Notes under the pieces: model-generated
Told to the model about the DNA's origin: nothing
Seen by the model: the letters and a program-made list of their open reading frames with translations, nothing else
Databases searched by the model: none
Assembly: GCA_009782615.1 (NCBI GenBank)
Contig: WRIS01000001.1
Coordinates: 1 to 64,000, forward strand
Direction: 5' to 3'
Origin: Eggerthellaceae bacterium
GTDB lineage: Bacteria > Actinomycetota > Coriobacteriia > Coriobacteriales > Eggerthellaceae
DNA: 64,000 nucleotides
Translations under genes and position numbers: made by a program
Shown here: positions 1-64,000 of the stretch, piece after piece
Numbering within the stretch: the stretch's first letter is position 1
How the letters are laid out: every line of letters starts with the position of its first letter

Positions 1-18
1 ATCAAGGACTAGGTTGCT

Positions 19-124
19 TCGTCATTCGCTGCGCTCATTCCTCGCAATGACGAGGGGTTTTAGGTTGTTGTCGGGATTGCCGCTCCGTTGCGCTTTAGGA
101 TTGCGGGTCAAGCCCGCAATGACG
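19..124. repeat. Palindromic intergenic repeat element
   Basis: Two palindromes are seen. Positions 19-26 (TCGTCATT) pair with 46-53 (AATGACGA). Positions 99-124 form a hairpin around GCGGGTCAAGCCCGC. The 26-bp unit at 99-124 is the exact reverse complement of 34419-34444, so this is a dispersed repeat. A diverged copy lies inside the RNase R gene at 56147-56172. It is followed by a terminator; no ORF is supported here. Confidence 0.8.
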
Positions 125-141
125 AAAAAGTCAACGACAAG

Positions 142-170
142 AAAAGCCCCGACTCTCCTCGGGGCTTTTT
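142..170 (+). terminator. Rho-independent terminator
   Basis: AAAAGCCCCGA and TCGGGGCTTTT form an 11-bp stem around a 6-nt loop, ending in a T run. It probably ends a gene to the left of the window. Because the A and T runs flank both sides it could also work in reverse. Confidence 0.8.
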
Positions 171-284
171 AGCGAGCACGGTAAGTGTCGTTGGCGCTTG
201 TTCCCTGCAATGACAAAGGGGAGTGAAATCTTGTGGAGGTTTTCTAAACAGCGAGATAGTGCAGACGAAGGAAAAGGGACTGAG

Positions 285-290
285 TATAAT
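285..290 (+). promoter_or_regulatory. Possible -10 box upstream of rubrerythrin
   Basis: A perfect TATAAT lies 95 bp before the rubrerythrin start. No good -35 hexamer is visible at 16-18 bp, so this is tentative. I see no clear PerR-like dyad. Confidence 0.35.
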
Positions 291-385
291 CGTAATTGTG
301 ATATTGAGACCATCAGTTTGTCGACTACGTTGGTCACAAGGTGCATAACATTAACAAACAACAACCTATCCGAAGGGAGAAAAGT

Positions 386-925
386 ATGGAACTGAAAGGG
401 TCAAAGACAGAGCAAAACTTAATGCATGCTTTTGCAGGAGAATCTCAAGCACATACCAAGTACGAGTATTTCGCAAGCCAGGCAAAAAAAGACGGCTACG
501 TGCAGATACAAAACATTTTCATGGAGACTTCTATCAACGAAGCTGAGCATGCAAAACTGTGGTTCAAGGCGCTTAATGGTGGCGCGATTCCTGAGACTAT
601 CGACAACTTGGCTGCTGCAGCTGCGGGCGAAAACGAAGAATGGACGCAGATGTATGCTGAATTTGCTGCGACCGCTCGTGAAGAGGGCTTTGACGACCTT
701 GCCGACGCTTTTGATGGCGTTGGGGCAGTCGAAAAAGAACATGAAGAGCGCTATCGCACTTTGATTGAGCGCATCAACAACGGTGAAGTTTTCAAGCGTG
801 GCGACGTTTATGCATGGAAGTGCGGCAACTGCGGGCACATCCACTTTGGAACCGAAGCTCCTGACTTGTGCCCCGTATGCGTGCACGGTCGTGAGTATTT
901 CGAAATTCGCGCCGAGAACTACTAA
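386..925 (+). CDS. rbr: Rubrerythrin
   Basis: A 179-residue non-heme di-iron protein that reduces hydrogen peroxide in the cytoplasm of anaerobes. The first ~135 residues are the ferritin-like four-helix domain, with Glu/His ligands in the [12 protein letters not shown] and [11 protein letters not shown] stretches and a second ExxH in VEKEHEERY. The C-terminus is a rubredoxin-like domain with CGNCGH and CPVC, which bind one iron. The ATG at 386 follows GAAGGGAG; an upstream in-frame ATG at 341 has no ribosome site and would add an unrelated tail. The gene stands alone, with a hairpin after it. Length and motifs match the family. Confidence 0.96.
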
Positions 926-980
926 GAGCGAATTACTAAGCGCACACAAGCACACGCGTACCAGCAAGAACTATCTGTAT

Positions 981-1012
981 CGAAGGGCATTCGATTTTTC
1001 GGGTGCCCTTCG
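981..1012 (+). terminator. Probable terminator after rubrerythrin
   Basis: CGAAGGGCA and TGCCCTTCG form a 9-bp perfect stem with a 14-nt loop. It is followed only by a weak T-rich tail (ttcgtatt). Confidence 0.6.
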
Positions 1013-1291
1013 TTCGTATTCCGCCCCCTGCGCACCGCACATCGCACATCGCATCCCGTGCCACATCCCCGCGCTAACCCTTTCTGAGGCGACTCCTTAA
1101 ATTCCAAGATTCTTCTGCGGCAACCTTGCGAAAAAACATGTTACGACTTCAGCAGAAAGTAACACTTTGATGCCATTTACGGACTAATTATCTCGCTTGG
1201 CGCAGACGCTATGTTTTTTTAAAAAATCCTCAATGAAATCAGGCAAAATGAACGCAGTATAAAGTTCAAGCACACCCAAGGAGGTGTACAC
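1013..1291 (+). promoter_or_regulatory. Intergenic region ahead of the hydrogenase operon
   Basis: There is no supported ORF here. The region becomes AT-rich after 1130, including a run of seven T and six A near 1214-1226, and holds a TTGAT half-site near 1168. It presumably contains the hydrogenase promoter, but I cannot assign -35/-10 boxes with confidence. A strong ribosome site, AAGGAGGTG at 1279-1287, ends it. Confidence 0.4.
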
Positions 1292-2554
1292 ATGAAAAAT
1301 GAGGCCATTGTCTCAGAGTTTTACGACAAACTCGAATCGCGTGGCGTAACGCGTCGAGATTTCATGAAGCTTTGTGGCGCAATTGCCGCCGCAGCGGGGA
1401 TATCTCAGCTTACTGCAAATGAAGTAGCCTACGCTGTTGAGCAGTCCATAATCGGTGCGAGTGAAGGAAATCTCTATCCTGTTATCTGGATGGAAGGTGC
1501 ATCATGCACTGGTTGCACGGAATCTTTCGCGCAGATTGACGCACCAGATGCGGCAACGGTAGTTTTGGAAATGATTTCCCTTAATTATTCTGAAACCCTT
1601 GGTGCAGGAGCTGGTTGGTCGTTCGAAGAAGCCCGCGAACAAACCATCGCAGCAGGAAACTACATCTTTGTGTATGAAGGTGCCGTTTTGCAAGGATGGG
1701 AAGGTCAAGCCCTGCGTGTTGCCAACGAGCCAGGACGCGACCACCTTGCTCACACGGCAGAGCACGCCAATGCGGTTGTCGCCTTAGGCTCTTGTGCGGT
1801 CAACGGCGGCTGGATGGCAGCGCACCCCAATCCCTCAGAAGCCATGGGCGTTTCGCAGTATTTGCAAAAAGTCGGTATCGACACAACCGTCATCAACGTT
1901 CCTGGTTGTCCTGCAAACCCTGAATGGCTTGAAGCAGTGCTTGTTGACGTGTTGATGCTGGAACTTAAGCGTCTTGATTTAACGAAGGACAACAAGCCTG
2001 CGTTAATCTTTGGTCAAACGATTCACGATAACTGTCAGCGTCGCGGTCATTTCGAAAACGGCGAATTCGTGTATGAGTACGGCACCGAAGAGGAAGTTAA
2101 AGGCTATTGTTTGTATCCGTTGGGTTGCCGCGGTCCTCAGACGAAGGCGAATTGCGGAATTACTCGCTGGAATCGCCGTCGTAGCTGGTGTATTGAATCA
2201 GGTGCTCCTTGCATCGGTTGTACTACCGCTAATCCTAAGAATTCAAATGAGAACTGGGTTCAAACGAACACCCCGTTCCACAAGCGCCACCGCATGTTGC
2301 GTTTGGGCAATTTCACCTTCCAGCCAACAACCATCGCTCTTTCCGTTACGGGTCTTTTAGCTGCCGCCCTGGTTATCCACGGCTTTGGCATGAAGCTGAC
2401 TGGTCGTATGGACGGCGGTGCGGATTTCGAGAAGGTGCGCAAGTGGGATGAAAAACATCCCGACCGCGCTATTGGCGCATATGTTTCGCCTGCCGCGCTT
2501 GAAGACAAAGCAGCGAAAGAAGGCAACGAAGAATCGAAGGGAGGTAAGGCATAA
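1292..2554 (+). CDS. hyaA: [NiFe] hydrogenase small subunit, Tat-exported and membrane-anchored
   Basis: This is the electron-transferring small subunit (420 residues) of a respiratory uptake [NiFe] hydrogenase. The N-terminus carries a twin-arginine signal (RRDFMKL, residues ~21-28, then an Ala-rich stretch), which exports the folded dimer. The mature part starts near EGASCTGCTES, ligands of the proximal 4Fe-4S cluster. GCPANP and the Cys-rich block YPLGCRGPQTKANC to CIGCTT supply the remaining cluster ligands. One transmembrane helix (TIALSVTGLLAAALVIHGF) near residue 355 anchors the complex on the outer face. The ribosome site AAGGAGGTG is strong. The large subunit starts directly after the stop codon. 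The hya naming follows family type, not a verified orthology. Confidence 0.95.
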   Translation: MKNEAIVSEFYDKLESRGVTRRDFMKLCGAIAAAAGISQLTANEVAYAVEQSIIGASEGNLYPVIWMEGASCTGCTESFAQIDAPDAATVVLEMISLNYSETLGAGAGWSFEEAREQTIAAGNYIFVYEGAVLQGWEGQALRVANEPGRDHLAHTAEHANAVVALGSCAVNGGWMAAHPNPSEAMGVSQYLQKVGIDTTVINVPGCPANPEWLEAVLVDVLMLELKRLDLTKDNKPALIFGQTIHDNCQRRGHFENGEFVYEYGTEEEVKGYCLYPLGCRGPQTKANCGITRWNRRRSWCIESGAPCIGCTTANPKNSNENWVQTNTPFHKRHRMLRLGNFTFQPTTIALSVTGLLAAALVIHGFGMKLTGRMDGGADFEKVRKWDEKHPDRAIGAYVSPAALEDKAAKEGNEESKGGKA

Positions 2555-4219
2555 ATGACACGTTCAATTATCGACCCGATAACACGAATCGAGGGTCATC
2601 TACGTATCGAAATGGAAGTCACCAATGGCAAGGTAAGTGAAGCCTGGGTGTCTGGCGGTTGCTTCCGTGGAGCGGAACTTGTCGTCCAAGACCGCACCCC
2701 CGAAGATGCTGTTCACATCGTTCAGCGCATTTGCGGCGTCTGCCCTGTCTCACATGCTCAGGCGGCTACTATTGCGGCTGAAAAGTCTTACGGCATCACC
2801 ATTCCGAATAACGCTCGTATCCTCCGCAATATTTTGGAGGGCGCGCAATTTTTGCACAGCCACATCCTGTGGTTTTACAATCTCGCCGCACTTGACTACG
2901 TGAATCCGCTCAACGCCTTGACGGCTGATGTTGCGGATGCTTATGCGCTTGCTCAAGAAGCGGGAACTTCTATCAACAGCGATTTCACCCAGCTGAAAAA
3001 GCGCTTGGATGCGTTTGCCAAAAACGGTCAGCTTTCCATCTTTTCGGGCAACTGGTTTGATTCCGAAGGGGGCACAGCCTACACCCTTCCGCCTGAACTC
3101 GACTTGATTTGCACCGCACACTATATCGAAGCGCTTGAGATGCAGGCGAAATCTTCTGAAATTGCAGGCTTGGTCGGCGGCAAGATGCCCCACGTTATGA
3201 CCTGCAAGCCTGGCGGTATCGCCTTTGTTCCGACGCAAGAAAATCTCGCTGATTTGTGGGCGCTGGTAAACGAAGTTTATGACTGGGTATCAACAACCAT
3301 GGTTCCCGACACCCTTGCGCTGGCACCGTTTTATGCGGATGCTTTGACTTGGGGTAAGGGCTGCGGACGCTATGCAGCATGGGGCGTTTTCGAGCGCGAA
3401 GATTTCGAGATGAATAATCGCTATCTGCCCGCTGGTGTCACCGATGAAAACCTCAGCGTTTCTGATGTGGTTGAATCAAAGATTACCGAGTACATGGGTC
3501 ATTCCTGGTACAAGGGTGAAGAAACCTATACGTCGCCTTATTTCGTGACCGAACCCGAATTCACGGAATACTACCAAGGCGACACCGACACGGTCAACGA
3601 CCGCTACACCTGGGTGAAGGCTCCTGCTTATGACGGTAAGTGCATGGAGACTGGTGGTCTTGCTCGCTTGCTCGTGGCCTATCAGCGCAAAGTGCCGTTT
3701 GTTGTCGAACAAATCGACGGCTTCCTTAAAGCACTGGGTGCCCCTGGCAAGGTTGAGTTGGCTCAGTCCACGCTTGGCAGAACCGCGCTTCGCCAAATCG
3801 AAACCTTGTATGTTGCAACCCTTATGAAGGAATGGGTGGCAGAACTTATCGAGGCTATCAAGGGTGGCGATTCCGAATACTTCCGTGCTCCTCAAAACGA
3901 CACGGGTGCAGGCACGGGCTTTTGGGAAGCTCCTCGTGGTGCTTTGTATCATTCTGAAAAAGTCGAAAAGGGCAAAATTAAGGGTTATCAAATTATTATC
4001 CCCTCGACGTGGAATCTTGCACCGCGCGATGCTCAAGGTGTTAATGGGCCGATGGAACAGGCGCTTCTTGGCGTTCCCGTTACCGACATGGAAAAACCCA
4101 TCAACGCTTTGCGTACCGTTCATAGTTTCGATCCTTGCACCGCATGTGCTGTTCACATCAGTGAACCTGCTACTGGCAAGAAGTTCCAAACCGTAACGAG
4201 CCCCTGGGGGGTGAAGTAA
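2555..4219 (+). CDS. hyaB: [NiFe] hydrogenase large (catalytic) subunit
   Basis: The catalytic subunit (554 residues) holds the Ni-Fe(CN)2CO site that splits H2. Both ligand motifs are present: RICGVCPVSH with C60 and C63, and DPCTACAVH with C528 and C531. The chain continues 20 residues past H534, the usual cleavage point of the maturation protease, so the precursor form is encoded. It has no signal peptide and would travel with the Tat-bearing small subunit. The ATG at 2555 follows the small-subunit stop directly, with GGGAGG just inside the upstream gene. Neighbours are cytochrome b and, 800 bp on, a matching protease. No hyp genes for Ni-Fe site assembly lie in this window. Confidence 0.96.
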   Translation: MTRSIIDPITRIEGHLRIEMEVTNGKVSEAWVSGGCFRGAELVVQDRTPEDAVHIVQRICGVCPVSHAQAATIAAEKSYGITIPNNARILRNILEGAQFLHSHILWFYNLAALDYVNPLNALTADVADAYALAQEAGTSINSDFTQLKKRLDAFAKNGQLSIFSGNWFDSEGGTAYTLPPELDLICTAHYIEALEMQAKSSEIAGLVGGKMPHVMTCKPGGIAFVPTQENLADLWALVNEVYDWVSTTMVPDTLALAPFYADALTWGKGCGRYAAWGVFEREDFEMNNRYLPAGVTDENLSVSDVVESKITEYMGHSWYKGEETYTSPYFVTEPEFTEYYQGDTDTVNDRYTWVKAPAYDGKCMETGGLARLLVAYQRKVPFVVEQIDGFLKALGAPGKVELAQSTLGRTALRQIETLYVATLMKEWVAELIEAIKGGDSEYFRAPQNDTGAGTGFWEAPRGALYHSEKVEKGKIKGYQIIIPSTWNLAPRDAQGVNGPMEQALLGVPVTDMEKPINALRTVHSFDPCTACAVHISEPATGKKFQTVTSPWGVK

Positions 4220-4220
4220 G

Positions 4221-4913
4221 ATGGCACATTTAGCTCATTATCGTGAAGCGCATCCACTGCCCTTCGTTATTACTCACTGGGTAAACCTTATCTGCATGAT
4301 TTTGCTGATTATTTCAGGTATCAATATCCACTTCCCGTTCCTGCCTGCTTTTGAGGGCGTTACTCGCGGCATCCATATGTTTTGTGCCTTTGTTATCGTC
4401 ATCAACTGCATCGTGCGCATTGTTTTGGCATTTGTCGTAAAGTCTGCTCCGACGGGCGGTACCCGCAAGATGGAAACCGACATCAAAAGTTGGTTGCCGC
4501 AGGCTGATAACCGCCACCAAGCAGGTGCGTGGGTCAAGTACTATCTGTTCTTGAAGAAGGATCATCCGCTTTCAGCGAAGTTAGGTGTTCCGCAAAAGAT
4601 TACCTATCTACTGATTCCGTTTTTGATTATCTTTATGGCATACACTGGTTTTTGCCTTTGGGCACCAACGATGGATGCGCCTTTGTGTGTGGCAGGCTTG
4701 AACCTGGTTGGCGGGGCAATGACGATGCGTATCATTCATTATTTCATGATGTACGTTTTCATTTGCTTCATGTTCATCCATGTCTACCTTGCCAATGTTG
4801 AAGGGCTGAGCGCTTCTAAGCTCATGCTGCTTCGCCAAGAGCATGGCGGTCTTGTGTATGACCCCGAAACGCACGCTATTGTGGGCGAGGACGCGCTGGA
4901 CGAAACGCACTAG
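4221..4913 (+). CDS. hyaC: Hydrogenase cytochrome b subunit
   Basis: A 230-residue integral membrane protein with about four hydrophobic helices (around residues 17-40, 52-75, 127-148 and 170-195). These match the Ni/Fe-hydrogenase b-type cytochrome family, which binds two b hemes and passes electrons from the small subunit to quinone. Candidate heme ligands are histidines in the first, second and last helices (for example ITHWVNL, GIHMF, IIHYFMMYVF, IHVYL). The start lies one base after the large-subunit stop, so translation is coupled. With the two preceding genes it forms a complete membrane-bound H2:quinone oxidoreductase. Confidence 0.93.
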   Translation: MAHLAHYREAHPLPFVITHWVNLICMILLIISGINIHFPFLPAFEGVTRGIHMFCAFVIVINCIVRIVLAFVVKSAPTGGTRKMETDIKSWLPQADNRHQAGAWVKYYLFLKKDHPLSAKLGVPQKITYLLIPFLIIFMAYTGFCLWAPTMDAPLCVAGLNLVGGAMTMRIIHYFMMYVFICFMFIHVYLANVEGLSASKLMLLRQEHGGLVYDPETHAIVGEDALDETH

Positions 4914-4956
4914 CTTGTGCTTTTGTTCGAACGTGAACGCTGAGCGCTCTTCGAGG

Positions 4957-4993
4957 TATAATAGGGAGTCTGAAGTATCAGGCTCCCTTTTTT
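4957..4993 (+). terminator. Terminator with an overlapping TATAAT
   Basis: GGGAG-T-CTGA pairs with TCAG-G-CTCCC (10 bp with one G-T pair), followed by six T: a clear terminator at 4964-4993. A perfect TATAAT sits at 4957-4962 immediately before the stem, which may be a -10 box for hyaD, though the -35 region is poor. If used, transcripts would start almost on the hairpin. Confidence 0.75.
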
Positions 4994-5030
4994 GCGTCAT
5001 GAAATCTACTACGAGAATCAGATAAGCTAG

Positions 5031-5669
5031 ATGAAGCAAGGCAACGAGATAGACCAAGAGAAACAGGCAAGCCAAAACAGGCAGGTAAATCCCGCAAGCA
5101 ATTCTTGCGCTGAAGCGCGCCGCATTGCCGTTTTTTGCGTAGGCAATCGTCTCTTGCTTGATGAGGGGCTCGGTCCTGCGGTCTATGATGAACTGGTTGG
5201 CGCCTATGACTTCCCTGAAACCGTGGAGCTTTTCGATGTCGGCTGTATGAGTCTGGACATGTTGCCTTATGTGCGTGATTTTGACCACCTGATTACCGTT
5301 GATGCCGTTGACGGTACGGGGGAGGCGGCGGGCACGGTTTTTCGTTTTCTCCCTGAAGATATGGCGCGTCACACGCGTGCCATGCAATCTCTTCACGATT
5401 TGAAATTGGTTGACCTTTTCGATGCAGCCTTGCTTTTGGATTATCATGCGTCAGGCGTTTGTTTTGGTATGCAGGTAGAAAATATGTCCCCGCGCGATTT
5501 GACCGTGGGCTTGACCGCAGCGGTCTATGAAGCGCTTCCGCATTTGGTTGATACCGTATTGGCGGAGTTGGTTTTGTCGGGAGCCACCGTTGTGGTGAAA
5601 GCGACGGGAAAAGAAGTTGACCGCTCATGGGTGCACGAACGGTCAACTGATAAGGGGGCTTGCTGGTAG
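5031..5669 (+). CDS. hyaD: Hydrogenase maturation protease
   Basis: A peptidase of the HyaD/HybD/HycI family that removes the C-terminal tail of the hydrogenase large subunit after nickel insertion. The motif GNRLLLDEGLGPAVYDEL (from about residue 37) carries the Asp that senses nickel, and LITVDAVDG carries the second acidic site. At 212 residues it is longer than the usual ~165, mainly from a 31-residue polar N-terminus. No good ribosome site precedes ATG 5031, so the true start may differ. It follows hyaC after a terminator, so it may have its own promoter. Its stop codon lies in the first unit of a tandem repeat (5661-5741). Confidence 0.88.
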   Translation: MKQGNEIDQEKQASQNRQVNPASNSCAEARRIAVFCVGNRLLLDEGLGPAVYDELVGAYDFPETVELFDVGCMSLDMLPYVRDFDHLITVDAVDGTGEAAGTVFRFLPEDMARHTRAMQSLHDLKLVDLFDAALLLDYHASGVCFGMQVENMSPRDLTVGLTAAVYEALPHLVDTVLAELVLSGATVVVKATGKEVDRSWVHERSTDKGACW

Positions 5670-5741
5670 TGCTGCGGGTAGTGCTGTGGTGCCGTTGCTG
5701 GTAGTGCTGCGGTGCCGTTGCTGGTAGTGCTGCGGGTAGTA
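5661..5741. repeat. Tandem repeat between two convergent stop codons
   Basis: Degenerate units of about 23 bp built on tgctggtagtgctgcgg are repeated three to four times. The repeat starts over the hyaD stop (TAG at 5667-5669) and ends just before the stop of the converging VWA gene. Several TAG triplets are thereby reiterated. Confidence 0.85.
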
Positions 5742-5746
5742 GTATC

Positions 5747-7378
5747 TTAGTCTTGGTAGAGGTATTTAATAAGTTCTGCGAATTCGCGTTGGTATTGGTC
5801 ATGAGCCTTAGTCTTGCCAAGAAGTTTTTCGACACCTTGTAAGGTGAGGTCGCCCTTGTGTTCGGAATCGCGCAGAATCATACCTGTTCCGATAACGGCT
5901 GCCGCGAAATTCCAATCACTGCTCGGGCGCGTGGTGTAGGATGTCTCATCAATCACGTAGCGGCTCTCATAGCTTTTGTCGGTGGCGGGAGATTTGTAGC
6001 GAACGGTGCAGGTCAGCCATTCATTTGATGCCTCTGTGGTCGTGTCGGTGTCGCGATATTTCAATCCTGAAAGCGGGATATCCATTTCCGAGTCTGCCAA
6101 AACAAGTTCGTAGGCGACGGTTACTTGATGTCCCCAACCGATTTCTCCTGCATCAGCGGCTTTGTTCTCGAAATCCTCATCAGCCATGGCGCGCTTTTCA
6201 TAACCGATAAGCCTATATCCTTTTACTTGGGCGGGGTTGAATTCGACTTGCAGCTTCACGTCTTTTGCCAGGGTGACTAGGTTTGCGCAAAGGTCATCTC
6301 CGAATACCTTTTGGGCTTCTTCAAGAGAATCGATGTAGTGGTAGGCACCGTTGCCGTTGTCGGCGAGGGTTTGCATGTTGGCATCCTTGTAGTTTCCGCT
6401 TCCGAAACCGAGCACCGAAAGATAGACGCCCGTTTCACGCTGCTTGCTGACGTAGTCAAACAGTTCATCGCGTGAGCTCATTCCAACATTAAGGTCGCCG
6501 TCAGATGCCATGATGATGCGATTGTTGCCACCTTCAATGTAGTAATTCTGAGCGATTTCATAAGCCAGTTCCAGTCCTGCTTCTCCGTTGGTCGAGCCAC
6601 CAGCGGAAAGGTTTTTGATAGCGCGGGCAAGCCCTTTTTTGTCGGCACCTGAAACACCTTCGCAGACAAGGCGCTCGGTACCTGCATAGGTGACGATAGA
6701 AATGCAGTCGTTTTCATCGAGCTCTTTGATAAGGGTTAAGAAAGAACTTTGCAGCAAAGGAAGCTTGTCGGGAGAGTTCATCGAACCTGAAGTGTCAATG
6801 AGGAAAACGAAGTTGGAACCAGCAATTTCTGCATAATCGGCCTTTTCGGTCGCAAACCCCATAACGAGCAGCTTAGTGTCGGGGTTCCAAGGACAATCGG
6901 CAACTTGGCTGGTCAGCCCGAAGAGATTGCCGCCTTCGGGTGCGGCGTAGTCGTAGTTGAAGTAGTTCAGCATTTCTTCGATGCGCACGGCATTCTTCGG
7001 GATGGAATCAAGGTCATACCCTTCGTTAATCATGCGGCGCAAGTTGCAATATGATGCGGTGTCCACGTCAGAAGAAAAGGTGGAAAGCGGGCGGGCGATG
7101 GTGGAGATGAACCCTGACTCGGTTATGTCGGTGTACTCTTCGGTATTGGGCACCAGGTAATAATCAGGGTAGCCTTTCGAGTAATAGTCATCCTCGTAGT
7201 AATAGTCGTCGTAGATATCATAGTAGCCATCAGGAGCAGCTGCTGTGGGAGCGCCGCCTGAGTTTTCATAGTAGTATGACTTATCCGAGCTTGCTGGGCT
7301 TGCCGCACACCCTACCATAAGTCCGCAGGCAAGTATGAGGGCAAGGGTGGTGGCGCAAAGTTTCTTGAGTAAGTTCAT
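5747..7378 (-). CDS. VWA-domain lipoprotein (YfbK-like)
   Basis: A 543-residue exported lipoprotein: signal peptide with lipobox LMVGC (C24), then a Tyr/Asp-rich segment (residues ~50-85), the N-terminal region typical of YfbK-like proteins (SSDVDTASYCNLRRMINEG to MLNYFNYDY), and a von Willebrand factor A domain with the metal-binding DTSGS motif (D195, S197, S199). A C-terminal DUF3520-like region follows. Such proteins sit on the outer membrane face and bind ligands through a metal ion; the partner is unknown. The start has a good ribosome site (AAGGAG on the minus strand). It faces hyaD tail to tail and seems monocistronic. Confidence 0.88.
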   Translation of the reverse strand: MNLLKKLCATTLALILACGLMVGCAASPASSDKSYYYENSGGAPTAAAPDGYYDIYDDYYYEDDYYSKGYPDYYLVPNTEEYTDITESGFISTIARPLSTFSSDVDTASYCNLRRMINEGYDLDSIPKNAVRIEEMLNYFNYDYAAPEGGNLFGLTSQVADCPWNPDTKLLVMGFATEKADYAEIAGSNFVFLIDTSGSMNSPDKLPLLQSSFLTLIKELDENDCISIVTYAGTERLVCEGVSGADKKGLARAIKNLSAGGSTNGEAGLELAYEIAQNYYIEGGNNRIIMASDGDLNVGMSSRDELFDYVSKQRETGVYLSVLGFGSGNYKDANMQTLADNGNGAYHYIDSLEEAQKVFGDDLCANLVTLAKDVKLQVEFNPAQVKGYRLIGYEKRAMADEDFENKAADAGEIGWGHQVTVAYELVLADSEMDIPLSGLKYRDTDTTTEASNEWLTCTVRYKSPATDKSYESRYVIDETSYTTRPSSDWNFAAAVIGTGMILRDSEHKGDLTLQGVEKLLGKTKAHDQYQREFAELIKYLYQD

Positions 7379-7546
7379 GGTTTTTCTCCTTAGTAAGAGG
7401 TTGTTTTTTCTTGGCTCTTGGTAGTAATACGAGCAAAGTTTGCGAAGTGTCGGAAAATTTCTGAAAAGATGCGCGGGTGCATTTTCGCGGTATAATGTTT
7501 CTTCGTGTACCTTGGTGTCCTCGTTTGAGGACGGAATGATTGAGTA

Positions 7547-8011
7547 ATGGGAAAAGCAGAAAAGATAATCGCGAAGAATAAGAAAGCTGCTTTCGAGTAT
7601 GAAATTCTCGATAGATATGAAGCGGGGCTTGTTCTGACGGGAACGGAAGCGCGGTCATTGCGGGAGAACAACTGCCAGATGACCGATAGTTTCGTGTTGA
7701 TTCGCAACGGGGAAGCGTGGCTGAACAACGTGCACATCCCGCCCTTTGCGCAGGGTAATTACAATAATCCTGACCCCGACAGAAAGCGCAAGCTGCTGTT
7801 ACATAAAAAAGAGATTCGCATCCTTGGCGAAGCGGTGCAGGAAAAAGGCATGGCGATTATCCCCTTGAAGATGTATTTTGATTCCAATTCTCGCGTGAAG
7901 GTCGAGATTGCGGTTGCACGCGGCAAAAAACTTTATGATAAAAGGGCGCATATGGCAGCGCGGGATTCCAAGCGCGATGTCGAGCGTGCTCTCAAAGAGC
8001 GTTATCGTTAG
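7547..8011 (+). CDS. smpB: SsrA-binding protein SmpB
   Basis: A 154-residue RNA-binding protein that carries tmRNA to stalled ribosomes for trans-translation. The family pattern is clear: an early IAKNKKAAFEYEILDRYEAGLVLTGTE segment, an AWLNNVHIPPF core, and the basic C-terminal tail (KLYDKRAHMAARDSKRDVERALKERYR) that enters the decoding centre. Length is normal. The ribosome site is weak and distant (GAGG at about 7527), but the protein start matches the family. The tmRNA gene lies about 1.9 kb downstream on the other strand. An acidic small gene follows with translational coupling. Confidence 0.96.
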   Translation: MGKAEKIIAKNKKAAFEYEILDRYEAGLVLTGTEARSLRENNCQMTDSFVLIRNGEAWLNNVHIPPFAQGNYNNPDPDRKRKLLLHKKEIRILGEAVQEKGMAIIPLKMYFDSNSRVKVEIAVARGKKLYDKRAHMAARDSKRDVERALKERYR

Positions 8012-8020
8012 GAGATGGGT

Positions 8021-8326
8021 ATGGCGAAGAAGAAATTCAAAGAAGAGTTTGAAGATGCGGTAAATAGCGAACTCGCTGAGAGCGCTCTTGAGGAAGAGGA
8101 GCTTGATGATGAGGGTTTCGAGGGAGATGAAACCGATGGCGACGACGGTGCTGCTGAAGACGACGATGGCGAGGAATTCGATTTAGGCATCACCAAAGAA
8201 CAGGTTGCCGAAACCACTGATGATTTTAATGCCATCTATAAAGAGGGGATTGCTGCGGCAAAAGAAATCAAAGAAGCCTTCGACGATATAAAATCAGTAT
8301 TCAACCTCGGCAGCTTCTTCAAGTAG
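8021..8326 (+). CDS. Small, strongly acidic protein of unknown function
   Basis: I do not recognise this 101-residue protein. It starts with a short basic patch (MAKKKFKEEF), continues with a very Asp/Glu-rich middle (about residues 18-55), and ends with a probable amphipathic helix (FNAIYKEGIAAAKEIKEAFDDIKSVFNLGSFFK). No signal peptide or membrane segment is present. AGGAG at 8010-8014 overlaps the smpB stop. An in-frame ATG at 8015 touches that site, so ATG 8021 with 6-nt spacing is the likely start. Coupling to smpB suggests co-expression, not a proven shared role. Confidence 0.75.
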   Translation: MAKKKFKEEFEDAVNSELAESALEEEELDDEGFEGDETDGDDGAAEDDDGEEFDLGITKEQVAETTDDFNAIYKEGIAAAKEIKEAFDDIKSVFNLGSFFK

Positions 8327-8368
8327 GACTTTTTTCTCAGCCCATCAACCTGGGGTAGGTGGGAAGTG

Positions 8369-8794
8369 CTAAGGTGCTTCCCAAGGGTTTATGAGGGCAA
8401 CGTCTGTACCAAGAAAATCTTGAGTATTGCGTGTTGCCAACATCAGGTTGTGTTCCAAGGCAGTTGCAGCAATGAAGGAATCTGGTACAGGGCGCGGATT
8501 GTCAGCTTGAAGTGCCGCTGCTCTGCTTGCTATTTCAGTGCTTATTGGAAGGAGCCGTCCCTTGAACTCATCGTCTTTGATTGTGTTGAGCCAAGTGCTC
8601 AAATCAGACGATTGCTGAGGGTCTTTCTTCGCCAGCAGCAAAATACCTCTTTCCAATTCATAGACAGTAATGACGCTGAGATAGCTGTCCTGAAGTTCAA
8701 GGCTTTTCGCCCAGTTCAATACCTGTGGATTTATACGCGCTTTATTCTTTCGAAGTTCACTGACCACATTGGTGTCAAGAAGTATTGGCTTCAT
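8369..8794 (-). CDS. PIN-domain toxin (VapC/FitB type)
   Basis: A 141-residue PIN-domain ribonuclease, toxin of a type II module. It begins with the first catalytic Asp in ILLDTNVVSELRK, has the Glu in VYELERGI, and the later acidic residues in VPDSFIAATALEHNLMLATRNTQDF. Such toxins cut tRNA or rRNA when the antitoxin is lost. Its ATG overlaps the stop of the upstream antitoxin by 4 bp, the usual coupling. The order on the minus strand is antitoxin then toxin. Confidence 0.92.
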   Translation of the reverse strand: MKPILLDTNVVSELRKNKARINPQVLNWAKSLELQDSYLSVITVYELERGILLLAKKDPQQSSDLSTWLNTIKDDEFKGRLLPISTEIASRAAALQADNPRPVPDSFIAATALEHNLMLATRNTQDFLGTDVALINPWEAP

Positions 8795-9054
8795 GAAAGC
8801 TTGACCTTGCGTTCAGTCCAGGTAGTTCTTTCAGGGATGAAGCTATCAAAGTCAATGGCGTAATAGGTCTGTTCGTCTGCAAAGACGCAATCAGCCAAGG
8901 TTTTTTTCGAACCCTTGATCTCGTTGTATTCACCGATACTGAGAAGAACGTATTCTGTTTTGCCCCGTTCGGTTATAAAAAGCGGCTCTTCGCGCGCCAG
9001 GAGTTTTGCGCGTCCCGTATATTGATTGAATTCACGTGCCGTCATCGCAGCCAT
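8791..9054 (-). CDS. Phd/YefM-type antitoxin
   Basis: An 87-residue protein with the Phd/YefM fold signature: MTAREFNQYTGRAKLLAREEPLFITERGKTEYVLLSIGEYNEI. The N-terminal part would bind DNA and autoregulate the operon, and the C-terminal tail would wrap the PIN toxin. ATG 9054 has AAGG eight bases upstream on the minus strand, better than the internal ATG at 9045. The partner toxin starts within its stop codon. Confidence 0.88.
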   Translation of the reverse strand: MAAMTAREFNQYTGRAKLLAREEPLFITERGKTEYVLLSIGEYNEIKGSKKTLADCVFADEQTYYAIDFDSFIPERTTWTERKVKLS

Positions 9055-9092
9055 ATCAGCTACCTTCCTTGCAAGAATAGGATGCTAGTCAC

Positions 9093-9121
9093 ATAGTAGC
9101 AACATTACTACATTTGTGCAA
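9093..9121 (-). promoter_or_regulatory. Promoter and operator of the Phd/PIN module
   Basis: On the minus strand TTGCAC (9116-9121) and TACTAT (9093-9098) are separated by 17 bp. A small dyad TAGTA/TACTA (9094-9098, 9106-9110) overlaps the -10 box and is a candidate antitoxin operator. Confidence 0.6.
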
Positions 9122-9156
9122 GGATGGTTTTTGCGCGACGGCTTTCTGTTTTGGTG

Positions 9157-9200
9157 TTGTGTTAGGCGCTCACAATGTATATACTATGTGTATATACATT
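9157..9200 (+). promoter_or_regulatory. mazEF promoter with palindromic operator
   Basis: AATGTATATAC and GTATATACATT (9174-9184, 9190-9200) form a perfect 11-bp inverted repeat around TATGT. It covers a -10 box TATACT (9180-9185), with TTGTGT as -35 at 17 bp. The placement fits autorepression by the MazE-type antitoxin. Confidence 0.75.
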
Positions 9201-9219
9201 AGAAGATGAGGAGAATAAG

Positions 9220-9507
9220 ATGTCGACAACGCTAGTCCAGTGGGGCAACAGTGATGCGATACGTATTCCCAAGACGCTCTTGCAGCGAGCAGGCTTAAAG
9301 CGAGGCGATTGTGTTGAAATTGAACTAAATACCGCTGGACACTTGGAGCTTTTGCCAGTTGAAAAAGCACATCGCTGTGTGCAGCCTTCAAGAAAAATTA
9401 ATGCTGATGACCTTTTGTGTGCCTATCAAGGCAACAGATTCGATAATCGCGATGCTTGGTCAAGCGATGAACTGCTCGGAGCAGAACAAGAGGCGTGGCA
9501 GCCATGA
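9220..9507 (+). CDS. mazE: MazE-type antitoxin (AbrB/SpoVT swapped-hairpin)
   Basis: A 95-residue antitoxin. Its N-terminal AbrB-like DNA-binding domain is clear (LVQWGNSDAIRIPKTLLQRAGLKRGDCVEIEL, residues ~5-36). The C-terminal half is acidic and would cover the toxin. The ATG at 9220 follows GAGGAG; an upstream in-frame ATG lies inside the operator and is not used. The toxin gene overlaps its stop by 4 bp. Confidence 0.9.
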   Translation: MSTTLVQWGNSDAIRIPKTLLQRAGLKRGDCVEIELNTAGHLELLPVEKAHRCVQPSRKINADDLLCAYQGNRFDNRDAWSSDELLGAEQEAWQP

Positions 9508-9845
9508 TTTTTGAACAAGGCGATGTAGTCAACATCAATTTTGACCCCTCAAAAAGACATGAGCCAGCGGGTCGTCATTATGCCGTGGTGATTAGTCCGT
9601 GGGCTATTAATAGTATGTCATCCCTTACGGTGCTTGCTCCGATTACATCCAAAAATAACGGATACCCCCTGCATGTTGCTATTGGAAGCAACAATCCTGT
9701 TTATGGGTATGTACAGTGTGAAGCAATCCGCGCCATGGACTTAGATGCGAGAATACAAAAAGGTAGCCTTGAGCAAGTTGGTCAACTTGATGATGAAACG
9801 ATGAAAGAGGTTATGGCTCACGTAGCGGCTGTTGTAGGTTTGTAG
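9504..9845 (+). CDS. mazF: MazF-type endoribonuclease toxin
   Basis: A 113-residue toxin of the MazF/PemK family, which cuts mRNA at short specific sites. The family opening is present (FEQGDVVNINFDPSKRHEPAGRHYAVVISP), followed by LTVLAPITSK and VQCEAIRAMD, which hold the usual Arg/Thr active-site region. ATG 9504 overlaps the antitoxin stop (ATGA) with AAGAGG upstream; a GTG nine bases earlier is too close to that site. Length is normal. Confidence 0.93.
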   Translation: MIFEQGDVVNINFDPSKRHEPAGRHYAVVISPWAINSMSSLTVLAPITSKNNGYPLHVAIGSNNPVYGYVQCEAIRAMDLDARIQKGSLEQVGQLDDETMKEVMAHVAAVVGL

Positions 9846-9871
9846 TTGGCTTGGTGCGAGATACCCTAAAA

Positions 9872-10224
9872 TGGTGGAGGCGCGGAGAATCGAACTCCGG
9901 TCCATACTGAATTTTCCACAAGGCGCTACAAGCTTAGCCGATGTTTAGTTTTTAGTAGCGCCTCACACATGGGCAAGCGAGGCGTTCCCTAGTCGGTTCT
10001 TTCTTTTCTTCAGCCATACCGACTACGTGCTGAAGAGCATTTCCCTAAAATGTCGTCGTGCCAAGAGCGGGAAAGTCTCTTGGGTTGACGTCGCTGCTCA
10101 GTTTAGGCAGCGAGAGCGTAGTTCTTATTGCCAATTAAATTGACTTGGACCCCTGTTTAACGTGGCGAGGAGACCACGACTTGCTCCCTATTTCAAACCC
10201 ACCATGTCGAAACCAGTCGCCCCC
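9872..10224 (-). ncRNA. ssrA: Transfer-messenger RNA (tmRNA)
   Basis: The minus-strand 5' end GGGGGCGACTGGTTTCGACA and 3' end GGAGTTCGATTCTCC...CCTCCACCA form the tRNA-like domain; GGGGGCG pairs with CGCCTCC, and CCA is encoded. The tag reading frame (10103-10132) ends in NKNYALAA followed by TAA, a typical proteolysis tag. Length is 353 nt. It works with SmpB (gene at 7547) to rescue stalled ribosomes. Confidence 0.97.
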
Positions 10225-10315
10225 GATTCAAGAGAGAGGTGGCTCCACCTTTTCAAAGTGCTAGGCAGCGTATTGGGGCAAAAAACTCCTTACACAGTGC
10301 CTATTCGGATTCCTC

Positions 10316-10343
10316 ATTTTAGCGGCATATCCTTGGTTGTCAA
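10316..10343 (-). promoter_or_regulatory. Promoter of tmRNA
   Basis: Minus-strand TTGACA (10338-10343) and TAAAAT (10316-10321) are 16 bp apart. Transcription would begin near 10309, giving an 85-nt precursor leader to be trimmed before the mature 5' end. Confidence 0.75.
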
Positions 10344-10346
10344 GGC

Positions 10347-11999
10347 TTAATTTTTTGGGTAAATAGTTTCCCAGAGCTTATATCCGCCACTTAAGTTATA
10401 CGCATCAAAGCCCTGCTGTATCAAGATGCGCGAAGCAATATAGCCACGCAATCCAACTTGACAAACAACGTATACCTTCTTGCCTGGATCGAGTTCCTCT
10501 AAGCGGCTGCGCAAGTCATCCAAGGGGATATTGATAAAACCTTCGATAGAACCTCTGTCAAATTCAGCTGCCGTTCGCGTGTCAAGCAGGGTAGCGCTTC
10601 CGTCTTTTGGTAAGGCATCAATATCGTGCCAGTGGAAGTTTTTCACCTTCCCTGTCAAAAGATTTTCGATGACAAAACCAACCATGTTGACGGGGTCTTT
10701 AGCCGACGAATAGGGGGGAGCGTAGCAAAGCTCAAGTTCGGCTAAATCAGAGGCGCTCATGTGTGCGCGAAGGGCGGTTGCCAGCACGTCGCAGCGCTTA
10801 TCGACTCCTTCAAATCCAACGATTTGCGCACCGAGTATCTTGCCCGTTACTTTTTCAAACAGTGTCTTGATAGTCATAGCTTGCGCGCCAGGATAATAGC
10901 CAGCATGACTTGCTGGATGGGTAAATACCTTATCGTAGTAAAGCCCTAATTTCTGCGCTGTTTTTTCGTTGATGCCCGTGGTTGCGATGGTCAAATCAAA
11001 GACACGCAATATCGCTGAGCCTTGAGTTCCTTCATAGCTTGAAGGGATTCCATAAATGTTGTCCGCGGCAATACGCCCTTGTTTGTTTGCAGGTCCCGCA
11101 AGGGGAATGAGCGCTTTTTGTTCGGTGATGAAATCGGTCACTTCGACAGCGTCTCCCACGGCAAAAATGCTTTCATCCGAAGTTTGCATATGCTTGTTGA
11201 CGATGATAGCGCCGCGTTCATTTATGGAAAGATCTGCTTTTTGTGCCAAGGCACTTTCGGGACGAACACCAGCAGCCATAATGAGCATGTCGGTAGTAAT
11301 TTCGTTGTGATTGAGCTTGACGGAAAGGTGGTCATCTCTATCGAAGATGCCGCATACCGCATCTTCAAGAATCAGGGTTATCCCTTTTTCTTGTAGGTGG
11401 GCATGAACGCTTGCAGCCATATCAAAATCAAGGGGAGCAATCACTTGGTTGGTCATTTCCACAATGGTTACTTTTATACCAGCGTGTACCAAGTTTTCTG
11501 CCATTTCCATACCAATATATCCACCTCCGACAACCACAGCGGATGCGGGGTGTGCTTCTTCAATAAAGCTTTTTATTTTTTTGGTATCGGGAATGTCGCG
11601 CAGGGTGAAAACTTTTGAATTGTGCACTCCTTCGATGGGAGGCAGCAAGGGAGATGCGCCTGGAGAAAGAATCAAGTAGTCGTAGTTTTCCGCATAAGTT
11701 TCGCCCGTTTGCAAATCCTGCACGGTGACGGTTTTCTCTGTGCGGTTGATGGCAGTTGCTTCGCTGAATACGCGCACATCTACGTTAAAACGTGCGTTGA
11801 AACTTGTCGGAGTTTGCAGCGTTAAAGCGCTTTCGTCGGTGATTTCGCCGCCGATAAAATAGGGCAGCCCGCAGTTTGCAAATGAGATATGCTCACCGCG
11901 TTCAAGCATGATGATTTCAGCGGTTTCGTCAAGTCGACGAAGTCGAGCTGCAGCCGAAGCACCGCCTGCAACGCCACCAATGATGACTACTTTCTTCAT
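10347..11999 (-). CDS. CoA-disulfide reductase-type flavoprotein with C-terminal rhodanese domain
   Basis: A 550-residue FAD- and NAD(P)H-binding oxidoreductase of the coenzyme A disulfide/persulfide reductase family. GGVAGGASAAARLRR at the N-terminus binds FAD. The single redox Cys is in SFANCGLPYFIGG. A second dinucleotide fold (VVVGGGYIGMEMAENL) binds NAD(P)H, and GDAVEV closes the FAD site. Residues ~455-550 are a rhodanese domain with active loop CQVGLRG. Related fusions reduce CoA-persulfide or polysulfide. ATG 11999 has GGAG upstream; an earlier in-frame start would run into the neighbour. It is the last gene of an ArsR-led operon with two more rhodanese proteins. Confidence 0.92.
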   Translation of the reverse strand: MKKVVIIGGVAGGASAAARLRRLDETAEIIMLERGEHISFANCGLPYFIGGEITDESALTLQTPTSFNARFNVDVRVFSEATAINRTEKTVTVQDLQTGETYAENYDYLILSPGASPLLPPIEGVHNSKVFTLRDIPDTKKIKSFIEEAHPASAVVVGGGYIGMEMAENLVHAGIKVTIVEMTNQVIAPLDFDMAASVHAHLQEKGITLILEDAVCGIFDRDDHLSVKLNHNEITTDMLIMAAGVRPESALAQKADLSINERGAIIVNKHMQTSDESIFAVGDAVEVTDFITEQKALIPLAGPANKQGRIAADNIYGIPSSYEGTQGSAILRVFDLTIATTGINEKTAQKLGLYYDKVFTHPASHAGYYPGAQAMTIKTLFEKVTGKILGAQIVGFEGVDKRCDVLATALRAHMSASDLAELELCYAPPYSSAKDPVNMVGFVIENLLTGKVKNFHWHDIDALPKDGSATLLDTRTAAEFDRGSIEGFINIPLDDLRSRLEELDPGKKVYVVCQVGLRGYIASRILIQQGFDAYNLSGGYKLWETIYPKN

Positions 12000-12009
12000 G
12001 GAAAATCTC

Positions 12010-12357
12010 CTAGCCTTTTGTTGTTTCATAGGGCCACTGTATGATTCCTCCGAAACTAACGACATCCTCATAGCCCATCGAGGTTAACAGGCGCACAGCG
12101 CTTGAGGCTCGTGCTCCGCTTTGACAATAAACTAAGATAGGAACATCTTTGTTGGGCAGCTCTTTGTTCGCGCGCTGAGAGATTTCGTCAACGGGAAGAA
12201 GTTTGGCTCCCTTGATTCTTACTTGCTTGTATTCTGCCGCGCTGCGAACGTCAAGCACGACAATCTTGTCGCCTTGTTTGTGTGCTTGTTCGATGCGCTC
12301 GTGTGCTTCTTGGGCAGAAATTCCGCCCCCCGATAAGAGTTGTGAAAAGAAACCCAT
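12010..12357 (-). CDS. Cytoplasmic rhodanese-domain protein
   Basis: A 115-residue single-domain rhodanese without signal peptide. Landmarks are VVLDVRSAAEYKQVRIKGAKLLPVDE, the catalytic loop VYCQSGARAS with the persulfide-carrying Cys, and the C-terminal LLTSMGYEDVVSFGGIIQWPY. It could move sulfane sulfur between the exported rhodanese, the flavoprotein and acceptors. It lies 10 bp before the flavoprotein gene in the same operon. Confidence 0.9.
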   Translation of the reverse strand: MGFFSQLLSGGGISAQEAHERIEQAHKQGDKIVVLDVRSAAEYKQVRIKGAKLLPVDEISQRANKELPNKDVPILVYCQSGARASSAVRLLTSMGYEDVVSFGGIIQWPYETTKG

Positions 12358-12403
12358 AGTAAAAATCTCCTTCGTTTGTTTTTGCTTTGATCGTATTCGT
12401 GCT

Positions 12404-12440
12404 TTAGCCTTAGTTGGTGCCTTAGTTGGTGCTTTAGTTG
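12404..12440. repeat. 12-bp tandem repeat carrying the stop codon
   Basis: On the minus strand ACCAACTAAGGC-like units occur three times. The first contains the TAA stop of the rhodanese lipoprotein, so in-frame TAA codons recur every 12 bp. Confidence 0.85.
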
Positions 12441-12934
12441 GTAACCGTACCGTAGGGCCAGCTCATGAGACCGCCCATGTCATAGACGTTCGTATAGCCC
12501 TGGGAAACCAGTTCGTGAGCCGCGCTTGAACTTCTCACGCCGCTGCGACAATAGACAAATATCGTGGCATCGCTATCGGTCAGTTCGCCAGATGCCCGTT
12601 TCTTGATTTCGTTGTGGGGGATAAGGATAGCCCCTTCGATGTGCCCTGCTTGATATTCTTCGTCGCTGCGTACATCAATAAGGATGTAGGGTTCGCCTGA
12701 ATCCATCATGTCCTTTGCTTTGTCGGCGCTAATTTTGTGATAGCTTGCGCTTGCTGCGTTTTCTTCGCTTGATGAAGCAGACGGGCTTGATGAAGTGCTT
12801 GTGCTCGATGAAGTGCTTGTGTTGTCGCACCCAACTAAAAGTCCCATGCCAAGCACCAAAAGCAGGGCGGCACTGAGCGCTAAGGAACGTGAAAGTCGTG
12901 CTTGTTTTTTGAAATTAAGTATTGAATTTAACAT
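12434..12934 (-). CDS. Rhodanese-domain lipoprotein
   Basis: A 166-residue exported rhodanese. Positively charged residues and a hydrophobic stretch lead to lipobox LLVGC, then a Ser/Thr-rich linker (residues ~37-62), then one rhodanese domain with ILIDVRSDEEYQAGHIEGAILIPHNE and the active loop YCRSGVRSS. It would handle sulfane sulfur outside the membrane. Its ATG lies inside the end of the ArsR gene (7-bp overlap), so translation is coupled. The stop codon sits in a 12-bp repeat. Confidence 0.9.
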   Translation of the reverse strand: MLNSILNFKKQARLSRSLALSAALLLVLGMGLLVGCDNTSTSSSTSTSSSPSASSSEENAASASYHKISADKAKDMMDSGEPYILIDVRSDEEYQAGHIEGAILIPHNEIKKRASGELTDSDATIFVYCRSGVRSSSAAHELVSQGYTNVYDMGGLMSWPYGTVTN

Positions 12935-13221
12935 TCTTCCGCCTCACAATAGTGTCTTTTCAAAACGTGAATAACTTCTTCTACGCGATGATCAGCAATA
13001 GAATAGGTAACGCTTTGCCCAGTTTTATCATAGTCAAGGATTCCGCATGCCTTAAGCAAGGCAAGATGTTGCGATAGGGCAGATTGGGTAATTTTAGGCA
13101 CCCGTTTGCCTATTTCGCTGACAGTCATCGGTCGTTCCATCAAGCCGCAAAAAATCAGAAGCCGATTTTCGTTAGCAAGCATTTTCAATAGTTCGGCAAT
13201 TTGTTTTGCTCTTTCTTCCAT
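12928..13221 (-). CDS. ArsR-family repressor, likely sulfur-responsive
   Basis: A 97-residue winged-helix regulator. LKMLANENRLLIFCGLMERPMTVSEIGKRV starts the fold, the recognition helix is TQSALSQHLALLKACGIL, and GQSVTYSI is the wing. Cysteines are C25, C59, C92 and C97. C25 in the second helix and C92 in the last helix lie where the persulfide-sensing ArsR proteins (SqrR/BigR type) keep their reactive pair. The gene leads an operon of three rhodanese-domain proteins, which supports persulfide rather than metal sensing. Ribosome site AGGAG is good. Its promoter carries an inverted repeat. Confidence 0.88.
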   Translation of the reverse strand: MEERAKQIAELLKMLANENRLLIFCGLMERPMTVSEIGKRVPKITQSALSQHLALLKACGILDYDKTGQSVTYSIADHRVEEVIHVLKRHYCEAEEC

Positions 13222-13245
13222 GATGCTAACTCCTCTCTATATAAC

Positions 13246-13291
13246 AGTATATAAGATAGTGCTAATATACTAATAATTTGGGAAATGTCAA
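13246..13291 (-). promoter_or_regulatory. Promoter/operator of the sulfur operon
   Basis: Minus-strand TTGACA (13286-13291) and TATATT (13264-13269) are 16 bp apart. AGTATAT (13246-13252) and ATATACT (13265-13271) form an inverted repeat with a 12-bp gap that covers the -10 box, a plausible ArsR-family operator. Confidence 0.7.
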
Positions 13292-13587
13292 GGGTTCGAC
13301 GAAAAGGGGCTTAGTTAAGGGGACTAAAAGGCAAGGTAAGCGGTGCTGTTGAAGGGAGCAAACGGGGCAAAGTAGGCGGTGTTGTTGAAGGGAGCAGGCG
13401 GACAAGGCGCGCGGCGTGGGGGCTGTTTTGCTAAAAGGGCAGAAAGGAGGGCACGCGGCGCCATGAGTTGTTTTGTTAAATTTGCGAAGTTTCCGAAGTA
13501 CTTTTTGAGAATGCGGGAATTATGGACGCAACAAGCATCCCTAACTGCTACAATACCGTTGTTACCTACGACTGGGAATTTTTTAGG
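13292..13587. other. Intergenic region with a two-copy repeat
   Basis: A 21-bp unit, gcggtgYtgttgaagggagca, occurs at 13340-13360 and 13376-13396 with one mismatch and a 36-bp period. The rest is purine-rich with no supported ORF. A TACAAT at 13549-13554 may be the -10 box for the next gene. Confidence 0.6.
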
Positions 13588-15723
13588 ATGCGTAAAAAGA
13601 AGAGTGGTACTCCGCGAGGAAGACATGCAATAGGGCTGAATGCTCCCGACGCAAAAGAATATAGTTCCGTCCCTCAAGACGTTGACGAGGATATTTGGGA
13701 AGATGTCGAACTTCTCGAAGATGACGCTGCCTTGGATGAGGGGTCTTATGATGAGCCAGTCTTGGCAGTACACATTCCCGAAATCTCTCCTGCTGAATAT
13801 AAGGTGAAAGCGAAATCTAAGAACGCAAAACCACGCGGTAAGGCAGCGAAGCTTGTCTTAGAGGTCGATGATGATGCCGAAGTTGAGGCTGTCGCTGAAG
13901 TTGATGACGTTTTCGAAGAGGATGCTGTTTTTGAATCTGACAACGACGTTGAAATAGAAGTTCCTGTTGACGATGTCGACGATGCTGCTGTTGAAGTTGA
14001 GGGCGCCGCTGAAGCCGATGACGTTTTCGAAGAGGAAGCTGTTTTCGAGTCTGACGACGACAGCGAAACGGATTTTGAAGCAAACGCCGCAGATGACGAC
14101 GTTGATTCGCAATATGATTCTGCTACCGAAGAATACTACGATGACGTGGTCGAGGGCAGCGAAGAAGACGCTGAATATGACGACGCCGTCGAGGGAGATT
14201 TTCCTGCCGAGAATGATGATGCCGACGTTGCCTACGCTGAAACGGCTTCGCCTGCGGCATTCACACCCTATGAAGCGCTTGCCTCGAAAAAGAAGAAGAA
14301 TTTCCGCAAAACTCTTAAAGTCGCTGCGATTTTCTTCGGTTCGGTTATTGCGCTTACTACCCTTACCTATGGCGCGGGGTTGATTTACTTTTCAAAGCAC
14401 TTCTATCCGAATACGACCATCGGCGCATATGATGTTTCCTTGAAAACTCAACAAGATGCAAAGCCGATTATCGCGCAAGGGGTTTCTGAATATCAACTCA
14501 ATGCCCGCGGACAAGGGCTTTCCTTCGACTTTTCCGCACAAGACCTTGAACTTTCCTGGGATGAAGAAGCAATCGTTGCCAATGCTTTTAGCGACATCAA
14601 GGCGTGGATGTGGCCTGCTGAAGTGCTCAAAGAACACGATGCAAGCGACAAGTTGCGGGCAGGCTACAACAAGGCCGACCTTGACGCAAACATTCGGGCG
14701 CAGTTAGCCGAGTTCAACAAAAACACAACCCCGCCTGTCAACGCGACTTTGGCATATAGCGCTGGGGAAAAAGTCTTTGAAATCGTGCCCGAATCTTTCG
14801 GTACTGCCGTCGACCCCAATGCGGTGGTAAAAGCACTTGACCAGGCAATTGTCACGCAACAAGAATCACTTGATTTCACCCAACAAGAACTGGTCCACGC
14901 CTTGATTGGTGCCGAAAACGAATTGCTGCTCAAAGCGCGTACTTCGGCAAACCGCATGCTTGAAACGAACCCTCGGTTCACCATGGCAGGCTTTGAAGTC
15001 GCAGAATTGACCCCTGATATCATGGCAAAATGGATAAAGCTGACTGACAATGTTGAAATTCGCCTGGATGATGAAGCGCTGAATGCGTGGATTGATATGG
15101 TGGCAGAGGGCTGCAACACTGTGGGCAGTGAGCGAACCTATACCCGCCCCGACGGTAAGGAAATAACCGTTGAGGGTGGCACCTATGGCTGGGAAGTTGA
15201 TGTTGATGCTTTGCGTGAACTCATCAAAAAAACCATTACTGCAGGAGGAAAGACAACCCTTGATCTTCCTGTTATTCAAGAAGGCACTGGGTTTACGGGA
15301 GTTGGCAAAAGGGATTGGGGCAAGCGCTACTGTGACATTGACCTTTCCGAACAACACGCGCGTTTCTATAACGAAGAGGGCGAATGTATTTGGGAATCTG
15401 ACCTGATTAGCGGCAGGCCCGATGGAATACATGACACGCCTGAAGGTGTTTGGGTCTTAAACGAAAAGGCAAGCCCTTCGCTGTTGGTGGGAGAGCCGCT
15501 TCCTGGGCAAAAGGAACCTGAATATCGTACCTGGGTTACGTATTGGATGCCCTTTGTTTGGGGCGCGATTGGCATGCACGATGCTACGTGGCAACCAAGT
15601 TTCGGGGGTTCGATGTATGCGAACGGCTATGGCTCGCACGGGTGCGTGAACTTGCCCTATTATGCTGCTGAAGAACTCTACGACCTCATTGAAGAGGGCG
15701 ATCCCGTCATTTCCCACTGGTAG
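13588..15723 (+). CDS. Membrane-anchored L,D-transpeptidase with acidic cytoplasmic tail
   Basis: A 711-residue protein. An unusual Asp/Glu/Val-rich cytoplasmic tail (residues ~20-225) holds two similar copies of a module around DDVFEEDAVFESD. After a basic patch, one transmembrane helix follows (residues ~245-268). A peptidoglycan-binding, VanW/PG_binding_4-like region comes next, and a C-terminal YkuD catalytic domain with IGMHDA and SHGCVNLP (catalytic C686). The enzyme would make 3-3 cross-links or attach groups to peptidoglycan outside the membrane. The start is uncertain: ATG 13588 begins a Lys/Arg-rich end, while ATG 13522 would add 22 atypical residues. The next gene makes D-glutamate for the wall. 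Confidence 0.88.
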   Translation: MRKKKSGTPRGRHAIGLNAPDAKEYSSVPQDVDEDIWEDVELLEDDAALDEGSYDEPVLAVHIPEISPAEYKVKAKSKNAKPRGKAAKLVLEVDDDAEVEAVAEVDDVFEEDAVFESDNDVEIEVPVDDVDDAAVEVEGAAEADDVFEEEAVFESDDDSETDFEANAADDDVDSQYDSATEEYYDDVVEGSEEDAEYDDAVEGDFPAENDDADVAYAETASPAAFTPYEALASKKKKNFRKTLKVAAIFFGSVIALTTLTYGAGLIYFSKHFYPNTTIGAYDVSLKTQQDAKPIIAQGVSEYQLNARGQGLSFDFSAQDLELSWDEEAIVANAFSDIKAWMWPAEVLKEHDASDKLRAGYNKADLDANIRAQLAEFNKNTTPPVNATLAYSAGEKVFEIVPESFGTAVDPNAVVKALDQAIVTQQESLDFTQQELVHALIGAENELLLKARTSANRMLETNPRFTMAGFEVAELTPDIMAKWIKLTDNVEIRLDDEALNAWIDMVAEGCNTVGSERTYTRPDGKEITVEGGTYGWEVDVDALRELIKKTITAGGKTTLDLPVIQEGTGFTGVGKRDWGKRYCDIDLSEQHARFYNEEGECIWESDLISGRPDGIHDTPEGVWVLNEKASPSLLVGEPLPGQKEPEYRTWVTYWMPFVWGAIGMHDATWQPSFGGSMYANGYGSHGCVNLPYYAAEELYDLIEEGDPVISHW
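13876..14064 (+). repeat. Internal coding duplication in the acidic tail
   Basis: The DNA for VEAVAEVDDVFEEDAVFESD (about 13885-13941) is repeated with changes at about 13999-14055 as VEGAAEADDVFEEEAVFESD. The copies are roughly 114 bp apart and in the same frame. Confidence 0.75.
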
Positions 15724-15741
15724 TTTGCTAAGGGTTTGTGT

Positions 15742-16761
15742 ATGCAAGAATCTTTCGAGCAAACAACGACAACAAAACAGGGCGGGGAAGTGTCGCCTGC
15801 GGCATCTATCCCAAATACAGAGACCGCATCGTCTGCGGCACCGAGCGTGGCGAGCGAGCCGATCGCATCGCCTGCGGCATCCGCATCAAATACAGCAGCC
15901 AGACCGAATACGGCACCTATCGGCATCTTCGATTCAGGCTTTGGCGGACTGACCGTCACGCGCAAAATCATGCAGCTTCTCCCGCAAGAAAGCATTGCGT
16001 ATTTTGGTGATACTGCTCGTTTCCCGTATGGCATGCGCAGCCTTGATGAGGTTGATGAATTCGTGCAACAAATCGGTTCGTGGCTGGTGGATTATGGGGT
16101 GAAGCTCATCGTCATTGCGTGCAATACCGCAACGGCAGCGGGCTTGGCGCACGCTCAAAAAACCTTCGACGTGCCCATTGTCGGCGTGGTGGATTCGGTG
16201 GCGCAAGCGGCAGTTCGCACGAGCGAAAACCAGCGCGTGGGAGTAATCGCGACAAAGGCAACAATTGAATCCGACGCTTACTCTCAGGCAATTCGCGCGA
16301 TCGACCCCGAAATCACGGTTTTTTCGATAGCGACACCGCGCTTTGTCGAAATTGCCGAACAGGGGATACGCATAGCAGACGACCCGATTGAAAACTATAC
16401 TTCCCCAGCTTCAAAGGTCTATATCCGCCCTGCTTTTCGCGAAATTGCACAAGAATATTTGGAGCCTCTTCGTCGCTGCGGGATTGACACGTTAGTTTTA
16501 GGCTGCACACATTTTCCTCTTCTGAAATCTTTGATTGGCGGAATGATAGGGCGCAATGTGACTTTGATTTCGTCTGCTACTGAAGTGGCGCGCGAAGTGG
16601 TTGATATTCTTGCCGAGCAGGGGTGTGCGGCTCCTGCCGACCAAGTGCCCGAGCATCGCTTTTTCACGACGAGCACCGATTTGGAAGAATTCAAACGCTT
16701 TGGGAGCAGGGTGCTTCAATCGCCGATTGAAATGGTTTCGCCTGTTGATTTGTTGGGGTAA
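15742..16761 (+). CDS. murI: Glutamate racemase
   Basis: This 339-residue enzyme converts L-glutamate to D-glutamate for peptidoglycan. Motifs are PIGIFDSGFGGLTV with the first catalytic acid, VIACNTATAAGL with the first catalytic Cys, and LVLGCTHFPLL with the second Cys. A 54-residue Ser/Ala/Thr/Pro-rich N-terminal extension precedes the enzyme. It is encoded by imperfect repeats (about 15793-15820 and 15868-15895) and is absent from typical family members. ATG 15742 has AAGGG at 7 nt. It follows the L,D-transpeptidase by 18 bp and precedes rdgB, probably one transcript. Confidence 0.94.
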   Translation: MQESFEQTTTTKQGGEVSPAASIPNTETASSAAPSVASEPIASPAASASNTAARPNTAPIGIFDSGFGGLTVTRKIMQLLPQESIAYFGDTARFPYGMRSLDEVDEFVQQIGSWLVDYGVKLIVIACNTATAAGLAHAQKTFDVPIVGVVDSVAQAAVRTSENQRVGVIATKATIESDAYSQAIRAIDPEITVFSIATPRFVEIAEQGIRIADDPIENYTSPASKVYIRPAFREIAQEYLEPLRRCGIDTLVLGCTHFPLLKSLIGGMIGRNVTLISSATEVAREVVDILAEQGCAAPADQVPEHRFFTTSTDLEEFKRFGSRVLQSPIEMVSPVDLLG

Positions 16762-16795
16762 GCTGGGGTAAGAAGCTGCGTAAGAACCTGCGTAA
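16750..16795. repeat. Short tandem duplications over the murI stop
   Basis: TGGGGTAAGC is followed by TGGGGTAAGA; the first holds the murI TAA. Then two 12-bp units with CTGCGTAAGA and CTGCGTAATA follow. Five TAA triplets lie within 40 bp. Confidence 0.8.
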
Positions 16796-16810
16796 TAAAG
16801 AGGTGTCTTG

Positions 16811-17410
16811 TTGAAAAAAGTAGTTATCGCGAGCAACAATGCTCATAAAATCGCCGAGATAAAAACAGCCCTTGATTTCGAAGGTTGGGAATACTACACC
16901 TTGAAGGAAGTGGGCATAACTTCAGAACCAAACGAGGATGCTGACACCTTCGAGGGCAATGCGCGCATCAAGGCACGTGCCGCTCATCAGGCAACGGGGC
17001 TGGCAGCACTTGCCGATGATTCGGGCCTTGTTGTTGACATTCTTGGGGGCAGACCAGGCGTGTATTCGGCTCGCTATGCGGGCGAGGGTTGCTCTGACGG
17101 TGAAAACAACGCAAAGCTGCTTGAGGAATTGGAGGCGATTGTCCACGAAGAGAGAACCGCGCGTTTCGTGTGCACCCTTGTGTTTGTCGATGAGGACGGG
17201 TCGGAATTGGTTGCCGAAGGTAAGATTGAGGGTCTTATCGCGCATGAGGCGCGTGGCGATAAAGGCTTTGGGTATGACCCCATTTTTTTACCTGTTGAGC
17301 TGGGAGGGGATATGACGCTTGCCGAAGTTGGGCAAGACAAAAAGAACGCGATTTCTCACCGTGGCAATGCCTTGCGTATGCTGAAAGAGAAAATTTCTGT
17401 ACGACGGTAA
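16811..17410 (+). CDS. rdgB: Non-canonical purine NTP pyrophosphatase (RdgB/HAM1)
   Basis: A 199-residue house-cleaning enzyme that hydrolyses ITP, XTP and dITP to monophosphates. Family motifs are VVIASNNAHKIAEI, EDADTFEGNARIKA, LADDSGLVVDILGGRPGVYSARYAG and the C-terminal GFGYDPIF with SHRGNALRML. No ATG is available. TTG at 16808 and TTG at 16811 are both possible; GAGGTG at 16800-16805 gives better spacing to 16811. It follows murI closely. Confidence 0.93.
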   Translation: MKKVVIASNNAHKIAEIKTALDFEGWEYYTLKEVGITSEPNEDADTFEGNARIKARAAHQATGLAALADDSGLVVDILGGRPGVYSARYAGEGCSDGENNAKLLEELEAIVHEERTARFVCTLVFVDEDGSELVAEGKIEGLIAHEARGDKGFGYDPIFLPVELGGDMTLAEVGQDKKNAISHRGNALRMLKEKISVRR

Positions 17411-17418
17411 TTCTTTGC

Positions 17419-17424
17419 TATAAT
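17419..17424 (+). promoter_or_regulatory. -10 box of tRNA-Pro
   Basis: TATAAT lies 16 bp before the tRNA gene. The -35 region does not match well. Confidence 0.5.
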
Positions 17425-17440
17425 ACTCAGGTTGCATTGT

Positions 17441-17517
17441 CGGGACGTGGCGCAGTTTGGTAGCGCGCTTGCTTTGGGAGCAAGATGTCGCAGGTTCAAA
17501 TCCTGTCGTCCCGACCA
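17441..17517 (+). tRNA. tRNA-Pro (anticodon TGG)
   Basis: The 77-nt cloverleaf is complete. CGGGACG pairs with CGTCCCG, the anticodon stem CTTGC/GCAAG encloses TTTGGGA (anticodon TGG), the T-loop is GTTCAAATC, and CCA is encoded. Confidence 0.97.
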
Positions 17518-17554
17518 GTTGAGGGTTGCCACCTTTTAGGTGGCAACCCTCAAC
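17518..17554 (+). terminator. Perfect 16-bp hairpin abutting tRNA-Pro
   Basis: GTTGAGGGTTGCCACC and GGTGGCAACCCTCAAC form a perfect 16-bp stem with a 5-nt loop. It begins at the base after the encoded CCA. No T-tract follows, so it may be a processing or stability element rather than a classic terminator. Confidence 0.65.
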
Positions 17555-17761
17555 TGCTTCAGGTCACGGGAGTTTACTACCTCGGTTCATTATGCGCTTA
17601 AACTTTCTGTGTCCAAGTATTTATCATCCCATCTACCAGGTATAACCATTCTTGAATCCCATAAGATAAGCCCAGCACTCTCATAGCTTCGCTCAGGTCT
17701 CTTTTCGTTAATTGTTTAGAATCTCATTATGGGTCGGTGAGCATAAGGTATTCTCTCTATC

Positions 17762-18151
17762 ATGAACAAGCAAGGGAAAATAATCATTGCAGCCAATGCT
17801 AATGTTTGGTCTCATGAAATCGAAACAGCCAAAGCTCTGGCTGTGGCAGGTTTTACCGTAGAATTTATTCGCCGTAGTGAAGAGCCGCATGCAACGTCTG
17901 CAGACATTCTCATCGATGGAGTAAAGTGGGAGATGAAGGCTCCTAAAGGTGGGAGTATGAAAACAGTAGAGAAGAACTTACGTAAGGCCGTTCATCAAGC
18001 GTCTTGTATAATTTTCGACTCACGCCGTATTAAAAGAATCCCCGATACAGCCATTGAACGAGAACTGCGAACTTGCTGCGGCAGCAGAGTCAAGGGCATA
18101 GAGCGTTTGTTGTTTATAAATCGTCATGCGATTGTCATTGACATCAAGTAG
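17762..18151 (+). CDS. Solitary nuclease-like toxin domain (CdiA-CT/PD-(D/E)XK type)
   Basis: A 129-residue soluble protein without signal peptide. HATSADILIDGVKWEMKAPKG gives an Asp48-x8-Glu57-x-Lys59 pattern, as in PD-(D/E)XK nucleases. The whole arrangement, with a helix rich in VEKNLRKAVHQA and the strand CIIFDSRRI, resembles toxin domains at the C-terminus of contact-dependent inhibition proteins and related tRNA nucleases. Those normally ride on large carriers and have an immunity partner. None is seen: the gene stands alone between non-coding stretches, with a weak, distant ribosome site (AAGG 14 bases upstream). The assignment is by pattern, so moderate. Confidence 0.6.
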   Translation: MNKQGKIIIAANANVWSHEIETAKALAVAGFTVEFIRRSEEPHATSADILIDGVKWEMKAPKGGSMKTVEKNLRKAVHQASCIIFDSRRIKRIPDTAIERELRTCCGSRVKGIERLLFINRHAIVIDIK

Positions 18152-18176
18152 CAGTGAACTTAATATACTAGTCAGC

Positions 18177-18218
18177 AAAGCGCTCGAACGGTGAGTCATC
18201 ACCTTCCTCGGGCGCTTT
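18177..18218. terminator. Hairpin terminator after the nuclease-like gene
   Basis: AAAGCGC-T-CGA pairs with TCG-G-GCGCTTT, with an inner GGTGA/TCACC stem. The tail is only T-rich. Confidence 0.65.
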
Positions 18219-18262
18219 CTCTGTAAAAAGCCATGCGGATACTGCGGGCTATAGGACAAAAC

Positions 18263-18317
18263 TTACAAATTACTCACTGTCTTGAGTTATTAACTCATTG
18301 TACTGAGTAATTTGTAA
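18263..18317. promoter_or_regulatory. 55-bp symmetric double operator
   Basis: TTACAAATTACTCA (18263-18276) and TGAGTAATTTGTAA (18304-18317) are perfect inverted repeats. TGAGTTATTAACTCA (18283-18297) is a palindrome on the same centre (18290). The result is two dyads of the form TWACTCA-N6-TGAGTWA separated by 1 bp. This looks like tandem sites for a dimeric regulator. Confidence 0.75.
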
Positions 18318-18538
18318 AAAGAACTTGACCCGACCTACCAAACTTTCCACCAAGTTCAGAGAGATCCAAAGAAGCCCTATGCTATATAATACCGACTAGG
18401 CACATGCGATGAAATTTCTCAGGGTTGAGGGGCTGAGAGAATCGATACCGTCGCAAAGTGGCGCAGAATTGTGCAACACTCATCATTAAGGGAATCATTA
18501 AGGGAATCATCAAGGGAAGTACTAAGGGAGAGATCATT
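18318..18538 (+). promoter_or_regulatory. Leader of the following lipoprotein gene
   Basis: GAACTTG (18321-18327) and CAAGTTC (18351-18357) form a short inverted repeat. TATAAT at 18385-18390 is a likely -10 box, without a clear -35. No ORF is supported. Confidence 0.45.
18484..18531 (+). repeat. Four 12-bp repeats containing ribosome-site-like AAGGG
   Basis: Units cattaagggaat, cattaagggaat, catcaagggaag and tactaagggaga lie head to tail just before the ATG at 18539. Only the last is at ribosome-binding distance. Copy-number change could alter expression. Confidence 0.85.
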
Positions 18539-19255
18539 ATGAAAAAAGCACTGGTTAGCATTCTTGCAATTGCACTCTTGTCGTTGGCGGCTTGCGCAGC
18601 GGCACCTGAAACAGACAATCTCGACAACGAAATCGACCAAACACCCCCACAAGTCGAACCTTCAACGGACGTGGACGCGGAAGCGGACGAAACTCCTTCC
18701 GAAAATGGTTTTTATATCACCAGACCCGAAAAACTGCCCCTTCAATTAGAAACACCTGATGCATGGGTATATGTCGACCCTTCAGAAAATGACCTGGCTA
18801 AATTAACGGAGCTTTTAGGGGACGCAGGTGTCGCGGAAACCATTTTACAACAGGTGAAAGATTCGGATGTCGTGTTCTTCTATGACACCGCCCACTACTC
18901 TGGTGACTTCAGGACAAACCTGAACATAACGAAACAAAGCGCTAACAACATAAAACAAAATCAGCTTGCAGGTCTTGTTCCCGACATCAAGGCTTCGTGC
19001 GAACGAGATTTTTCACAAGTGCCCTTTGAAAACTTCTCGTGGGTTATGGAGCCGCAAGGCAAAACACTCGGCGATAATTACTACGTTGTCTTTATTGCAA
19101 ATTATGCAATGGGAACAGCGATTACGGGTGTCATGGCTTACACCATTTATGGCGACTCTCTGTACCAGTTTACCTATTCAGTTCCGCAGGATCTCTACAA
19201 TGATGAATTTTTGGCTGATTTTGAGAAAGTGCTTTCGTCGGTAAAGTTCGGCTAG
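18539..19255 (+). CDS. Lipoprotein of unknown function
   Basis: A 238-residue lipoprotein. MKKALVSILAIALLSLAACAAAP is a clear lipoprotein signal (lipobox LAAC). An acidic, Pro/Thr-rich linker (residues ~25-60) precedes a soluble domain of about 175 residues I do not recognise. That domain has a LETPDAWVYVDPSENDLAKLTELLGD start and ends in a YQFTYSVPQDLYNDEFLADFEKVLSSVKF strand-helix. This end resembles PsbP/DUF1795-like proteins. ATG 18539 follows AAGGGAG; an upstream start at 18458 would be translated repeat. The gene is single. Confidence 0.8.
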   Translation: MKKALVSILAIALLSLAACAAAPETDNLDNEIDQTPPQVEPSTDVDAEADETPSENGFYITRPEKLPLQLETPDAWVYVDPSENDLAKLTELLGDAGVAETILQQVKDSDVVFFYDTAHYSGDFRTNLNITKQSANNIKQNQLAGLVPDIKASCERDFSQVPFENFSWVMEPQGKTLGDNYYVVFIANYAMGTAITGVMAYTIYGDSLYQFTYSVPQDLYNDEFLADFEKVLSSVKFG

Positions 19256-19264
19256 GAATTGCGC

Positions 19265-19304
19265 GAAGAATTCTGTAATTGAAGAATTCCGTAATTTAAG
19301 AATT
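19265..19304. repeat. 16-bp tandem repeat downstream of a stop codon
   Basis: gaagaattctgtaatt and gaagaattccgtaatt are adjacent, followed by a partial third copy. They lie 10 bp after the lipoprotein stop. Confidence 0.8.
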
Positions 19305-19348
19305 TATGTGGTCGCGAATGCGGTCACGGATGCGGGCGCAGATTTCTC

Positions 19349-20104
19349 TTATGCGCTCGCAGTCTTTGGTGGGGAAATCCACGATTTCGTGACTGCCATC
19401 ATTTCGCGTATATAGTCGGCGGGGATGTTGTACCACGTGACGGGTGCGCCAATGTGCCGAGCGGAAAGTCCTGCGTGTTGAGCAGTTCTTTCTGCTCGGT
19501 AGACATGAAAGTTATTGGTTATAAAGGCAGCAGAATAGCCCGCGGGAAATTCCTCTTCCAACAAAGCGGCTGAAAACAAGAAGTTTTCGTAGGTTGAAGT
19601 GGCGCGATCTTCTTTGATGATTTTTTCGGCAGGAACGCCTTTTTCAATCAAGTAACGCTCCATGGCGAGTGCTTCCGATATGTCTTCTTGAGGTCCTTGC
19701 CCACCTGAAACAACTAATACCGCCTGAGGGTTAAGAAGGTGATATTCAACAGCCTTGTTAAGGCGCCAAGCTAAGGTCGAACTTACTTGTTCGCCGTGGA
19801 CGCCTGCCCCTAAAACAACGACCGCGTCTTCGTCGTAGCGAACATTGTCGGTATTCCCATAGAAAGCCAAAAACCCGCAGAACAAAACGACAATGCTGCA
19901 AAGAGCGATAGCTGTCCCGTGCACCCATTTCGCAACTTTATCGCGGTACCAAAAAATGCCGTACCCTATCAGCGCAAGTGACAAAGTGCCCAACACCGCG
20001 ATACCAGCATTGAAGTTTGCTACCACAAGAAGAAAGAGGGTGTTTAACAGCAGTAATACCCCTATAAAGATGACTGTTAGTTGGGCTATCTGTTTCTTTT
20101 GCAT
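19349..20104 (-). CDS. YdcF/SanA-family membrane protein (DUF218)
   Basis: A 251-residue protein with two or three N-terminal transmembrane helices (about residues 8-30, 35-52 and 62-84) and an extracytoplasmic DUF218 domain. Domain landmarks are AVVVLGAGVHGEQVSSTLAWRLNKAVEYH, VLVVSGGQGPQEDISEALAMERYL, DRATSTYENFLFSA and FITNNFHVYRAERTA. The family is linked to cell-envelope integrity, but the reaction is not established. ATG 20104 lies 6 nt after GGAG; the ATG two codons earlier touches that site. Confidence 0.87.
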   Translation of the reverse strand: MQKKQIAQLTVIFIGVLLLLNTLFLLVVANFNAGIAVLGTLSLALIGYGIFWYRDKVAKWVHGTAIALCSIVVLFCGFLAFYGNTDNVRYDEDAVVVLGAGVHGEQVSSTLAWRLNKAVEYHLLNPQAVLVVSGGQGPQEDISEALAMERYLIEKGVPAEKIIKEDRATSTYENFLFSAALLEEEFPAGYSAAFITNNFHVYRAERTAQHAGLSARHIGAPVTWYNIPADYIREMMAVTKSWISPPKTASA

Positions 20105-20278
20105 GAGCATCTCCGTCTTTGTCGGGTGTCGATTGTCAGGTGTCGATTGTCGGGCAAGAGGCTATTCAAGGGTACCCCTTCAAAGAAGCATCCCGAGAAA
20201 ATTCGTGCGAGCATCAGAAATCCTCCATGTTAGGTTTTGTTATACTTTCGATTCAACGGCACAGGATTATGAGCGCAG

Positions 20279-20332
20279 CGAACACACAGTGAACGCGCAA
20301 CGAACACACAGTGAACGCGCAGCGAACACGTC
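20279..20332. repeat. 22-bp direct repeat before cysK
   Basis: cgaacacacagtgaacgcgca occurs at 20279-20299 and 20301-20321, followed by a partial third copy (cgaacacgtcgca). Confidence 0.85.
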
Positions 20333-20376
20333 GCAACCATTCAGCAGTGTCGAACCGTTACCAAAGAGGAGCCACC

Positions 20377-21303
20377 ATGAACATCGCGCAAAACCTGACC
20401 GACCTCGTGGGAAACACTCCTTTGCTTGAATTGGCAAACACGCAAAGCGCCTATGAACTGCCTTGTCGCTTGCTTGCCAAGCTGGAATATTTCAACCCTA
20501 CTGGCAGCGTTAAGGACAGAATCGCACAAGCGCTGATTGAAAAAGCGGAAAAGCAAGGCAAGCTTTCAAAAGGCTCGGTCATCGTTGAGCCGACAAGCGG
20601 AAACACGGGGATTGGACTTGCCGCTTTTGCCGCTTCCAAGGGATATCGCCTTATCCTGACCATGCCTGAAACCATGAGCATCGAGCGGACCAACTTATTG
20701 AAAGCATACGGGGCAGAACTTGTTTTGACTGATGGACACCAAGGCATGAAGGGAGCCATCGCCAAAGCAGAAGAAATAGCAGCCGCAACACCGAACAGCT
20801 TTTTGCCCGCACAATTTCACAATCCTACCAACCCTGAAGCACACAGGCTGACAACTGGACCAGAGATTTGGGAGCAGACAGACGGCGAAATTGACCTGTT
20901 CATTGCGGGCATTGGAACAGGCGGAACCATTACGGGGGTGGGGGAATATCTGAAAGCGAAGAATCCCGACATCAAGATTGTGGCGGTGGAGCCCGATGCC
21001 TCTCCCGTTCTTTCAGGAGGAAAGAGCGCAGCGCACCAAATTCAAGGTATCGGCGCAGGGTTTGTCCCTGCCATCCTTAATACCAGAGTCTATGATGGGG
21101 TTATCAGGGTAAAAGATAAAGACGCGTTTCAAATAGGTCGCGCTGTTGCCCGCCGAGAGGGGATTTTGGTGGGAATATCTTCTGGTGCTGCACTGTGGGC
21201 GGCAATTCAGGTCGCAAAGCACCCCGAAAACGCAGGAAAGATTATCGTCGTTATGTTTCCCGATTCAGGCGAGCGCTATTTGTCAACACCGCTGTTTTCT
21301 TAA
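20377..21303 (+). CDS. cysK: Cysteine synthase (O-acetylserine sulfhydrylase)
   Basis: A 308-residue PLP enzyme that makes cysteine from O-acetylserine and sulfide. The PLP lysine is in [23 protein letters not shown] binds the substrate carboxylate, [16 protein letters not shown] binds the PLP phosphate, and [11 protein letters not shown] ends the core. ATG 20377 follows GAGGAG; the longer frame from 20311 is only repeat. It is monocistronic, though sulfide supply links it in theme to the rhodanese operon 7 kb away. Confidence 0.95.
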
Positions 21304-21570
21304 TCGTTCTAATCATTCTCGTCACTCAGCGCACCGCTATGTGCTACTTCGGCGAACTCGGCGTTTATCGGCGCTTTTATCAGGCAAAGGCAGCTTTTCA
21401 CCCTGTGGCGCTATACAATAATAATGTACGTTATAAGGTGAGTTTGTAGCAGTTTCGTGACAGTTCAAAGTTGACATCTCATCTGCGAAAACTTGTTATA
21501 AAATACCTTCAATTACGGTGGTCGATTGTCTGTTGCTTAATAAGACAATCGCAGGACAAGGAGGTTTTCC
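21304..21570 (+). other. Intergenic region after cysK
   Basis: No gene is supported; a 36-codon frame at 21340 has no ribosome site. TTGACA near 21472 followed by TATAAA near 21498 may be a promoter for the next gene, but the 20-bp spacing is too long. Confidence 0.4.
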
Positions 21571-21879
21571 ATGTTTAATGAATCTAAGCTCGCGCCTACA
21601 AACGGCTCTAGCGCAACCATATCAATCAAAGACTGGCTTTTACTCGATTTACTGTTGCTTTTGAATATCATTCCCATTATCGGAAGCATTGCTTGTCTCG
21701 TTATCTATCTCATCATAGGATTTGGTAAAGAAACGGCTCCTTCCATGAAGAATCGCGTTATCATGACCCTTATCTGGTGTGCTATTTCAATCGTTCTTTC
21801 TCTTCTGGGGCTTGCGCTTGGCGGCTTTGCCCTTATCCAGCAAGGCTTTGACTTCTCAAGTCTTGCAAATCTTGTCTAG
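21571..21879 (+). CDS. Small membrane protein of unknown function
   Basis: A 102-residue protein with a polar N-terminus (~20 residues) and two strongly hydrophobic segments (about residues 23-50 and 63-88). These are separated by GKETAPSMKNRV, where a positive loop could lie in the cytoplasm. The ribosome site AAGGAGG is excellent. I recognise no family. A glutaredoxin-like gene begins 17 bp downstream. Confidence 0.8.
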   Translation: MFNESKLAPTNGSSATISIKDWLLLDLLLLLNIIPIIGSIACLVIYLIIGFGKETAPSMKNRVIMTLIWCAISIVLSLLGLALGGFALIQQGFDFSSLANLV

Positions 21880-21896
21880 GGGGAAAAGGAGCAGCG

Positions 21897-22148
21897 ATGC
21901 CGTATTTAGAGGATCTCACCTTATACTATCGAAAAGGCTGTCCGTATTGCCAAAAGGTCTTTCGGTGTATGGAGGAAAATAATATCAATCTTGATAAGCG
22001 CGACATTTCGCAACCAGGGAACCAGAACGATTTGGTAAAAATCGGAGGGAAGAAACAAGTTCCTTGCCTGGTGATTAACGGGAAGGCTCTGTATGAGTCA
22101 GATGATATTGTCGCCTATCTTGAAGGGGTGCCTGTCGCGCAAGCTTAA
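21897..22148 (+). CDS. Glutaredoxin-like thiol-disulfide protein
   Basis: An 83-residue glutaredoxin fold. It has the CPYC dithiol (C15, C18) in LYYRKGCPYCQKVFRCME, the cis-Pro segment KKQVPCLVI, and the ESDDIVAYLE C-terminal helix. It would reduce disulfides or mixed disulfides in the cytoplasm; whether glutathione is its donor is unknown. ATG 21897 follows AAGGAG. It is probably co-transcribed with the preceding membrane protein, and a terminator follows. Confidence 0.9.
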   Translation: MPYLEDLTLYYRKGCPYCQKVFRCMEENNINLDKRDISQPGNQNDLVKIGGKKQVPCLVINGKALYESDDIVAYLEGVPVAQA

Positions 22149-22185
22149 TTGCCTTAAGCGCCTAATCGTGTCACAACAAAACAAA

Positions 22186-22219
22186 AGGACAGCTGAAATA
22201 TCGGCTGTCCTCGTTTTTT
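22186..22219 (+). terminator. Rho-independent terminator
   Basis: AGGACAGC and GCTGTCCT form an 8-bp stem with a 10-nt loop, followed by CG and six T. It ends the glutaredoxin transcript. Confidence 0.85.
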
Positions 22220-22220
22220 G

Positions 22221-22294
22221 TGGAGCGGGTGACGAGAATCGAACTCGCGTGGTCAGCTTGGAAGGCTGAAGTTCTACCATTGAACTACACCCGC
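22221..22294 (-). tRNA. tRNA-Gly (anticodon TCC)
   Basis: On the minus strand GCGGGTG pairs with CACCCGC. The anticodon loop CTTCCAA lies in the TCAGC/GCTGA stem (anticodon TCC). The T-loop is GTTCGATTC, and CCA is encoded; 74 nt. Confidence 0.97.
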
Positions 22295-22432
22295 AATGAG
22301 CGAAAGGCAAACTCTGCGCACATCATCTGCCAAACAATCTTGCACATGATATATCAAAATGCTGCTATTGGGAAGAAAAGTCTTAATTTCTCAAGTAAGA
22401 ACAGATTTTGCGGGCTCGAGAGAAACATACGC

Positions 22433-22438
22433 TATAAT
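22433..22438 (+). promoter_or_regulatory. -10 box of tRNA-Arg
   Basis: TATAAT lies 22 bp before the tRNA. The best -35 candidate is a weak TTGCGG at 22408. Confidence 0.5.
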
Positions 22439-22460
22439 AGCGCACGGTAACTCAACGCAC

Positions 22461-22537
22461 GCGCCCGTAGCTCAGCTGGATAGAGCAGTGGACTTCTAAT
22501 CCGAAGGTCGCAGGTTCGAATCCTGCCGGGCGCGCCA
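22461..22537 (+). tRNA. tRNA-Arg (anticodon TCT)
   Basis: GCGCCCG pairs with CGGGCGC. The anticodon loop CTTCTAA gives TCT. The T-loop is GTTCGAATC, and CCA is encoded; 77 nt. It lies 420 bp before the arginine deiminase operon. Confidence 0.97.
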
Positions 22538-22961
22538 TCACTTTGCCGTAATTCTCTTTTCTTTTGGTGCCCCTTATTCTCTCTCAGAAAAATCGCATGT
22601 CCTTTTTCTTCCATTATGAGTGCATGATTGAGCATGTTTATGCAGGCAAACTTATATTATTTGCAGCTCATTTTTCAAAATACCTCGTAGATGGCAGGAA
22701 AATACTGCCGCAAATACTTTTTTGCACTGTCGTGCAAGAGCAAAATCGAGGTAAAATTTTCCGAAAATCCCTTAAAATACCTACCGTTTACCGCTAAAAA
22801 ACTACCGTTCACGTTTTTAATAAAACTGTTTCCCTGTGGTTGTTGATTTTTACCTTCAGGCGTGCGATTTTGACTTTGTTACAAGGTTTTGCCTTTACAA
22901 AGGGCAAGATCGAAGCTCAAAAAAATAGAATGCATAAAAACTTACGTGGTGGGAGGTTATT
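22538..22961 (+). promoter_or_regulatory. Upstream region of the arc operon
   Basis: No ORF is supported in 424 bp. CTACCGTTTAC (22781) and CTACCGTTCAC (22802) are direct repeats 21 bp apart, two helical turns. TTGACT (22870-22875) and TTTACA (22894-22899), 18 bp apart, are a possible promoter. GGGAGG precedes arcA. Confidence 0.45.
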
Positions 22962-24182
22962 ATGAGCGGTGTAAACGTCAAAAGTGAGATTAAGCCCCTA
23001 AAGAAGGTTGTTCTCCATCGTCCTGGCAAAGAATTACTCAATCTGACGCCCGATACTTTGGAAGAATTGTTGTTTGACGACATTCCTTTTTTAAGGGTCG
23101 CGCAAGCAGAGCACGATACCTTTGCTCAAACGCTGCGGGACAACGGTGTTGAGGTCGCCTACCTTGAGGGGCTTATGGCAGATGTGCTCGACCAAAATCA
23201 TGATTTGCGGGAAACGTTCTTAAAGCAATACATTGCCGAAGCAGGTATTAGAACCGACCGCTATCAGCGCATCATCTTTGATTATCTCAACGAAAACTAT
23301 CCAAAGAATATTGACCTTGTCGTGAAAACGATGGAGGGCATCAATCTTGATGAATTGGGTACGAACAAAAATAGTTCTCTGGTAGACCTTGTCAGCGACT
23401 CGGCGAAGCTTGTAGTAGCGCCGATGCCAAACCTCTATTTCACGCGCGACCCCTTTGCAACCATCGGTAATGGCGTGAGCGTTAACAGGATGACTTATGA
23501 AACGCGCAACCGCGAAACCATTTTCGGGGAATACATCTTTAAGTATCACCCCGATTTGTTAGGCACGCCTAACTATTACAATCGCTATTCTACCTTCCAT
23601 ATCGAAGGTGGCGACATCTTAAACCTTTCCGAAACGGTGCTCGCCATTGGTATTTCTGAGCGTACCGAGCCCGACGCAATCGACACCATTGCAAAGACCA
23701 TTTTCTCTTCCGAAGAATCGACCATCGAGACCATCCTCGCGTTCAACATTCCTAACACCCGTGCATTTATGCATCTCGACACGGTGTTCACGATGATTGA
23801 TCACGATAAGTTCACCGTACACCCTGGTATTTTGGGTCCTTTGGCGGTATTTGAGATTACGCCTGACGGAACCGAAGACATCAAAGTGAAAGAAATCCAT
23901 GCAACGCTCGAAGACATTCTTGAGCGCTATCTGGGTCATCCCGTTGAACTCATCAACTGCGGCGGCCATGATCGCATCGCCGCAGAACGCGAGCAGTGGA
24001 ACGACGGTTCGAACACGCTTGCGATTGCTCCAGGGTCCATCGTGGTCTATGAGCGCAACGAAGTCACCAACGCCATTTTGAAGGAGCGGGGCTTAAACGT
24101 CATCGAGATTCCTTCTGCCGAACTTTCGCGCGGGCGTGGTGGTCCACGTTGTATGTCTATGCCGCTTTGGCGCGAAGACTAA
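22962..24182 (+). CDS. arcA: Arginine deiminase
   Basis: This 406-residue enzyme hydrolyses arginine to citrulline and ammonia, the first step of the energy-yielding deiminase pathway. Catalytic features are seen: PNLYFTRDPFATIG near residue 160, the FHIEGGDIL segment, FMHLDTVFTMID with the catalytic His, and C397 in GGPRCMSMP, the nucleophile that forms the thiouronium intermediate. Length is normal. The GGGAGG ribosome site supports ATG 22962. It starts a four-gene operon with arcB, arcC and a carrier gene. Confidence 0.97.
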   Translation: MSGVNVKSEIKPLKKVVLHRPGKELLNLTPDTLEELLFDDIPFLRVAQAEHDTFAQTLRDNGVEVAYLEGLMADVLDQNHDLRETFLKQYIAEAGIRTDRYQRIIFDYLNENYPKNIDLVVKTMEGINLDELGTNKNSSLVDLVSDSAKLVVAPMPNLYFTRDPFATIGNGVSVNRMTYETRNRETIFGEYIFKYHPDLLGTPNYYNRYSTFHIEGGDILNLSETVLAIGISERTEPDAIDTIAKTIFSSEESTIETILAFNIPNTRAFMHLDTVFTMIDHDKFTVHPGILGPLAVFEITPDGTEDIKVKEIHATLEDILERYLGHPVELINCGGHDRIAAEREQWNDGSNTLAIAPGSIVVYERNEVTNAILKERGLNVIEIPSAELSRGRGGPRCMSMPLWRED

Positions 24183-24270
24183 ACTTTTTGAAAGACTCAG
24201 TTTTAATTTTATGAAAGCATGGAGCAAAACGTTTATAAGAATATAAGAATATAAGAAAGGGCTGATTAGC

Positions 24271-25266
24271 ATGCCAACCAGTTTAAGCGGACGCAATTTT
24301 TTGAAACTACTCGATTTCACCTCTGATGAAATTCGCTATCTTATTAACTTGTCCAAGGAATTTAAGAATCTAAAGCTGACAGGGACTCCTCATCGCTATC
24401 TTGAAGGCAAGAACATCGTTTTGCTGTTCGAAAAGACCTCAACTCGTACGCGTTGTGCCTTTGAAGTTGCAGGTTATGACCTTGGCATGGGCGTGACCTA
24501 TCTTGACCCTGGCAGTTCGCAGATGGGCAAGAAGGAATCCATCGAGGACACCGCGCGCGTGCTTGGGCGCATGTATGACGGCATTGAGTATCGCGGATTT
24601 GCCCAAGCAATCGTTGAAGAGCTTGCCGAAAACGCAGGAGTGCCCGTGTGGAACGGACTTACCACCGAATTTCATCCCACGCAGATGCTTGCCGATATGT
24701 TGACCATCGACGAAAACTTCGCAACTGGCCTTCAAAACCAAAAACTGGTCTTTATGGGGGATGCGGAAAACAATGTGGCAAATTCGCTCATGGTGGTGTG
24801 TGCGAAACTGGGGCTGCACTTTGTTGCATGCGGCCCTGCCGCTCGTATGCCTGGTGAGGTTTTGGTTGCTACGTGCAAAAGCATTTGCGAAGAAACGGGT
24901 GGTTCGGTAACGTTGACCGAGGATGTGCAAGAAGCGTGCAGCGGCGCCCATGTCATTTATACCGACATCTGGGTTTCCATGGGCGAGCCCGATGACGTGT
25001 GGGCAGAGCGCATCGAATTGCTTGAGCCGTATCGCGTAACTAAAGAAGTCATGGCGCTTGCCGCACCTGACGCGATATTCATGCATTGTCTGCCTTCCTT
25101 CCACGATGTCAAAACCACCATCGGTGCTCAAATTGCCGAAAAGTTTGGTGTCACTGAAATGGAAGTTTCAGACGAAGTGTTTGAATCGAACCAATCCAAG
25201 GTATTCGATGAAGCCGAAAATCGCATGCACACCATCAAGGCGGTTATGTATGCAACGCTTTCATAA
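24271..25266 (+). CDS. arcB: Ornithine carbamoyltransferase, catabolic context
   Basis: A 331-residue transferase that phosphorolyses citrulline to ornithine and carbamoyl phosphate in this pathway. STRTR (57-61) binds carbamoyl phosphate, FHPTQ is the second phosphate motif, and FMHCLPSFHD is the ornithine-binding Cys loop. By sequence alone anabolic and catabolic forms cannot be told apart; position between arcA and arcC argues for catabolism. The leader holds a small agaatata duplication (24236-24256). The stop lies in a 10-bp repeat. Confidence 0.95.
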   Translation: MPTSLSGRNFLKLLDFTSDEIRYLINLSKEFKNLKLTGTPHRYLEGKNIVLLFEKTSTRTRCAFEVAGYDLGMGVTYLDPGSSQMGKKESIEDTARVLGRMYDGIEYRGFAQAIVEELAENAGVPVWNGLTTEFHPTQMLADMLTIDENFATGLQNQKLVFMGDAENNVANSLMVVCAKLGLHFVACGPAARMPGEVLVATCKSICEETGGSVTLTEDVQEACSGAHVIYTDIWVSMGEPDDVWAERIELLEPYRVTKEVMALAAPDAIFMHCLPSFHDVKTTIGAQIAEKFGVTEMEVSDEVFESNQSKVFDEAENRMHTIKAVMYATLS

Positions 25267-25286
25267 AACTTCATAAACGTTCATAT
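25260..25286. repeat. 10-bp tandem repeat over the arcB stop
   Basis: ttcataaaac, ttcataaacg and ttcatat follow each other. The first includes the TAA stop (25264-25266). The 10-bp period places TAA in successive frames. Confidence 0.85.
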
Positions 25287-25315
25287 AGTTTTACGTATTT
25301 GAAAGGGGTGTTCAG

Positions 25316-26269
25316 ATGCCTTATGAAACAGGAAATGGGCGAAAGCTGGTGATTGCTCTTGGCGGCAATGCGCTCGGCTCTACGCCTGAAGAACAACTTG
25401 AACTGGTACAAGTTACCGCAAAAAGTATTGTGGACTTGGTTGACGAAAAATATGATGTCATTGTGGCGCACGGAAACGGCCCTCAAGTCGGCATGATTAA
25501 AGCAGCATTCGATTTTTCTGAAGCGCATGGGCAGGATGCTCCCGAAATGCCGCTGATGGAAAGTGGTGCGATGAGCCAAGGCTATATCGGCTACCATTTG
25601 CAACAGGCGGTTTTGTGCCAGGTCAAAACACGCAATATCATGAAAAGCGCGGCAACTATCATCACGCAAACGGTTGTTGATGCCGCCGATGAGGCGTTCA
25701 AAAATCCCACGAAGCCCATCGGCTCATTCGTCACCGAAGAAGTTGCTAGAGCAAAGGCAGCACAAACAGGCTATACCTACAAAGAAGATGCGGGGCGCGG
25801 GTGGCGCCAAGTGGTCGCTTCCCCGATGCCACAGCGTATCGTTGAATTCGACGTTGTAAACGACCTGGTAGAAGCAGGCTATATCGTTATCTGCGCGGGT
25901 GGCGGGGGCGTGCCTGTTATCGAACAAGATGGCGGCTACGTGGGGGTGCCTGCCGTTATCGACAAGGATCGCACCAGTGCGAAACTTGCCGCAGATGCGC
26001 AAGCTGACATGCTCATCATCCTGACAGCGGTTGACCGCGTATGCGTTGATTTTGGAAAGCCTACCCAACAAGAAATCGAGCATATGACGCTTGCAGAAGC
26101 GAGGCAATATATTGCCGAAGGTCAATTTGCGCCAGGGTCGATGCTGCCCAAGGTAGAAGCCTGCCTTGACTATGTGGAAAGCTATCCGCAAGGACGCGCA
26201 CTCATCACGTCGCTGGAAAAGGCGGCTGCCGCTCTTCGCGGGGAGACGGGGACTATTATTTCTGCTTAA
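25316..26269 (+). CDS. arcC: Carbamate kinase
   Basis: This 317-residue kinase transfers phosphate from carbamoyl phosphate to ADP, giving ATP, CO2 and ammonia, the energy-conserving step. Amino-acid kinase signatures are present: LVIALGGNALG, VIVAHGNGPQVGM, the VIDKDRTSAKLAADAQADMLIILTAVDRV core, and FAPGSMLPKVEACLDYV. A good ribosome site (AAAGGGG) precedes ATG 25316. It lies between arcB and the carrier gene. Confidence 0.97.
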   Translation: MPYETGNGRKLVIALGGNALGSTPEEQLELVQVTAKSIVDLVDEKYDVIVAHGNGPQVGMIKAAFDFSEAHGQDAPEMPLMESGAMSQGYIGYHLQQAVLCQVKTRNIMKSAATIITQTVVDAADEAFKNPTKPIGSFVTEEVARAKAAQTGYTYKEDAGRGWRQVVASPMPQRIVEFDVVNDLVEAGYIVICAGGGGVPVIEQDGGYVGVPAVIDKDRTSAKLAADAQADMLIILTAVDRVCVDFGKPTQQEIEHMTLAEARQYIAEGQFAPGSMLPKVEACLDYVESYPQGRALITSLEKAAAALRGETGTIISA

Positions 26270-26309
26270 GTAAACATAGGGGTATAAGGATTGTGGTTAG
26301 GAGGACGTA

Positions 26310-27929
26310 ATGGTTGAAGAAACAAAAACGCAGGAAAAGGACAGGAAAAAACGTTCAATTAGTTCGTTTACCATTTTGGTAATCATGCTTCTTGCTTTGG
26401 CGCTCATCACGATTGTTGTGTCAATGGCAGGAGGCACAGGGGTAAGTGGGGCAACGCTTTATGACGTGACCACGGCTCCCGTTAAGGGCTTTACCGATGC
26501 TTTGCCCGTGTGTTTGTTCGTTATGATTCTCGGCGGCTTTTTGGGGATTGTGACCGAAACGGGAGCGCTGGATGCAGGAATTACCGCCTTGGTGAAAAAA
26601 CTTAACGGCAACGAATTGATACTCATTCCCATTCTTATGTTTATCTTTTCGATAGGCGGCACCACGTACGGCATGTGCGAGGAAACGGTACCGTTTTATT
26701 TATTGTTAGCTGCCACGATGATTGCTGCTGGTTTTGACAGCATGGTGGGCGCGGCAACGGTGCTCTTAGGTGCTGGTTGCGGGGTCTTAGGCTCTACCGT
26801 CAACCCCTTTGCGGTTGGTGCTGCGGTGGACGCGCTCAGTGGTTCGGGCATCGAAGTCAACCAGGGCTTCATCATTATCTTAGGCGTGGTTTTGTGGCTT
26901 TCGACCTTGGCTATCTCTATCTTTTTCGTCATGCGCTATGCAAAGAAAGTCAAAAACGATAAAGGTTCGACGATTCTCACCTTGCAAGAACAAGAAACAA
27001 TGGCAGAGGAATTCGGAGGAGAACAAAATCAAGACGAAGATAATGACGGCAGTTTTGTCGATGCAAAGGGCAAGAAGCGCTACATGACTGGGCGTCAAAA
27101 AGGCACGCTCATTGTGTTCGGTTTGGCGTTTTTGGTCATGATTATCGGCTTTGTTCCGTGGGAAGATTTCGGGGTTGGCGTATTTAATGCAGGTGCTGCG
27201 ACGAGCGAAGTAGTAAGTGCGGTTGACGGAGCTGAAGTTGCAACCGAATGGAACGATGCTGGGGTGAACGGCACTCTTGCCATTGAAGGCGATATCAGTG
27301 CGACCGTCACCAACGAAGTGGAAGAATCCCTTGGTTGGAGTTCATGGCTGACAAGCCTTCCGTTGGGTCAGTGGTATTTCGATGAAGCTTCGACCTGGTT
27401 TTTGCTTATGGCGCTTGTCATCGGCTTTATCGGGGGTTTGACCGAATCTCGTTTCGTCAAGGCGTTTATTGCTGGTGCGGCAGACATGATGGGGGTTGTG
27501 CTCATCATTGCCCTTGCCCGTTCAATCACCGTTTTGATGGACACGACGGGTATGTCGGGGTGGATTTTGGAAAACGCGGCGAATTTCTTACAAGGGGTTT
27601 CGGCGATTGTTTTTGCGCCGCTGAGTTTCTTACTCTACATCGTGTTGAGTTTCTTGATTCCTTCCTCATCAGGCATGGCAACCGTCACGATGCCCATCAT
27701 GGGGCCGCTTGCTGAGCGCTTGGGCTTCTCGGTTGAAACGATGATCATGATTTTTTCTGCAGGTAACGGATTGGTGAACCTGTTCACGCCTACGAGCGGC
27801 GCTATTATGGGCGGCTTGACGCTTGCGAAAATCGAGTATTCAACCTGGTTGAAGTTCGGTGCGAAGCTCTTTGTCGTCCTAGGCATTGTCTGTGCGGTGA
27901 TACTCACAGGTGCCATGTTGCTCTTGTAG
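26310..27929 (+). CDS. arcD: YfcC-family carrier, probable arginine/ornithine antiporter
   Basis: A 539-residue integral membrane protein of the YfcC/DcuC-like superfamily, with about 12 hydrophobic helices. Conserved blocks are GGFLGIVTETGALDAGI, GTTYGMCEETVPFY, LGAGCGVLGSTVNPF, LIPSSSGMATVTMPIMGPL and NGLVNLFTPTSGAIMGGL. Members next to arc genes exchange arginine for ornithine; that role is inferred from position. Between the halves lies a hydrophilic insertion with a second short soluble segment (about residues 225-345). Ribosome site AGGAGG is good. It ends the operon. Confidence 0.88.
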   Translation: MVEETKTQEKDRKKRSISSFTILVIMLLALALITIVVSMAGGTGVSGATLYDVTTAPVKGFTDALPVCLFVMILGGFLGIVTETGALDAGITALVKKLNGNELILIPILMFIFSIGGTTYGMCEETVPFYLLLAATMIAAGFDSMVGAATVLLGAGCGVLGSTVNPFAVGAAVDALSGSGIEVNQGFIIILGVVLWLSTLAISIFFVMRYAKKVKNDKGSTILTLQEQETMAEEFGGEQNQDEDNDGSFVDAKGKKRYMTGRQKGTLIVFGLAFLVMIIGFVPWEDFGVGVFNAGAATSEVVSAVDGAEVATEWNDAGVNGTLAIEGDISATVTNEVEESLGWSSWLTSLPLGQWYFDEASTWFLLMALVIGFIGGLTESRFVKAFIAGAADMMGVVLIIALARSITVLMDTTGMSGWILENAANFLQGVSAIVFAPLSFLLYIVLSFLIPSSSGMATVTMPIMGPLAERLGFSVETMIMIFSAGNGLVNLFTPTSGAIMGGLTLAKIEYSTWLKFGAKLFVVLGIVCAVILTGAMLLL

Positions 27930-28010
27930 GTTTTGTTCAGGCGGCTGCGGCAAGGCTTTGCCAAGGCAGCGCCGAGAACGAGAAACGGCACTGAACGTAA
28001 AGCGACCTTG

Positions 28011-28060
28011 CGGGGGTCGGGCAGCAGGTTTGACCCGACCCCCGTAGTCCGTGATAGAAT
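28011..28060 (+). promoter_or_regulatory. 11-bp inverted repeat and possible argS promoter
   Basis: CGGGGGTCGGG (28011-28021) and CCCGACCCCCG (28034-28044) are perfect arms around 12 nt. There is no T-tract. TTGACC (28030-28035) and TAGAAT (28055-28060), 19 bp apart, could be a promoter whose -35 lies in the hairpin. The element shares TTGACCCG with the dispersed repeat at 34431 and with 18325. Confidence 0.5.
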
Positions 28061-28127
28061 GACCGAGGCAAAAACACGTAAACAAAAAGCAACTATGCGA
28101 AGAACACTATAGGGGATGCGAAATACC

Positions 28128-29909
28128 ATGCAGATAAGCAACACATCAATGCGGACACAGTTAGAACAGGTAATAGATGCTGCCCTGCGCGCGGCATCTG
28201 AGTCGGGGTTACTTCAACTGACAGAAATTCCTGCAGCGGCATTGGAACGCCCGCGCGATGATGGTCATGGCGATTGGGCATCCACGGTTGCTTTGCGCTG
28301 CGCCAAGCAGGCAAAGAAAAACCCGCGTGAAATCGCACAAATTATCATAGATTCTCTTCCCCCAAACGATTTGATAGATTCCGCAGAAATTGCGGGTTCG
28401 GGCTTTATCAACATACGCTTAAAGCCTGAGGTTCACCAAAGTGTCCTTGCGGCTATCTGCACGCTCAAAGACGACTACGGCAAAGGCGAAATTCCTTCAG
28501 AGAAGCGCCTCATCAACCTTGAATACGTGTCAGCAAATCCCACTGGTCCGATGCATGTCGGGCACGGTCGCTGGGCGGCTTTGGGAGATGCGATGGCGCG
28601 CATCATGCGCCATGCAGGATACGATGTCTACGAAGAATTTTATGTCAACGACGCTGGTGCTCAAATGGATCTTTTCGGCGCTTCGGTCGCTTGTCGCTAC
28701 TTGCAACTGCTGGAACACGATATTCCCTTTATCGAAAACGGTTATGGTGGCGGCTACGTTAAAGACATTGCGCAAGACATCCTTGACCGCGATGGCGAAA
28801 AGTGGGTTTTGCTTGATGAAGAAGAGCGCGTGACGGCGTTTCGTGAAATGGCTTACGAAGAAATGCTGCAACTCATGAAAGACACCCTAGCGCGTTTTGG
28901 CAACAAGTTCGACTGCTGGTTTTCCGAACGCAGCCTTTATGTGAGCGACGAACAGGGGCAAAACCCTGTGTCACGCTCGCTTTTGGCGATGGAGGACAAG
29001 GGCTATGTGTATCTGAAAGATGGGGCGACGTGGTTTCGCTCAACCGCCTTTGAGGATGAAAAAGACCGCGTTTTGATAAAGGAAAACGGGGAGTTCACTT
29101 ATTTCATGAGCGATGTTGCCTACCACTACGACAAACTTATGCGCGGTTTCGACCACCTTATCAATATTTGGGGCGCTGACCATCACGGCTATGTGAAGCG
29201 CTGCGAAGCCATGCTTTCTGCCTGGGGCTACCCCGATACACTCGAGATTGTTCTCGGGCAGTTGGTGAACTTGTATCGTGATGGTGAAATTGTTCGCATG
29301 TCAAAACGAACGGGGGAAATGATAACCTTTGCCGAACTTATCGAAGAAGTGGGGGTTGATTCAACACGCTATCTCATGCTTTCACGGTCAAGTGACCAGC
29401 CGATTGATTTCGATATCGAAGCAGCGAAAAAGAAAGATGCGTCAAACCCCGTTTACTACGTGCAATACGCTCATGCCCGTATTTGTTCGATACTGCGCAA
29501 AGCCGCGCCTTCGAGTGCGGTGGATGCGGTGTTTGCGGGGGATATGAGCATGGACGACCTCGCAGAAGGTTTGTTCATGGATGCGGCTGCTGCGGAAGAT
29601 TCTTCCGCTTCATCGATGCCCTTCGTTGACCTCGGCTGTCTGGTTGAGGAATCAGAAATTGCGCTCATGAAGAAGATGGAGGGTTTCGGCGAACTGATAA
29701 TCGATGCCGCGCGCGACCGCGCACCGTTCCGCCTAACGCACTATGCGCAGGATTTGGCGGCTGCTTTCCATCAGTTCTATACAACATGTCATGTGCTTGG
29801 TGAAGATGCAAGGCTTCAGGCCGCACGCTTGTATCTGGTTAATGCGACACGTATCGTGCTTGCAAAGACCCTTGATCTTCTAGGGGTTTCCGCGCCCATA
29901 CAAATGTAG
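28128..29909 (+). CDS. argS: Arginyl-tRNA synthetase
   Basis: A class I synthetase of 593 residues. It has the N-terminal arginine-specific domain, the HIGH-type motif PTGPMHVGHGRW, YEEFYVNDAGAQM, the WGADHHGYVKR region, the KMSK-equivalent MSKRTG, and the DALR C-terminal anticodon domain (DAARDRAPFRLTHYAQDLAAAFHQFY). Two upstream ATGs exist: 28116 touches the AGGGG site, so 28128 is preferred although spacing is long (13 nt). An acidic/Ala/Ser-rich insertion occurs near residues 465-500. It follows the arc operon. Confidence 0.95.
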   Translation: MQISNTSMRTQLEQVIDAALRAASESGLLQLTEIPAAALERPRDDGHGDWASTVALRCAKQAKKNPREIAQIIIDSLPPNDLIDSAEIAGSGFINIRLKPEVHQSVLAAICTLKDDYGKGEIPSEKRLINLEYVSANPTGPMHVGHGRWAALGDAMARIMRHAGYDVYEEFYVNDAGAQMDLFGASVACRYLQLLEHDIPFIENGYGGGYVKDIAQDILDRDGEKWVLLDEEERVTAFREMAYEEMLQLMKDTLARFGNKFDCWFSERSLYVSDEQGQNPVSRSLLAMEDKGYVYLKDGATWFRSTAFEDEKDRVLIKENGEFTYFMSDVAYHYDKLMRGFDHLINIWGADHHGYVKRCEAMLSAWGYPDTLEIVLGQLVNLYRDGEIVRMSKRTGEMITFAELIEEVGVDSTRYLMLSRSSDQPIDFDIEAAKKKDASNPVYYVQYAHARICSILRKAAPSSAVDAVFAGDMSMDDLAEGLFMDAAAAEDSSASSMPFVDLGCLVEESEIALMKKMEGFGELIIDAARDRAPFRLTHYAQDLAAAFHQFYTTCHVLGEDARLQAARLYLVNATRIVLAKTLDLLGVSAPIQM

Positions 29910-30114
29910 AAACTTGGGGTTTTCCCCGCCTCTTTCCACACGACATAGCCCGGTGGTAGTTTCGTTGTCTTTTTTGGCAACATTTTGTTGCGGCATTCAT
30001 CTATATCAAGTATGCTGGTGACTTTCATGTGCGCAAGGGTTGCTTTTATGCTCATGGGGCATAGGCGGCGCTTGCGAGAATATATTTGAGAACCCCAATG
30101 AGGAAGGGAATCGA

Positions 30115-31134
30115 ATGATTGTATCGTGGATGACGACCAATGAATGCAACCTTAAGTGCAAACATTGTTACCAAGACGCAGACGAATCGCAGGAAAAGGA
30201 ATTAACGACTGAAGAGGGCTTTGCGATGATTGACCAAATCGCTAAAGCGGGCTTCAAGATTATGATTTTTTCAGGCGGCGAACCGCTGCTTCGTCCCGAT
30301 ATCTTCGAGTTAGTCGCGCATGCGGCGTCAAAAGGGCTTCGTCCTGTATTCGGCACCAATGGCGTTCTTATTACTGAAGAAGTGGCACAGCGCCTAAAGG
30401 ATTGCGGCGCTATGGCTATGGGCATTAGCGTTGACAGCCTTGACGAAGAAAAGCACAACGAATTTCGCGGGCTGGAAGATGCTCATGCACTCACCTTGGC
30501 AGGGATTGAAAACTGCAAGAAGGTTGGCTTGCCGTTCCAACTACACACTACGGTAGTTGACTGGAACAAAGGCGAGATTTGCGACATCACCGATTTTGCT
30601 CAAGAGATAGGCGCTATTGCGCACTATATCTTCTTCCTGATTCCTGTCGGACGCGGCGTGTATATCCAAGAAACTTCGCTTGCCGTCCGTGAAAATGAAG
30701 AATTGTTGCGTGCCATCATGGCAAAACAGGCAGAAGTTTCAATAGATGTGAAACCCACCTGCGCACCCCAATTCACCCGCGTTGCCAAGCAAATGGAAGT
30801 CGAAACGCGCTTCTCGCGTGGCTGTTTGGCGGGACTTACCTATTGTGTTATCGGTTCAGAAGGAATCGTGAGACCTTGTGCCTACATGACCGAAGAAGCA
30901 GGCGATGTGCGCGAAACGCCTTTCGACGAGATTTGGCGCGATAGCGAAGTTTTCAAGACTTTGCGCACGCAAAGTTATAGTGGCGCCTGCGGCACCTGTG
31001 ATTACAAAGATGGCTGCGGCGGATGTCGTGCCCGTGCTGCGTATTATCACGAGGGCGACATTATGGCGCAAGATGATTATTGTGCTCACGGCCAGCAACT
31101 TGAACTCGACAACGCAGCAAAAGTAATCGACTAA
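30115..31134 (+). CDS. Radical SAM/SPASM protein, heme-branch (NirJ/Ahb-like)
   Basis: A 339-residue enzyme. SWMTTNECNLKCKHCYQDAD holds the CX3CX2C triad (C11, C15, C18) for the SAM-cleaving 4Fe-4S cluster, and FSGGEPLL is the GGE motif. The SPASM region has GCLAGLTYCVIG, VRPCAYM and CGTCDYKDGCGGCRARA...DYC for extra clusters. The N-terminus and the GCGGCRARA tail resemble NirJ/AhbC/AhbD proteins, which modify heme d1 or siroheme-derived tetrapyrroles. Peptide-modifying SPASM enzymes are the alternative. ATG 30115 follows GAGGAAGGG. An ABC importer for a metal complex follows, in apparent operon. Confidence 0.8.
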   Translation: MIVSWMTTNECNLKCKHCYQDADESQEKELTTEEGFAMIDQIAKAGFKIMIFSGGEPLLRPDIFELVAHAASKGLRPVFGTNGVLITEEVAQRLKDCGAMAMGISVDSLDEEKHNEFRGLEDAHALTLAGIENCKKVGLPFQLHTTVVDWNKGEICDITDFAQEIGAIAHYIFFLIPVGRGVYIQETSLAVRENEELLRAIMAKQAEVSIDVKPTCAPQFTRVAKQMEVETRFSRGCLAGLTYCVIGSEGIVRPCAYMTEEAGDVRETPFDEIWRDSEVFKTLRTQSYSGACGTCDYKDGCGGCRARAAYYHEGDIMAQDDYCAHGQQLELDNAAKVID

Positions 31135-31158
31135 GACAGTAATCGACTAAGACAGTAA
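31122..31158. repeat. 16-bp tandem duplication over a stop codon
   Basis: agtaatcgactaagac is present twice exactly (31122-31137, 31138-31153) and followed by agtaa. The first unit includes the radical SAM gene's TAA stop. Confidence 0.9.
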
Positions 31159-31195
31159 AGAAAAATCTACGTAAGCGAACAGGAGAGAGGTAATC

Positions 31196-32206
31196 ATGAG
31201 AGAAGCAATTTTAGGAAAAAGAAAATTATTGATCACGATGACGCTTGCCTTTGCGGTTTGCCTGATGGGCATGCTGTTTGTAGGCTGCACGACCGAAGAG
31301 GTAACGGATCCTGTAGGAACCGAAGAAGCTGAGAGCACCGAACCCGAAGTGACCGCCTATACCTTTACCGACGACTTGGGCACCACCATTACCGTTGATC
31401 GCCCCGAGCGCGTTATTGCTTGCATGGGCAGCTTTGCAAACATCTGGGAACTTGCTGGTGGCACCCTCATTGGTGCAACTGACGATGCTTTTGAGGACTA
31501 TGCGATGGCCTCAACCAATGTTGAAAAGGTGGGCTATTTCACCGAGCCGAGCCTTGAAGCAATTATCGCCCTTGAGCCTGATCTTGTTATCATGACCGCT
31601 GCTTCTACGGGCAAAGATGGTTCCGCAACTCAGGTTGACCTGAAAGACACTCTGGTAAATTCAGGTATTGAAGTTGCTTATTTTAACGTAACAGTTTTTG
31701 AGGACTACTTAAGAATGCTCGAAGCTTGCTGTGGCATTACGGGTCGCGCTGATCTCTTTGAGAAGAACGGCACCGACATCCAAAAGCAAATCGAAGACAT
31801 TAAAGCAAAGGTTTCTATTAGTGGTGAAGCTCCTACCGTAATGCTGATGACCACCTTTTCAGGCGGTACCCGCGTTTTGGATTCTTCAAGTATGACTGGT
31901 GCAATGTTGGCTGAACTGGGCGCAAAAAATCTTGCTGACGAAAACAAGAGCCTTCTTCGCGATTTCAGCCTTGAATCGGTTATCGAACTTAACCCTGACT
32001 TCATCTTGGTTGTTCCTATGGGCAACGATGATGCAGCAGCAATGAAGAATCTCGAAGAAGCAACGGCAGCAAATCCTGCTTGGGCAACGCTTGACGCCGT
32101 AAAGGGCGGACATTATGTGACGCTTGAGAAGGAACTGTTCCGCTTTAAGCCAAATGAGAACTGGGGCACAAGCTACCAGACGCTTTATGATATCCTGTTC
32201 TCTTAG
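31196..32206 (+). CDS. ABC substrate-binding lipoprotein (Fe-siderophore/corrinoid class)
   Basis: A 336-residue solute-binding protein, lipid-anchored through lipobox MLFVGC, with a short acidic linker. The class III periplasmic-binding fold is seen: FTDDLGTTITVDRPERVIACMGSFANIWELAGG, LEAIIALEPDLVIM, LEACCGITGRAD, a central helix and a C-terminal lobe with VIELNPDFILVVPMG. The cargo may be a ferric siderophore, heme or corrinoid; sequence alone does not decide. It is the first of three transport genes and directly follows the radical SAM gene. Confidence 0.92.
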   Translation: MREAILGKRKLLITMTLAFAVCLMGMLFVGCTTEEVTDPVGTEEAESTEPEVTAYTFTDDLGTTITVDRPERVIACMGSFANIWELAGGTLIGATDDAFEDYAMASTNVEKVGYFTEPSLEAIIALEPDLVIMTAASTGKDGSATQVDLKDTLVNSGIEVAYFNVTVFEDYLRMLEACCGITGRADLFEKNGTDIQKQIEDIKAKVSISGEAPTVMLMTTFSGGTRVLDSSSMTGAMLAELGAKNLADENKSLLRDFSLESVIELNPDFILVVPMGNDDAAAMKNLEEATAANPAWATLDAVKGGHYVTLEKELFRFKPNENWGTSYQTLYDILFS

Positions 32207-32283
32207 AGGATTTCTTACAGCGAATTTCTTATAGCAGGCAGATGATTATGAACGCTTGGTATTAAGCGTAACGGGAAGGTTCC

Positions 32284-33294
32284 ATGGAACCTAGAAGACC
32301 AAAGCATACGAAAGCGATAGCGGTGGCGGCGACGGTTACTTTTTTGGTAATCGTCACCGTTGCTGCTTTTTTCATTGGCTCTTCTACCGTGGGCTTCCCT
32401 GAATTCATGGCGCTTATCACGGGAAACCCGATAAGCGACAGCGCAAAAAGCATTTTATTAAATGTGCGCTTGCCGCGTGTTTTGGCAGCTTTGATGGCAG
32501 GTGCCGCACTTGCCATGGCAGGTGCTCTCATTCAGGCGGTACTTGATAATCCGCTGGCGTGCCCTAATATTATCGGCATCAATGCTGGGGCGGGTTTTGC
32601 CGTGCTGCTGACAAGTTCGCTGCTTCCTGGCATGTTTGCCATTCAGCCCATCGCCGCTTTTATCGGGGCGCTCATCACCGCGATTGTCATCTTCTTTATA
32701 TCGCTTGGTATGGGTGTTTCTCGGCTAACGGTGGTGTTAGCGGGTATTGCGCTTTCCAGTATTTTTGGCGCGGGGATGAACACCATCCTTATTGTGAACC
32801 CTGATGCCTATGTTGGTGCCAGCAGGTTTTTGGTTGGTGGACTTTCAGGCGTGTTGATGTCAAACCTTACGTGGCCGTCCCCTTATATCATTGGGGGCTT
32901 GGCAGCGGCGGTGTTTGTGGCGAACAAGCTCAACATTATGTCGCTGGGGGATGCAACGGCGCATTCTTTGGGCATGAATGTTGGGCGCTGGCGCATGTCA
33001 CTTTTGGGCTTGGCGGCACTTTTAGCGGGTGCTGCCGTAAGTTTCGCTGGCTTGCTGGGCTTTGTTGGCTTGATTGTGCCGCACCTTATCAGGTTTCTTG
33101 TCGGGCACGACAATCGCATCGTCTTGCCGCTGAGTGCCACCTTTGGTGCTGCCTTCGTGGTCTTTTGCGACTTGCTCGCGCGTGTGATGTTTGCGCCTTA
33201 CGAAATCCCTGTGGGTATTTTGATGGCGTTTATTGGTGGCCCCTTCTTTATCTATTTGATTATCCGCAACAGAAGGTATGGTGGCGATGGTTAA
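32284..33294 (+). CDS. ABC permease, FecCD/BtuC family
   Basis: A 336-residue permease of the FecCD family with about 9-10 transmembrane helices. Family blocks are LLNVRLPRVLAALMAGAALAMAGALIQAV, NPLACPNIIGINAGAGFAVL, and GFVGLIVPHLIRFLVGHDNR, the cytoplasmic coupling loop. Only one permease gene is present, so it likely forms a homodimer. ATG 32284 follows GGGAAGG. It overlaps the ATPase gene by 8 bp. Confidence 0.94.
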   Translation: MEPRRPKHTKAIAVAATVTFLVIVTVAAFFIGSSTVGFPEFMALITGNPISDSAKSILLNVRLPRVLAALMAGAALAMAGALIQAVLDNPLACPNIIGINAGAGFAVLLTSSLLPGMFAIQPIAAFIGALITAIVIFFISLGMGVSRLTVVLAGIALSSIFGAGMNTILIVNPDAYVGASRFLVGGLSGVLMSNLTWPSPYIIGGLAAAVFVANKLNIMSLGDATAHSLGMNVGRWRMSLLGLAALLAGAAVSFAGLLGFVGLIVPHLIRFLVGHDNRIVLPLSATFGAAFVVFCDLLARVMFAPYEIPVGILMAFIGGPFFIYLIIRNRRYGGDG

Positions 33295-34249
33295 GCGGTC
33301 GTCTACATTTGCCGTCCCTGAAAAGGTGGGACATGCCTCGGATGCTGCGGGTAGTGCTGCGACGAGCACGGCTTCAGCGACTGCGGGCAGTGTTGCGGCT
33401 GCAGCGACTGTGACTGCAACTACTTCGGGCGCAGCTACTTCGGGCGCAGCTACTTCGGGCGCAGCTACCTTGTCGTCCCCAGCGGTTACCGTTCGTGACA
33501 TCGACTATTCGTATACGAAAAAGCCTTTTATCGAAGGATTGAGTCTCGATTTTGCGCGGGGGAAGATAACGAGCATCGTCGGTCCGAACGGCTGCGGAAA
33601 ATCCACCTTGCTAAAAATCATCGACGGGCTTATCGAGCCCTACACGGGTGAAGTGGTCATCAACGGCAAGCCCAGTCTTGAGATGACGGGCAAGGAACGA
33701 GCACGTCACTTGGCGCTGCTTGCACAAGGGGCACGACCTCCCGCTATGAGTGTTGAAGCTTTAGTTGCGTGTGGGCGCTATCCGTATCAAAATCGTATGC
33801 GTTCTCACCTAGATGCAGAAGACAAATTGCAGGTTGAAGAAGCGATGGCGCTTGCTGGTATCGAACATTTTCGCCATCATGATGTGCGCCGCCTTTCGGG
33901 AGGCGAGCGGCAGCGTGCGTTTATTGCTATGACGCTGGCACAAAACACGGGCATCATTGCTCTTGATGAGCCAACTACCTATCTTGATGTGCGGGCGTGT
34001 CATGACATCATGCAGTTGGTGAGCGAACTTAATCGCGAAGCAGGAAAGACTATCGTGATGGTTATTCACGACCTCGATTTGGCGCTGCGCTATTCAGACC
34101 ACATGATGGTAATGGAAAAAGGGAAGTGCATCTGCGCTGACAGCGTGGATGCGGTTTTCGCTTCAGGCGCCATCGAACAGGCTTTCCAGGTTGAAGTCTG
34201 CCGTTTCCCTTCAGATAAACGAACGGCATACACCCATTTTCCCTTGTAG
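33287..34249 (+). CDS. ABC ATPase of the metal-complex importer
   Basis: A 320-residue ATPase of the FepC/BtuD class. Walker A is VGPNGCGKSTLL, signature is RLSGGERQRAFIAM, and Walker B is IIALDEPTTYLD, followed by the switch His in VIHDLDLAL. The first ~65 residues are an Ala/Thr/Ser/Gly-rich extension containing three identical 5-residue repeats, absent from normal members. ATG 33287 gives the best spacing to AAGG; ATG 33278 is alternative. It is last in the operon. Confidence 0.93.
   Translation: MVKRSSTFAVPEKVGHASDAAGSAATSTASATAGSVAAAATVTATTSGAATSGAATSGAATLSSPAVTVRDIDYSYTKKPFIEGLSLDFARGKITSIVGPNGCGKSTLLKIIDGLIEPYTGEVVINGKPSLEMTGKERARHLALLAQGARPPAMSVEALVACGRYPYQNRMRSHLDAEDKLQVEEAMALAGIEHFRHHDVRRLSGGERQRAFIAMTLAQNTGIIALDEPTTYLDVRACHDIMQLVSELNREAGKTIVMVIHDLDLALRYSDHMMVMEKGKCICADSVDAVFASGAIEQAFQVEVCRFPSDKRTAYTHFPL
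33420..33464 (+). repeat. Exact 15-bp tandem repeat (x3) inside a coding sequence
   Basis: ctacttcgggcgcag is repeated three times without mismatch. The period is a multiple of three, so the ABC ATPase frame is kept and the N-terminal linker is lengthened. Confidence 0.92.
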
Positions 34250-34276
34250 TTACGTTGATTTACCAATCAACGTAAC
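34249..34276 (+). terminator. 12-bp hairpin after the ABC importer
   Basis: GTTACGTTGATT and AATCAACGTAAC form a perfect stem with a 4-nt loop. It starts on the last base of the ATPase stop codon. No T-tract follows. Confidence 0.65.
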
Positions 34277-34418
34277 GAGTTGACGCTGCGGCTTCCCGCG
34301 GCACTCAATCTTGCACCTTTTGCACTTACCTTCACGTACGAAGTACGCTCAGCCGCGCAACGGCACAATCTTAAGTACCGCAGAAACCCTCGCTGGCTTT
34401 GCTTGACCTGGTGGATTT

Positions 34419-34444
34419 CGTCATTGCGGGCTTGACCCGCAATC
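34419..34444. repeat. Dispersed 26-bp palindromic repeat
   Basis: This is the exact reverse complement of 99-124. ATTGCGGG and CCCGCAAT flank a short loop. A three-mismatch copy lies inside rnr at 56147-56172. The rest of the interval 34277-34489 shows no ORF. Confidence 0.88.
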
Positions 34445-34489
34445 TTTGCCCCTTTGAAACAATTTAAGCCTGGGAATTCTTCAAAAATT

Positions 34490-34821
34490 GAGTGGGTCGG
34501 TAAGCCGGGTTCTGTCGTGGACGACCATTTATCTGGGATGTACGTCGCCGCACACCTCAAGCACGCAACCCGAACGCACGGAAGGGCAGCCGTATCGCGC
34601 TCCTATTTGCGCTTGCTTCAGATGGGGTTTACCAAGCCGCTGCGTTACCGCAACGCTGGTGCGCTCTTACCGCACCGTTTCAGCTTTTCTCCTGATAAAC
34701 AGGGGAGTTTTCTTTTCTGTGGCACTTTCCATCGAGTCACCTCGCCCAGCTGTTAGCTGGCATCTTGCCCTTGGAAGCCCGGACTTTCCTCACATAGTAT
34801 GCGCGGTCGCCTGACCCACTC
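34490..34821 (-). ncRNA. rnpB: RNase P RNA (bacterial class A)
   Basis: Read on the minus strand, the 332-nt RNA starts GAGTGGGTCAGGCGACCGC and ends in ACCGACCCACTC, which pairs with the start. The conserved core GAGGAAAGTCCGGGC and the late block ACAGAACCCGGCTTA are both present. It is the catalytic RNA that trims tRNA 5' ends. Confidence 0.95.
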
Positions 34822-34830
34822 AGGTATGGT

Positions 34831-34836
34831 ATTCTA
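34831..34836 (-). promoter_or_regulatory. -10 box of rnpB
   Basis: Minus-strand TAGAAT lies 9 bp before the predicted 5' end. The -35 match is poor. Confidence 0.5.
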
Positions 34837-34950
34837 CCAAAATGTGGGAAGAGTTTCATCGGCAATAGGTGTTTTGCTGATAACGTTTTGACAACTTTTG
34901 ATGGCTGCGAACAGCTTGGGCGCTGTTGGCATCAAGGGAAGGGATACGGT

Positions 34951-35607
34951 GTGAACAGGTGCGCCCTCGTGGGAAGTGTCGACTTTAACGCTCAGCATTT
35001 CTTGGCGCAGTCTTTTGATTGCATTGTTGCGGTTGATGCGGGTTATGAACGTTTGCGTGAAATCGGTGTTGTGCCCGACCAAGTGATTGGCGACTTTGAC
35101 TCGCTTGGTTTTGTGCCCGACCATCCACATGTTGAGCGCCATCCTGTGCAAAAGGACGAAAGTGATATCGAACTTGCTTTGCGCTGGGCGGCCGATGCGG
35201 GTTTTGACATGCTGGTGGTTTATGGGTGTCTCGGGGGCAGACTTGATTTCACCTATGCCGTTTTGCAGCTATTCGCCCAATACGCTCAAGCAGGCTTTCA
35301 GGTGTTTGGCATTGGGCTGGATGGCGTGGTTGCCCTGCTTGATGGCAAGCATCATAACTCGATTGCCTTTTCAAAAAAAGCAAGCGGAACCGTTTCGGTT
35401 TTTTCTGCAAGTGGCGAGGCTCGCGGTGTATCCGAAGAGGGACTTTTCTACCCGCTCACCAATGCTTGCCTAAGCGACACCAAACCTCTTGGTGTATCCA
35501 ACGAATTTGTTGGCAAGCCTGCGCGCATAACAGTGGGCGAGGGTACCTTGCTCGTATTTTTTCCTCTTGACGCGTGGGATGTAATCGTGCCCATTCCTTC
35601 TACCTGA
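34951..35607 (+). CDS. thiN: Thiamine pyrophosphokinase
   Basis: A 218-residue enzyme that converts thiamine and ATP to thiamine diphosphate. Motifs are VAVDAGYERLREIGVVPDQVIGDFDSL, KDESDIELALRWA and VYGCLGGRLDFTYAVLQLF. GTG 34951, seven bases after AAGGGAAGGG, is the start that fits the family; the longer frame from 34888 has no ribosome site. The thiamine salvage operon lies 2.4 kb downstream, and together they form TPP from salvaged parts. It stands alone and divergent from rnpB. Confidence 0.92.
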   Translation: MNRCALVGSVDFNAQHFLAQSFDCIVAVDAGYERLREIGVVPDQVIGDFDSLGFVPDHPHVERHPVQKDESDIELALRWAADAGFDMLVVYGCLGGRLDFTYAVLQLFAQYAQAGFQVFGIGLDGVVALLDGKHHNSIAFSKKASGTVSVFSASGEARGVSEEGLFYPLTNACLSDTKPLGVSNEFVGKPARITVGEGTLLVFFPLDAWDVIVPIPST

Positions 35608-35641
35608 CAAGCACGATAGCTTCAGAGGGTTATTGCCTGCT

Positions 35642-35681
35642 TTGGCATAGTATAGTATTATGTTATATAATATGTTATAAT
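35642..35681 (+). promoter_or_regulatory. Promoter/operator of the RHH-PIN module
   Basis: TTGGCA (35642-35647) and TATAAT (35666-35671) are 18 bp apart. TATGTTATA is repeated directly at 35659 and 35671, a 12-bp spacing that suits ribbon-helix-helix antitoxin binding. Confidence 0.6.
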
Positions 35682-35756
35682 TTCTTATAGTGCTTGGGCG
35701 CAGATTTAGGATGCAGCTTTGAGATACCCACGCTTGAAGCGGTAAAGGAGGAACGA

Positions 35757-35990
35757 ATGCCGCAAGTTTCACTCTATCTTGAGCAAGGAGTCCTCGACGC
35801 CGCAAAGCGCAATGCGTGCATTGAAAATGTTTCTTTTTCCAAATACGTTTCAACTGCTTTAACAAAGAGTGTTGATTCGGGCTGGCCGCAGGGATATTGG
35901 GAGCTTTTCGGAACCCTTAAAGATGACAGTTTCGTGCGCGGCGCAGATGTTGCTTTCGATCGTGTTGCTTCGCGGGCGGAATTTTCATGA
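35757..35990 (+). CDS. vapB: Ribbon-helix-helix antitoxin
   Basis: A 77-residue antitoxin. The N-terminal strand and two helices (PQVSLYLEQGVLDAAKRNACIENVSFSKYVSTALTKSV) form a ribbon-helix-helix DNA-binding domain, and the remainder would bind the toxin. ATG 35757 follows AAAGGAGG. Its stop overlaps the PIN toxin start by 4 bp. Confidence 0.85.
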   Translation: MPQVSLYLEQGVLDAAKRNACIENVSFSKYVSTALTKSVDSGWPQGYWELFGTLKDDSFVRGADVAFDRVASRAEFS

Positions 35991-36397
35991 GTTGGTTTCT
36001 CGATTCGAATGTCTGCATTGATTGCTTGCGGGGAAGAAGTCCTTATATCAAGCAGATGTTGCAAAGCCTGATGCCCGCGCATATAAAGATTCCCTCGATG
36101 GTTAAGGCAGAACTTATCCATGGCGCGCAAAAAAGCGCTCATCCGAAACGCAATCAAGAACTGGTGGAATTGTTCCTTGCTCCTTTTGAAATTGTTGCCT
36201 TTGATGATGTCTCGGCAAATATGTATGGACAAATACGCTGCTCGTTAGAAAAGAAAGGGCAGATTATCGGCTTTAACGACCTCATTATTGCGGCAACTGT
36301 GATGGCGCACGAAGGCACTTTGGTTACAGCGAACACAAAAGAATTCTCTCGGATAAAAAGTCTCAAGCTAGAAGATTGGTCAGAAGAGCCGTTTTAG
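35987..36397 (+). CDS. vapC: VapC-type PIN-domain toxin
   Basis: A 136-residue PIN ribonuclease. The acidic residues lie in WFLDSNVCIDCLRG, KAELIHGA, and GFNDLIIAATVMAHEGTLVTANTKEF, as in VapC toxins that cut tRNA. It is coupled to the antitoxin by an ATGA overlap. A palindromic operator of the next module follows after 5 bp. Confidence 0.93.
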   Translation: MSWFLDSNVCIDCLRGRSPYIKQMLQSLMPAHIKIPSMVKAELIHGAQKSAHPKRNQELVELFLAPFEIVAFDDVSANMYGQIRCSLEKKGQIIGFNDLIIAATVMAHEGTLVTANTKEFSRIKSLKLEDWSEEPF

Positions 36398-36401
36398 CTT
36401 T

Positions 36402-36445
36402 GATAAACATGTCAAGTTGACAAGTTTATCTCATCGTAGTATTGT
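36402..36445 (+). promoter_or_regulatory. Promoter/operator of the third PIN module
   Basis: GATAAAC-a-TGTCAA-g-TTGACA-a-GTTTATC (36402-36430) is a palindrome with one mismatch pair. It covers the -35 TTGACA (36417-36422), and TATTGT (36440-36445) is the -10 at 17 bp. This suits autorepression. It may also act as a hairpin end for the preceding transcript. Confidence 0.7.
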
Positions 36446-36492
36446 GCAGGAACAAGTAAGATTTTAAGAATCATAAGAGGGAAGTGATATTC

Positions 36493-36735
36493 ATGCTTGC
36501 TCTGACTGTGGGAGAATTGAAGGCTACTTTTTCGGTGGTTTTGGATCGGGTGCAAGCTGGCGAAACAGTGCAAATTCTTTATGGGCGCGCAAAGAAGCCT
36601 GTTGCCCAGATTGAGCCTATTAAGGAAAGAGTTCCTGCCAAGCGACCTTTGGGTCTTTTGAAAGGAAAAGCAATAATGAACGTTCCTGATAATTTCAAAT
36701 TCAAAACAGCAGAAGAATTCTTGGGGCTTGAATGA
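36493..36735 (+). CDS. Phd/YefM-type antitoxin
   Basis: An 80-residue antitoxin: LALTVGELKATFSVVLDRVQAGETVQILYGRAKKPVAQIEPI is the Phd/YefM fold, followed by a flexible tail (FKFKTAEEFLGLE). ATG 36493 is eight bases after GAGGGAAG; the in-frame GTG at 36484 is too close. It overlaps the toxin start by 4 bp. Confidence 0.87.
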   Translation: MLALTVGELKATFSVVLDRVQAGETVQILYGRAKKPVAQIEPIKERVPAKRPLGLLKGKAIMNVPDNFKFKTAEEFLGLE

Positions 36736-37136
36736 AATACCTGTTGGACACCTGCGCACTTCTTTGGTTCTTGCAAGAACCCGAAAAGCTGAGTAGCAAA
36801 GCTAAAATGCTTATTGAAACCACAGGCAATGAAGTGTGTGTGAGCACCGTTAGCTTTTGGGAACTTTCCTTAAAACACTCGATTGGAAAACTACCCATTG
36901 AAGGTATTGAACTTGAAGAAATCGAGGCAATTCTTATTGATGACCTCTTTGTTGAGATTATCACTCTGAGTGAACAAGAAAGCTTGTCGTATCATAGACT
37001 ACCCTATGTCGAGGATCACCGAGACCCCTTTGATCGTATGCTTGCGTGGCAAGCCATCAAGCGTAATATGGTGCTCGTCAGTAACGATTCTGCTTTTGAG
37101 TATTATCGTTCGTGTGGGCTAACCACGTTTTGGTAG
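36732..37136 (+). CDS. PIN-domain toxin (COG3744-like)
   Basis: A 134-residue PIN toxin: KYLLDTCALLWFLQEPEKLSSKA has the first Asp, STVSFWELSLKHSIGKL the Glu, and EDHRDPFDRMLAWQAIKRNMVLVSND the last acidic residues. This HRDPFDRM form is typical of the Phd-linked PIN subgroup, unlike the RHH-linked toxin just upstream. So the two neighbouring modules are not duplicates. Confidence 0.92.
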   Translation: MKYLLDTCALLWFLQEPEKLSSKAKMLIETTGNEVCVSTVSFWELSLKHSIGKLPIEGIELEEIEAILIDDLFVEIITLSEQESLSYHRLPYVEDHRDPFDRMLAWQAIKRNMVLVSNDSAFEYYRSCGLTTFW

Positions 37137-37181
37137 AAATTCTCTTTGCCAGGCTGCTTTCTTCCTGCGGTGTTCTTGCGC

Positions 37182-37187
37182 TATAAT
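37182..37187 (+). promoter_or_regulatory. -10 box before the DUF4230 gene
   Basis: TATAAT lies 35 bp before the start. The -35 hexamer is weak. Confidence 0.4.
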
Positions 37188-37221
37188 TCTTTGCATCGAA
37201 TGAGTCGGACGGAGTGGTCTT

Positions 37222-37866
37222 ATGGTTGAAGGTAGCGCTCGACCCCGCAAGTCAAGCAAGTCAAATAAATCAATCAGTCCCCGTCTTGCCCTCATTGGCA
37301 TACTCGTTGTTGCGGCGCTCATCTGTGTTGCCCTTATTACTGCCAACCTTTCTAAACTCGACGTTACCACCGAGCGCGAACAGGGCAGTGCGCTCGTGGC
37401 ATCAGAGATTATCAAGAGCTTTAATATATCCACGCTCACGTATCGCTATACGAATCTCATATATGAAAAAGACGTGAAAAAGATTGGCAACATAGAACTG
37501 CCTTTTACCGAGGCCTATCTCGGTGTGCGCTACGATGGCGTTATAGAAATCGGCTTTGACGGCAATGAAATAGAAGTTATTCAAACAGACGACGTCATTA
37601 CTATTAAACTTCCTGCTGCAAAGGTGCTTTCGCATACTCAGGTGGACGGTACCACCGAGGTGCTTTTTGACATGGGGACGGTCTTTAATCAAAACGAAAT
37701 CGGTGGATACATCGAATTGTTTGAAGCGGAAAAACAGGCAATGGAGACGCGCGCAGAAGAAATGGGCCTGTTTGAAGAGGCGCGCGCAAACGCGCAAGAA
37801 CAACTTCTGAACTTTCTGTATGCATTCCCCGATATCAAGGACAACTACACAATCGTTTTCAAGTAA
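37222..37866 (+). CDS. DUF4230-type membrane-anchored protein
   Basis: A 214-residue protein: basic Ser/Lys-rich N-terminus, one transmembrane helix (about residues 23-44), and an external domain of about 165 residues. The latter fits DUF4230, with GSALVASEIIKSFNISTLTYRYTNLIYEKD, AYLGVRYDGVIEIGFD and a long C-terminal helix ending NAQEQLLNFLYAFPDI. The function of this family is unknown. It lies directly upstream of the TPP riboswitch but is not part of that regulon. Confidence 0.82.
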   Translation: MVEGSARPRKSSKSNKSISPRLALIGILVVAALICVALITANLSKLDVTTEREQGSALVASEIIKSFNISTLTYRYTNLIYEKDVKKIGNIELPFTEAYLGVRYDGVIEIGFDGNEIEVIQTDDVITIKLPAAKVLSHTQVDGTTEVLFDMGTVFNQNEIGGYIELFEAEKQAMETRAEEMGLFEEARANAQEQLLNFLYAFPDIKDNYTIVFK

Positions 37867-37879
37867 ACTAGTGATTACA

Positions 37880-37968
37880 TACAGGGGAGCTTGCTGATGG
37901 CAGGCTGAGAGGAAGCGCGATTACGCTTCGACCCTTGAACCTGATATGGGTAATGCCAGCGAAGGGAG
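37880..37968 (+). promoter_or_regulatory. TPP (thi-box) riboswitch
   Basis: The conserved elements CAGGGGAGC, GGCAGGCTGAGAGGAAG, GACCCTTGAACCTGATATGGGTAATGCCAGCGAAGGGA (shown in parts) occur in order. The ribosome site GGGAG of the next gene is the end of the aptamer, so TPP binding would block translation. It controls the thiamine salvage operon. Confidence 0.96.
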
Positions 37969-37973
37969 TTCAT

Positions 37974-39269
37974 TTGGAAGAAAACTTTGAGGCAAACCAA
38001 AAAGAAAACTTAGGCGAAAAGTTATCTGCTCCCGCCTTTGTGCTCGTTTGGTTTGCGGCATCCATTTCGCTTGCTGAGATTTTAACAGGCACCTTTTTTG
38101 CGCCGCTTGGCTTGGTGCGCGGCATTCAGGCTATCGTGATTGGGCACGTTATTGGCGGTGTTTTGTTTGGGCTTGCTGCCTATATTGGGGCTGCCACCCA
38201 AAAATCAGCAATGGAAACGGTGAAGATATCCTTCGGAAAATACGGCTCTTTCATTTTTTCGATTGCCAACATTGCTCAGCTGATAGGGTGGACGGCTATT
38301 ATGATATTTTCAGGTGCCACAGCAGCAACGTATCTGGTTCCGCTTATGGGCAATCTCGGGTGGTGTCTTGTTATCACGGGGCTTATCGTGTTGTGGATAA
38401 CGCTTGGCATAAAGAATATGAGCCGCATACAATCGCTTGCAGCGCTGCTCTTGTTTGCTTTGACGTTGCTCGTGAGTTTTGTGGTGTTTGGTGACCCAGG
38501 CTCGGCGGGAGCGGGGCTTGCAGGTGGGGCAGAACTTGCAGGTGGGACAGGCACAACGGGCGCAACGAGTGCAACGGGCGCAACGAGTGGGGCAGAAGCG
38601 CTTTCGTTTGGAGCAGCCGTTGAGCTAGCAGTTGCCATGCCACTTTCGTGGCTTCCTGTGGTTTCCGACTACACACGTCGTGCACGGCGAGCCGTCTCTG
38701 CTACGACAGGTGCAACGCTGGGGTATTTCTTCGGAAGTTGCTGGATGTTTATTATCGGGCTTGGCGCTGCGCTCTTTGCTGATTCAAGCGACATTAGCGT
38801 TATTATGGCAGGGGCGGGATTGGGTGTTGTGGGCATTTTGATTGTGGTGTTCTCAACCGTAACGACAACCTTCCTCGACGCTTCTTCAGCAGGCATTTCT
38901 GCCACAAGCATCTCAAAACGCCTGAACGCGAAATACCTCGGTATTGGTGCTGCTGTCCTCGGGGGGCTCTTGGCGTTTGTTGCTCCCGTGGCGCGTTTCG
39001 AGGGGTTCTTGTATCTCATCGGTTCATTTTTTGCTCCGATGATAGCTATCCTCGTCGTCGATTTCTTCATCTTGAAAAACGATGCAAGCACGCGCTCGGT
39101 GAACGTGGCGAATTTGCTGTTGTGGGTGGGCGGTTTTGTGCTCTATCGCTTTTCGATGTCGTGGGATTTTGTTCTCGGCAATACACTGCCCGTCATGGTG
39201 ATTGTCGGGTTGGCAAGCGTAGTCGTTCATCTGGCAATGCGTAGACTAGGAAAAGAAAACTTGAGATAA
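37974..39269 (+). CDS. cytX: Putative hydroxymethylpyrimidine transporter (CytX, NCS1 family)
   Basis: A 431-residue, roughly 12-helix transporter of the NCS1 nucleobase family, the thiamine-linked CytX group. Early LVWFAASISLAEILTGTFFAPLG and central AMPLSWLPVVSDYTRRAR match. The start is TTG 37974, 6 bases after the riboswitch-embedded GGGAG; no ATG lies nearby outside the aptamer. A Gly/Ala/Thr/Ser-rich loop (about residues 180-215) contains an exact 18-bp DNA repeat. Riboswitch control supports HMP import. Confidence 0.9.
   Translation: MEENFEANQKENLGEKLSAPAFVLVWFAASISLAEILTGTFFAPLGLVRGIQAIVIGHVIGGVLFGLAAYIGAATQKSAMETVKISFGKYGSFIFSIANIAQLIGWTAIMIFSGATAATYLVPLMGNLGWCLVITGLIVLWITLGIKNMSRIQSLAALLLFALTLLVSFVVFGDPGSAGAGLAGGAELAGGTGTTGATSATGATSGAEALSFGAAVELAVAMPLSWLPVVSDYTRRARRAVSATTGATLGYFFGSCWMFIIGLGAALFADSSDISVIMAGAGLGVVGILIVVFSTVTTTFLDASSAGISATSISKRLNAKYLGIGAAVLGGLLAFVAPVARFEGFLYLIGSFFAPMIAILVVDFFILKNDASTRSVNVANLLLWVGGFVLYRFSMSWDFVLGNTLPVMVIVGLASVVVHLAMRRLGKENLR
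38554..38589 (+). repeat. Exact 18-bp tandem repeat inside cytX
   Basis: caacgggcgcaacgagtg is present twice without mismatch. The frame is kept, lengthening a polar Gly/Ala/Thr loop between membrane helices. Confidence 0.92.
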
Positions 39270-39283
39270 AGGAGAGAAATAGT

Positions 39284-40165
39284 ATGGAAACCAATGAAAC
39301 AAGAGAAGAAATCAACGGGGTAGCGGCAATCAAAAAAGCATTCGAAGCACTGCCTTCTCAAGCGCCGCTTGTCCACAATATTACGAATTACGTGACCGTT
39401 AACGATTGCGCAAACGCGCTTCTTGCCATCAAAGCAAGCCCTATCATGAGCGATGAGCCCGACGACGTTGTCGACATCACGAGCATCTGCAACGCGCTCA
39501 CCATCAACATCGGAACTTTGAACGAACAAAGCATCAAGGGAATGTTTTTGGCGGGTGAGCGTGCGGGAGAACTCGGACACCCCATCGTACTTGACCCCGT
39601 AGGCGCGGGTGCCTCAAAGCTGCGCACCGACACGGCATCCGACTTGCTTGACCGCCTGAACATTACGGTGATTCGCGCCAACATGTCTGAAGCACGGGCA
39701 CTAGCAGGTGCCGCCGCTACTACGCGCGGAGTTGATGTGTGCCCCGATGACGTGGTAACACGCGAAAACCTGCACGAAAGCGCACGTTTTGCCTGCGAAC
39801 TTGCAGCGCGGACTAACGCCGTTGTCGTTATTACTGGTCCGATTGACCTTGTCGCCAACGCGCATCAGGCATATGCAATCTCAAACGGAAGCCCCTTGCA
39901 ATCACGGATTACGGGTGCTGGCTGTATGCTTTCTTGTATCTGTGCTGCGTATGCGGCGGCTAACGAAGAAACACTCATCGAAGGGATGCTTGCCGCCACG
40001 GTTCACATGGGACTTGCGGGCGAACAGGCTGCCGCGCGCATGGGCGCCAACGATGGCAATGGGGCATTTCGCAGCTATTTGTTAGATGCCCTCTATACTA
40101 TGAACGCGGATACTTTGTGCGCAGGCGCAAAAATCGAAGCATTCGAAGCAGCCAAAAGCGCGTGA
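39284..40165 (+). CDS. thiM: Hydroxyethylthiazole kinase
   Basis: A 293-residue kinase that phosphorylates the thiazole alcohol of thiamine. Motifs: PLVHNITNYVTVNDCANALLAIKASPIMSDE binds substrate, VLDPVGAGASKLRT and IRANMSEA form the core, and ITGAGCMLS holds the catalytic Cys/anion hole. AAGGAG precedes ATG 39284. It belongs to the riboswitch-led operon between cytX and thiE. Confidence 0.96.
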   Translation: METNETREEINGVAAIKKAFEALPSQAPLVHNITNYVTVNDCANALLAIKASPIMSDEPDDVVDITSICNALTINIGTLNEQSIKGMFLAGERAGELGHPIVLDPVGAGASKLRTDTASDLLDRLNITVIRANMSEARALAGAAATTRGVDVCPDDVVTRENLHESARFACELAARTNAVVVITGPIDLVANAHQAYAISNGSPLQSRITGAGCMLSCICAAYAAANEETLIEGMLAATVHMGLAGEQAAARMGANDGNGAFRSYLLDALYTMNADTLCAGAKIEAFEAAKSA

Positions 40166-40173
40166 GAATTAAG

Positions 40174-40926
40174 ATGGGCGAGACTCACGGAGAAAGTAAG
40201 GAACTGAAAGCTATGGTTGCCTCTACGTATGTATCTGAGGAATTCCCATCAGGTGGTGTTTCCGAAAAACCAACACCTGCTTTCACCGCAAAAGATTTGC
40301 GCGCTGCCCTGCGCCTGTATGCCGTGACTGATAGCACGTGGTTGTGTGGACGCAGCCTGGCGCAGTGTGTTGCGGATGCCCTAGAAGGGGGAGTTACCTG
40401 TGTTCAGCTACGGGAAAAAGACCTTGCCTACGAAGAATTGAAGGCGCTGGGGCTTGAAGTTCGTGCTGTGTGCAAAGCGGCGCACATTCCCTTTATTGTG
40501 AATGACCACGTTGAACTTGCGCGCGAGATTGATGCCGATGGTGTGCACGTAGGGCAAGAGGATATGGCTTGCGTTCGTGCGCGGGCAATTCTTGGACCCG
40601 ACAAGATAGTAGGGGTGTCGGTGCAAACGGTGGAAGAAGCACTACAAGCCGAACGCGATCGAGCCGATTATCTGGGAGTGGGTGCGATATTTCCTACACC
40701 AACGAAGCCTGAATCCCCCCACATGGGCATTGAGGCTTTGCGGACTGTTTGTGCACACGCGACTATTCCCGTGGTTGCCATCGGCGGACTTGATGAGATG
40801 AGTATCCTTAAGCTGGCAGGTTGCGGCGTTGATGGGGTTGCGGTGGTGTCGGCTGTTTTTGCGCAAGATGATATAGTGAACGCGACACAAAAACTCGTGC
40901 GCTGTGTCGAGCAGTCCTTGCAATAA
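40174..40926 (+). CDS. thiE: Thiamine-phosphate synthase
   Basis: A 250-residue enzyme that couples HMP diphosphate to thiazole phosphate. LYAVTDS, VTCVQLREKD, FIVNDHVELAREIDADGVHVGQEDM, YLGVGAIFPTPTK and PVVAIGGL are all present. About 45 extra N-terminal residues precede the TIM barrel. ATG 40174 lies 8 bp after thiM with a poor ribosome site; ATG 40213 would shorten the extension and is a real alternative. Confidence 0.93.
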   Translation: MGETHGESKELKAMVASTYVSEEFPSGGVSEKPTPAFTAKDLRAALRLYAVTDSTWLCGRSLAQCVADALEGGVTCVQLREKDLAYEELKALGLEVRAVCKAAHIPFIVNDHVELAREIDADGVHVGQEDMACVRARAILGPDKIVGVSVQTVEEALQAERDRADYLGVGAIFPTPTKPESPHMGIEALRTVCAHATIPVVAIGGLDEMSILKLAGCGVDGVAVVSAVFAQDDIVNATQKLVRCVEQSLQ

Positions 40927-40950
40927 TAAATAAAGAGATAGAGGCGTATT

Positions 40951-41739
40951 ATGTTGGCAGTATTGAGCATAGCGGGGTCGGATTCGAGTGGTGGTGCGGG
41001 CATTCAAGCCGACATCAAAACGATTGCGGCACATTGTTTGTTTGCAGAAACGGCGATAACCGCCTTAACGGCTCAAAACACCACAGGAGTCTTTGCGGTT
41101 CAAGAAGCAACTCCCCAATTCGTGGCACAGCAGATTGATGCGGTGTTTGGAGATATCCGCCCTGCTGCAACAAAAATTGGCATGGTTTCTTCGGTTGCTA
41201 TTATTGAGGTGATTGCCGAGCGCTTGACTTACTGGAAAGCGGAAAACATCGTGCTTGACCCAGTCATGATAGCAACGTCGCAGGCAAAACTTATCAGCGA
41301 TGATGCCATTGACGCTTTGAAACAGGCGTTGATTCCTTTGGCAGACATCATCACGCCGAACCTGCCTGAAGCGGCTATGCTCTGTGGCTTTCCTCTTACA
41401 AGTGATGTCGAACAAGAGCGCGCGGCGGTGGTGCTTGCACAGGCAAGTAATACTGCGGTACTTGTGAAGGGTGGTCACAACGCAGGGAGCGCCGATGATG
41501 TTCTCGTGACCAAGACAGGCGAAGTTGTCTGGGTGCGCGGGGAGCGCATCAATACGAAAAATACTCACGGCACGGGATGCACGCTTTCTTCAGCAATCGC
41601 TTGTAATCTGGCACTCGGGCTTGATACGGCGGCGGCAGTGCGCAAAGCGAAAGGCTATATCACGGGCGCTCTTCAATACGGCATCAACTTAGGACAGGGA
41701 AGTGGTCCGATAAATCATATGTGGGAATACCTCGACTAA
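40951..41739 (+). CDS. thiD: Hydroxymethylpyrimidine/phosphomethylpyrimidine kinase
   Basis: A 262-residue ribokinase-family enzyme that makes HMP diphosphate. VLSIAGSDSSGGAGIQADIKT, ALTAQNTTGV, LDPVMIATS, TPNLPEAAMLCG and NTHGTGCTLSSAIA are the family motifs. It closes the salvage operon. No thiC or thiG is present in the window, so this cluster uses imported precursors. Confidence 0.96.
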   Translation: MLAVLSIAGSDSSGGAGIQADIKTIAAHCLFAETAITALTAQNTTGVFAVQEATPQFVAQQIDAVFGDIRPAATKIGMVSSVAIIEVIAERLTYWKAENIVLDPVMIATSQAKLISDDAIDALKQALIPLADIITPNLPEAAMLCGFPLTSDVEQERAAVVLAQASNTAVLVKGGHNAGSADDVLVTKTGEVVWVRGERINTKNTHGTGCTLSSAIACNLALGLDTAAAVRKAKGYITGALQYGINLGQGSGPINHMWEYLD

Positions 41740-41743
41740 GCGG

Positions 41744-41772
41744 TTGACACTGAATTGCTTGAAAAGTAGAAT
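41744..41772 (+). promoter_or_regulatory. Promoter of tRNA-Gln
   Basis: TTGACA (41744-41749) and TAGAAT (41767-41772) are exactly 17 bp apart, five bases after the thiD stop. Confidence 0.8.
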
Positions 41773-41824
41773 GTTCACTTGCGTTTGCCCCCGAAAAGGG
41801 CACGTGGTATGCGTCTAAAAGTAC

Positions 41825-41898
41825 TGGGGTGTCGTCTAATGGCAGGACAGCGGTTTCTGGTGCCGTATGTGAGGGTTCGACTCCTTCCACCCCAGCCA
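41825..41898 (+). tRNA. tRNA-Gln (anticodon CTG)
   Basis: TGGGGTG pairs with CACCCCA. The anticodon loop TTCTGGT sits in GCGGT/GCCGT-like arms (anticodon CTG). GTTCGACTC is the T-loop, and CCA is encoded; 74 nt. Confidence 0.96.
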
Positions 41899-41969
41899 AA
41901 AAGCGGGAATCGTGCAAGAATTGTGCAAGAATCAAGAAACTTATGTTTCGCGCGGCTTCTCCGTTACGG

Positions 41970-41975
41970 TATACT
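41970..41975 (+). promoter_or_regulatory. -10 box of tRNA-Glu
   Basis: TATACT lies 21 bp before the tRNA, with a weak TTCGCG at 17 bp spacing. Confidence 0.45.
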
Positions 41976-41996
41976 GCTTTGACGCACCATACATGT

Positions 41997-42072
41997 GGCT
42001 CCGTCGTCTAGCGGTTAGGATGCCGCCCTCTCAAGGCGGAGGTCGCCGGTTCGAATCCGGTCGGAGCTACCA
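41997..42072 (+). tRNA. tRNA-Glu (anticodon CTC)
   Basis: GGCTCCG pairs with CGGAGCT. CCGCC/GGCGG encloses CTCTCAA (anticodon CTC). GTTCGAATC is the T-loop, and CCA is encoded; 76 nt. Confidence 0.97.
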
Positions 42073-42080
42073 GATATTTT

Positions 42081-42116
42081 CAGGTCAGACGCTTAGTTGC
42101 TTCTGACCTGTTTTTT
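42081..42116 (+). terminator. Rho-independent terminator after tRNA-Glu
   Basis: CAGGTCAGA and TCTGACCTG form a 9-bp perfect stem with a 12-nt loop, followed by six T. Confidence 0.92.
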
Positions 42117-42215
42117 GTTGAGAGGTGAGTGGGGATTAAGATGGGAATTGTCTATACTGCTGCACAGCAAAAGTGGTCAATTTCGTGCAAGTATATAGTT
42201 TACCTGCGAAGATGC

Positions 42216-42659
42216 TCAGAGTGTTTTTCGGAAATAGACCTTGTCTTTTAGCTGAATGCCTTCTTCAAACATGGGCTCGATGTAGTGTTCAAGGAAATAG
42301 TTTTCAAGACGATGGGAAAAAGTAAAACCACAATGTTCGTAAAAAGAAACGATAGAAGGTACGTCGCCCGTGCCAACATGCATTATTGCTCCCTTGCCTT
42401 TGTAGTATTCAAAGAGGTGCTTTACTAAATAAGTGCCGTATCCTTCACCCTGAAATTGTTCATAGGTCGCTAAATTTTGCAGTTCAAAATTTCCATCTCC
42501 TTCGTCGGTTACCACGCAGATGCTTTTCAAGTCGTTATCGTATAGGGCGAAAAGGCTTCCTCTGTCTAAATACTTATCAATCATGTCTTCTTGCTCGTCG
42601 GCTAAGAGCAGTAAGTCCATAAAGTCTCTTTTGTTTTCGCTGATAATCTTGATTTCCAT
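42216..42659 (-). CDS. GNAT-family N-acetyltransferase
   Basis: A 147-residue acetyl-CoA-dependent transferase. The acetyl-CoA motif A is EQFQGEGYGTYLVKHLFEYY and the C-terminal SFYEHCGFTFSHR completes the fold. The substrate is not predictable. The longer frame starts inside the AAAGGATG ribosome site, so ATG 42659 seven bases later is chosen. It lies alone between the tRNAs and cca. Confidence 0.88.
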   Translation of the reverse strand: MEIKIISENKRDFMDLLLLADEQEDMIDKYLDRGSLFALYDNDLKSICVVTDEGDGNFELQNLATYEQFQGEGYGTYLVKHLFEYYKGKGAIMHVGTGDVPSIVSFYEHCGFTFSHRLENYFLEHYIEPMFEEGIQLKDKVYFRKTL

Positions 42660-42742
42660 TGCAGGGCATCCTTTCAACTAACTTGAGGAATTGAAGTACA
42701 ATCTAGCAGAAGCACAAGGGCGAGGACAGTGGTAGCTTGTTT

Positions 42743-44095
42743 CTACAACCGAGTTTGTATGTAGGCGATAAGAGCATCGTGTTCGTTGGCAACGCGCTCA
42801 TCGATAACCGCTTCAAGGGCATCGCCCAACAATTCGGTGAAGAGGGGTCCAGGCTCAATGCCTTCAGCCATGAGATCTTTCCCGTTAATGGCAAGGTCTT
42901 TGAGCGAAAATGCCTCTTCTGCAAGAAGTATGTCATCAAGGGTCTTGTCGAGCTCATGCGCCAAATCGATGCGGTGATAGCAACGCGGTGCTTGCGCGCT
43001 TGCGTCCCCGCGCTTCAGTTCTGTTAGGGCAAAAAACAAATCCGTATGCCCTCCCAATTTTTGAATCATGCGCTTCACCGATTTGGGAGTGGCAGCTAAC
43101 ACATCATCGTGATGTTCAACCAGAGGCAACACATCATTGATGAGGGTGCGGGGAAGTCGAAGCCGTCGCATGATAGTGCGGGCTAGTTCAACGCTGATTT
43201 TCGCGTGTCCATAAAAGTGTCCGACGCCCGCGTCGTCGGTGAAGAAAGAGGCAGGTTTTCCGATGTCATGGAAAAGCGCTGCCCAGCGCACCCGCAGAAT
43301 AGCTGCGGTATGTTCCATGCAGCGTGCGGTGTGTTCAAGCACGTCGAAAATGTGGTAGGGCGTTTTTTGATCGAAGCCCTTCATGGGCAAAAGTTCGGGG
43401 ATAACTTCTCCGATGATGTCAACGTATTCAAGGAGGGCATTGCCCACGTGTTCGCCGCAGACAAAAGCATTCAGTTCGTGCCCTATGCGCTCTACGGCAA
43501 TTTCTCTCAACAAGCCCTTTTGCGCGTTCATGCCCGCTAGGGTTGTTTCTTCGATTGAAAACCCCAACTGAGAAGCAAGGCGCACTCCGCGCAAGACGCG
43601 CAAAGCATCTTCGGAGAAGCGAAGCAGCGGGTCGCCAACTGCCCGAATCACCTTCGCCGCGATATCGTCTTGCCCTCCATAGGGGTCGCAAAACCCTCGG
43701 TCGGGATGATAGGCGATGGCGTTTATGGTGAAATCGCGCCGCGCAAGATCTTCTTCAAGAGAATTGACGAAGGTCACAGAGTCGGGGTGGCGCTTGTCAG
43801 TATAGATGCCGTCGGTACGAAAGGTTGTGATTTCAATGGTCGCAGAATCAATGAGTACCGTAAGCGTTCCGTGCTTGATGCCTGTTTCAAAGGTCTTGAA
43901 GCCCTTTGCTTCAAAGAGGGAACGCACCTGCATCCAGGATGCCGAACTTGCTATGTCAACGTCACCCGCATCTCGTCCGATGAGTCCGTCGCGCACAAAA
44001 CCGCCAACACACCATGCTTCGAACCCCGCCTCTTCAAGCGTGGAAAGTGCAACAAGCGCGTAAGGGGGAAGCGATATGTTTTTTCGGACGATCAT
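42743..44095 (-). CDS. cca: CCA-adding tRNA nucleotidyltransferase with HD domain
   Basis: A 450-residue nucleotidyltransferase that repairs tRNA 3' ends. The palm has AWCVGGFVRDGLIGRDAGDVDIA with the catalytic acids, RRDFTINAIAYHP is the nucleotide-selecting region, and an HD domain begins at ALFHDIGKP. Poly(A) polymerase activity cannot be excluded. All tRNAs in this window already encode CCA, so a repair role is likely. It is divergent from the BTAD regulator. Confidence 0.92.
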   Translation of the reverse strand: MIVRKNISLPPYALVALSTLEEAGFEAWCVGGFVRDGLIGRDAGDVDIASSASWMQVRSLFEAKGFKTFETGIKHGTLTVLIDSATIEITTFRTDGIYTDKRHPDSVTFVNSLEEDLARRDFTINAIAYHPDRGFCDPYGGQDDIAAKVIRAVGDPLLRFSEDALRVLRGVRLASQLGFSIEETTLAGMNAQKGLLREIAVERIGHELNAFVCGEHVGNALLEYVDIIGEVIPELLPMKGFDQKTPYHIFDVLEHTARCMEHTAAILRVRWAALFHDIGKPASFFTDDAGVGHFYGHAKISVELARTIMRRLRLPRTLINDVLPLVEHHDDVLAATPKSVKRMIQKLGGHTDLFFALTELKRGDASAQAPRCYHRIDLAHELDKTLDDILLAEEAFSLKDLAINGKDLMAEGIEPGPLFTELLGDALEAVIDERVANEHDALIAYIQTRL

Positions 44096-44369
44096 GGTTG
44101 ATAAACTATATCACGACAAAGCCCTCTTCGACATCGCGCAACTGCACAACCGCGCAACCGAAAAGCAAAGGGGAGAACAGATTTGTGTTAAAAAAGAGAA
44201 AGATACCTGTTAAAAAAATAGGGAAATAGTGACAAAATATTGATAGAACTGTATGTTTTTTCTGAAAACCCCCTAATTTGATGTGTTTATAGACAATTCG
44301 TATTGCGCCTGACAAAGAACCTCTTTAGTATGAGCAACCCGAGACTGCTTCCTTAAGAAAGGAAGAGTT
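44096..44369. promoter_or_regulatory. Divergent intergenic region
   Basis: This is AT-rich sequence between cca and the BTAD regulator. TTGATA occurs near 44251, but no fitting -10 was found. AAGAAAGGAAG ends it as the regulator's ribosome site. No ORF is supported. Confidence 0.4.
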
Positions 44370-47027
44370 ATGACCGATTTTCTGACGAGCAGCGCCTGCC
44401 GCGGACGCAGACCAAAAAGCCTTGGTATTCAGCGCCAATATCCTCGTGGAGACCTCCTTGCAAAGATGATTCGAAAGCGCAATACGGTACGGTTCTTGGT
44501 AGCACCACCCCTTTTTGGAAAGACTATGCTTGTGGCAGAATACGCCGACTCGGTCTTTTCTTTTGAAAACGTCTTTTGGCTCCAGGCAAAATCCCCCTGT
44601 TTTTTACGCGATCTTGACCGAAAGGCAATCGCACCCGCACTGCTCAAAAAAGGTGAAAAGCCCTCCCTTGCAATTTTTGAAGATATCCCGCTTCTCGACG
44701 AAGGGAGAGCCGAAGCGCTTTCGGCGGTTTTTGACGAATTGTTGTCGCAAGGGTGTGAAGTGATTGCGACAATGACTCCGCACTGCGATGTTTTCAGAGA
44801 GCATCAGCCCGATGCCGTCTGGCTGAAAACGCAGGAGTTCCTTTTGACAGATACGGAAATCAATGCGCGTCGAAGTGATTTCGAACAGCTTGCGCACCCC
44901 GTGGCATCCCTGCCGATATCTCAGCGTATTCCAGGAATTTTTTGGGGCGACACCAAAGCGCACGAGAAATTTTGCCAGGCAATTGTCAAAGAGGAACTTG
45001 CTATCGACGAATTGCTCACTATATTTATCATGTTGATACTGGAAAACGGCTATCTGTCCGACATCACGAATTTCGTGAAGGGTTGGGATGCGGGATTGCT
45101 TGAAAATCTCCAAAGCGACTATGCCTATTTGGGCATTGACACCTATCGCGAACAGTTCGCTGCGTGCAGTCTATCTCTCAATAATATTGCCAAAGCGTTT
45201 ACCCCTTCTCTTGACGCGATGGCTATCCATTCAAATTTCGGCGACAAATCAAGTCTTGTTTGCCACCTTGCTAATCTTTTGGTAACGGGAGACAATCCCG
45301 AACGAGCGTGTGGCCTGGTGCTCCGTATGTGCCCGCCTTACCAGCGCGCCAGCTGGCTTGAGGAAAACTTCGAACAGCTTTTCCGCCAAGGGTGTTTTTT
45401 GCCTGCGCATCAGGTGTTTGAAAGCATCAAATCCTCAAATATCAGCTACGGAAGCAAGCTTTCGGTAATCGAGGCATGGTGTCTTGCTTTTCTTGGGGAC
45501 GAAACACGCGCGTTGCGCGGCGTTGCGCGGCTCTATCTTGCTCTTGACCTCGATAAGGAAACACGTGCTTTAGCAGCCCTGCTCTTGATTCGCTTTGGGC
45601 AGAAATCGCAAGCGAAAAAAGCCTTGGCGCTTTTAGGCAATCTGATTGAATACGATTCGACATCGGCAAAAGGTTACGGTGGACAGCAGGCAATTCAGCG
45701 CATTGCTGGGCAAGGTTTTTTATGGGAAATACTCGCCTTTGGACAATTATGCATCCACCATCAGCGTGCTGCGCTCACCGATTTTTTGGAAGCCTTGCGG
45801 TCGGCGGGTGCTCCGTCGCAAGGGCTTGGCTTGCTGTTGGTTTGGTTGCTTGATGATATCCACCTTCTGCTTGAAGGCGGTGCTTCAGGGGAAGAAAAGC
45901 AGCAAACAACGGCATGCCTTCGCTATGTTGCCACCTATCTTGAGCGCAGAAGTCGCGCAAACGACATCGGCTTTAGCGACGTGCTTTTGCTGGCGAAGTT
46001 CGAACGTGTGGTGGCGCTGACGGGGGATGCGGATAGCATGGCGCTTGTGCCCCGCAGCTTGGTAACTTTTGCCCATGAAATGGAAGTGTCGCTGTTCGGT
46101 CAGCAAAACAGCTATCAGCGTCTTCGCAAAGAAGCTGTGGAAAAGCGCAGCGAATTTCGCCGTACCCACCCTGATGAACTGCGCTCGGATGCAACTGAAG
46201 TGACTTCTCAAACAAAGTTTGCTCCCTTGCTTCGGGTGCGTTTGTTCGGTGGGCTTGAGGTGCGCGTCGGCGAAAAGACGCTTGATGCTCATTTGTTTTC
46301 TCGACGCAAAGTCAAAACGCTCTTTGCGCTGCTTGTCATCCATCAAGGCAAGGAATTTCCTCGCGAGCGTCTTTGCAAGATGTTGTGGCCTGAAAGCGAT
46401 GTCGCTTCGGCTCAGCGCAACCTTTACAGCGTGTGGGGTCAGCTCAAACGCGCTCTTGCAAGCGAAATCGGGAATTGTCCCTATCTTATCCATACCCAGT
46501 TCAGCTATAAACTTGACGCAAACATGGTAACGAGTGATGTTGCTGAATTTGATTCCTTGTGCAAAAAACTCCTGTTCGACTTTGAGCATGTTGAGGAATG
46601 GTCGCAGATATTCATGCAGCTTGACGATGTCTATATCGACGATTTATTGCCCACCGAAATAGAAAACCCCTATATCGTGGAAGCGCGCAGAGATTATCGT
46701 GCCCGTTTAGCGGACACGCTTTCTGCGGCTGCCCTTCGTCTCATGGAGGTGGGGGAATTCCAAGCATCCCTTTGCTTTGCCCGCGCCGCTCTTTTGCGCG
46801 ACACCACCCGCGAGGACAGCTACACCACGCTCATGAAGTCACAAATTGCCCTTGGGCAGCGCGCGGCAGCGCTTGAGACTTACTTCAAGTGTCGCTATTG
46901 CCTGGTTGAAGAACTCGGGATTGACCCTTCCGAGAAAACAACCCTGCTCTACAACAGCATTATTGCCGAAGAGCCAGGATTTAAGACCTATGAACTTCCC
47001 TTAGCGCTTGCGCAACAAGGGGCATAA
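44370..47027 (+). CDS. Large BTAD-domain transcriptional activator with degenerate P-loop
   Basis: An 885-residue regulator. The N-terminal part resembles the STAND/MalT ATPase region: APPLFGKTML (about residues 46-55) as a reduced Walker A and LAIFEDIPLLDE as Walker B. A helical, TPR-like middle follows (about residues 230-600). An OmpR-like winged helix (LLRVRLFGGLEVRVGEKTL onward, about 618-715) and a C-terminal bacterial transcriptional activator domain (about 735-875) end it, as in SARP proteins. Its signal and targets are unknown. The stop codon lies in the first unit of a long repeat array. Confidence 0.85.
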   Translation: MTDFLTSSACRGRRPKSLGIQRQYPRGDLLAKMIRKRNTVRFLVAPPLFGKTMLVAEYADSVFSFENVFWLQAKSPCFLRDLDRKAIAPALLKKGEKPSLAIFEDIPLLDEGRAEALSAVFDELLSQGCEVIATMTPHCDVFREHQPDAVWLKTQEFLLTDTEINARRSDFEQLAHPVASLPISQRIPGIFWGDTKAHEKFCQAIVKEELAIDELLTIFIMLILENGYLSDITNFVKGWDAGLLENLQSDYAYLGIDTYREQFAACSLSLNNIAKAFTPSLDAMAIHSNFGDKSSLVCHLANLLVTGDNPERACGLVLRMCPPYQRASWLEENFEQLFRQGCFLPAHQVFESIKSSNISYGSKLSVIEAWCLAFLGDETRALRGVARLYLALDLDKETRALAALLLIRFGQKSQAKKALALLGNLIEYDSTSAKGYGGQQAIQRIAGQGFLWEILAFGQLCIHHQRAALTDFLEALRSAGAPSQGLGLLLVWLLDDIHLLLEGGASGEEKQQTTACLRYVATYLERRSRANDIGFSDVLLLAKFERVVALTGDADSMALVPRSLVTFAHEMEVSLFGQQNSYQRLRKEAVEKRSEFRRTHPDELRSDATEVTSQTKFAPLLRVRLFGGLEVRVGEKTLDAHLFSRRKVKTLFALLVIHQGKEFPRERLCKMLWPESDVASAQRNLYSVWGQLKRALASEIGNCPYLIHTQFSYKLDANMVTSDVAEFDSLCKKLLFDFEHVEEWSQIFMQLDDVYIDDLLPTEIENPYIVEARRDYRARLADTLSAAALRLMEVGEFQASLCFARAALLRDTTREDSYTTLMKSQIALGQRAAALETYFKCRYCLVEELGIDPSEKTTLLYNSIIAEEPGFKTYELPLALAQQGA

Positions 47028-47200
47028 ACATACCGCTCGCACGGGGGACAAATCCTTGCATAATAGGGGGCATAAACATGCCGCTCGTAAGGGGTGCAAG
47101 CTTTCGTGCAAACCCTACGCAACAAGGGGCGCAAGCTCTCGTGCAAACCCCATGCAGCAAGGGGCGCAAACCCCGCACAATAAGGGGTGCAAACGAGTGA
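47017..47200. repeat. Decayed tandem repeat array after the regulator gene
   Basis: The unit ggggcataaacatRccgctcgYa occurs at 47019 and 47067 (48-bp period). Units starting aaggggYgcaa begin at 47089, 47124, 47159 and 47182; the first three are 35 bp apart. The first unit contains the regulator's TAA stop. Units vary and there are no unique spacers, so this is not a CRISPR. Confidence 0.85.
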
Positions 47201-47417
47201 AAAGGAGTATGTATTTCCTTTGATAGATATAAGGGTATGATAGAGTGAAGCGCGGTGAAATATCACGCCCCATCGCTTTATCCGCCCCCATGCTCTTAAA
47301 GGACAGAAGCGAAAAGGACAGGCTTGTACGTGCGCTTCGCCCCGAGGTTTTGCCGAAGGCTTGCTCATAGGTTTTGCCAAGAGGTTCGCCCACACTCCAA
47401 GAGAAAGACGACTTTAC
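47201..47417 (+). other. Region between the repeat array and secA
   Basis: No ORF is supported. TATGAT at 47236 may be a -10 box, without a clear -35. The region contains CTTGCTCATAGG and similar GC-rich stretches only. Confidence 0.35.
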
Positions 47418-50174
47418 ATGCCAGGGTTTTTATCGAAGGTGCTTACTTTAGGTGAAGGAAAGCAACTTAAAGGATATGAAGAAATCGTTCAACAAATAAA
47501 CGGTCTCGAAGCAACAATGCAGAAAAAAGACGACGCGGAACTTGTGGCACTAACGGCGCTGCTCAAAGAACGCTTCGCAGGCGGCGAAAAGCTCAGCGAG
47601 CTTCTTCCCGAAGCCTTTGCCGCCGTGCGCGAATCAAGTGTTCGCACCTTAGGGATGCGCCACTTCGACGTGCAGCTTATCGGGGGCATGGCGCTCAACG
47701 ATGGGCAGATTGCCGAAATGAAAACTGGTGAAGGAAAGACCCTCGTTTCAACGCTTGCGGGATACCTCAACGCCCTTTCGGGCAACAGCGTGCATATTGT
47801 GACGGTCAACGACTACCTTGCCAAGCGCGACAGCGAATGGATGGGGCGCATCTATAAATTCCTTGGCTTAGAAGTGGGGCTGATTCAAAACGGCATGCCT
47901 CAAGCACGCAAAATACCTGCTTATTTAGCCGACGTTACCTATGGAACAAATTCGGAATTCGGCTTTGATTACTTGCGTGACAACATGGTGACGCAAGCCC
48001 GCCAGCGCGTGCAGCGCGGACATCACTTTGCCGTGGTTGACGAAGTCGACTCGATTCTCATCGACGAAGCGCGTACCCCGCTCATCATTTCGGGAATGGG
48101 AACGCAGGCGGCGGATACCTACATCAAGTTCGCACGGGTTATGCCGAACTTAAGGCGCGGCGCCGATTTTGAGATGGACGAAGCAAAGAAAACGGTGAAC
48201 ACGACCGATGTTGGTCTGGAAAGGGTTGAAGGTCTGCTTGACCTCGACGATTTGTACGCAGATCCTTCAGGGCAGCTTGCCAATCACCTGCAACAGGCCT
48301 TGCGTGCCGAATTCCTCTTCCACCGCGACGTTGACTATGTTGTGATTGATGGGGAAGTAAAGATTGTGGACGAATTCACGGGGCGCATCATGGAAGGGCG
48401 TCGCTATTCTGAAGGACTTCACCAGGCACTGGAAGCGAAAGAGCGCGTGATTGTGCGCGAGGAAAACCAAACCCTGGCAACGATTACGCTGCAAAACTAT
48501 TTCCGACTCTATGAAAAACTTTCGGGCATGACTGGTACGGCTATGACCGAAGATGCCGAATTTCGGCAAATCTATAAACTGCCAGTTATGGCGATTCCTC
48601 CGAATCGCCCCGTGGTGCGAAACGACGAAAACGATTTAATCTATCGTACGGTGGGAGGCAAGTTCGATGCGGTTGCCGACGATGTTGCCGAGCGCCATCA
48701 GGGTGGTCAGCCGTGCTTGATTGGCACGGTGTCGATTGAAAGTTCTGAGCGTCTTTCGCGTCTTTTGTCCAAGCGCGGCATCAAGCATGAAATTCTCAAC
48801 GCCAAGCATCACGAACGCGAAGCGCATATCATTGCGCAGGCGGGACGCGTGGGAGCCGTTACTATCGCTACCAACATGGCGGGTCGTGGAACCGACATCT
48901 TGTTGGGCGGAAACCCCGAAATCTTGATGGAGGAATTCATCACGGCTGAGGGAATCGAACTTGAGGAAGCAACCGACAAGCAAAGAAGTGTGGCGCTCAA
49001 AAAAGCGCAAGCCATTACCGACGACGAACATGCGCAAGTGATTGCTGCTGGGGGACTGGCAGTTATTGGTACCGAAAGACACGAGAGCCGCCGTATCGAC
49101 AATCAGCTGCGCGGACGTTCAGGACGTCAAGGCGATCCTGGGCTTTCCCAGTTCTATCTTTCCCTTGAAGACGACCTTATGAGGTTGTTCGGGGGAAGCC
49201 GCATGGAAGGCATTTCCCGCATGATGGAACGCAACGACATCGGGGATGACGTGGCTATTCAAACGTCCATGGTGTCTAAAGCAATCGAGAGTGCTCAGCG
49301 CCAGGTTGAAACCATGCACTTTGCTTCAAGAAAGAACGTTCTTGAATACGACGACGTGATGAATTTGCAGCGTAGCGCCATCTATACGGAGCGCAACGCC
49401 ATCCTTGACGGCAAAGACATTAGTGACCGCATACCTGAGATAATCCATGAATCGGCTGAAGCGATTGTGGAAGAGAATTGCCCCGAGAAAACACCTTCGG
49501 ACGATTGGGATTTGAAGGCAGTATATAGTTGGGTTTCGGAAATGTCGGGGCGTGCGGACGAATTTTCCCTTGAAGGCGTTGACTACGAGGGCTATCCGAG
49601 CGAAGTCGTCTCTGCGATAGCTACTTACTTGGAAATGGTGCACAAAGATAAGGCAGAAATGCTTGGACCAGGTGCCCTTGAAATGCTTCAGGCTCAGGTG
49701 ATGCTGCGTATTATTGACGCAAAATGGATGGCTCATCTTCATGAAATGGACTACTTGAAAACAGGTATCCAGCTGCGCGCTTTCGGGCAGCGCGATCCTT
49801 TGGTGGAGTACAAAACGGAAGCCTATGATGCGTTTCGCATACTCACCTCTTCAATGTATGAGGATTTCTTGCGTACTTTCTTGCGCTTGCAGGTTGCGGT
49901 TCAAGACGACGCGGCTGAGCGCAACCCGCTTGCGGGTAAGGTGAGCTATTCTTCACCCGAAGCGGCGCTCACCTCATCATCGGTGGCGGCTCAAGCGGCA
50001 GCGATGCCCTCGGGCGGTGGTGGTGGCGCTGCCCCTGCTCCGCAACCAGGGCTTGCGAAAGCGCAGACGTATGAAAAGGACAAGGATGACCCTTATGCCA
50101 CGGCAGGACGCAATGACCCGTGCCCGTGTGGTTCGGGGCTGAAATACAAGAAATGCCATGGCGCCAATGAGTAG
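47418..50174 (+). CDS. secA: Preprotein translocase ATPase SecA
   Basis: This 918-residue motor drives Sec-dependent export. It has Walker A EMKTGEGKT (about residues 100-108), DYLRDNM, the DEVDSILIDEARTPLIISG block, the RGTDILLGGN and RRIDNQLRGRSGRQGDPG helicase motifs, and a C-terminal zinc-binding CPCGSGLKYKKCHG. A Ser/Ala/Gly-rich linker precedes the zinc tail. ATG 47418 starts MPGFLSKVL as in relatives; the earlier in-frame ATG would add a stray 19 residues. The ribosome site is weak. prfB follows. Confidence 0.96.
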   Translation: MPGFLSKVLTLGEGKQLKGYEEIVQQINGLEATMQKKDDAELVALTALLKERFAGGEKLSELLPEAFAAVRESSVRTLGMRHFDVQLIGGMALNDGQIAEMKTGEGKTLVSTLAGYLNALSGNSVHIVTVNDYLAKRDSEWMGRIYKFLGLEVGLIQNGMPQARKIPAYLADVTYGTNSEFGFDYLRDNMVTQARQRVQRGHHFAVVDEVDSILIDEARTPLIISGMGTQAADTYIKFARVMPNLRRGADFEMDEAKKTVNTTDVGLERVEGLLDLDDLYADPSGQLANHLQQALRAEFLFHRDVDYVVIDGEVKIVDEFTGRIMEGRRYSEGLHQALEAKERVIVREENQTLATITLQNYFRLYEKLSGMTGTAMTEDAEFRQIYKLPVMAIPPNRPVVRNDENDLIYRTVGGKFDAVADDVAERHQGGQPCLIGTVSIESSERLSRLLSKRGIKHEILNAKHHEREAHIIAQAGRVGAVTIATNMAGRGTDILLGGNPEILMEEFITAEGIELEEATDKQRSVALKKAQAITDDEHAQVIAAGGLAVIGTERHESRRIDNQLRGRSGRQGDPGLSQFYLSLEDDLMRLFGGSRMEGISRMMERNDIGDDVAIQTSMVSKAIESAQRQVETMHFASRKNVLEYDDVMNLQRSAIYTERNAILDGKDISDRIPEIIHESAEAIVEENCPEKTPSDDWDLKAVYSWVSEMSGRADEFSLEGVDYEGYPSEVVSAIATYLEMVHKDKAEMLGPGALEMLQAQVMLRIIDAKWMAHLHEMDYLKTGIQLRAFGQRDPLVEYKTEAYDAFRILTSSMYEDFLRTFLRLQVAVQDDAAERNPLAGKVSYSSPEAALTSSSVAAQAAAMPSGGGGGAAPAPQPGLAKAQTYEKDKDDPYATAGRNDPCPCGSGLKYKKCHGANE

Positions 50175-50246
50175 TCAAAATCGTGTGCGGTCAGCGGATG
50201 AGTTGATTTCGTGCTCAACGGCAACGGATAGGGAATAGCGACTTTC

Positions 50247-51347
50247 ATGGCGGATAGAGAATCACTTGATATAGAGCGCGCTGCAAAGCGAGTCTTTGAA
50301 GCGAAGGACTACCTGCGCATCGACAAGAAAATCGCCGAACTTGCTGTGTTGGATGACGAAATAGCCAAGCCTGGGTTTTGGGATGATTTGACTCGCGCCC
50401 AGGATCTTTCCAAAAATGCCAGTGCATTGCGCGACACCATTGCCGAATACGAAAAAGCGGCAGGCTTGCTTGATGACACCAAAGTTGCCCTCGATTTGGC
50501 ATCAGAAGATGACGCCTTCTGTGATGAAGCGGCTCATCTTTTCGATAAACTTGAATCCCTGCTGGACGATTTAGAGATAGCTTCCTGGTTTTCGGGGCGC
50601 TTTGACGCGGGGGATGCCATTCTTACGGTTAACCCAGGCAGCGGCGGCTTGGAAGCGCAAGACTGGACCGAGATGCTCTATCGCATGTTTTCGCGCTATG
50701 CCGAGAAAAAGGGTTGGAAGGTGCGCATTCTTGATTTGATTCCTGGGGTCGGCATCGGGCTTGATAAGGCGATGATTCAAATTGAAGGCTACAACGCTTA
50801 TGGCATGTTGCGCAGCGAGTCGGGCGTGCATCGGCTGGTGCGCATATCTCCCACGGACGACAAGAAGCGCCGCCACACTACCTTCGCAGGAGTTGAAGTG
50901 TCTCCCGTTCTTCCCGATGATATCGAAGTGGAACTCAATGATGCCGATGTGCGGGTTGATGTGTATCGCTCAAGTGGACCAGGAGGTCAAAGTGTTAACA
51001 CCACCGATTCGGCAGTGCGCTTGACGCATGCGCCAACGGGCATCGTGGTGACCTGCCAAAACGAAAAATCGCAGACCCAGAATAAAGAAGCTGCGCGCAA
51101 GGTTTTGAAGTCAAAACTTTATGAACTGGCTGAACTCAAGCGCCAAGCCGAACTTGCCGAATTGCGTGGCGAGCGCATGGACAATTCCTTTGGGAGCCAG
51201 ATTCGCAACTATGTGTTGTATCCCTACCAACTCGTTAAAGATGTTCGTAGTAATATAGAAACAGGCAATGTTGAAGCGGTGCTCGATGGCGACATCGATG
51301 ATTTCGTGATTGGTTATCATAGATGGCGGGTTTCGCAGGGTTCTTAA
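50247..51347 (+). CDS. prfB: Peptide chain release factor 2
   Basis: A 366-residue class I release factor. GGQ (246-248) in SSGPGGQSVN is the peptidyl-tRNA hydrolysis loop. The codon-reading tripeptide, normally SPF in RF2, reads SPT (201-203) in RISPTDDKKRRHTTF. The rest of this region and the N-terminal length fit RF2 rather than RF1. The frame is continuous from ATG 50247, so there is no programmed frameshift of the kind seen in many bacteria. It lies between secA and transketolase genes. Confidence 0.92.
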   Translation: MADRESLDIERAAKRVFEAKDYLRIDKKIAELAVLDDEIAKPGFWDDLTRAQDLSKNASALRDTIAEYEKAAGLLDDTKVALDLASEDDAFCDEAAHLFDKLESLLDDLEIASWFSGRFDAGDAILTVNPGSGGLEAQDWTEMLYRMFSRYAEKKGWKVRILDLIPGVGIGLDKAMIQIEGYNAYGMLRSESGVHRLVRISPTDDKKRRHTTFAGVEVSPVLPDDIEVELNDADVRVDVYRSSGPGGQSVNTTDSAVRLTHAPTGIVVTCQNEKSQTQNKEAARKVLKSKLYELAELKRQAELAELRGERMDNSFGSQIRNYVLYPYQLVKDVRSNIETGNVEAVLDGDIDDFVIGYHRWRVSQGS

Positions 51348-51446
51348 GAGGGTTGGTAGCGGGATTCTTGCAAGATTCACGGCAAGGTTTTTAGCAGCGG
51401 GTTATGAGCAGCATATTAAAGGAGTGCGAAGGAAAGGGTGAAAACC

Positions 51447-52283
51447 ATGGACTCGATTCAAGTCCAACAAAAAGCAAACGAGATGCGCAAAGATATTCTT
51501 CGCATGATAGGACGTGCTGGCAGTGGTCATCCAGGGGGTTCGCTTTCGTGCATCGATATCTGCGCCGCCCTTTATTTCGGTGGGGTCATGACCTTTGACC
51601 CGCAAAACCCGAAACTTGAAAGCCGCGACTATTTTTTCTTGAGCAAGGGGCACGCAGCTCCAGCGCTCTATACCACGCTTGCCCATGCAGGCTTTTTCCC
51701 GCCAGAAGAACTGATGTCACTGCGCCAGTTAGGCACTCGTCTCCAGGGGCATCCCGATTCCAATCTTTTGGATTGTGTTGAGGTTTCCACCGGTTCCCTC
51801 GGTCAAGGGCTTTCCATTGCCGCAGGTAGTGCGTGCGGACTGCGCTTGAACAAGCAAGAGAATCGCGTGTTTGTTTTGCTGGGGGATGGCGAATGCGAAG
51901 AAGGACAAGTGTGGGAAGCCGCAAACTTTGCCGCGCATCAAGGCTTAGGTAATCTCGTTGCCATTGTGGACGCAAACGGCTTGCAGATAGACGGGCCTTG
52001 TGCGGAAGTGTGCGACGCAGGAGAAATCGGCGAAAAGTTTGCCGCCTTTGGTTGGGAAGTCTCACGCGTTGACGGACACGACATTCCCGCCTTAATTGAA
52101 TTGTTCACGAAACTTAAAGCAGCCGATGGGGAAAAGCCCCATGCAGTGATTGCTTCGACGATAAAAGGCAAAGGGGTTTCGTTTATGGAAGGGCAGGCAG
52201 GCTGGCACGGCAAGGCACCCAACGCTGAGCAGTTGGCACAAGCCCTTGAAGAATTGAGCGGAAATGAGGTGTGTGATGGTTAA
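51447..52283 (+). CDS. Transketolase, N-terminal (TPP-binding) subunit
   Basis: A 278-residue half of a split transketolase. It has the conserved start RMIGRAGSGHPGGSLSCIDI, LSKGHAAPALY, and the TPP/Mg motif GDGECEEGQVWEAANFAAH...DANGLQ (GDG-x26-N). The enzyme moves two-carbon units in the non-oxidative pentose phosphate pathway. ATG 51447 is preferred over GTG 51438 because of spacing from AAAGGG. It overlaps the C-terminal subunit gene by 8 bp. Confidence 0.94.
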   Translation: MDSIQVQQKANEMRKDILRMIGRAGSGHPGGSLSCIDICAALYFGGVMTFDPQNPKLESRDYFFLSKGHAAPALYTTLAHAGFFPPEELMSLRQLGTRLQGHPDSNLLDCVEVSTGSLGQGLSIAAGSACGLRLNKQENRVFVLLGDGECEEGQVWEAANFAAHQGLGNLVAIVDANGLQIDGPCAEVCDAGEIGEKFAAFGWEVSRVDGHDIPALIELFTKLKAADGEKPHAVIASTIKGKGVSFMEGQAGWHGKAPNAEQLAQALEELSGNEVCDG

Positions 52284-53256
52284 TCTTGCCTCCAAGGAAC
52301 ACGCCGCAACACGCAAGGCGACCCGCGAAGCACTGGGGGTCACCTTGGCGAAACTTGCCGCAGAAGGGCAGCCAATCGTTGCGGTTGATGCCGATTTAGC
52401 TGGTTCTACCACCATGCAGCGCTTTGCTGATGCCGCCGATGATAACAAAGACAAACTATTTAACTGTGGAATCGCTGAACAAAACATGATAGGAGTTGCT
52501 GCAGGGCTTTCGCTTACTGGACACATTGCCTTTACGGGCTCATTTGCCGTTTTCGGTACGGGGCGGGTGTATGATCAAATTCGCAACACGCTCGCGTATT
52601 CAAAGCTTAATGTTAAGATTACGCCTACTCATGCGGGAATTTCTGTCGGAGCAGACGGGGGAAGTCACCAAATGCTTGAGGATCTTTCGCTTATGCGCGG
52701 GATTCCTCATATGAAGGTCGTGATACCTGCCGATTATGAAGCGGCGTGCGGTGCTCTGCGTGCGGCAGCAAAAACCCCTGGCCCTGTTTATATCAGGTTG
52801 GGCAGAGCTGCCGTTCCCTGCCTGTATGAAGAGGCGACCGAATTGGAAATCGGACACTCTTACGTGCTTGCTGAGGGCAGCGATGCAACCGTTATTGCGT
52901 GCGGGGTTGAGGTCAACGAAGCGCTTATGGCGCGCGAGATACTTCTTGAAGAAGGTATTTCCATCGAGGTCATCGACGCTTTTTCCCTAAAACCATTCGA
53001 TGAAGAAACCCTGCTTACCAGCGCGGCGAAAACAGGTTGTGTTGTGGCAGCCGAAGAACATTCCGTGCGCGGTGGTTTATGTTCGACGGTGGCAGAAGTT
53101 CTTGCCCGCCGCCACCCGATTCCGTGTGAATTTGTTGCTATGCAAGATGCTTTCGGCAAGTCTGCTTCTTATGAAGAATTGCTTGTTTTCTTTAAGCTGG
53201 ATGCCCCCTCCATTGTTGAAGCTGTGAAGAAAGCTCTTGCCCGTAAGCGTATCTGA
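52276..53256 (+). CDS. Transketolase, C-terminal subunit
   Basis: A 326-residue partner carrying the pyrimidine-binding domain. CGIAEQNMIGVAAGLSLTGHIAFTGSFAVF contains the Glu that activates TPP, followed by THAGISVGADGGSHQ and the transketolase C-terminal domain (VIDAFSLKPFDEETLL, AEEHSVRGGLCS). GAGGTG precedes ATG 52276, inside the upstream gene. Both halves together make the complete enzyme. TPP links it to the thiamine genes. Confidence 0.94.
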   Translation: MVNLASKEHAATRKATREALGVTLAKLAAEGQPIVAVDADLAGSTTMQRFADAADDNKDKLFNCGIAEQNMIGVAAGLSLTGHIAFTGSFAVFGTGRVYDQIRNTLAYSKLNVKITPTHAGISVGADGGSHQMLEDLSLMRGIPHMKVVIPADYEAACGALRAAAKTPGPVYIRLGRAAVPCLYEEATELEIGHSYVLAEGSDATVIACGVEVNEALMAREILLEEGISIEVIDAFSLKPFDEETLLTSAAKTGCVVAAEEHSVRGGLCSTVAEVLARRHPIPCEFVAMQDAFGKSASYEELLVFFKLDAPSIVEAVKKALARKRI

Positions 53257-53305
53257 TAGAATACATACCCGTCTCAGCACATTCAGAGTTTGAACGGAGC
53301 ACTCT

Positions 53306-54160
53306 GTGACGAACGAAAATTATCAAGAAAGTCCTGCACGCTCAGGCAGTCGAAGAACTGCATCGCGAAGTGGTTCGCACTGGGATGGCAATCAACAAGC
53401 CGCCCAGTTGTCCGAATCATTGCCGATACTTGACATCGACGACGCACCACAATCGGCGGGAACGCCAGTTATCACCTTTGACCACGTGTCGAAGGTGTAT
53501 CCTGCACAATCGAATAAGCCCGCCTTAAACAACATCACTCTGCAAATATATGCAGGTGAGTTCGTTTTTCTCGTGGGACATTCGGGTTCGGGAAAATCAA
53601 CCTTTATTCGCATGCTCATTCGTGAAGTGAAGCCGACGGAAGGACATATCTATGTCGCTGACGAGGATCTCACCACGATGCGCTCGTGGCGCGTGCCGTA
53701 TCTGCGCCGCAATATCGGATGCGTTTTCCAGGATTTCAAACTTTTGCCGAACAAGACGGTTTTCGAAAACGTTGCTTTCGCTTTGGAAGTTATCGGAAAA
53801 AGCCGCCACGTCATCAAAACGCAGGTTCCCGAAGTTTTGCGCCTGGTTGGGCTGCAAGACAAACTCAACAAGCGTCCTGACCAGCTTTCAGGTGGTGAAC
53901 AGCAGCGTGTGTCTATTGCGCGTGCTATCGTAAACCGCCCGCCGCTGTTGGTTTGCGACGAACCAACAGGAAACCTTGACCCGCAGACTTCGCGCGGCAT
54001 CATGGATTTGCTTGAGCGCATCAACCGTACTGGCACTACGGTACTTGTTGCTACGCACGACCGCGAAATGGTCGATAACATGCGCAGACGCGTTATCGCC
54101 CTTGACCGTGGGCACTTGACCCGCGACCAAGACAGGGGGGTGTACGGCTTTGATGTCTAG
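53306..54160 (+). CDS. ftsE: Cell-division ATPase FtsE with N-terminal extension
   Basis: A 284-residue ABC ATPase that with FtsX controls peptidoglycan hydrolases at the septum. Walker A is [13 protein letters not shown], the Q-loop is in [19 protein letters not shown], signature is [14 protein letters not shown], and Walker B is [12 protein letters not shown]. FtsE is normally about 230 residues; here a Ser/Arg/Gln-rich 52-residue extension precedes the ATPase. Start GTG 53306 follows ACGGAG, and no better later start exists until the ATPase itself. It overlaps ftsX. Confidence 0.92.
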
Positions 54161-55067
54161 TCTCATATATTTCTTCAAAGAATCTCTTATCGGGTTTTCC
54201 CGTAATGTTTCAACGACACTCGGCTCGATTGTCACGATTTTCTTGTCGCTGCTTATTATTGGCGTGTTCGCCATTGGCGGCTACATCATTGAAAACATCG
54301 TTTCCTCAATCGAAAGTCAGGTATCTATCACGGTATATGTTTCTGACAATGCTGGGGATGCCGATATTCAACAACTGCAAAACTACATCCAAGGCTTGGA
54401 ACCAGTTCAAAGCGTTGGTTTCACCACAAAGGAAGAAGCGCTTGAGAAATTCCGCAGCTCCATGGTGTCCAACCCCGAAATCGTTGACCAGCTTGATGGG
54501 CAAAATCCGCTGCCTGCTTCTATTGATGTGCAGCTTTCCGACCCACAACGCGTTGAGGAAGTAGCCCAAGCTATTGCGGGAAATTCTACCTTCCAGATGA
54601 TTTGTGAGGATCCTGCCAATCCCGCTGATTCGCTCAAATACGGACAAAAGACCGTCGAGAAGCTGTTCTCGCTGACGAATTATGTTCGCTATATTGGTAT
54701 TGCGCTTATCGCTTTGATGATTTTCATCGCGCTAGTCTTTATCAACAATACGATTCGCTTAGCGATTCTTGCGCGCCGCAAAGAAATTGCCATCATGCGA
54801 TTGGTGGGTGCGTCGAACGGGTTTATTCGCGGACCTTTCTTGATGGAAGGTGCTCTGCATGCTTTAATCGGTGCACTGCTTGCCGTTATCTCACTTGACC
54901 TGTTGCGTCGCTTTGCTTTGCCGCTTGTCGCCAATGCGCTGACTTGGCTTCCTGTTACCCTTGAAACGGAAACACTGTTCTTTATCTATGGAGCCTTGAT
55001 TCTTGCTGGTCTGTTCATTGGTCTTGTCGGTTCAAGCTTGGCAATGCGCCGCTACCTGAAAGTTTAG
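54153..55067 (+). CDS. ftsX: Cell-division membrane protein FtsX
   Basis: A 304-residue partner of FtsE. It has a cytoplasmic start [25 protein letters not shown], a first helix, an external domain (about residues 45-170) beginning [14 protein letters not shown], and three further helices with [28 protein letters not shown], typical of FtsX. It overlaps ftsE by 8 bp. ATG 54153 is preferred over a TTG just before it. Confidence 0.94.
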
Positions 55068-55107
55068 TTAAGGTTACGCTGATTTATACTGACCTGTGAG
55101 TTTCGCT

Positions 55108-57168
55108 ATGTCCGCACGCGCAAAAACAAGACGCAATCCACAGAGTAATCCCCGTGGCATTTTGAAAATCATGTCAGGGGGATTCGGCTTTGTGCAAACT
55201 GCCGAAGGGGAATTTTTCGTTCCTGCATCCAAGATAAAAGGAGCCTTTGACGGCGACATTGTTGAAGTGGCTCTTGTTTCAGTCAACCGAGCACACCATC
55301 AACCCACCAAACCTCATGCGAACACGGGTGAAAAACCTGTTGCGCGGGTTATCCGCGTTATTCAACACGCCCACGATACGCTCATCGGGCGCTATGAGAT
55401 TGCAGAGCCTTTTGGCGTGGTGATTCCCCTTGATAAGCGCATAAGCTATGACATCTTCACGATGCGTGCTGAAAATCCTCAGGTGCAGGAGGGCGATATC
55501 GTGCGCGTTCGTATTACGGAATATCCCAGTTCTCGTACGGCAGCGCTAGGAGTGATTGAGGAAGTTGTCGGGCACGGGGAAGAAGAAACGCTTGGGGTCG
55601 AGATGATTATCGCCCGCCATAAGCTAGCGACGCAGTTTTCCCCTGCTGCGCTTGAGCAGGCGCGCGAGAGCACCCTTGATACGAAACAAGCCTTGGAGAT
55701 GGGCTATCAAGATCTTCGGGAAAGAGTGGTTTTCACCATCGACCCTGTTGATGCACAGGATTTTGATGATGCCCTTTCGCTTGAAGAAGAAGAGGGCTGT
55801 TTGCGCTTGGGCGTTCATATTGCGGACGTGTCGTATTATGTGGGATGGAATTCTGCTATCGACCTTGACGCGCAGGCGCGCGCAACGAGCGTTTATCTGG
55901 TTGACCGCGTGTTGCCGATGCTGCCCGAAGCTTTGTCAGCAGATATCTGTTCGCTCAAGCCGTGTGAAGAGCGCCTGAGCATGACGGTTGATATGTATCT
56001 TGACAAGGAATTTCGCGTGGTACGCTATGAGGTATATCCTGCCGTTATCAAATCATCGGCGCGCTTCACCTATGAAGAGGTTCAAGAGACCCTTGAGAAG
56101 GCGAACGCAAACCCTTCCGACCCTTCGTCATTGCAAACCGCGCATTCGTCATTGCGGACTCGACCTGCAATCTTAAACAACAATGCGAACCTTGCAAAGA
56201 ACGCAGATGACTTCCGCGAACACTTCGCGGGGCTCGACAAAATCGCATGTGCGCTACAGCAACAGAGAAAACTTGCAGGTGGCATCGACTTTGTCTCAAG
56301 TGAAGCAAAGGTGGTACTCGACGATGCAGGCAAGCCCCTTGAAATCGTTTTACGCCGCAAAACGGCTGCGACGTGCCTTGTCGAAGAAGCGATGATTCTG
56401 GCAAACACCACCGTGGCGAAGCACTTGCTTAATCACGGCTTCCCTGGACTTTTCCGCGTGCATGAAAAACCTTCTGAGGACAGCCTTTCCGAACTCGTCT
56501 TAATACTGCGGGAATTCGATTACCTCAACGACATTGATGCGGCTGATTTTGTTGCTGGAAACCCTTTTCGCATACAAGAGGTGCTTGCGCGCTGCAAGGG
56601 CAAGCCTGAAGAAGAACTCATATCTTCGCTTGTCCTGCGAGCTATGAAACGCGCCGTCTATCATGAGCAATGTTTACAGCATTATGCTTTGGCTTTAGGG
56701 GAGTATTGTCATTTCACGAGTCCCATTAGGCGATACCCCGACCTGGTGATTCATCGGATGCTCAAAGCCCAGCTGTTGGGGCGCGGCGAAAGCTATCAGC
56801 ATGAAGCCGATTCGCTTGTCAGGCTGGCAGAAAAATCATCCGAAGCGGAACGGATTGCTGAAGCGGCGGCGCGCGAATCGCAAGAACTCAAAATCGTTGA
56901 ATATATGCAAGATGATGTGGGCTGTGTTTTTGGTGCTGTCATATCGGGAGTGACTGCCTACGGGTTTTTTGTGCGCCTTGCCAACACGGCTGAAGGTTTG
57001 GTGGCAGCGAAAAACTTGGGCGAGGAATATTTCGTCTATGACGCGAAGCGGCATACCCTTGTCGGAGAAGAAAGTGGGCGGCGTTTTCGGCTGGGGCAAA
57101 AGGTCAAGGTTATTTTAGAGGCTGCTGATACCAGGGCGGGGCATCTCGATTTCGCCTTAAGCGACTAG
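55108..57168 (+). CDS. rnr: Ribonuclease R carrying an in-frame repeat insert
   Basis: A 686-residue 3'-5' exoribonuclease. Domain order is cold-shock-like domains (from GILKIMSGGFGFVQTAEGEFFVP), the RNB catalytic domain with DPVDAQDFDDALSLEE metal ligands, and a C-terminal S1 domain (GCVFGAVISGVTAYGFFVRL). Within the RNB domain, after FTYEEVQETLEKA, lies a Ser/Asn/Ala/Leu-rich insertion. Part of it (56147-56172) is a diverged copy of the palindromic repeat seen at 99-124 and 34419-34444. RNase R also degrades tmRNA-tagged messages. ATG 55108 is chosen; GTG 55096 is possible. Confidence 0.93.
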   Translation: MSARAKTRRNPQSNPRGILKIMSGGFGFVQTAEGEFFVPASKIKGAFDGDIVEVALVSVNRAHHQPTKPHANTGEKPVARVIRVIQHAHDTLIGRYEIAEPFGVVIPLDKRISYDIFTMRAENPQVQEGDIVRVRITEYPSSRTAALGVIEEVVGHGEEETLGVEMIIARHKLATQFSPAALEQARESTLDTKQALEMGYQDLRERVVFTIDPVDAQDFDDALSLEEEEGCLRLGVHIADVSYYVGWNSAIDLDAQARATSVYLVDRVLPMLPEALSADICSLKPCEERLSMTVDMYLDKEFRVVRYEVYPAVIKSSARFTYEEVQETLEKANANPSDPSSLQTAHSSLRTRPAILNNNANLAKNADDFREHFAGLDKIACALQQQRKLAGGIDFVSSEAKVVLDDAGKPLEIVLRRKTAATCLVEEAMILANTTVAKHLLNHGFPGLFRVHEKPSEDSLSELVLILREFDYLNDIDAADFVAGNPFRIQEVLARCKGKPEEELISSLVLRAMKRAVYHEQCLQHYALALGEYCHFTSPIRRYPDLVIHRMLKAQLLGRGESYQHEADSLVRLAEKSSEAERIAEAAARESQELKIVEYMQDDVGCVFGAVISGVTAYGFFVRLANTAEGLVAAKNLGEEYFVYDAKRHTLVGEESGRRFRLGQKVKVILEAADTRAGHLDFALSD
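56121..56172 (+). repeat. Palindromic repeat copy inside rnr
   Basis: CGTCATTGC starts twice here (56125 and 56147). The second unit (56147-56172) matches the 26-bp repeat at 34419-34444 with three changes. Its length keeps the reading frame open. Confidence 0.8.
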
Positions 57169-57173
57169 ATTTG

Positions 57174-57848
57174 TTAGTGCCTGTTGCGGGCGCTCGGCGA
57201 CTGAAAGCTGGGGCAGAGGTCGCTGATAAAGCAGCTTGCGCATTGGGGACGGCGCGCAATACAGGTTTCCCTGCCGAAAAGCACCCATTGGTGGTTGATG
57301 GGCCCCCAGTAACTTTTCGGGTAGAGTGCAAGGATGTCTTGTTCGGCCTTGTCGGGTGTGTTTGCCGTCGAAAATTTCAAAAGGTGGGCGATGCGAAAGA
57401 CGTGTGTGTCAACCGCAATTCCTTCAACGATTCCAAAGCCTTCGTTCATGACGATGTTCGCCGTTTTGCGCCCTACACCGGGGAGTCGTTGGAGCTCTTC
57501 CATGCTTTGCGGCACTTCTCCACCAAATTCGCTTAAAATCATTTGCGCACAAGCGATGCAGTTTGCAGCCTTAGTGCGGTAGTAGCCAATTGGGCGTAAA
57601 ATTTCTTCAACATCTAAAGGATTTGCGTGGGCAAGGTCGGCGATGTGCGGATAGGTTTCCCACAAAACAGGGGTTACTTTGTTGACCCCTTTATCGGTGG
57701 TTTGAGCGGAAAGTAATACGGCAATGACTAGGTGAAATATATCGTTCTCGTAGACAAGCGCGCACGCGGCTGCGGGGTAGTGTTCGTTCATGCGCTCGGC
57801 AACAGCTAAGGCGCGGGTTAGTTTTGCTTGCTTTGTTTCTTTGGGCAT
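57174..57848 (-). CDS. nth: Endonuclease III (DNA glycosylase/AP lyase)
   Basis: A 224-residue base-excision enzyme for oxidised pyrimidines. LLSAQTTDKGVNKVTP starts the core. LPGVGRKTANIVMNE is the helix-hairpin-helix with the catalytic Lys, VDTHVFRIAHLL carries the catalytic Asp, and CIARRPQCASCFISDLC is the C-x6-C-x2-C-x5-C 4Fe-4S site. It converges on rnr with only 5 bp between stops. Confidence 0.96.
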   Translation of the reverse strand: MPKETKQAKLTRALAVAERMNEHYPAAACALVYENDIFHLVIAVLLSAQTTDKGVNKVTPVLWETYPHIADLAHANPLDVEEILRPIGYYRTKAANCIACAQMILSEFGGEVPQSMEELQRLPGVGRKTANIVMNEGFGIVEGIAVDTHVFRIAHLLKFSTANTPDKAEQDILALYPKSYWGPINHQWVLFGRETCIARRPQCASCFISDLCPSFQSPSARNRH

Positions 57849-58007
57849 AGAAACCTTCCTTTTCTTGGGTCTATGGTAGGTTAAGTGCGTGGTGTTCGCA
57901 AACCAAAATTTGGTGTATGTTTTACGGCTGAAAAATTCTGTACTGGAAAAAATGGGAGATTAGACTAAAATAAGAGAGCTGAAGAGGATTTTAGGAAGGC
58001 TACCATT

Positions 58008-58424
58008 ATGGGTGCACAGGTTTTTATTGACGCGTATGCGAAGATTTATAACCTTCATGAAAGAAGTAGGGCCGCCGCTCAGGCAGGCCTCTACGATGCT
58101 GCGGCTTTTTATATGCGCAAGATAATCGAAGTCATCACCGATTCATTTCTTAATCATTATGCAAACACGGGTAACGGGTGGATGTTTGAACAATTTTGCT
58201 GGTCGAACGGACATGACAGACCGTCTCTTGACGATAAAATCGATTTTCTTTTGCTGCAAAGCAATATTCCCCAGACCTCGCGCAACACCTATGATGCCGT
58301 GAGGCAATACGGGAACGCGGCAGTACATAAGGTTGATTTTCAAGAAGGATTCCAAAAACATTTCGAAATGATGCGCTTGCTTGAGGTTGAAATTAAGGCA
58401 TTCTATCAAATGGCAATGGGCTAG
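58008..58424 (+). CDS. Small protein with DUF4145-like features
   Basis: A 138-residue soluble, mainly helical protein. AGLYDAAAFYMRKIIEVITDSFLNHYA, SLDDKIDFLL and YDAVRQYGNAAVH resemble DUF4145/HEPN-like domains. These are often attached to nucleases or defence proteins but are of unknown activity here. The AVH ending of that motif could be the HEPN R-x-x-x-x-H-like element (RQYGNAAVH). Ribosome site GGAAGG is good. mfd follows within 22 bp. Confidence 0.7.
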   Translation: MGAQVFIDAYAKIYNLHERSRAAAQAGLYDAAAFYMRKIIEVITDSFLNHYANTGNGWMFEQFCWSNGHDRPSLDDKIDFLLLQSNIPQTSRNTYDAVRQYGNAAVHKVDFQEGFQKHFEMMRLLEVEIKAFYQMAMG

Positions 58425-58445
58425 TTGCCCGCGCCGCTTTGCGCA

Positions 58446-61400
58446 ATGCTCGTAGACGCACTAACGCATATCCTTGAAAAAACGGGCGCGCTCAAACCTT
58501 TCTGGCAAAAACTTGACGAAAACCACGACGCCACTCTGGCAGTGGCTTCTTCTGCCCGTCCTTTTTTAGTTGCAGCTCGTTTTGCGTATCGCCCTCAAGC
58601 AACCCTGGTAATTATAGCTGGCGAAGATGCTGCTGAAGCATTTGCGCGCAATGTGGCTGCCTATATCGGGGAAGAAAAGGTCGAGCGATTCTATGAACGC
58701 AGCGATTATCCCTTTAATCAAAAACCGACTAAGCCGCGCGAAGTTGCGTGTCGTATGCGCGCCTTGCACACGCTTGTTACGGGAAAGCACGCGGTGGTCG
58801 TTGCTTCGGCGCGTTCCCTCTTACGCTGTTTGCCCCCGACTGAAGCGGGGTGCTTTCTTCCTTTAAGTCTTGTGCGCGGTAAAGAACTTGCCCACATGGA
58901 CAATGCGCAGGTTTCAAGCGTTGATGATTTGAAAGCCGCTCTCGTGGTGCGCGGCTATGAAAACACGGGGGAACTTGAAGGGCCAGGAAGTTTTTGTGTG
59001 CGCGCAGGAACCGTAGATATTTTCCCTGGGAACCTGGTGTATCCCGTGCGTCTTGATTTCTTCGGTGATGAACTCGATGAAATTCGGCGCATCCTTCCTT
59101 CAACGGGGCAAACGATTGCCGAACTAAAAAGCGTTGACATCTTTCCCGTGAAGGAGTTTTCCCTTTCGGCGCAAGGGGCAAACCACGCGCGCAAAAAACT
59201 TGCGAACCCCGCAAAAAGCAATGCGATGTTGCGTGAGTTGTTCGAAAAACTTGAAGGGGGCCTACACTTTGACGGCGACGGGGCGCTTTTGCCTTTGCTG
59301 TATCCATCCACCACAACGCTCGGAAGCTATTTGGGGGCAGAGGTGCTTACGGTGCAGCTTGAGCCACGTTCGCTGATTGATGATGCAACCCATGCCTATG
59401 ACGAAATAAAATCCCGTGCGCAGGGTTCTTCTCTTGCTCTCGAGGGTTTGTATGCGCTGCCCTCTGAGGTTGATTTCGGTTCGAATCAGCGGGCAACCTA
59501 CGTTTCCATCATGCAAGTAGGGGGGCAAACTGATGATGAGCTGCCCGTGAAGCGGGTCGAGGTTGCTGGCAAGGAAGAAAAGCTTTTCGGTAAGCTGCGC
59601 AGTCTTGTTGACGGAGGCTATACGGTCGTGTTTTCCGTGCCGAGTTTTCGGGCGCGCCGTGATATGAAGTTTGAGCTGGTTGACCGCGGTCTTTCTTTTG
59701 TGGAAGTGCTCGAATCAGTTTCTGATGTTTCTGAAGCACCGCGGGCGGATAAGCTGAAGCACGGTGTAATAAACATTGTCGATGTCGAAATTCCCTTAGG
59801 CATGATTATCCCGAAGGCGCGTCTGGCGTTAGTTTCGATTGCTGATACGAGAAGTGCTTCGGTGGTGCGCAAGTCAAGGCGCATCGATATCACCGAGATT
59901 ACCTTTCCCTATAAACCAGGGGACTATGTGGTGCACGCCGTTCACGGCATTGCCTTTTTCAAAGAGCTCATTCGACGAGAAATTGATAACGTCGCGCGCG
60001 ATTATTTGTTGTTGGAATATGCGCAAAACGACAAACTCTATGTTCCCGTTGAACAGCTTGACCGCGTAACTCGCTATGTGGGCGCCGATGGGGCAAGCCC
60101 GCGCCTCACGCGCCTTAACACGGCTGATTGGTCGCGGGCACTTGGCAAAGCGCAAAAAGCAACCAAGCAACTCGCCTTTGATTTGGTGGATATTTACGCG
60201 CGCCGCAGCGCTACGCAGGGGTATCGTTATGCGGCGGATTCTTTTTCGCAAAAGGAGATGGAAGAGGCCTTTCCCTATCAAGAAACCCCTGACCAGCTGG
60301 CTGCTATTGCTGACGTCAAGGCAGATATGCAATCGGCAAAACCGATGGATAGGCTTATCTGTGGCGATGTGGGCTTTGGAAAAACCGAAGTGGCACTGCG
60401 CGCCGCTTTTAAAGCCACGCAGGATTTGAAGCAGGTTATGGTTTTGTGCCCAACCACTATTTTAGCGCAGCAACATTTCACGAACTTCAAAGACCGCTTT
60501 GACCCCTTCGGGGTTCAAGTCGATATCCTTTCCCGTTTTCGCAGTGACGCTCAACAGAAAGTGACGCTCGAAGCCTTTTCTCGCGGTGAGGTTCAGGTGC
60601 TTATCGGCACACACCGCCTGCTTTCGCGTGATGTAAACCCGCACGATTTGGGTTTGGTCGTTATCGACGAAGAACAGCGTTTTGGGGTGGGGCACAAAGA
60701 GCAGCTGAAGAACTTGAGGGAATCTATTGACATCCTGACCCTTTCGGCAACGCCTATTCCCCGCACGATGCAGATGTCGCTTTCAGGGGTGCGTGACATG
60801 AGCCTTATTCTCACGCCACCCGATGACCGCCGTCCTGTCGAGGTGCACGTGGGCGAATGGGACCCCGATGTGGTTTCGGGTGCTTTGCGCCGTGAACTTG
60901 CGCGGGGCGGGCAGGTTTATTATGTGAGCAATCGCGTGCGTTCTCTTGATGAAGCGCTTGAGCGCGTGGCAGAGGCCGCCGCAGAAGCGCGCGTGGGTGT
61001 TGCCCATGGTCAGATGTCGAAAGATTCTCTTGAACGCGTGATGGAAGACTTCAGTGCGGGTGAGCTCGATGTGTTGGTTGCCACTACTATCATCGAAAGC
61101 GGCATCGACAATCCGCATACGAACACCCTTATCATCGAAGATTCTCACCGCTTGGGCTTGGCGCAACTCTACCAGCTAAAAGGGCGCGTAGGGCGCTCAT
61201 CTACGCAGGCGTTTGCCTATTTTATGTTCCCCGAACATTTGGCGCTCACCGAAGAAGCATCGGCGCGCTTGACGGCGGTCAACGAACACAGTGATTTGGG
61301 AAGCGGTATGCGCATCGCCCTGCGCGACTTAGAGATTCGCGGAGCGGGAAGTTTGTTGGGGGCAGAACAAAGCGGCAACATGAGCGCGGTGGGCTTTGAT

Positions 61401-61916
61401 TTGTTCGCGTCCATGCTTGCCCAAGCGGTGAGTGCTACGCGTGAGGGTGATGAAAAGGCGCTTGCGAGTTTGCCGCCCGCGCTTTCAGATATTTCTATCA
61501 ACATCCCTGCTCATACCTATTTACCCGAAGAATATATTGGGGACGCCGATGAAAGAGTGTTGGTCTATCGCAGAATTGCTTCGGCAGACACCCTTGAGGC
61601 GGTTGAGGAATTGTTTGCCTCAACGCTTGCAGGGCAAGGCGAAATGCCTCAGGCAGCAAAGAATTTCTTCATGAAAGCGCGCTGCAAGGCTCTCGCCAAC
61701 GAAAAGCGCATCAAGACCATTTCGGTTGTGGGGGGCAAGCTCACAATCGAGCCGATTGAACTTGAGGCTTCGCAGGTTTCTGCTCTGCGGCGCCTTGGTG
61801 CGCGCTATGTTGATACGACCAACAAGCTGGTCATGCCCGTGCGCTGCTTCAAACTTGACGATGACACCACTATCCTAGACGCGATTTTTGCGTTTTTGCA
61901 GGAACTGACGAACTAG
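58446..61916 (+). CDS. mfd: Transcription-repair coupling factor Mfd
   Basis: A 1156-residue translocase that removes stalled RNA polymerase and recruits UvrA. An N-terminal UvrB-like region is followed by the CarD-like RNA polymerase-interacting domain (YKPGDYVVHAVHGIAFFKEL, near residue 490), the RecG-like helicase (RLICGDVGFGKTEVALRAAFK near residue 640, DEEQRFG, SATPIPRTMQMS), the translocation motif and the TRCF C-terminal domain. ATG 58446 is the first ATG; TTG 58425 is possible. Both have weak ribosome sites. It is probably coupled to the preceding small gene. Confidence 0.95.
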   Translation: MLVDALTHILEKTGALKPFWQKLDENHDATLAVASSARPFLVAARFAYRPQATLVIIAGEDAAEAFARNVAAYIGEEKVERFYERSDYPFNQKPTKPREVACRMRALHTLVTGKHAVVVASARSLLRCLPPTEAGCFLPLSLVRGKELAHMDNAQVSSVDDLKAALVVRGYENTGELEGPGSFCVRAGTVDIFPGNLVYPVRLDFFGDELDEIRRILPSTGQTIAELKSVDIFPVKEFSLSAQGANHARKKLANPAKSNAMLRELFEKLEGGLHFDGDGALLPLLYPSTTTLGSYLGAEVLTVQLEPRSLIDDATHAYDEIKSRAQGSSLALEGLYALPSEVDFGSNQRATYVSIMQVGGQTDDELPVKRVEVAGKEEKLFGKLRSLVDGGYTVVFSVPSFRARRDMKFELVDRGLSFVEVLESVSDVSEAPRADKLKHGVINIVDVEIPLGMIIPKARLALVSIADTRSASVVRKSRRIDITEITFPYKPGDYVVHAVHGIAFFKELIRREIDNVARDYLLLEYAQNDKLYVPVEQLDRVTRYVGADGASPRLTRLNTADWSRALGKAQKATKQLAFDLVDIYARRSATQGYRYAADSFSQKEMEEAFPYQETPDQLAAIADVKADMQSAKPMDRLICGDVGFGKTEVALRAAFKATQDLKQVMVLCPTTILAQQHFTNFKDRFDPFGVQVDILSRFRSDAQQKVTLEAFSRGEVQVLIGTHRLLSRDVNPHDLGLVVIDEEQRFGVGHKEQLKNLRESIDILTLSATPIPRTMQMSLSGVRDMSLILTPPDDRRPVEVHVGEWDPDVVSGALRRELARGGQVYYVSNRVRSLDEALERVAEAAAEARVGVAHGQMSKDSLERVMEDFSAGELDVLVATTIIESGIDNPHTNTLIIEDSHRLGLAQLYQLKGRVGRSSTQAFAYFMFPEHLALTEEASARLTAVNEHSDLGSGMRIALRDLEIRGAGSLLGAEQSGNMSAVGFDLFASMLAQAVSATREGDEKALASLPPALSDISINIPAHTYLPEEYIGDADERVLVYRRIASADTLEAVEELFASTLAGQGEMPQAAKNFFMKARCKALANEKRIKTISVVGGKLTIEPIELEASQVSALRRLGARYVDTTNKLVMPVRCFKLDDDTTILDAIFAFLQELTN

Positions 61917-61935
61917 ATTTGATCTAGGCTTTTCA

Positions 61936-61980
61936 GCTGTGACGTTTTAGGTTGCGATGTTTTCGGCTGTGATGTTTTCG
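61936..61980. repeat. 15-bp tandem repeat after mfd
   Basis: gctgtgacgttttag, gttgcgatgttttcg and gctgtgatgttttcg lie head to tail, 20 bp after the mfd stop and before the converging next gene. Confidence 0.8.
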
Positions 61981-62000
61981 ACTGCTAGACTTCCTGACCT

Positions 62001-63350
62001 CTAGACTTCTACCAAGGTCATTTCTGCCGCATAGAGTTCAAGCCACTGTCCGTTTTCAACGGTGATAGTGTGTGAACCACCTGGCATGAGCCAAAATTTG
62101 TCGATAAAAGAATTTTCGTTCCACAGCAAATCGCGCATAATAAATGCCGCTGAATCGTTAATGGCTTCTTCGGAAGCACCCTTTTGATAGACAACTTTAT
62201 AGGTACCAGGCAAAATGTCGACGCCTACGCGATACAGTCCGCTTTGGTAGTGCTTTTGCGGTTCGAGGGGCTTTTCCTTGGTAGTATCTGCGAGAAACAT
62301 CCAAGCATCTTCGGGGGTATAAAAGACGAGCACGTCCCCTTCCTTCAATTCCGCGAAATAATTCCCGAAATACACGATGGAAACAAAGAGTTCATATTCT
62401 TTAGCTTGGGCAGGTTGATGTTCAATTGGTGCTAAAAGGCGATAATGTCCAAAGCTGCCTTCTTTGGTTTGAGAGCCTTCGAAATAGTAAAGCCCTGCTT
62501 CAATATCTTTGCCGACCTCCCAAACTCCGACACCAAAGCGCCCTTCCTCGGTTTGGGGGGTGCCAGGAATAAGGTCACGAAGTTCTTCAAGGGTATAGGA
62601 ATCGGCTATATGAAAAGGATTATCGAGGTCATCAATGGTGTCTTTGTCGTAGTAGTAATCATCATTGTAGAGATTATCCCAACGGTCGTTGGCAAAATCG
62701 CTTTGGGAGGCAATTAAGGCAAAGCAGCCTACGCAACCTCCCATGAAAAGCAAAAGAACAAGAAGGCAGCCGCCCAAAACCCACGGCCACGCTTTCTTTT
62801 TCTGTGGTGGTGGCGCGGGCGCAAAACCTTGCTGCGGATAGGTTGCGTAAGGATAGCTTGGGGTGGATTGCTGCGGATAGGTTTGCGAAAAGCCTGTTCC
62901 TTGTGGGTATCCAGGAGGGACGTTTTGACCTGGTTGGTAGCTTTGGGGCATAGCTTGGGCATAGCCTGTTGTGTTGGCCTGCGGTGCAAAGGCACCAGCA
63001 GCGGTTTGCTGCGTTGGAGTTGAAGCTGGCGGCGTGGGTTGCGTTGGAGTTGAGCCCGGAACAGGGTTCGGCGCAACAACAGGAGCAGGAGCGGGCGCAG
63101 GCTGCCACGGCGCATAGGCTGACCCCGACGTTGATGCGGGAGTCGGCGCAGGAGTCGGCGCAGGAGTCGGCGCGGGTGTGGATGCAGGCGTAGAGCTTGT
63201 CGCGGGCGTAACTGTTGATGCCGTGCCCGACATGGTGGGCTCAGCAGGTGTGGCAGGTGTGGCAGGTTCGGCAGGCGCGCTTGGCTCAGAGGGCATAGGC
63301 GCGATGCTCGGTTCTGGGGAAGAATTAGGCTGCGGATCGTTTGTGGTCAT
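62001..63350 (-). CDS. Proline-rich single-pass membrane protein of unknown function
   Basis: A 449-residue protein. Residues 1-~185 are Pro/Ala/Thr/Ser/Gln-rich with PAPT repeats and then tyrosine- and glutamine-rich turns (GYPQGTGFSQTYPQQ). A KKK patch and one helix (about 190-215, with several Cys) follow. The external part starts Tyr/Asp-rich (NLYNDDYYYDKD). It has two similar segments around VGKDIEAGLYYF and VGVDILPGTYKV, suggesting a duplicated beta-rich domain. I do not recognise a function. It converges with mfd. Confidence 0.75.
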   Translation of the reverse strand: MTTNDPQPNSSPEPSIAPMPSEPSAPAEPATPATPAEPTMSGTASTVTPATSSTPASTPAPTPAPTPAPTPASTSGSAYAPWQPAPAPAPVVAPNPVPGSTPTQPTPPASTPTQQTAAGAFAPQANTTGYAQAMPQSYQPGQNVPPGYPQGTGFSQTYPQQSTPSYPYATYPQQGFAPAPPPQKKKAWPWVLGGCLLVLLLFMGGCVGCFALIASQSDFANDRWDNLYNDDYYYDKDTIDDLDNPFHIADSYTLEELRDLIPGTPQTEEGRFGVGVWEVGKDIEAGLYYFEGSQTKEGSFGHYRLLAPIEHQPAQAKEYELFVSIVYFGNYFAELKEGDVLVFYTPEDAWMFLADTTKEKPLEPQKHYQSGLYRVGVDILPGTYKVVYQKGASEEAINDSAAFIMRDLLWNENSFIDKFWLMPGGSHTITVENGQWLELYAAEMTLVEV

Positions 63351-63418
63351 GCGTGTACTCCTTTGGCAAATCTTAAGGGATGATGGTAGGGCAGTGACGA
63401 CACGTGCCCCTCACGATT

Positions 63419-64000
63419 TTAGGTTTCGTCAAGCTTAACATCAGATGAACTTTCGCCACCCGCTTTGTTGTCTACTTGTTTTTTATCGGTGGCATTTTTT
63501 GGAATAAGGCATACGGCGGTCTTTGTTTCCAGACTTAAGGCACAGGCGGCACATGCCTGGATACACAGACCACAGCCGATGCAATAACGTTGGTCAAGCA
63601 CGGTTTTCCCTACGCCTGGGTCAGGGGAAAGGGCGCCAGTGGGGCACACCTTCATGCACGCGCGAGCGCCTTCGCATAACTGTTTGTCAAGGACAGCGCT
63701 TTGCACAGGGATGTTTTGGGCGATAGCGGGGTTGGCGGCAACTGCTTCAAGCAGCATTTGTTGTTTGGGGTGAAGGATTTTCTTCGCTCGCCCCGAAGGG
63801 GAAAAGAAATTAATGGTTTCGCTGTTGGCGAAGCGCAGCTGATTGAGCGCCTTGCTGCGCTCGCGTCGTTCGGTGAAGCGTGCTATGACTTCTGAATTGC
63901 GAGCGCTCCGTTTGCCTGTTGCAATGTCGCTGACGTCTCCTGCGAAATTGGTGAAAATCGATCTGCGGTCAATTCCTTTGCTGCTGGTAAAGCCTTTCAG
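63419..64000 (-). CDS. 4Fe-4S ferredoxin-type protein, 5' end outside the window
   Basis: The minus-strand frame stays open to base 64000, so the N-terminus is missing; 193 codons plus stop are visible. Two ferredoxin-like motifs occur near the C-terminus. The second, CIGCGLCIQACA, is complete. The first, CEGARACMKVCP, has Ala at the second Cys position, so it may bind a 3Fe-4S cluster or none. The upstream part (IDRRSIFTNFAGDVSDIATGKR) is not recognised. A hydrophilic Lys/Asp-rich tail ends it. The ATG at 63757 is internal to the frame. Confidence 0.78.
   Translation of the reverse strand: MKGFTSSKGIDRRSIFTNFAGDVSDIATGKRSARNSEVIARFTERRERSKALNQLRFANSETINFFSPSGRAKKILHPKQQMLLEAVAANPAIAQNIPVQSAVLDKQLCEGARACMKVCPTGALSPDPGVGKTVLDQRYCIGCGLCIQACAACALSLETKTAVCLIPKNATDKKQVDNKAGGESSSDVKLDET

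Follow-up and report, generated by a model that had tools for sequence, protein, structure and literature searches.

The rnr gene in the window analysed here, a stretch of 64,000 nucleotides from an Eggerthellaceae bacterium, very probably carries a lineage-restricted REP palindrome that was copied in frame into a disordered loop of RNase R, is translated with it, and is tolerated rather than selected. This reading rests on the number of genomic copies set against an empty control, the intact frame and RNB core, and the low-confidence loop within an otherwise confident structural model. It also draws on the REP-free rnr of a congener, the spacing of coding repeat heads in multiples of three, and a loop variant that opens the reading frame. 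Further support comes from the weakened hairpin in rnr, set against the pairing that the copies conserve overall, and from a different palindrome in the same RNase R loop of two other genomes (G058 and G022).

Two exact copies of the 26-mer repeat lie between genes on opposite strands, at 99-124 (- strand) and at 34419-34444 (+ strand), the latter 40 nt past the 3´ terminus of the gene for RNase P RNA (34822-34485, - strand). A third, with three mismatches, occupies 56147-56172 (+ strand) in the RNB-domain part of rnr, whose frame is intact. The initial annotation had already given these three positions, two as intergenic and one as lying inside rnr. The copy at 99-124 falls in a contig-end stretch common to contig C15; contigs C1 and C15 (L189 1-123) appear to share their first ~123 bases, REP included, which points to an assembly overlap in a repeat, and one genomic copy may have been counted twice through it. 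A related, longer CGTC-headed hairpin (GTCATTGCGAGGAATGAGCGCAGCGAATGACGAAG) at 16-52 (- strand) represents a second repeat type of this genome; the type (GTCATTGCGAGGA...GACGAAGCAACCTAGTCGTTGAT) recurs at many intergenic loci, often beside the 26-mer. The genome (G000; 1.67 Mb in 15 contigs, 93% complete) contains 49 copies of the 26-mer at three mismatches or fewer, far above chance (24 and 25 on the two strands; reversed control, 0). Forty-one copies are intergenic, two are at gene edges and six are within genes, according to gene calls from a simple home-made codon model in which starts may be misplaced. The intergenic settings comprise 27 unidirectional, 10 convergent and 2 divergent gene pairs. 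One copy (L192 3125-3150) sits at a stop codon and touches the 3´ end of the gene for an LRR/LPXTG-anchored protein. Many frames of 100-225 aa that cross intergenic copies were rejected as spurious; they run opposite to genuine genes, among them moaA, ispE and tig.

The 26-mer reads CGTC-ATTGCGGG-CTTGA-CCCGCAAT-C. It comprises an unpaired CGTC tag, retained in almost every one of the 49 copies, exactly or with one base changed, an 8-bp stem (ATTGCGGG/CCCGCAAT) and a 5-nt loop (CTTGA, CTCGA or CCTGA). A tail is kept across the copies, as CTT (38/49) or CCT. Across 38 distinct variants, 96% of stem cells are paired and five of the eight pairs have changed on both sides, so that the palindrome is what is kept; none of 500 shuffles matched this level of compensatory change. 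The CGTC-tagged REPs (Di Nocera, De Gregorio and Rocco 2013, PMC3733652) carry an unpaired CGTC (or TGTC/CCTC) end tag, an 8-9 bp stem starting A,T and a 4-5 nt loop, include some intragenic copies and have no dedicated transposase. By its tag, 8-bp stem and 5-nt loop, the element is a CGTC-tagged REP, and the nearest family is CGTC-2 (8-bp/5-nt). The stem opening with A-T pairs, the short unpaired tail, the preference for unidirectional or convergent gene pairs, the few intragenic copies and the lack of a dedicated transposase are further likenesses. Three features differ. The host belongs to the Coriobacteriia (Actinomycetota), whereas the published families come from five phyla that do not include Actinomycetota (PMC3733652). 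The tail is CTT or CCT instead of CCA, which most, not all, of the published tails fit (PMC3733652). Finally, head-to-head dimers predominate in the published families, as a tendency and not a definition (PMC3733652), whereas close pairs are tandem in G000 and tandem (7), tail-to-tail (6) and never head-to-head in its congener G001. The six tail-to-tail pairs of G001 (L194, L197, L198, L200, L203 and L204), an arrangement rare among CGTC REPs according to the literature, are 43-47 bp apart.

The distribution of the REP is patchy. In its own family, it occurs in 2 of 61 genomes, namely G000 and G001 (59 copies, 55 intergenic), and no copies were found in the third congener and the 58 other genomes. 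Outside it, a different family of the order has identical copies in large numbers, reaching 88 in a single genome, and another family of the class has a few. The units would spread through a trans-acting process and settle mostly between genes, and those inside genes would survive only where the frame is kept and the loop tolerates added residues. As short palindromes scattered over the genome and reliant on trans-acting enzymes, they resemble the RAYT-mobilised REPs and REPINs of the GTAG type, from which they differ by the CGTC tag and by the lack of a RAYT gene flanked by REP. A RAYT/Y1 transposase was rejected as the mover: no Y1 transposase was found in G000, none of those in the other REP-bearing genomes is flanked by REP, and their frequency shows no excess (4/9 REP-bearing genomes compared with 85/151 in the order), the association having been checked for Y1 transposases only.

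The rnr gene (55096-57168, + strand, stop codon included) encodes an RNase R of 690 aa, starting at GTG 55096 or ATG 55108, with OB, CSD, RNB and S1 domains. The RNB-core residues are invariant in an alignment of 51 sequences. A hypervariable stretch of the RNB domain, a loop of about residues 338-369 (56107-56202, + strand), is flanked by the predicted helices 326-337 and 370-393. Its pLDDT is 50-67 against a mean of 91 in an AlphaFold2 model built from this alignment, and the insert is predicted to occupy a flexible loop at the protein surface. Solved RNase R structures show a gap opposite residues 333-368 (378 to 387 in the best match), and the same loop ranges from 4 to 104 residues across Eggerthellaceae. 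The description of an insertion where relatives have a short loop holds for many relatives but not for the two congeners, whose loops of 46 and 32 aa, both REP-free, compare with 36 aa in G000. Since the congener loops are also long, the REP makes up roughly half the G000 loop, and it may have replaced other loop filler rather than created the insertion. The loop sequence of G000 is missing from every relative examined in the Eggerthellaceae alignment, as the initial annotation had anticipated for the insert. The rnr of G001 lacks the REP despite the 59 copies in that genome, so the insertion looks lineage-specific. The rnr loops of REP-rich distant relatives (family f6) likewise contain no REP.

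Two REP units are recognisable in the rnr loop. The full unit (56145-56174, + strand), with a TT leader and a CTT tail, has the 26-mer core at 56147-56172, stem arms at 56151-56158 and 56164-56171, and the loop CTCGA at 56159-56163. Upstream lies a decayed unit (56124-56144, + strand) that keeps the head TTCGTCATTGC and is otherwise degenerate; its CGTCATTGC head, at 56126, precedes the full unit by 21 bp. The core lies within residues 351-359 (SLRTRPAI with flanks), and the decayed head and the full unit together encode SSLQTAHSSLRTRPAIL, ~17 residues. A chance likeness between a Ser/Leu-rich coding stretch and the REP is scarcely credible. The agreement covers no more than 23 of 26 positions, and chance occurrences of the 10-bp head by itself are found at other places in the window, but a match of this stringency is expected 2e-6 times per window and 5e-5 times per genome, and 100 dinucleotide shuffles of the window gave none. 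The likeness also extends into the family-typical TT leader and CTT tail, and a second head stands 21 bp upstream. The shuffles and the genome counts rule out a chance match.

The codons of the segment (CCT TCG TCA TTG CAA ACC GCG CAT TCG TCA TTG CGG ACT CGA CCT GCA ATC TTA) are free of stops because this copy has the CTCGA loop, a variant common among the genomic copies; the commoner CTTGA would place TGA in this frame. Tandem heads are 22 bp apart at four intergenic loci and 21 bp apart in rnr. All head spacings within genes are multiples of 3 (21, 18, 69, 57, 51 and 18), compared with 6 of 21 in intergenic DNA (Fisher p=0.003), a test on six pairs that are not independent, five of them coming from one paralogous protein family. 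Coding palindromes are removable or skippable in other systems, and rnr might be decaying, or the segment might be removed or bypassed before or during translation. This is very improbable given a 690-aa frame that is intact with all domains and invariant residues and a segment without stops.

In the rnr copy, the hairpin folds less stably (-6.6 against -12.0 kcal/mol) and has lost its innermost pair. The palindrome statistic on the insert is not significant because the unit has decayed. One rival reading is a regulatory role, in which an RNA hairpin in the coding region would tune the decay of rnr mRNA, perhaps via RNase R itself, an enzyme that degrades structured RNA. Compensatory changes do conserve the REP type across its copies, and unidirectional or convergent genes flank most copies, as expected of transcribed elements. 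The rnr copy, however, is short of nearly half its folding energy along with the innermost pair, and G001 has an rnr without the REP, which leaves this role distinctly improbable. Selection on the protein, through an effect of the insert on the RNA or ribosome binding of RNase R, is also unlikely. The loop has been lengthened repeatedly in Eggerthellaceae and nucleic-acid enzymes are among the reported sites of coding REPs elsewhere (PMC3733652), but neither its sequence nor its length is conserved, even among congeners, and the segment is predicted to be disordered. We favour an in-frame insertion that is tolerated and not selected: a copy of a CGTC-tagged REP, probably as a pair of head and full unit, would have entered the surface loop of the RNB domain in the lineage of this species. 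It would be translated as the ~17 residues of the disordered loop given above, with the hairpin decaying afterwards under presumed neutrality.

The other five of the six in-gene copies in G000 are also in frame, in a family of secreted ChW-repeat proteins, and they answer the question raised by the initial annotation of further copies in genes. The REP site is an acidic linker behind the signal peptide. Two of these genes are full-length and encode a transglutaminase-like or a YkuD domain; contig ends truncate two more (L186:4352-6415 and L186:6510-8636, - strand; L187:4634-5092, + strand; L188:3-476, - strand). They read the REP antisense as IADQVRND, whereas rnr reads it in the sense direction; both strands and different frames are thus used. 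The linker contains many xRNDE units that resemble REP heads and appears to be built from antisense REP units. The only coding case in a conserved enzyme of G000 is rnr.

The proposed resemblance to the protein-coding palindromic elements of Rickettsia proved closer than an analogy. The RPE-4 and RPE-6 elements of R. conorii have been equated with CGTC families (PMC3733652); the G000 REP therefore belongs to a class that includes them, and the comparison is typological. RPE-4, -6 and -7 have in common an ATGAC motif (PMC3767692), the complement of GTCAT in the G000 REP. The rnr copy shares two features with such elements: a dispersed repeat stands in frame in a conserved gene, the gene is intact, and the Eggerthellaceae alignment shows the insert to be absent from the orthologues of related species. 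Rickettsia elements likewise lie in frame in housekeeping enzymes, and a single site may hold different elements in different species (PMC3767692), which compares with the RNase R loop. They differ in that their inserts in genes are longer (84-192 bp among the examples compared) and occupy many genes per genome (PMC3767692), whereas the coding REPs of G000 are confined to one enzyme gene and one secreted family, and common descent of the insertions is not implied.

The rnr loops of G058 and G022, which belong to two other genera, carry a dispersed palindrome unrelated to the REP. In this second element, two blocks, GCTCA(G/A)ACAGTCCT and GCGGAACT, are conserved, and the inner hairpin and the outer stem of ~20 bp vary; its short forms are CTCAGACAGTCCT...GCGGAACT and GCTCARACAGTCCT ... 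GNGGAACT. The first motif of its core is present in 12 and 15 copies in G058 and G022, respectively (control, 0), and the paired motif has matches in 61 of the 121 genomes of the family (control, 0). The element matches no Rfam family, and a literature search on the REP sequence or on palindromic elements of Eggerthella(ceae) returned nothing relevant. G014, a congener of G058, has a short rnr loop without the element, so the insertions in G058 and G022 are probably independent. In G022, FolC and rnr each contain the element twice in frame and RsmA contains it once, and a further in-frame copy apparently lies close to an ABC ATPase N-terminus; the sense copies use a single phase and encode similar peptides (HTPCSDSPRFAAELRAEHA in FolC). 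RsmA and FolC show gaps at the element sites when aligned to solved structures. In G058, the element is in rnr and apparently also in a HypF fragment and a TsaD-family/GNAT fusion. The loci of these two genomes are L150, L147, L235, L244, L234, L245, L247 and L254. A methyltransferase in the same set appears to contain the element in frame as well. Open reading frames over the element in G052 and G006 (L256, L257, L259, L261 and L262) were set aside, being GC-rich antisense frames that match nothing in Pfam. The rnr loop of G052 (L120) holds a further near-perfect long palindrome that lacks the second-element core, with a stem score of 23 against a shuffle maximum of 13.

A broader reading can be offered tentatively, as one that could well be true without yet being the probable one. 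At least two unrelated families of protein-coding palindromes, the CGTC REP and the CTCAGACAGTCCT...GCGGAACT element, may repeatedly enter the same permissive enzyme loops in Eggerthellaceae, in RNase R independently in three genera, by mobilisation that does not depend on RAYT. The CGTC REP in rnr is a known kind of element; the second element and the recurrent use of one RNase R loop are more novel, and these palindromes in one loop, together with the second element in several conserved enzymes, are the more interesting outcome. Accounts of protein-coding palindromes usually tie them to a small set of genomes, mostly proteobacterial, that includes Rickettsia and Wolbachia. The occurrence of the REP type and an unrelated second palindrome in frame in Actinomycetota, inside conserved enzymes, argues against an intracellular lifestyle as the cause. 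The RNase R loops of the family, from 4 to 104 residues and with or without palindromes, form a natural series for testing how inserts enter and are tolerated. If two element families do use the same loops, Eggerthellaceae would provide a clear case of protein-coding palindromic inserts in free-living Actinomycetota.
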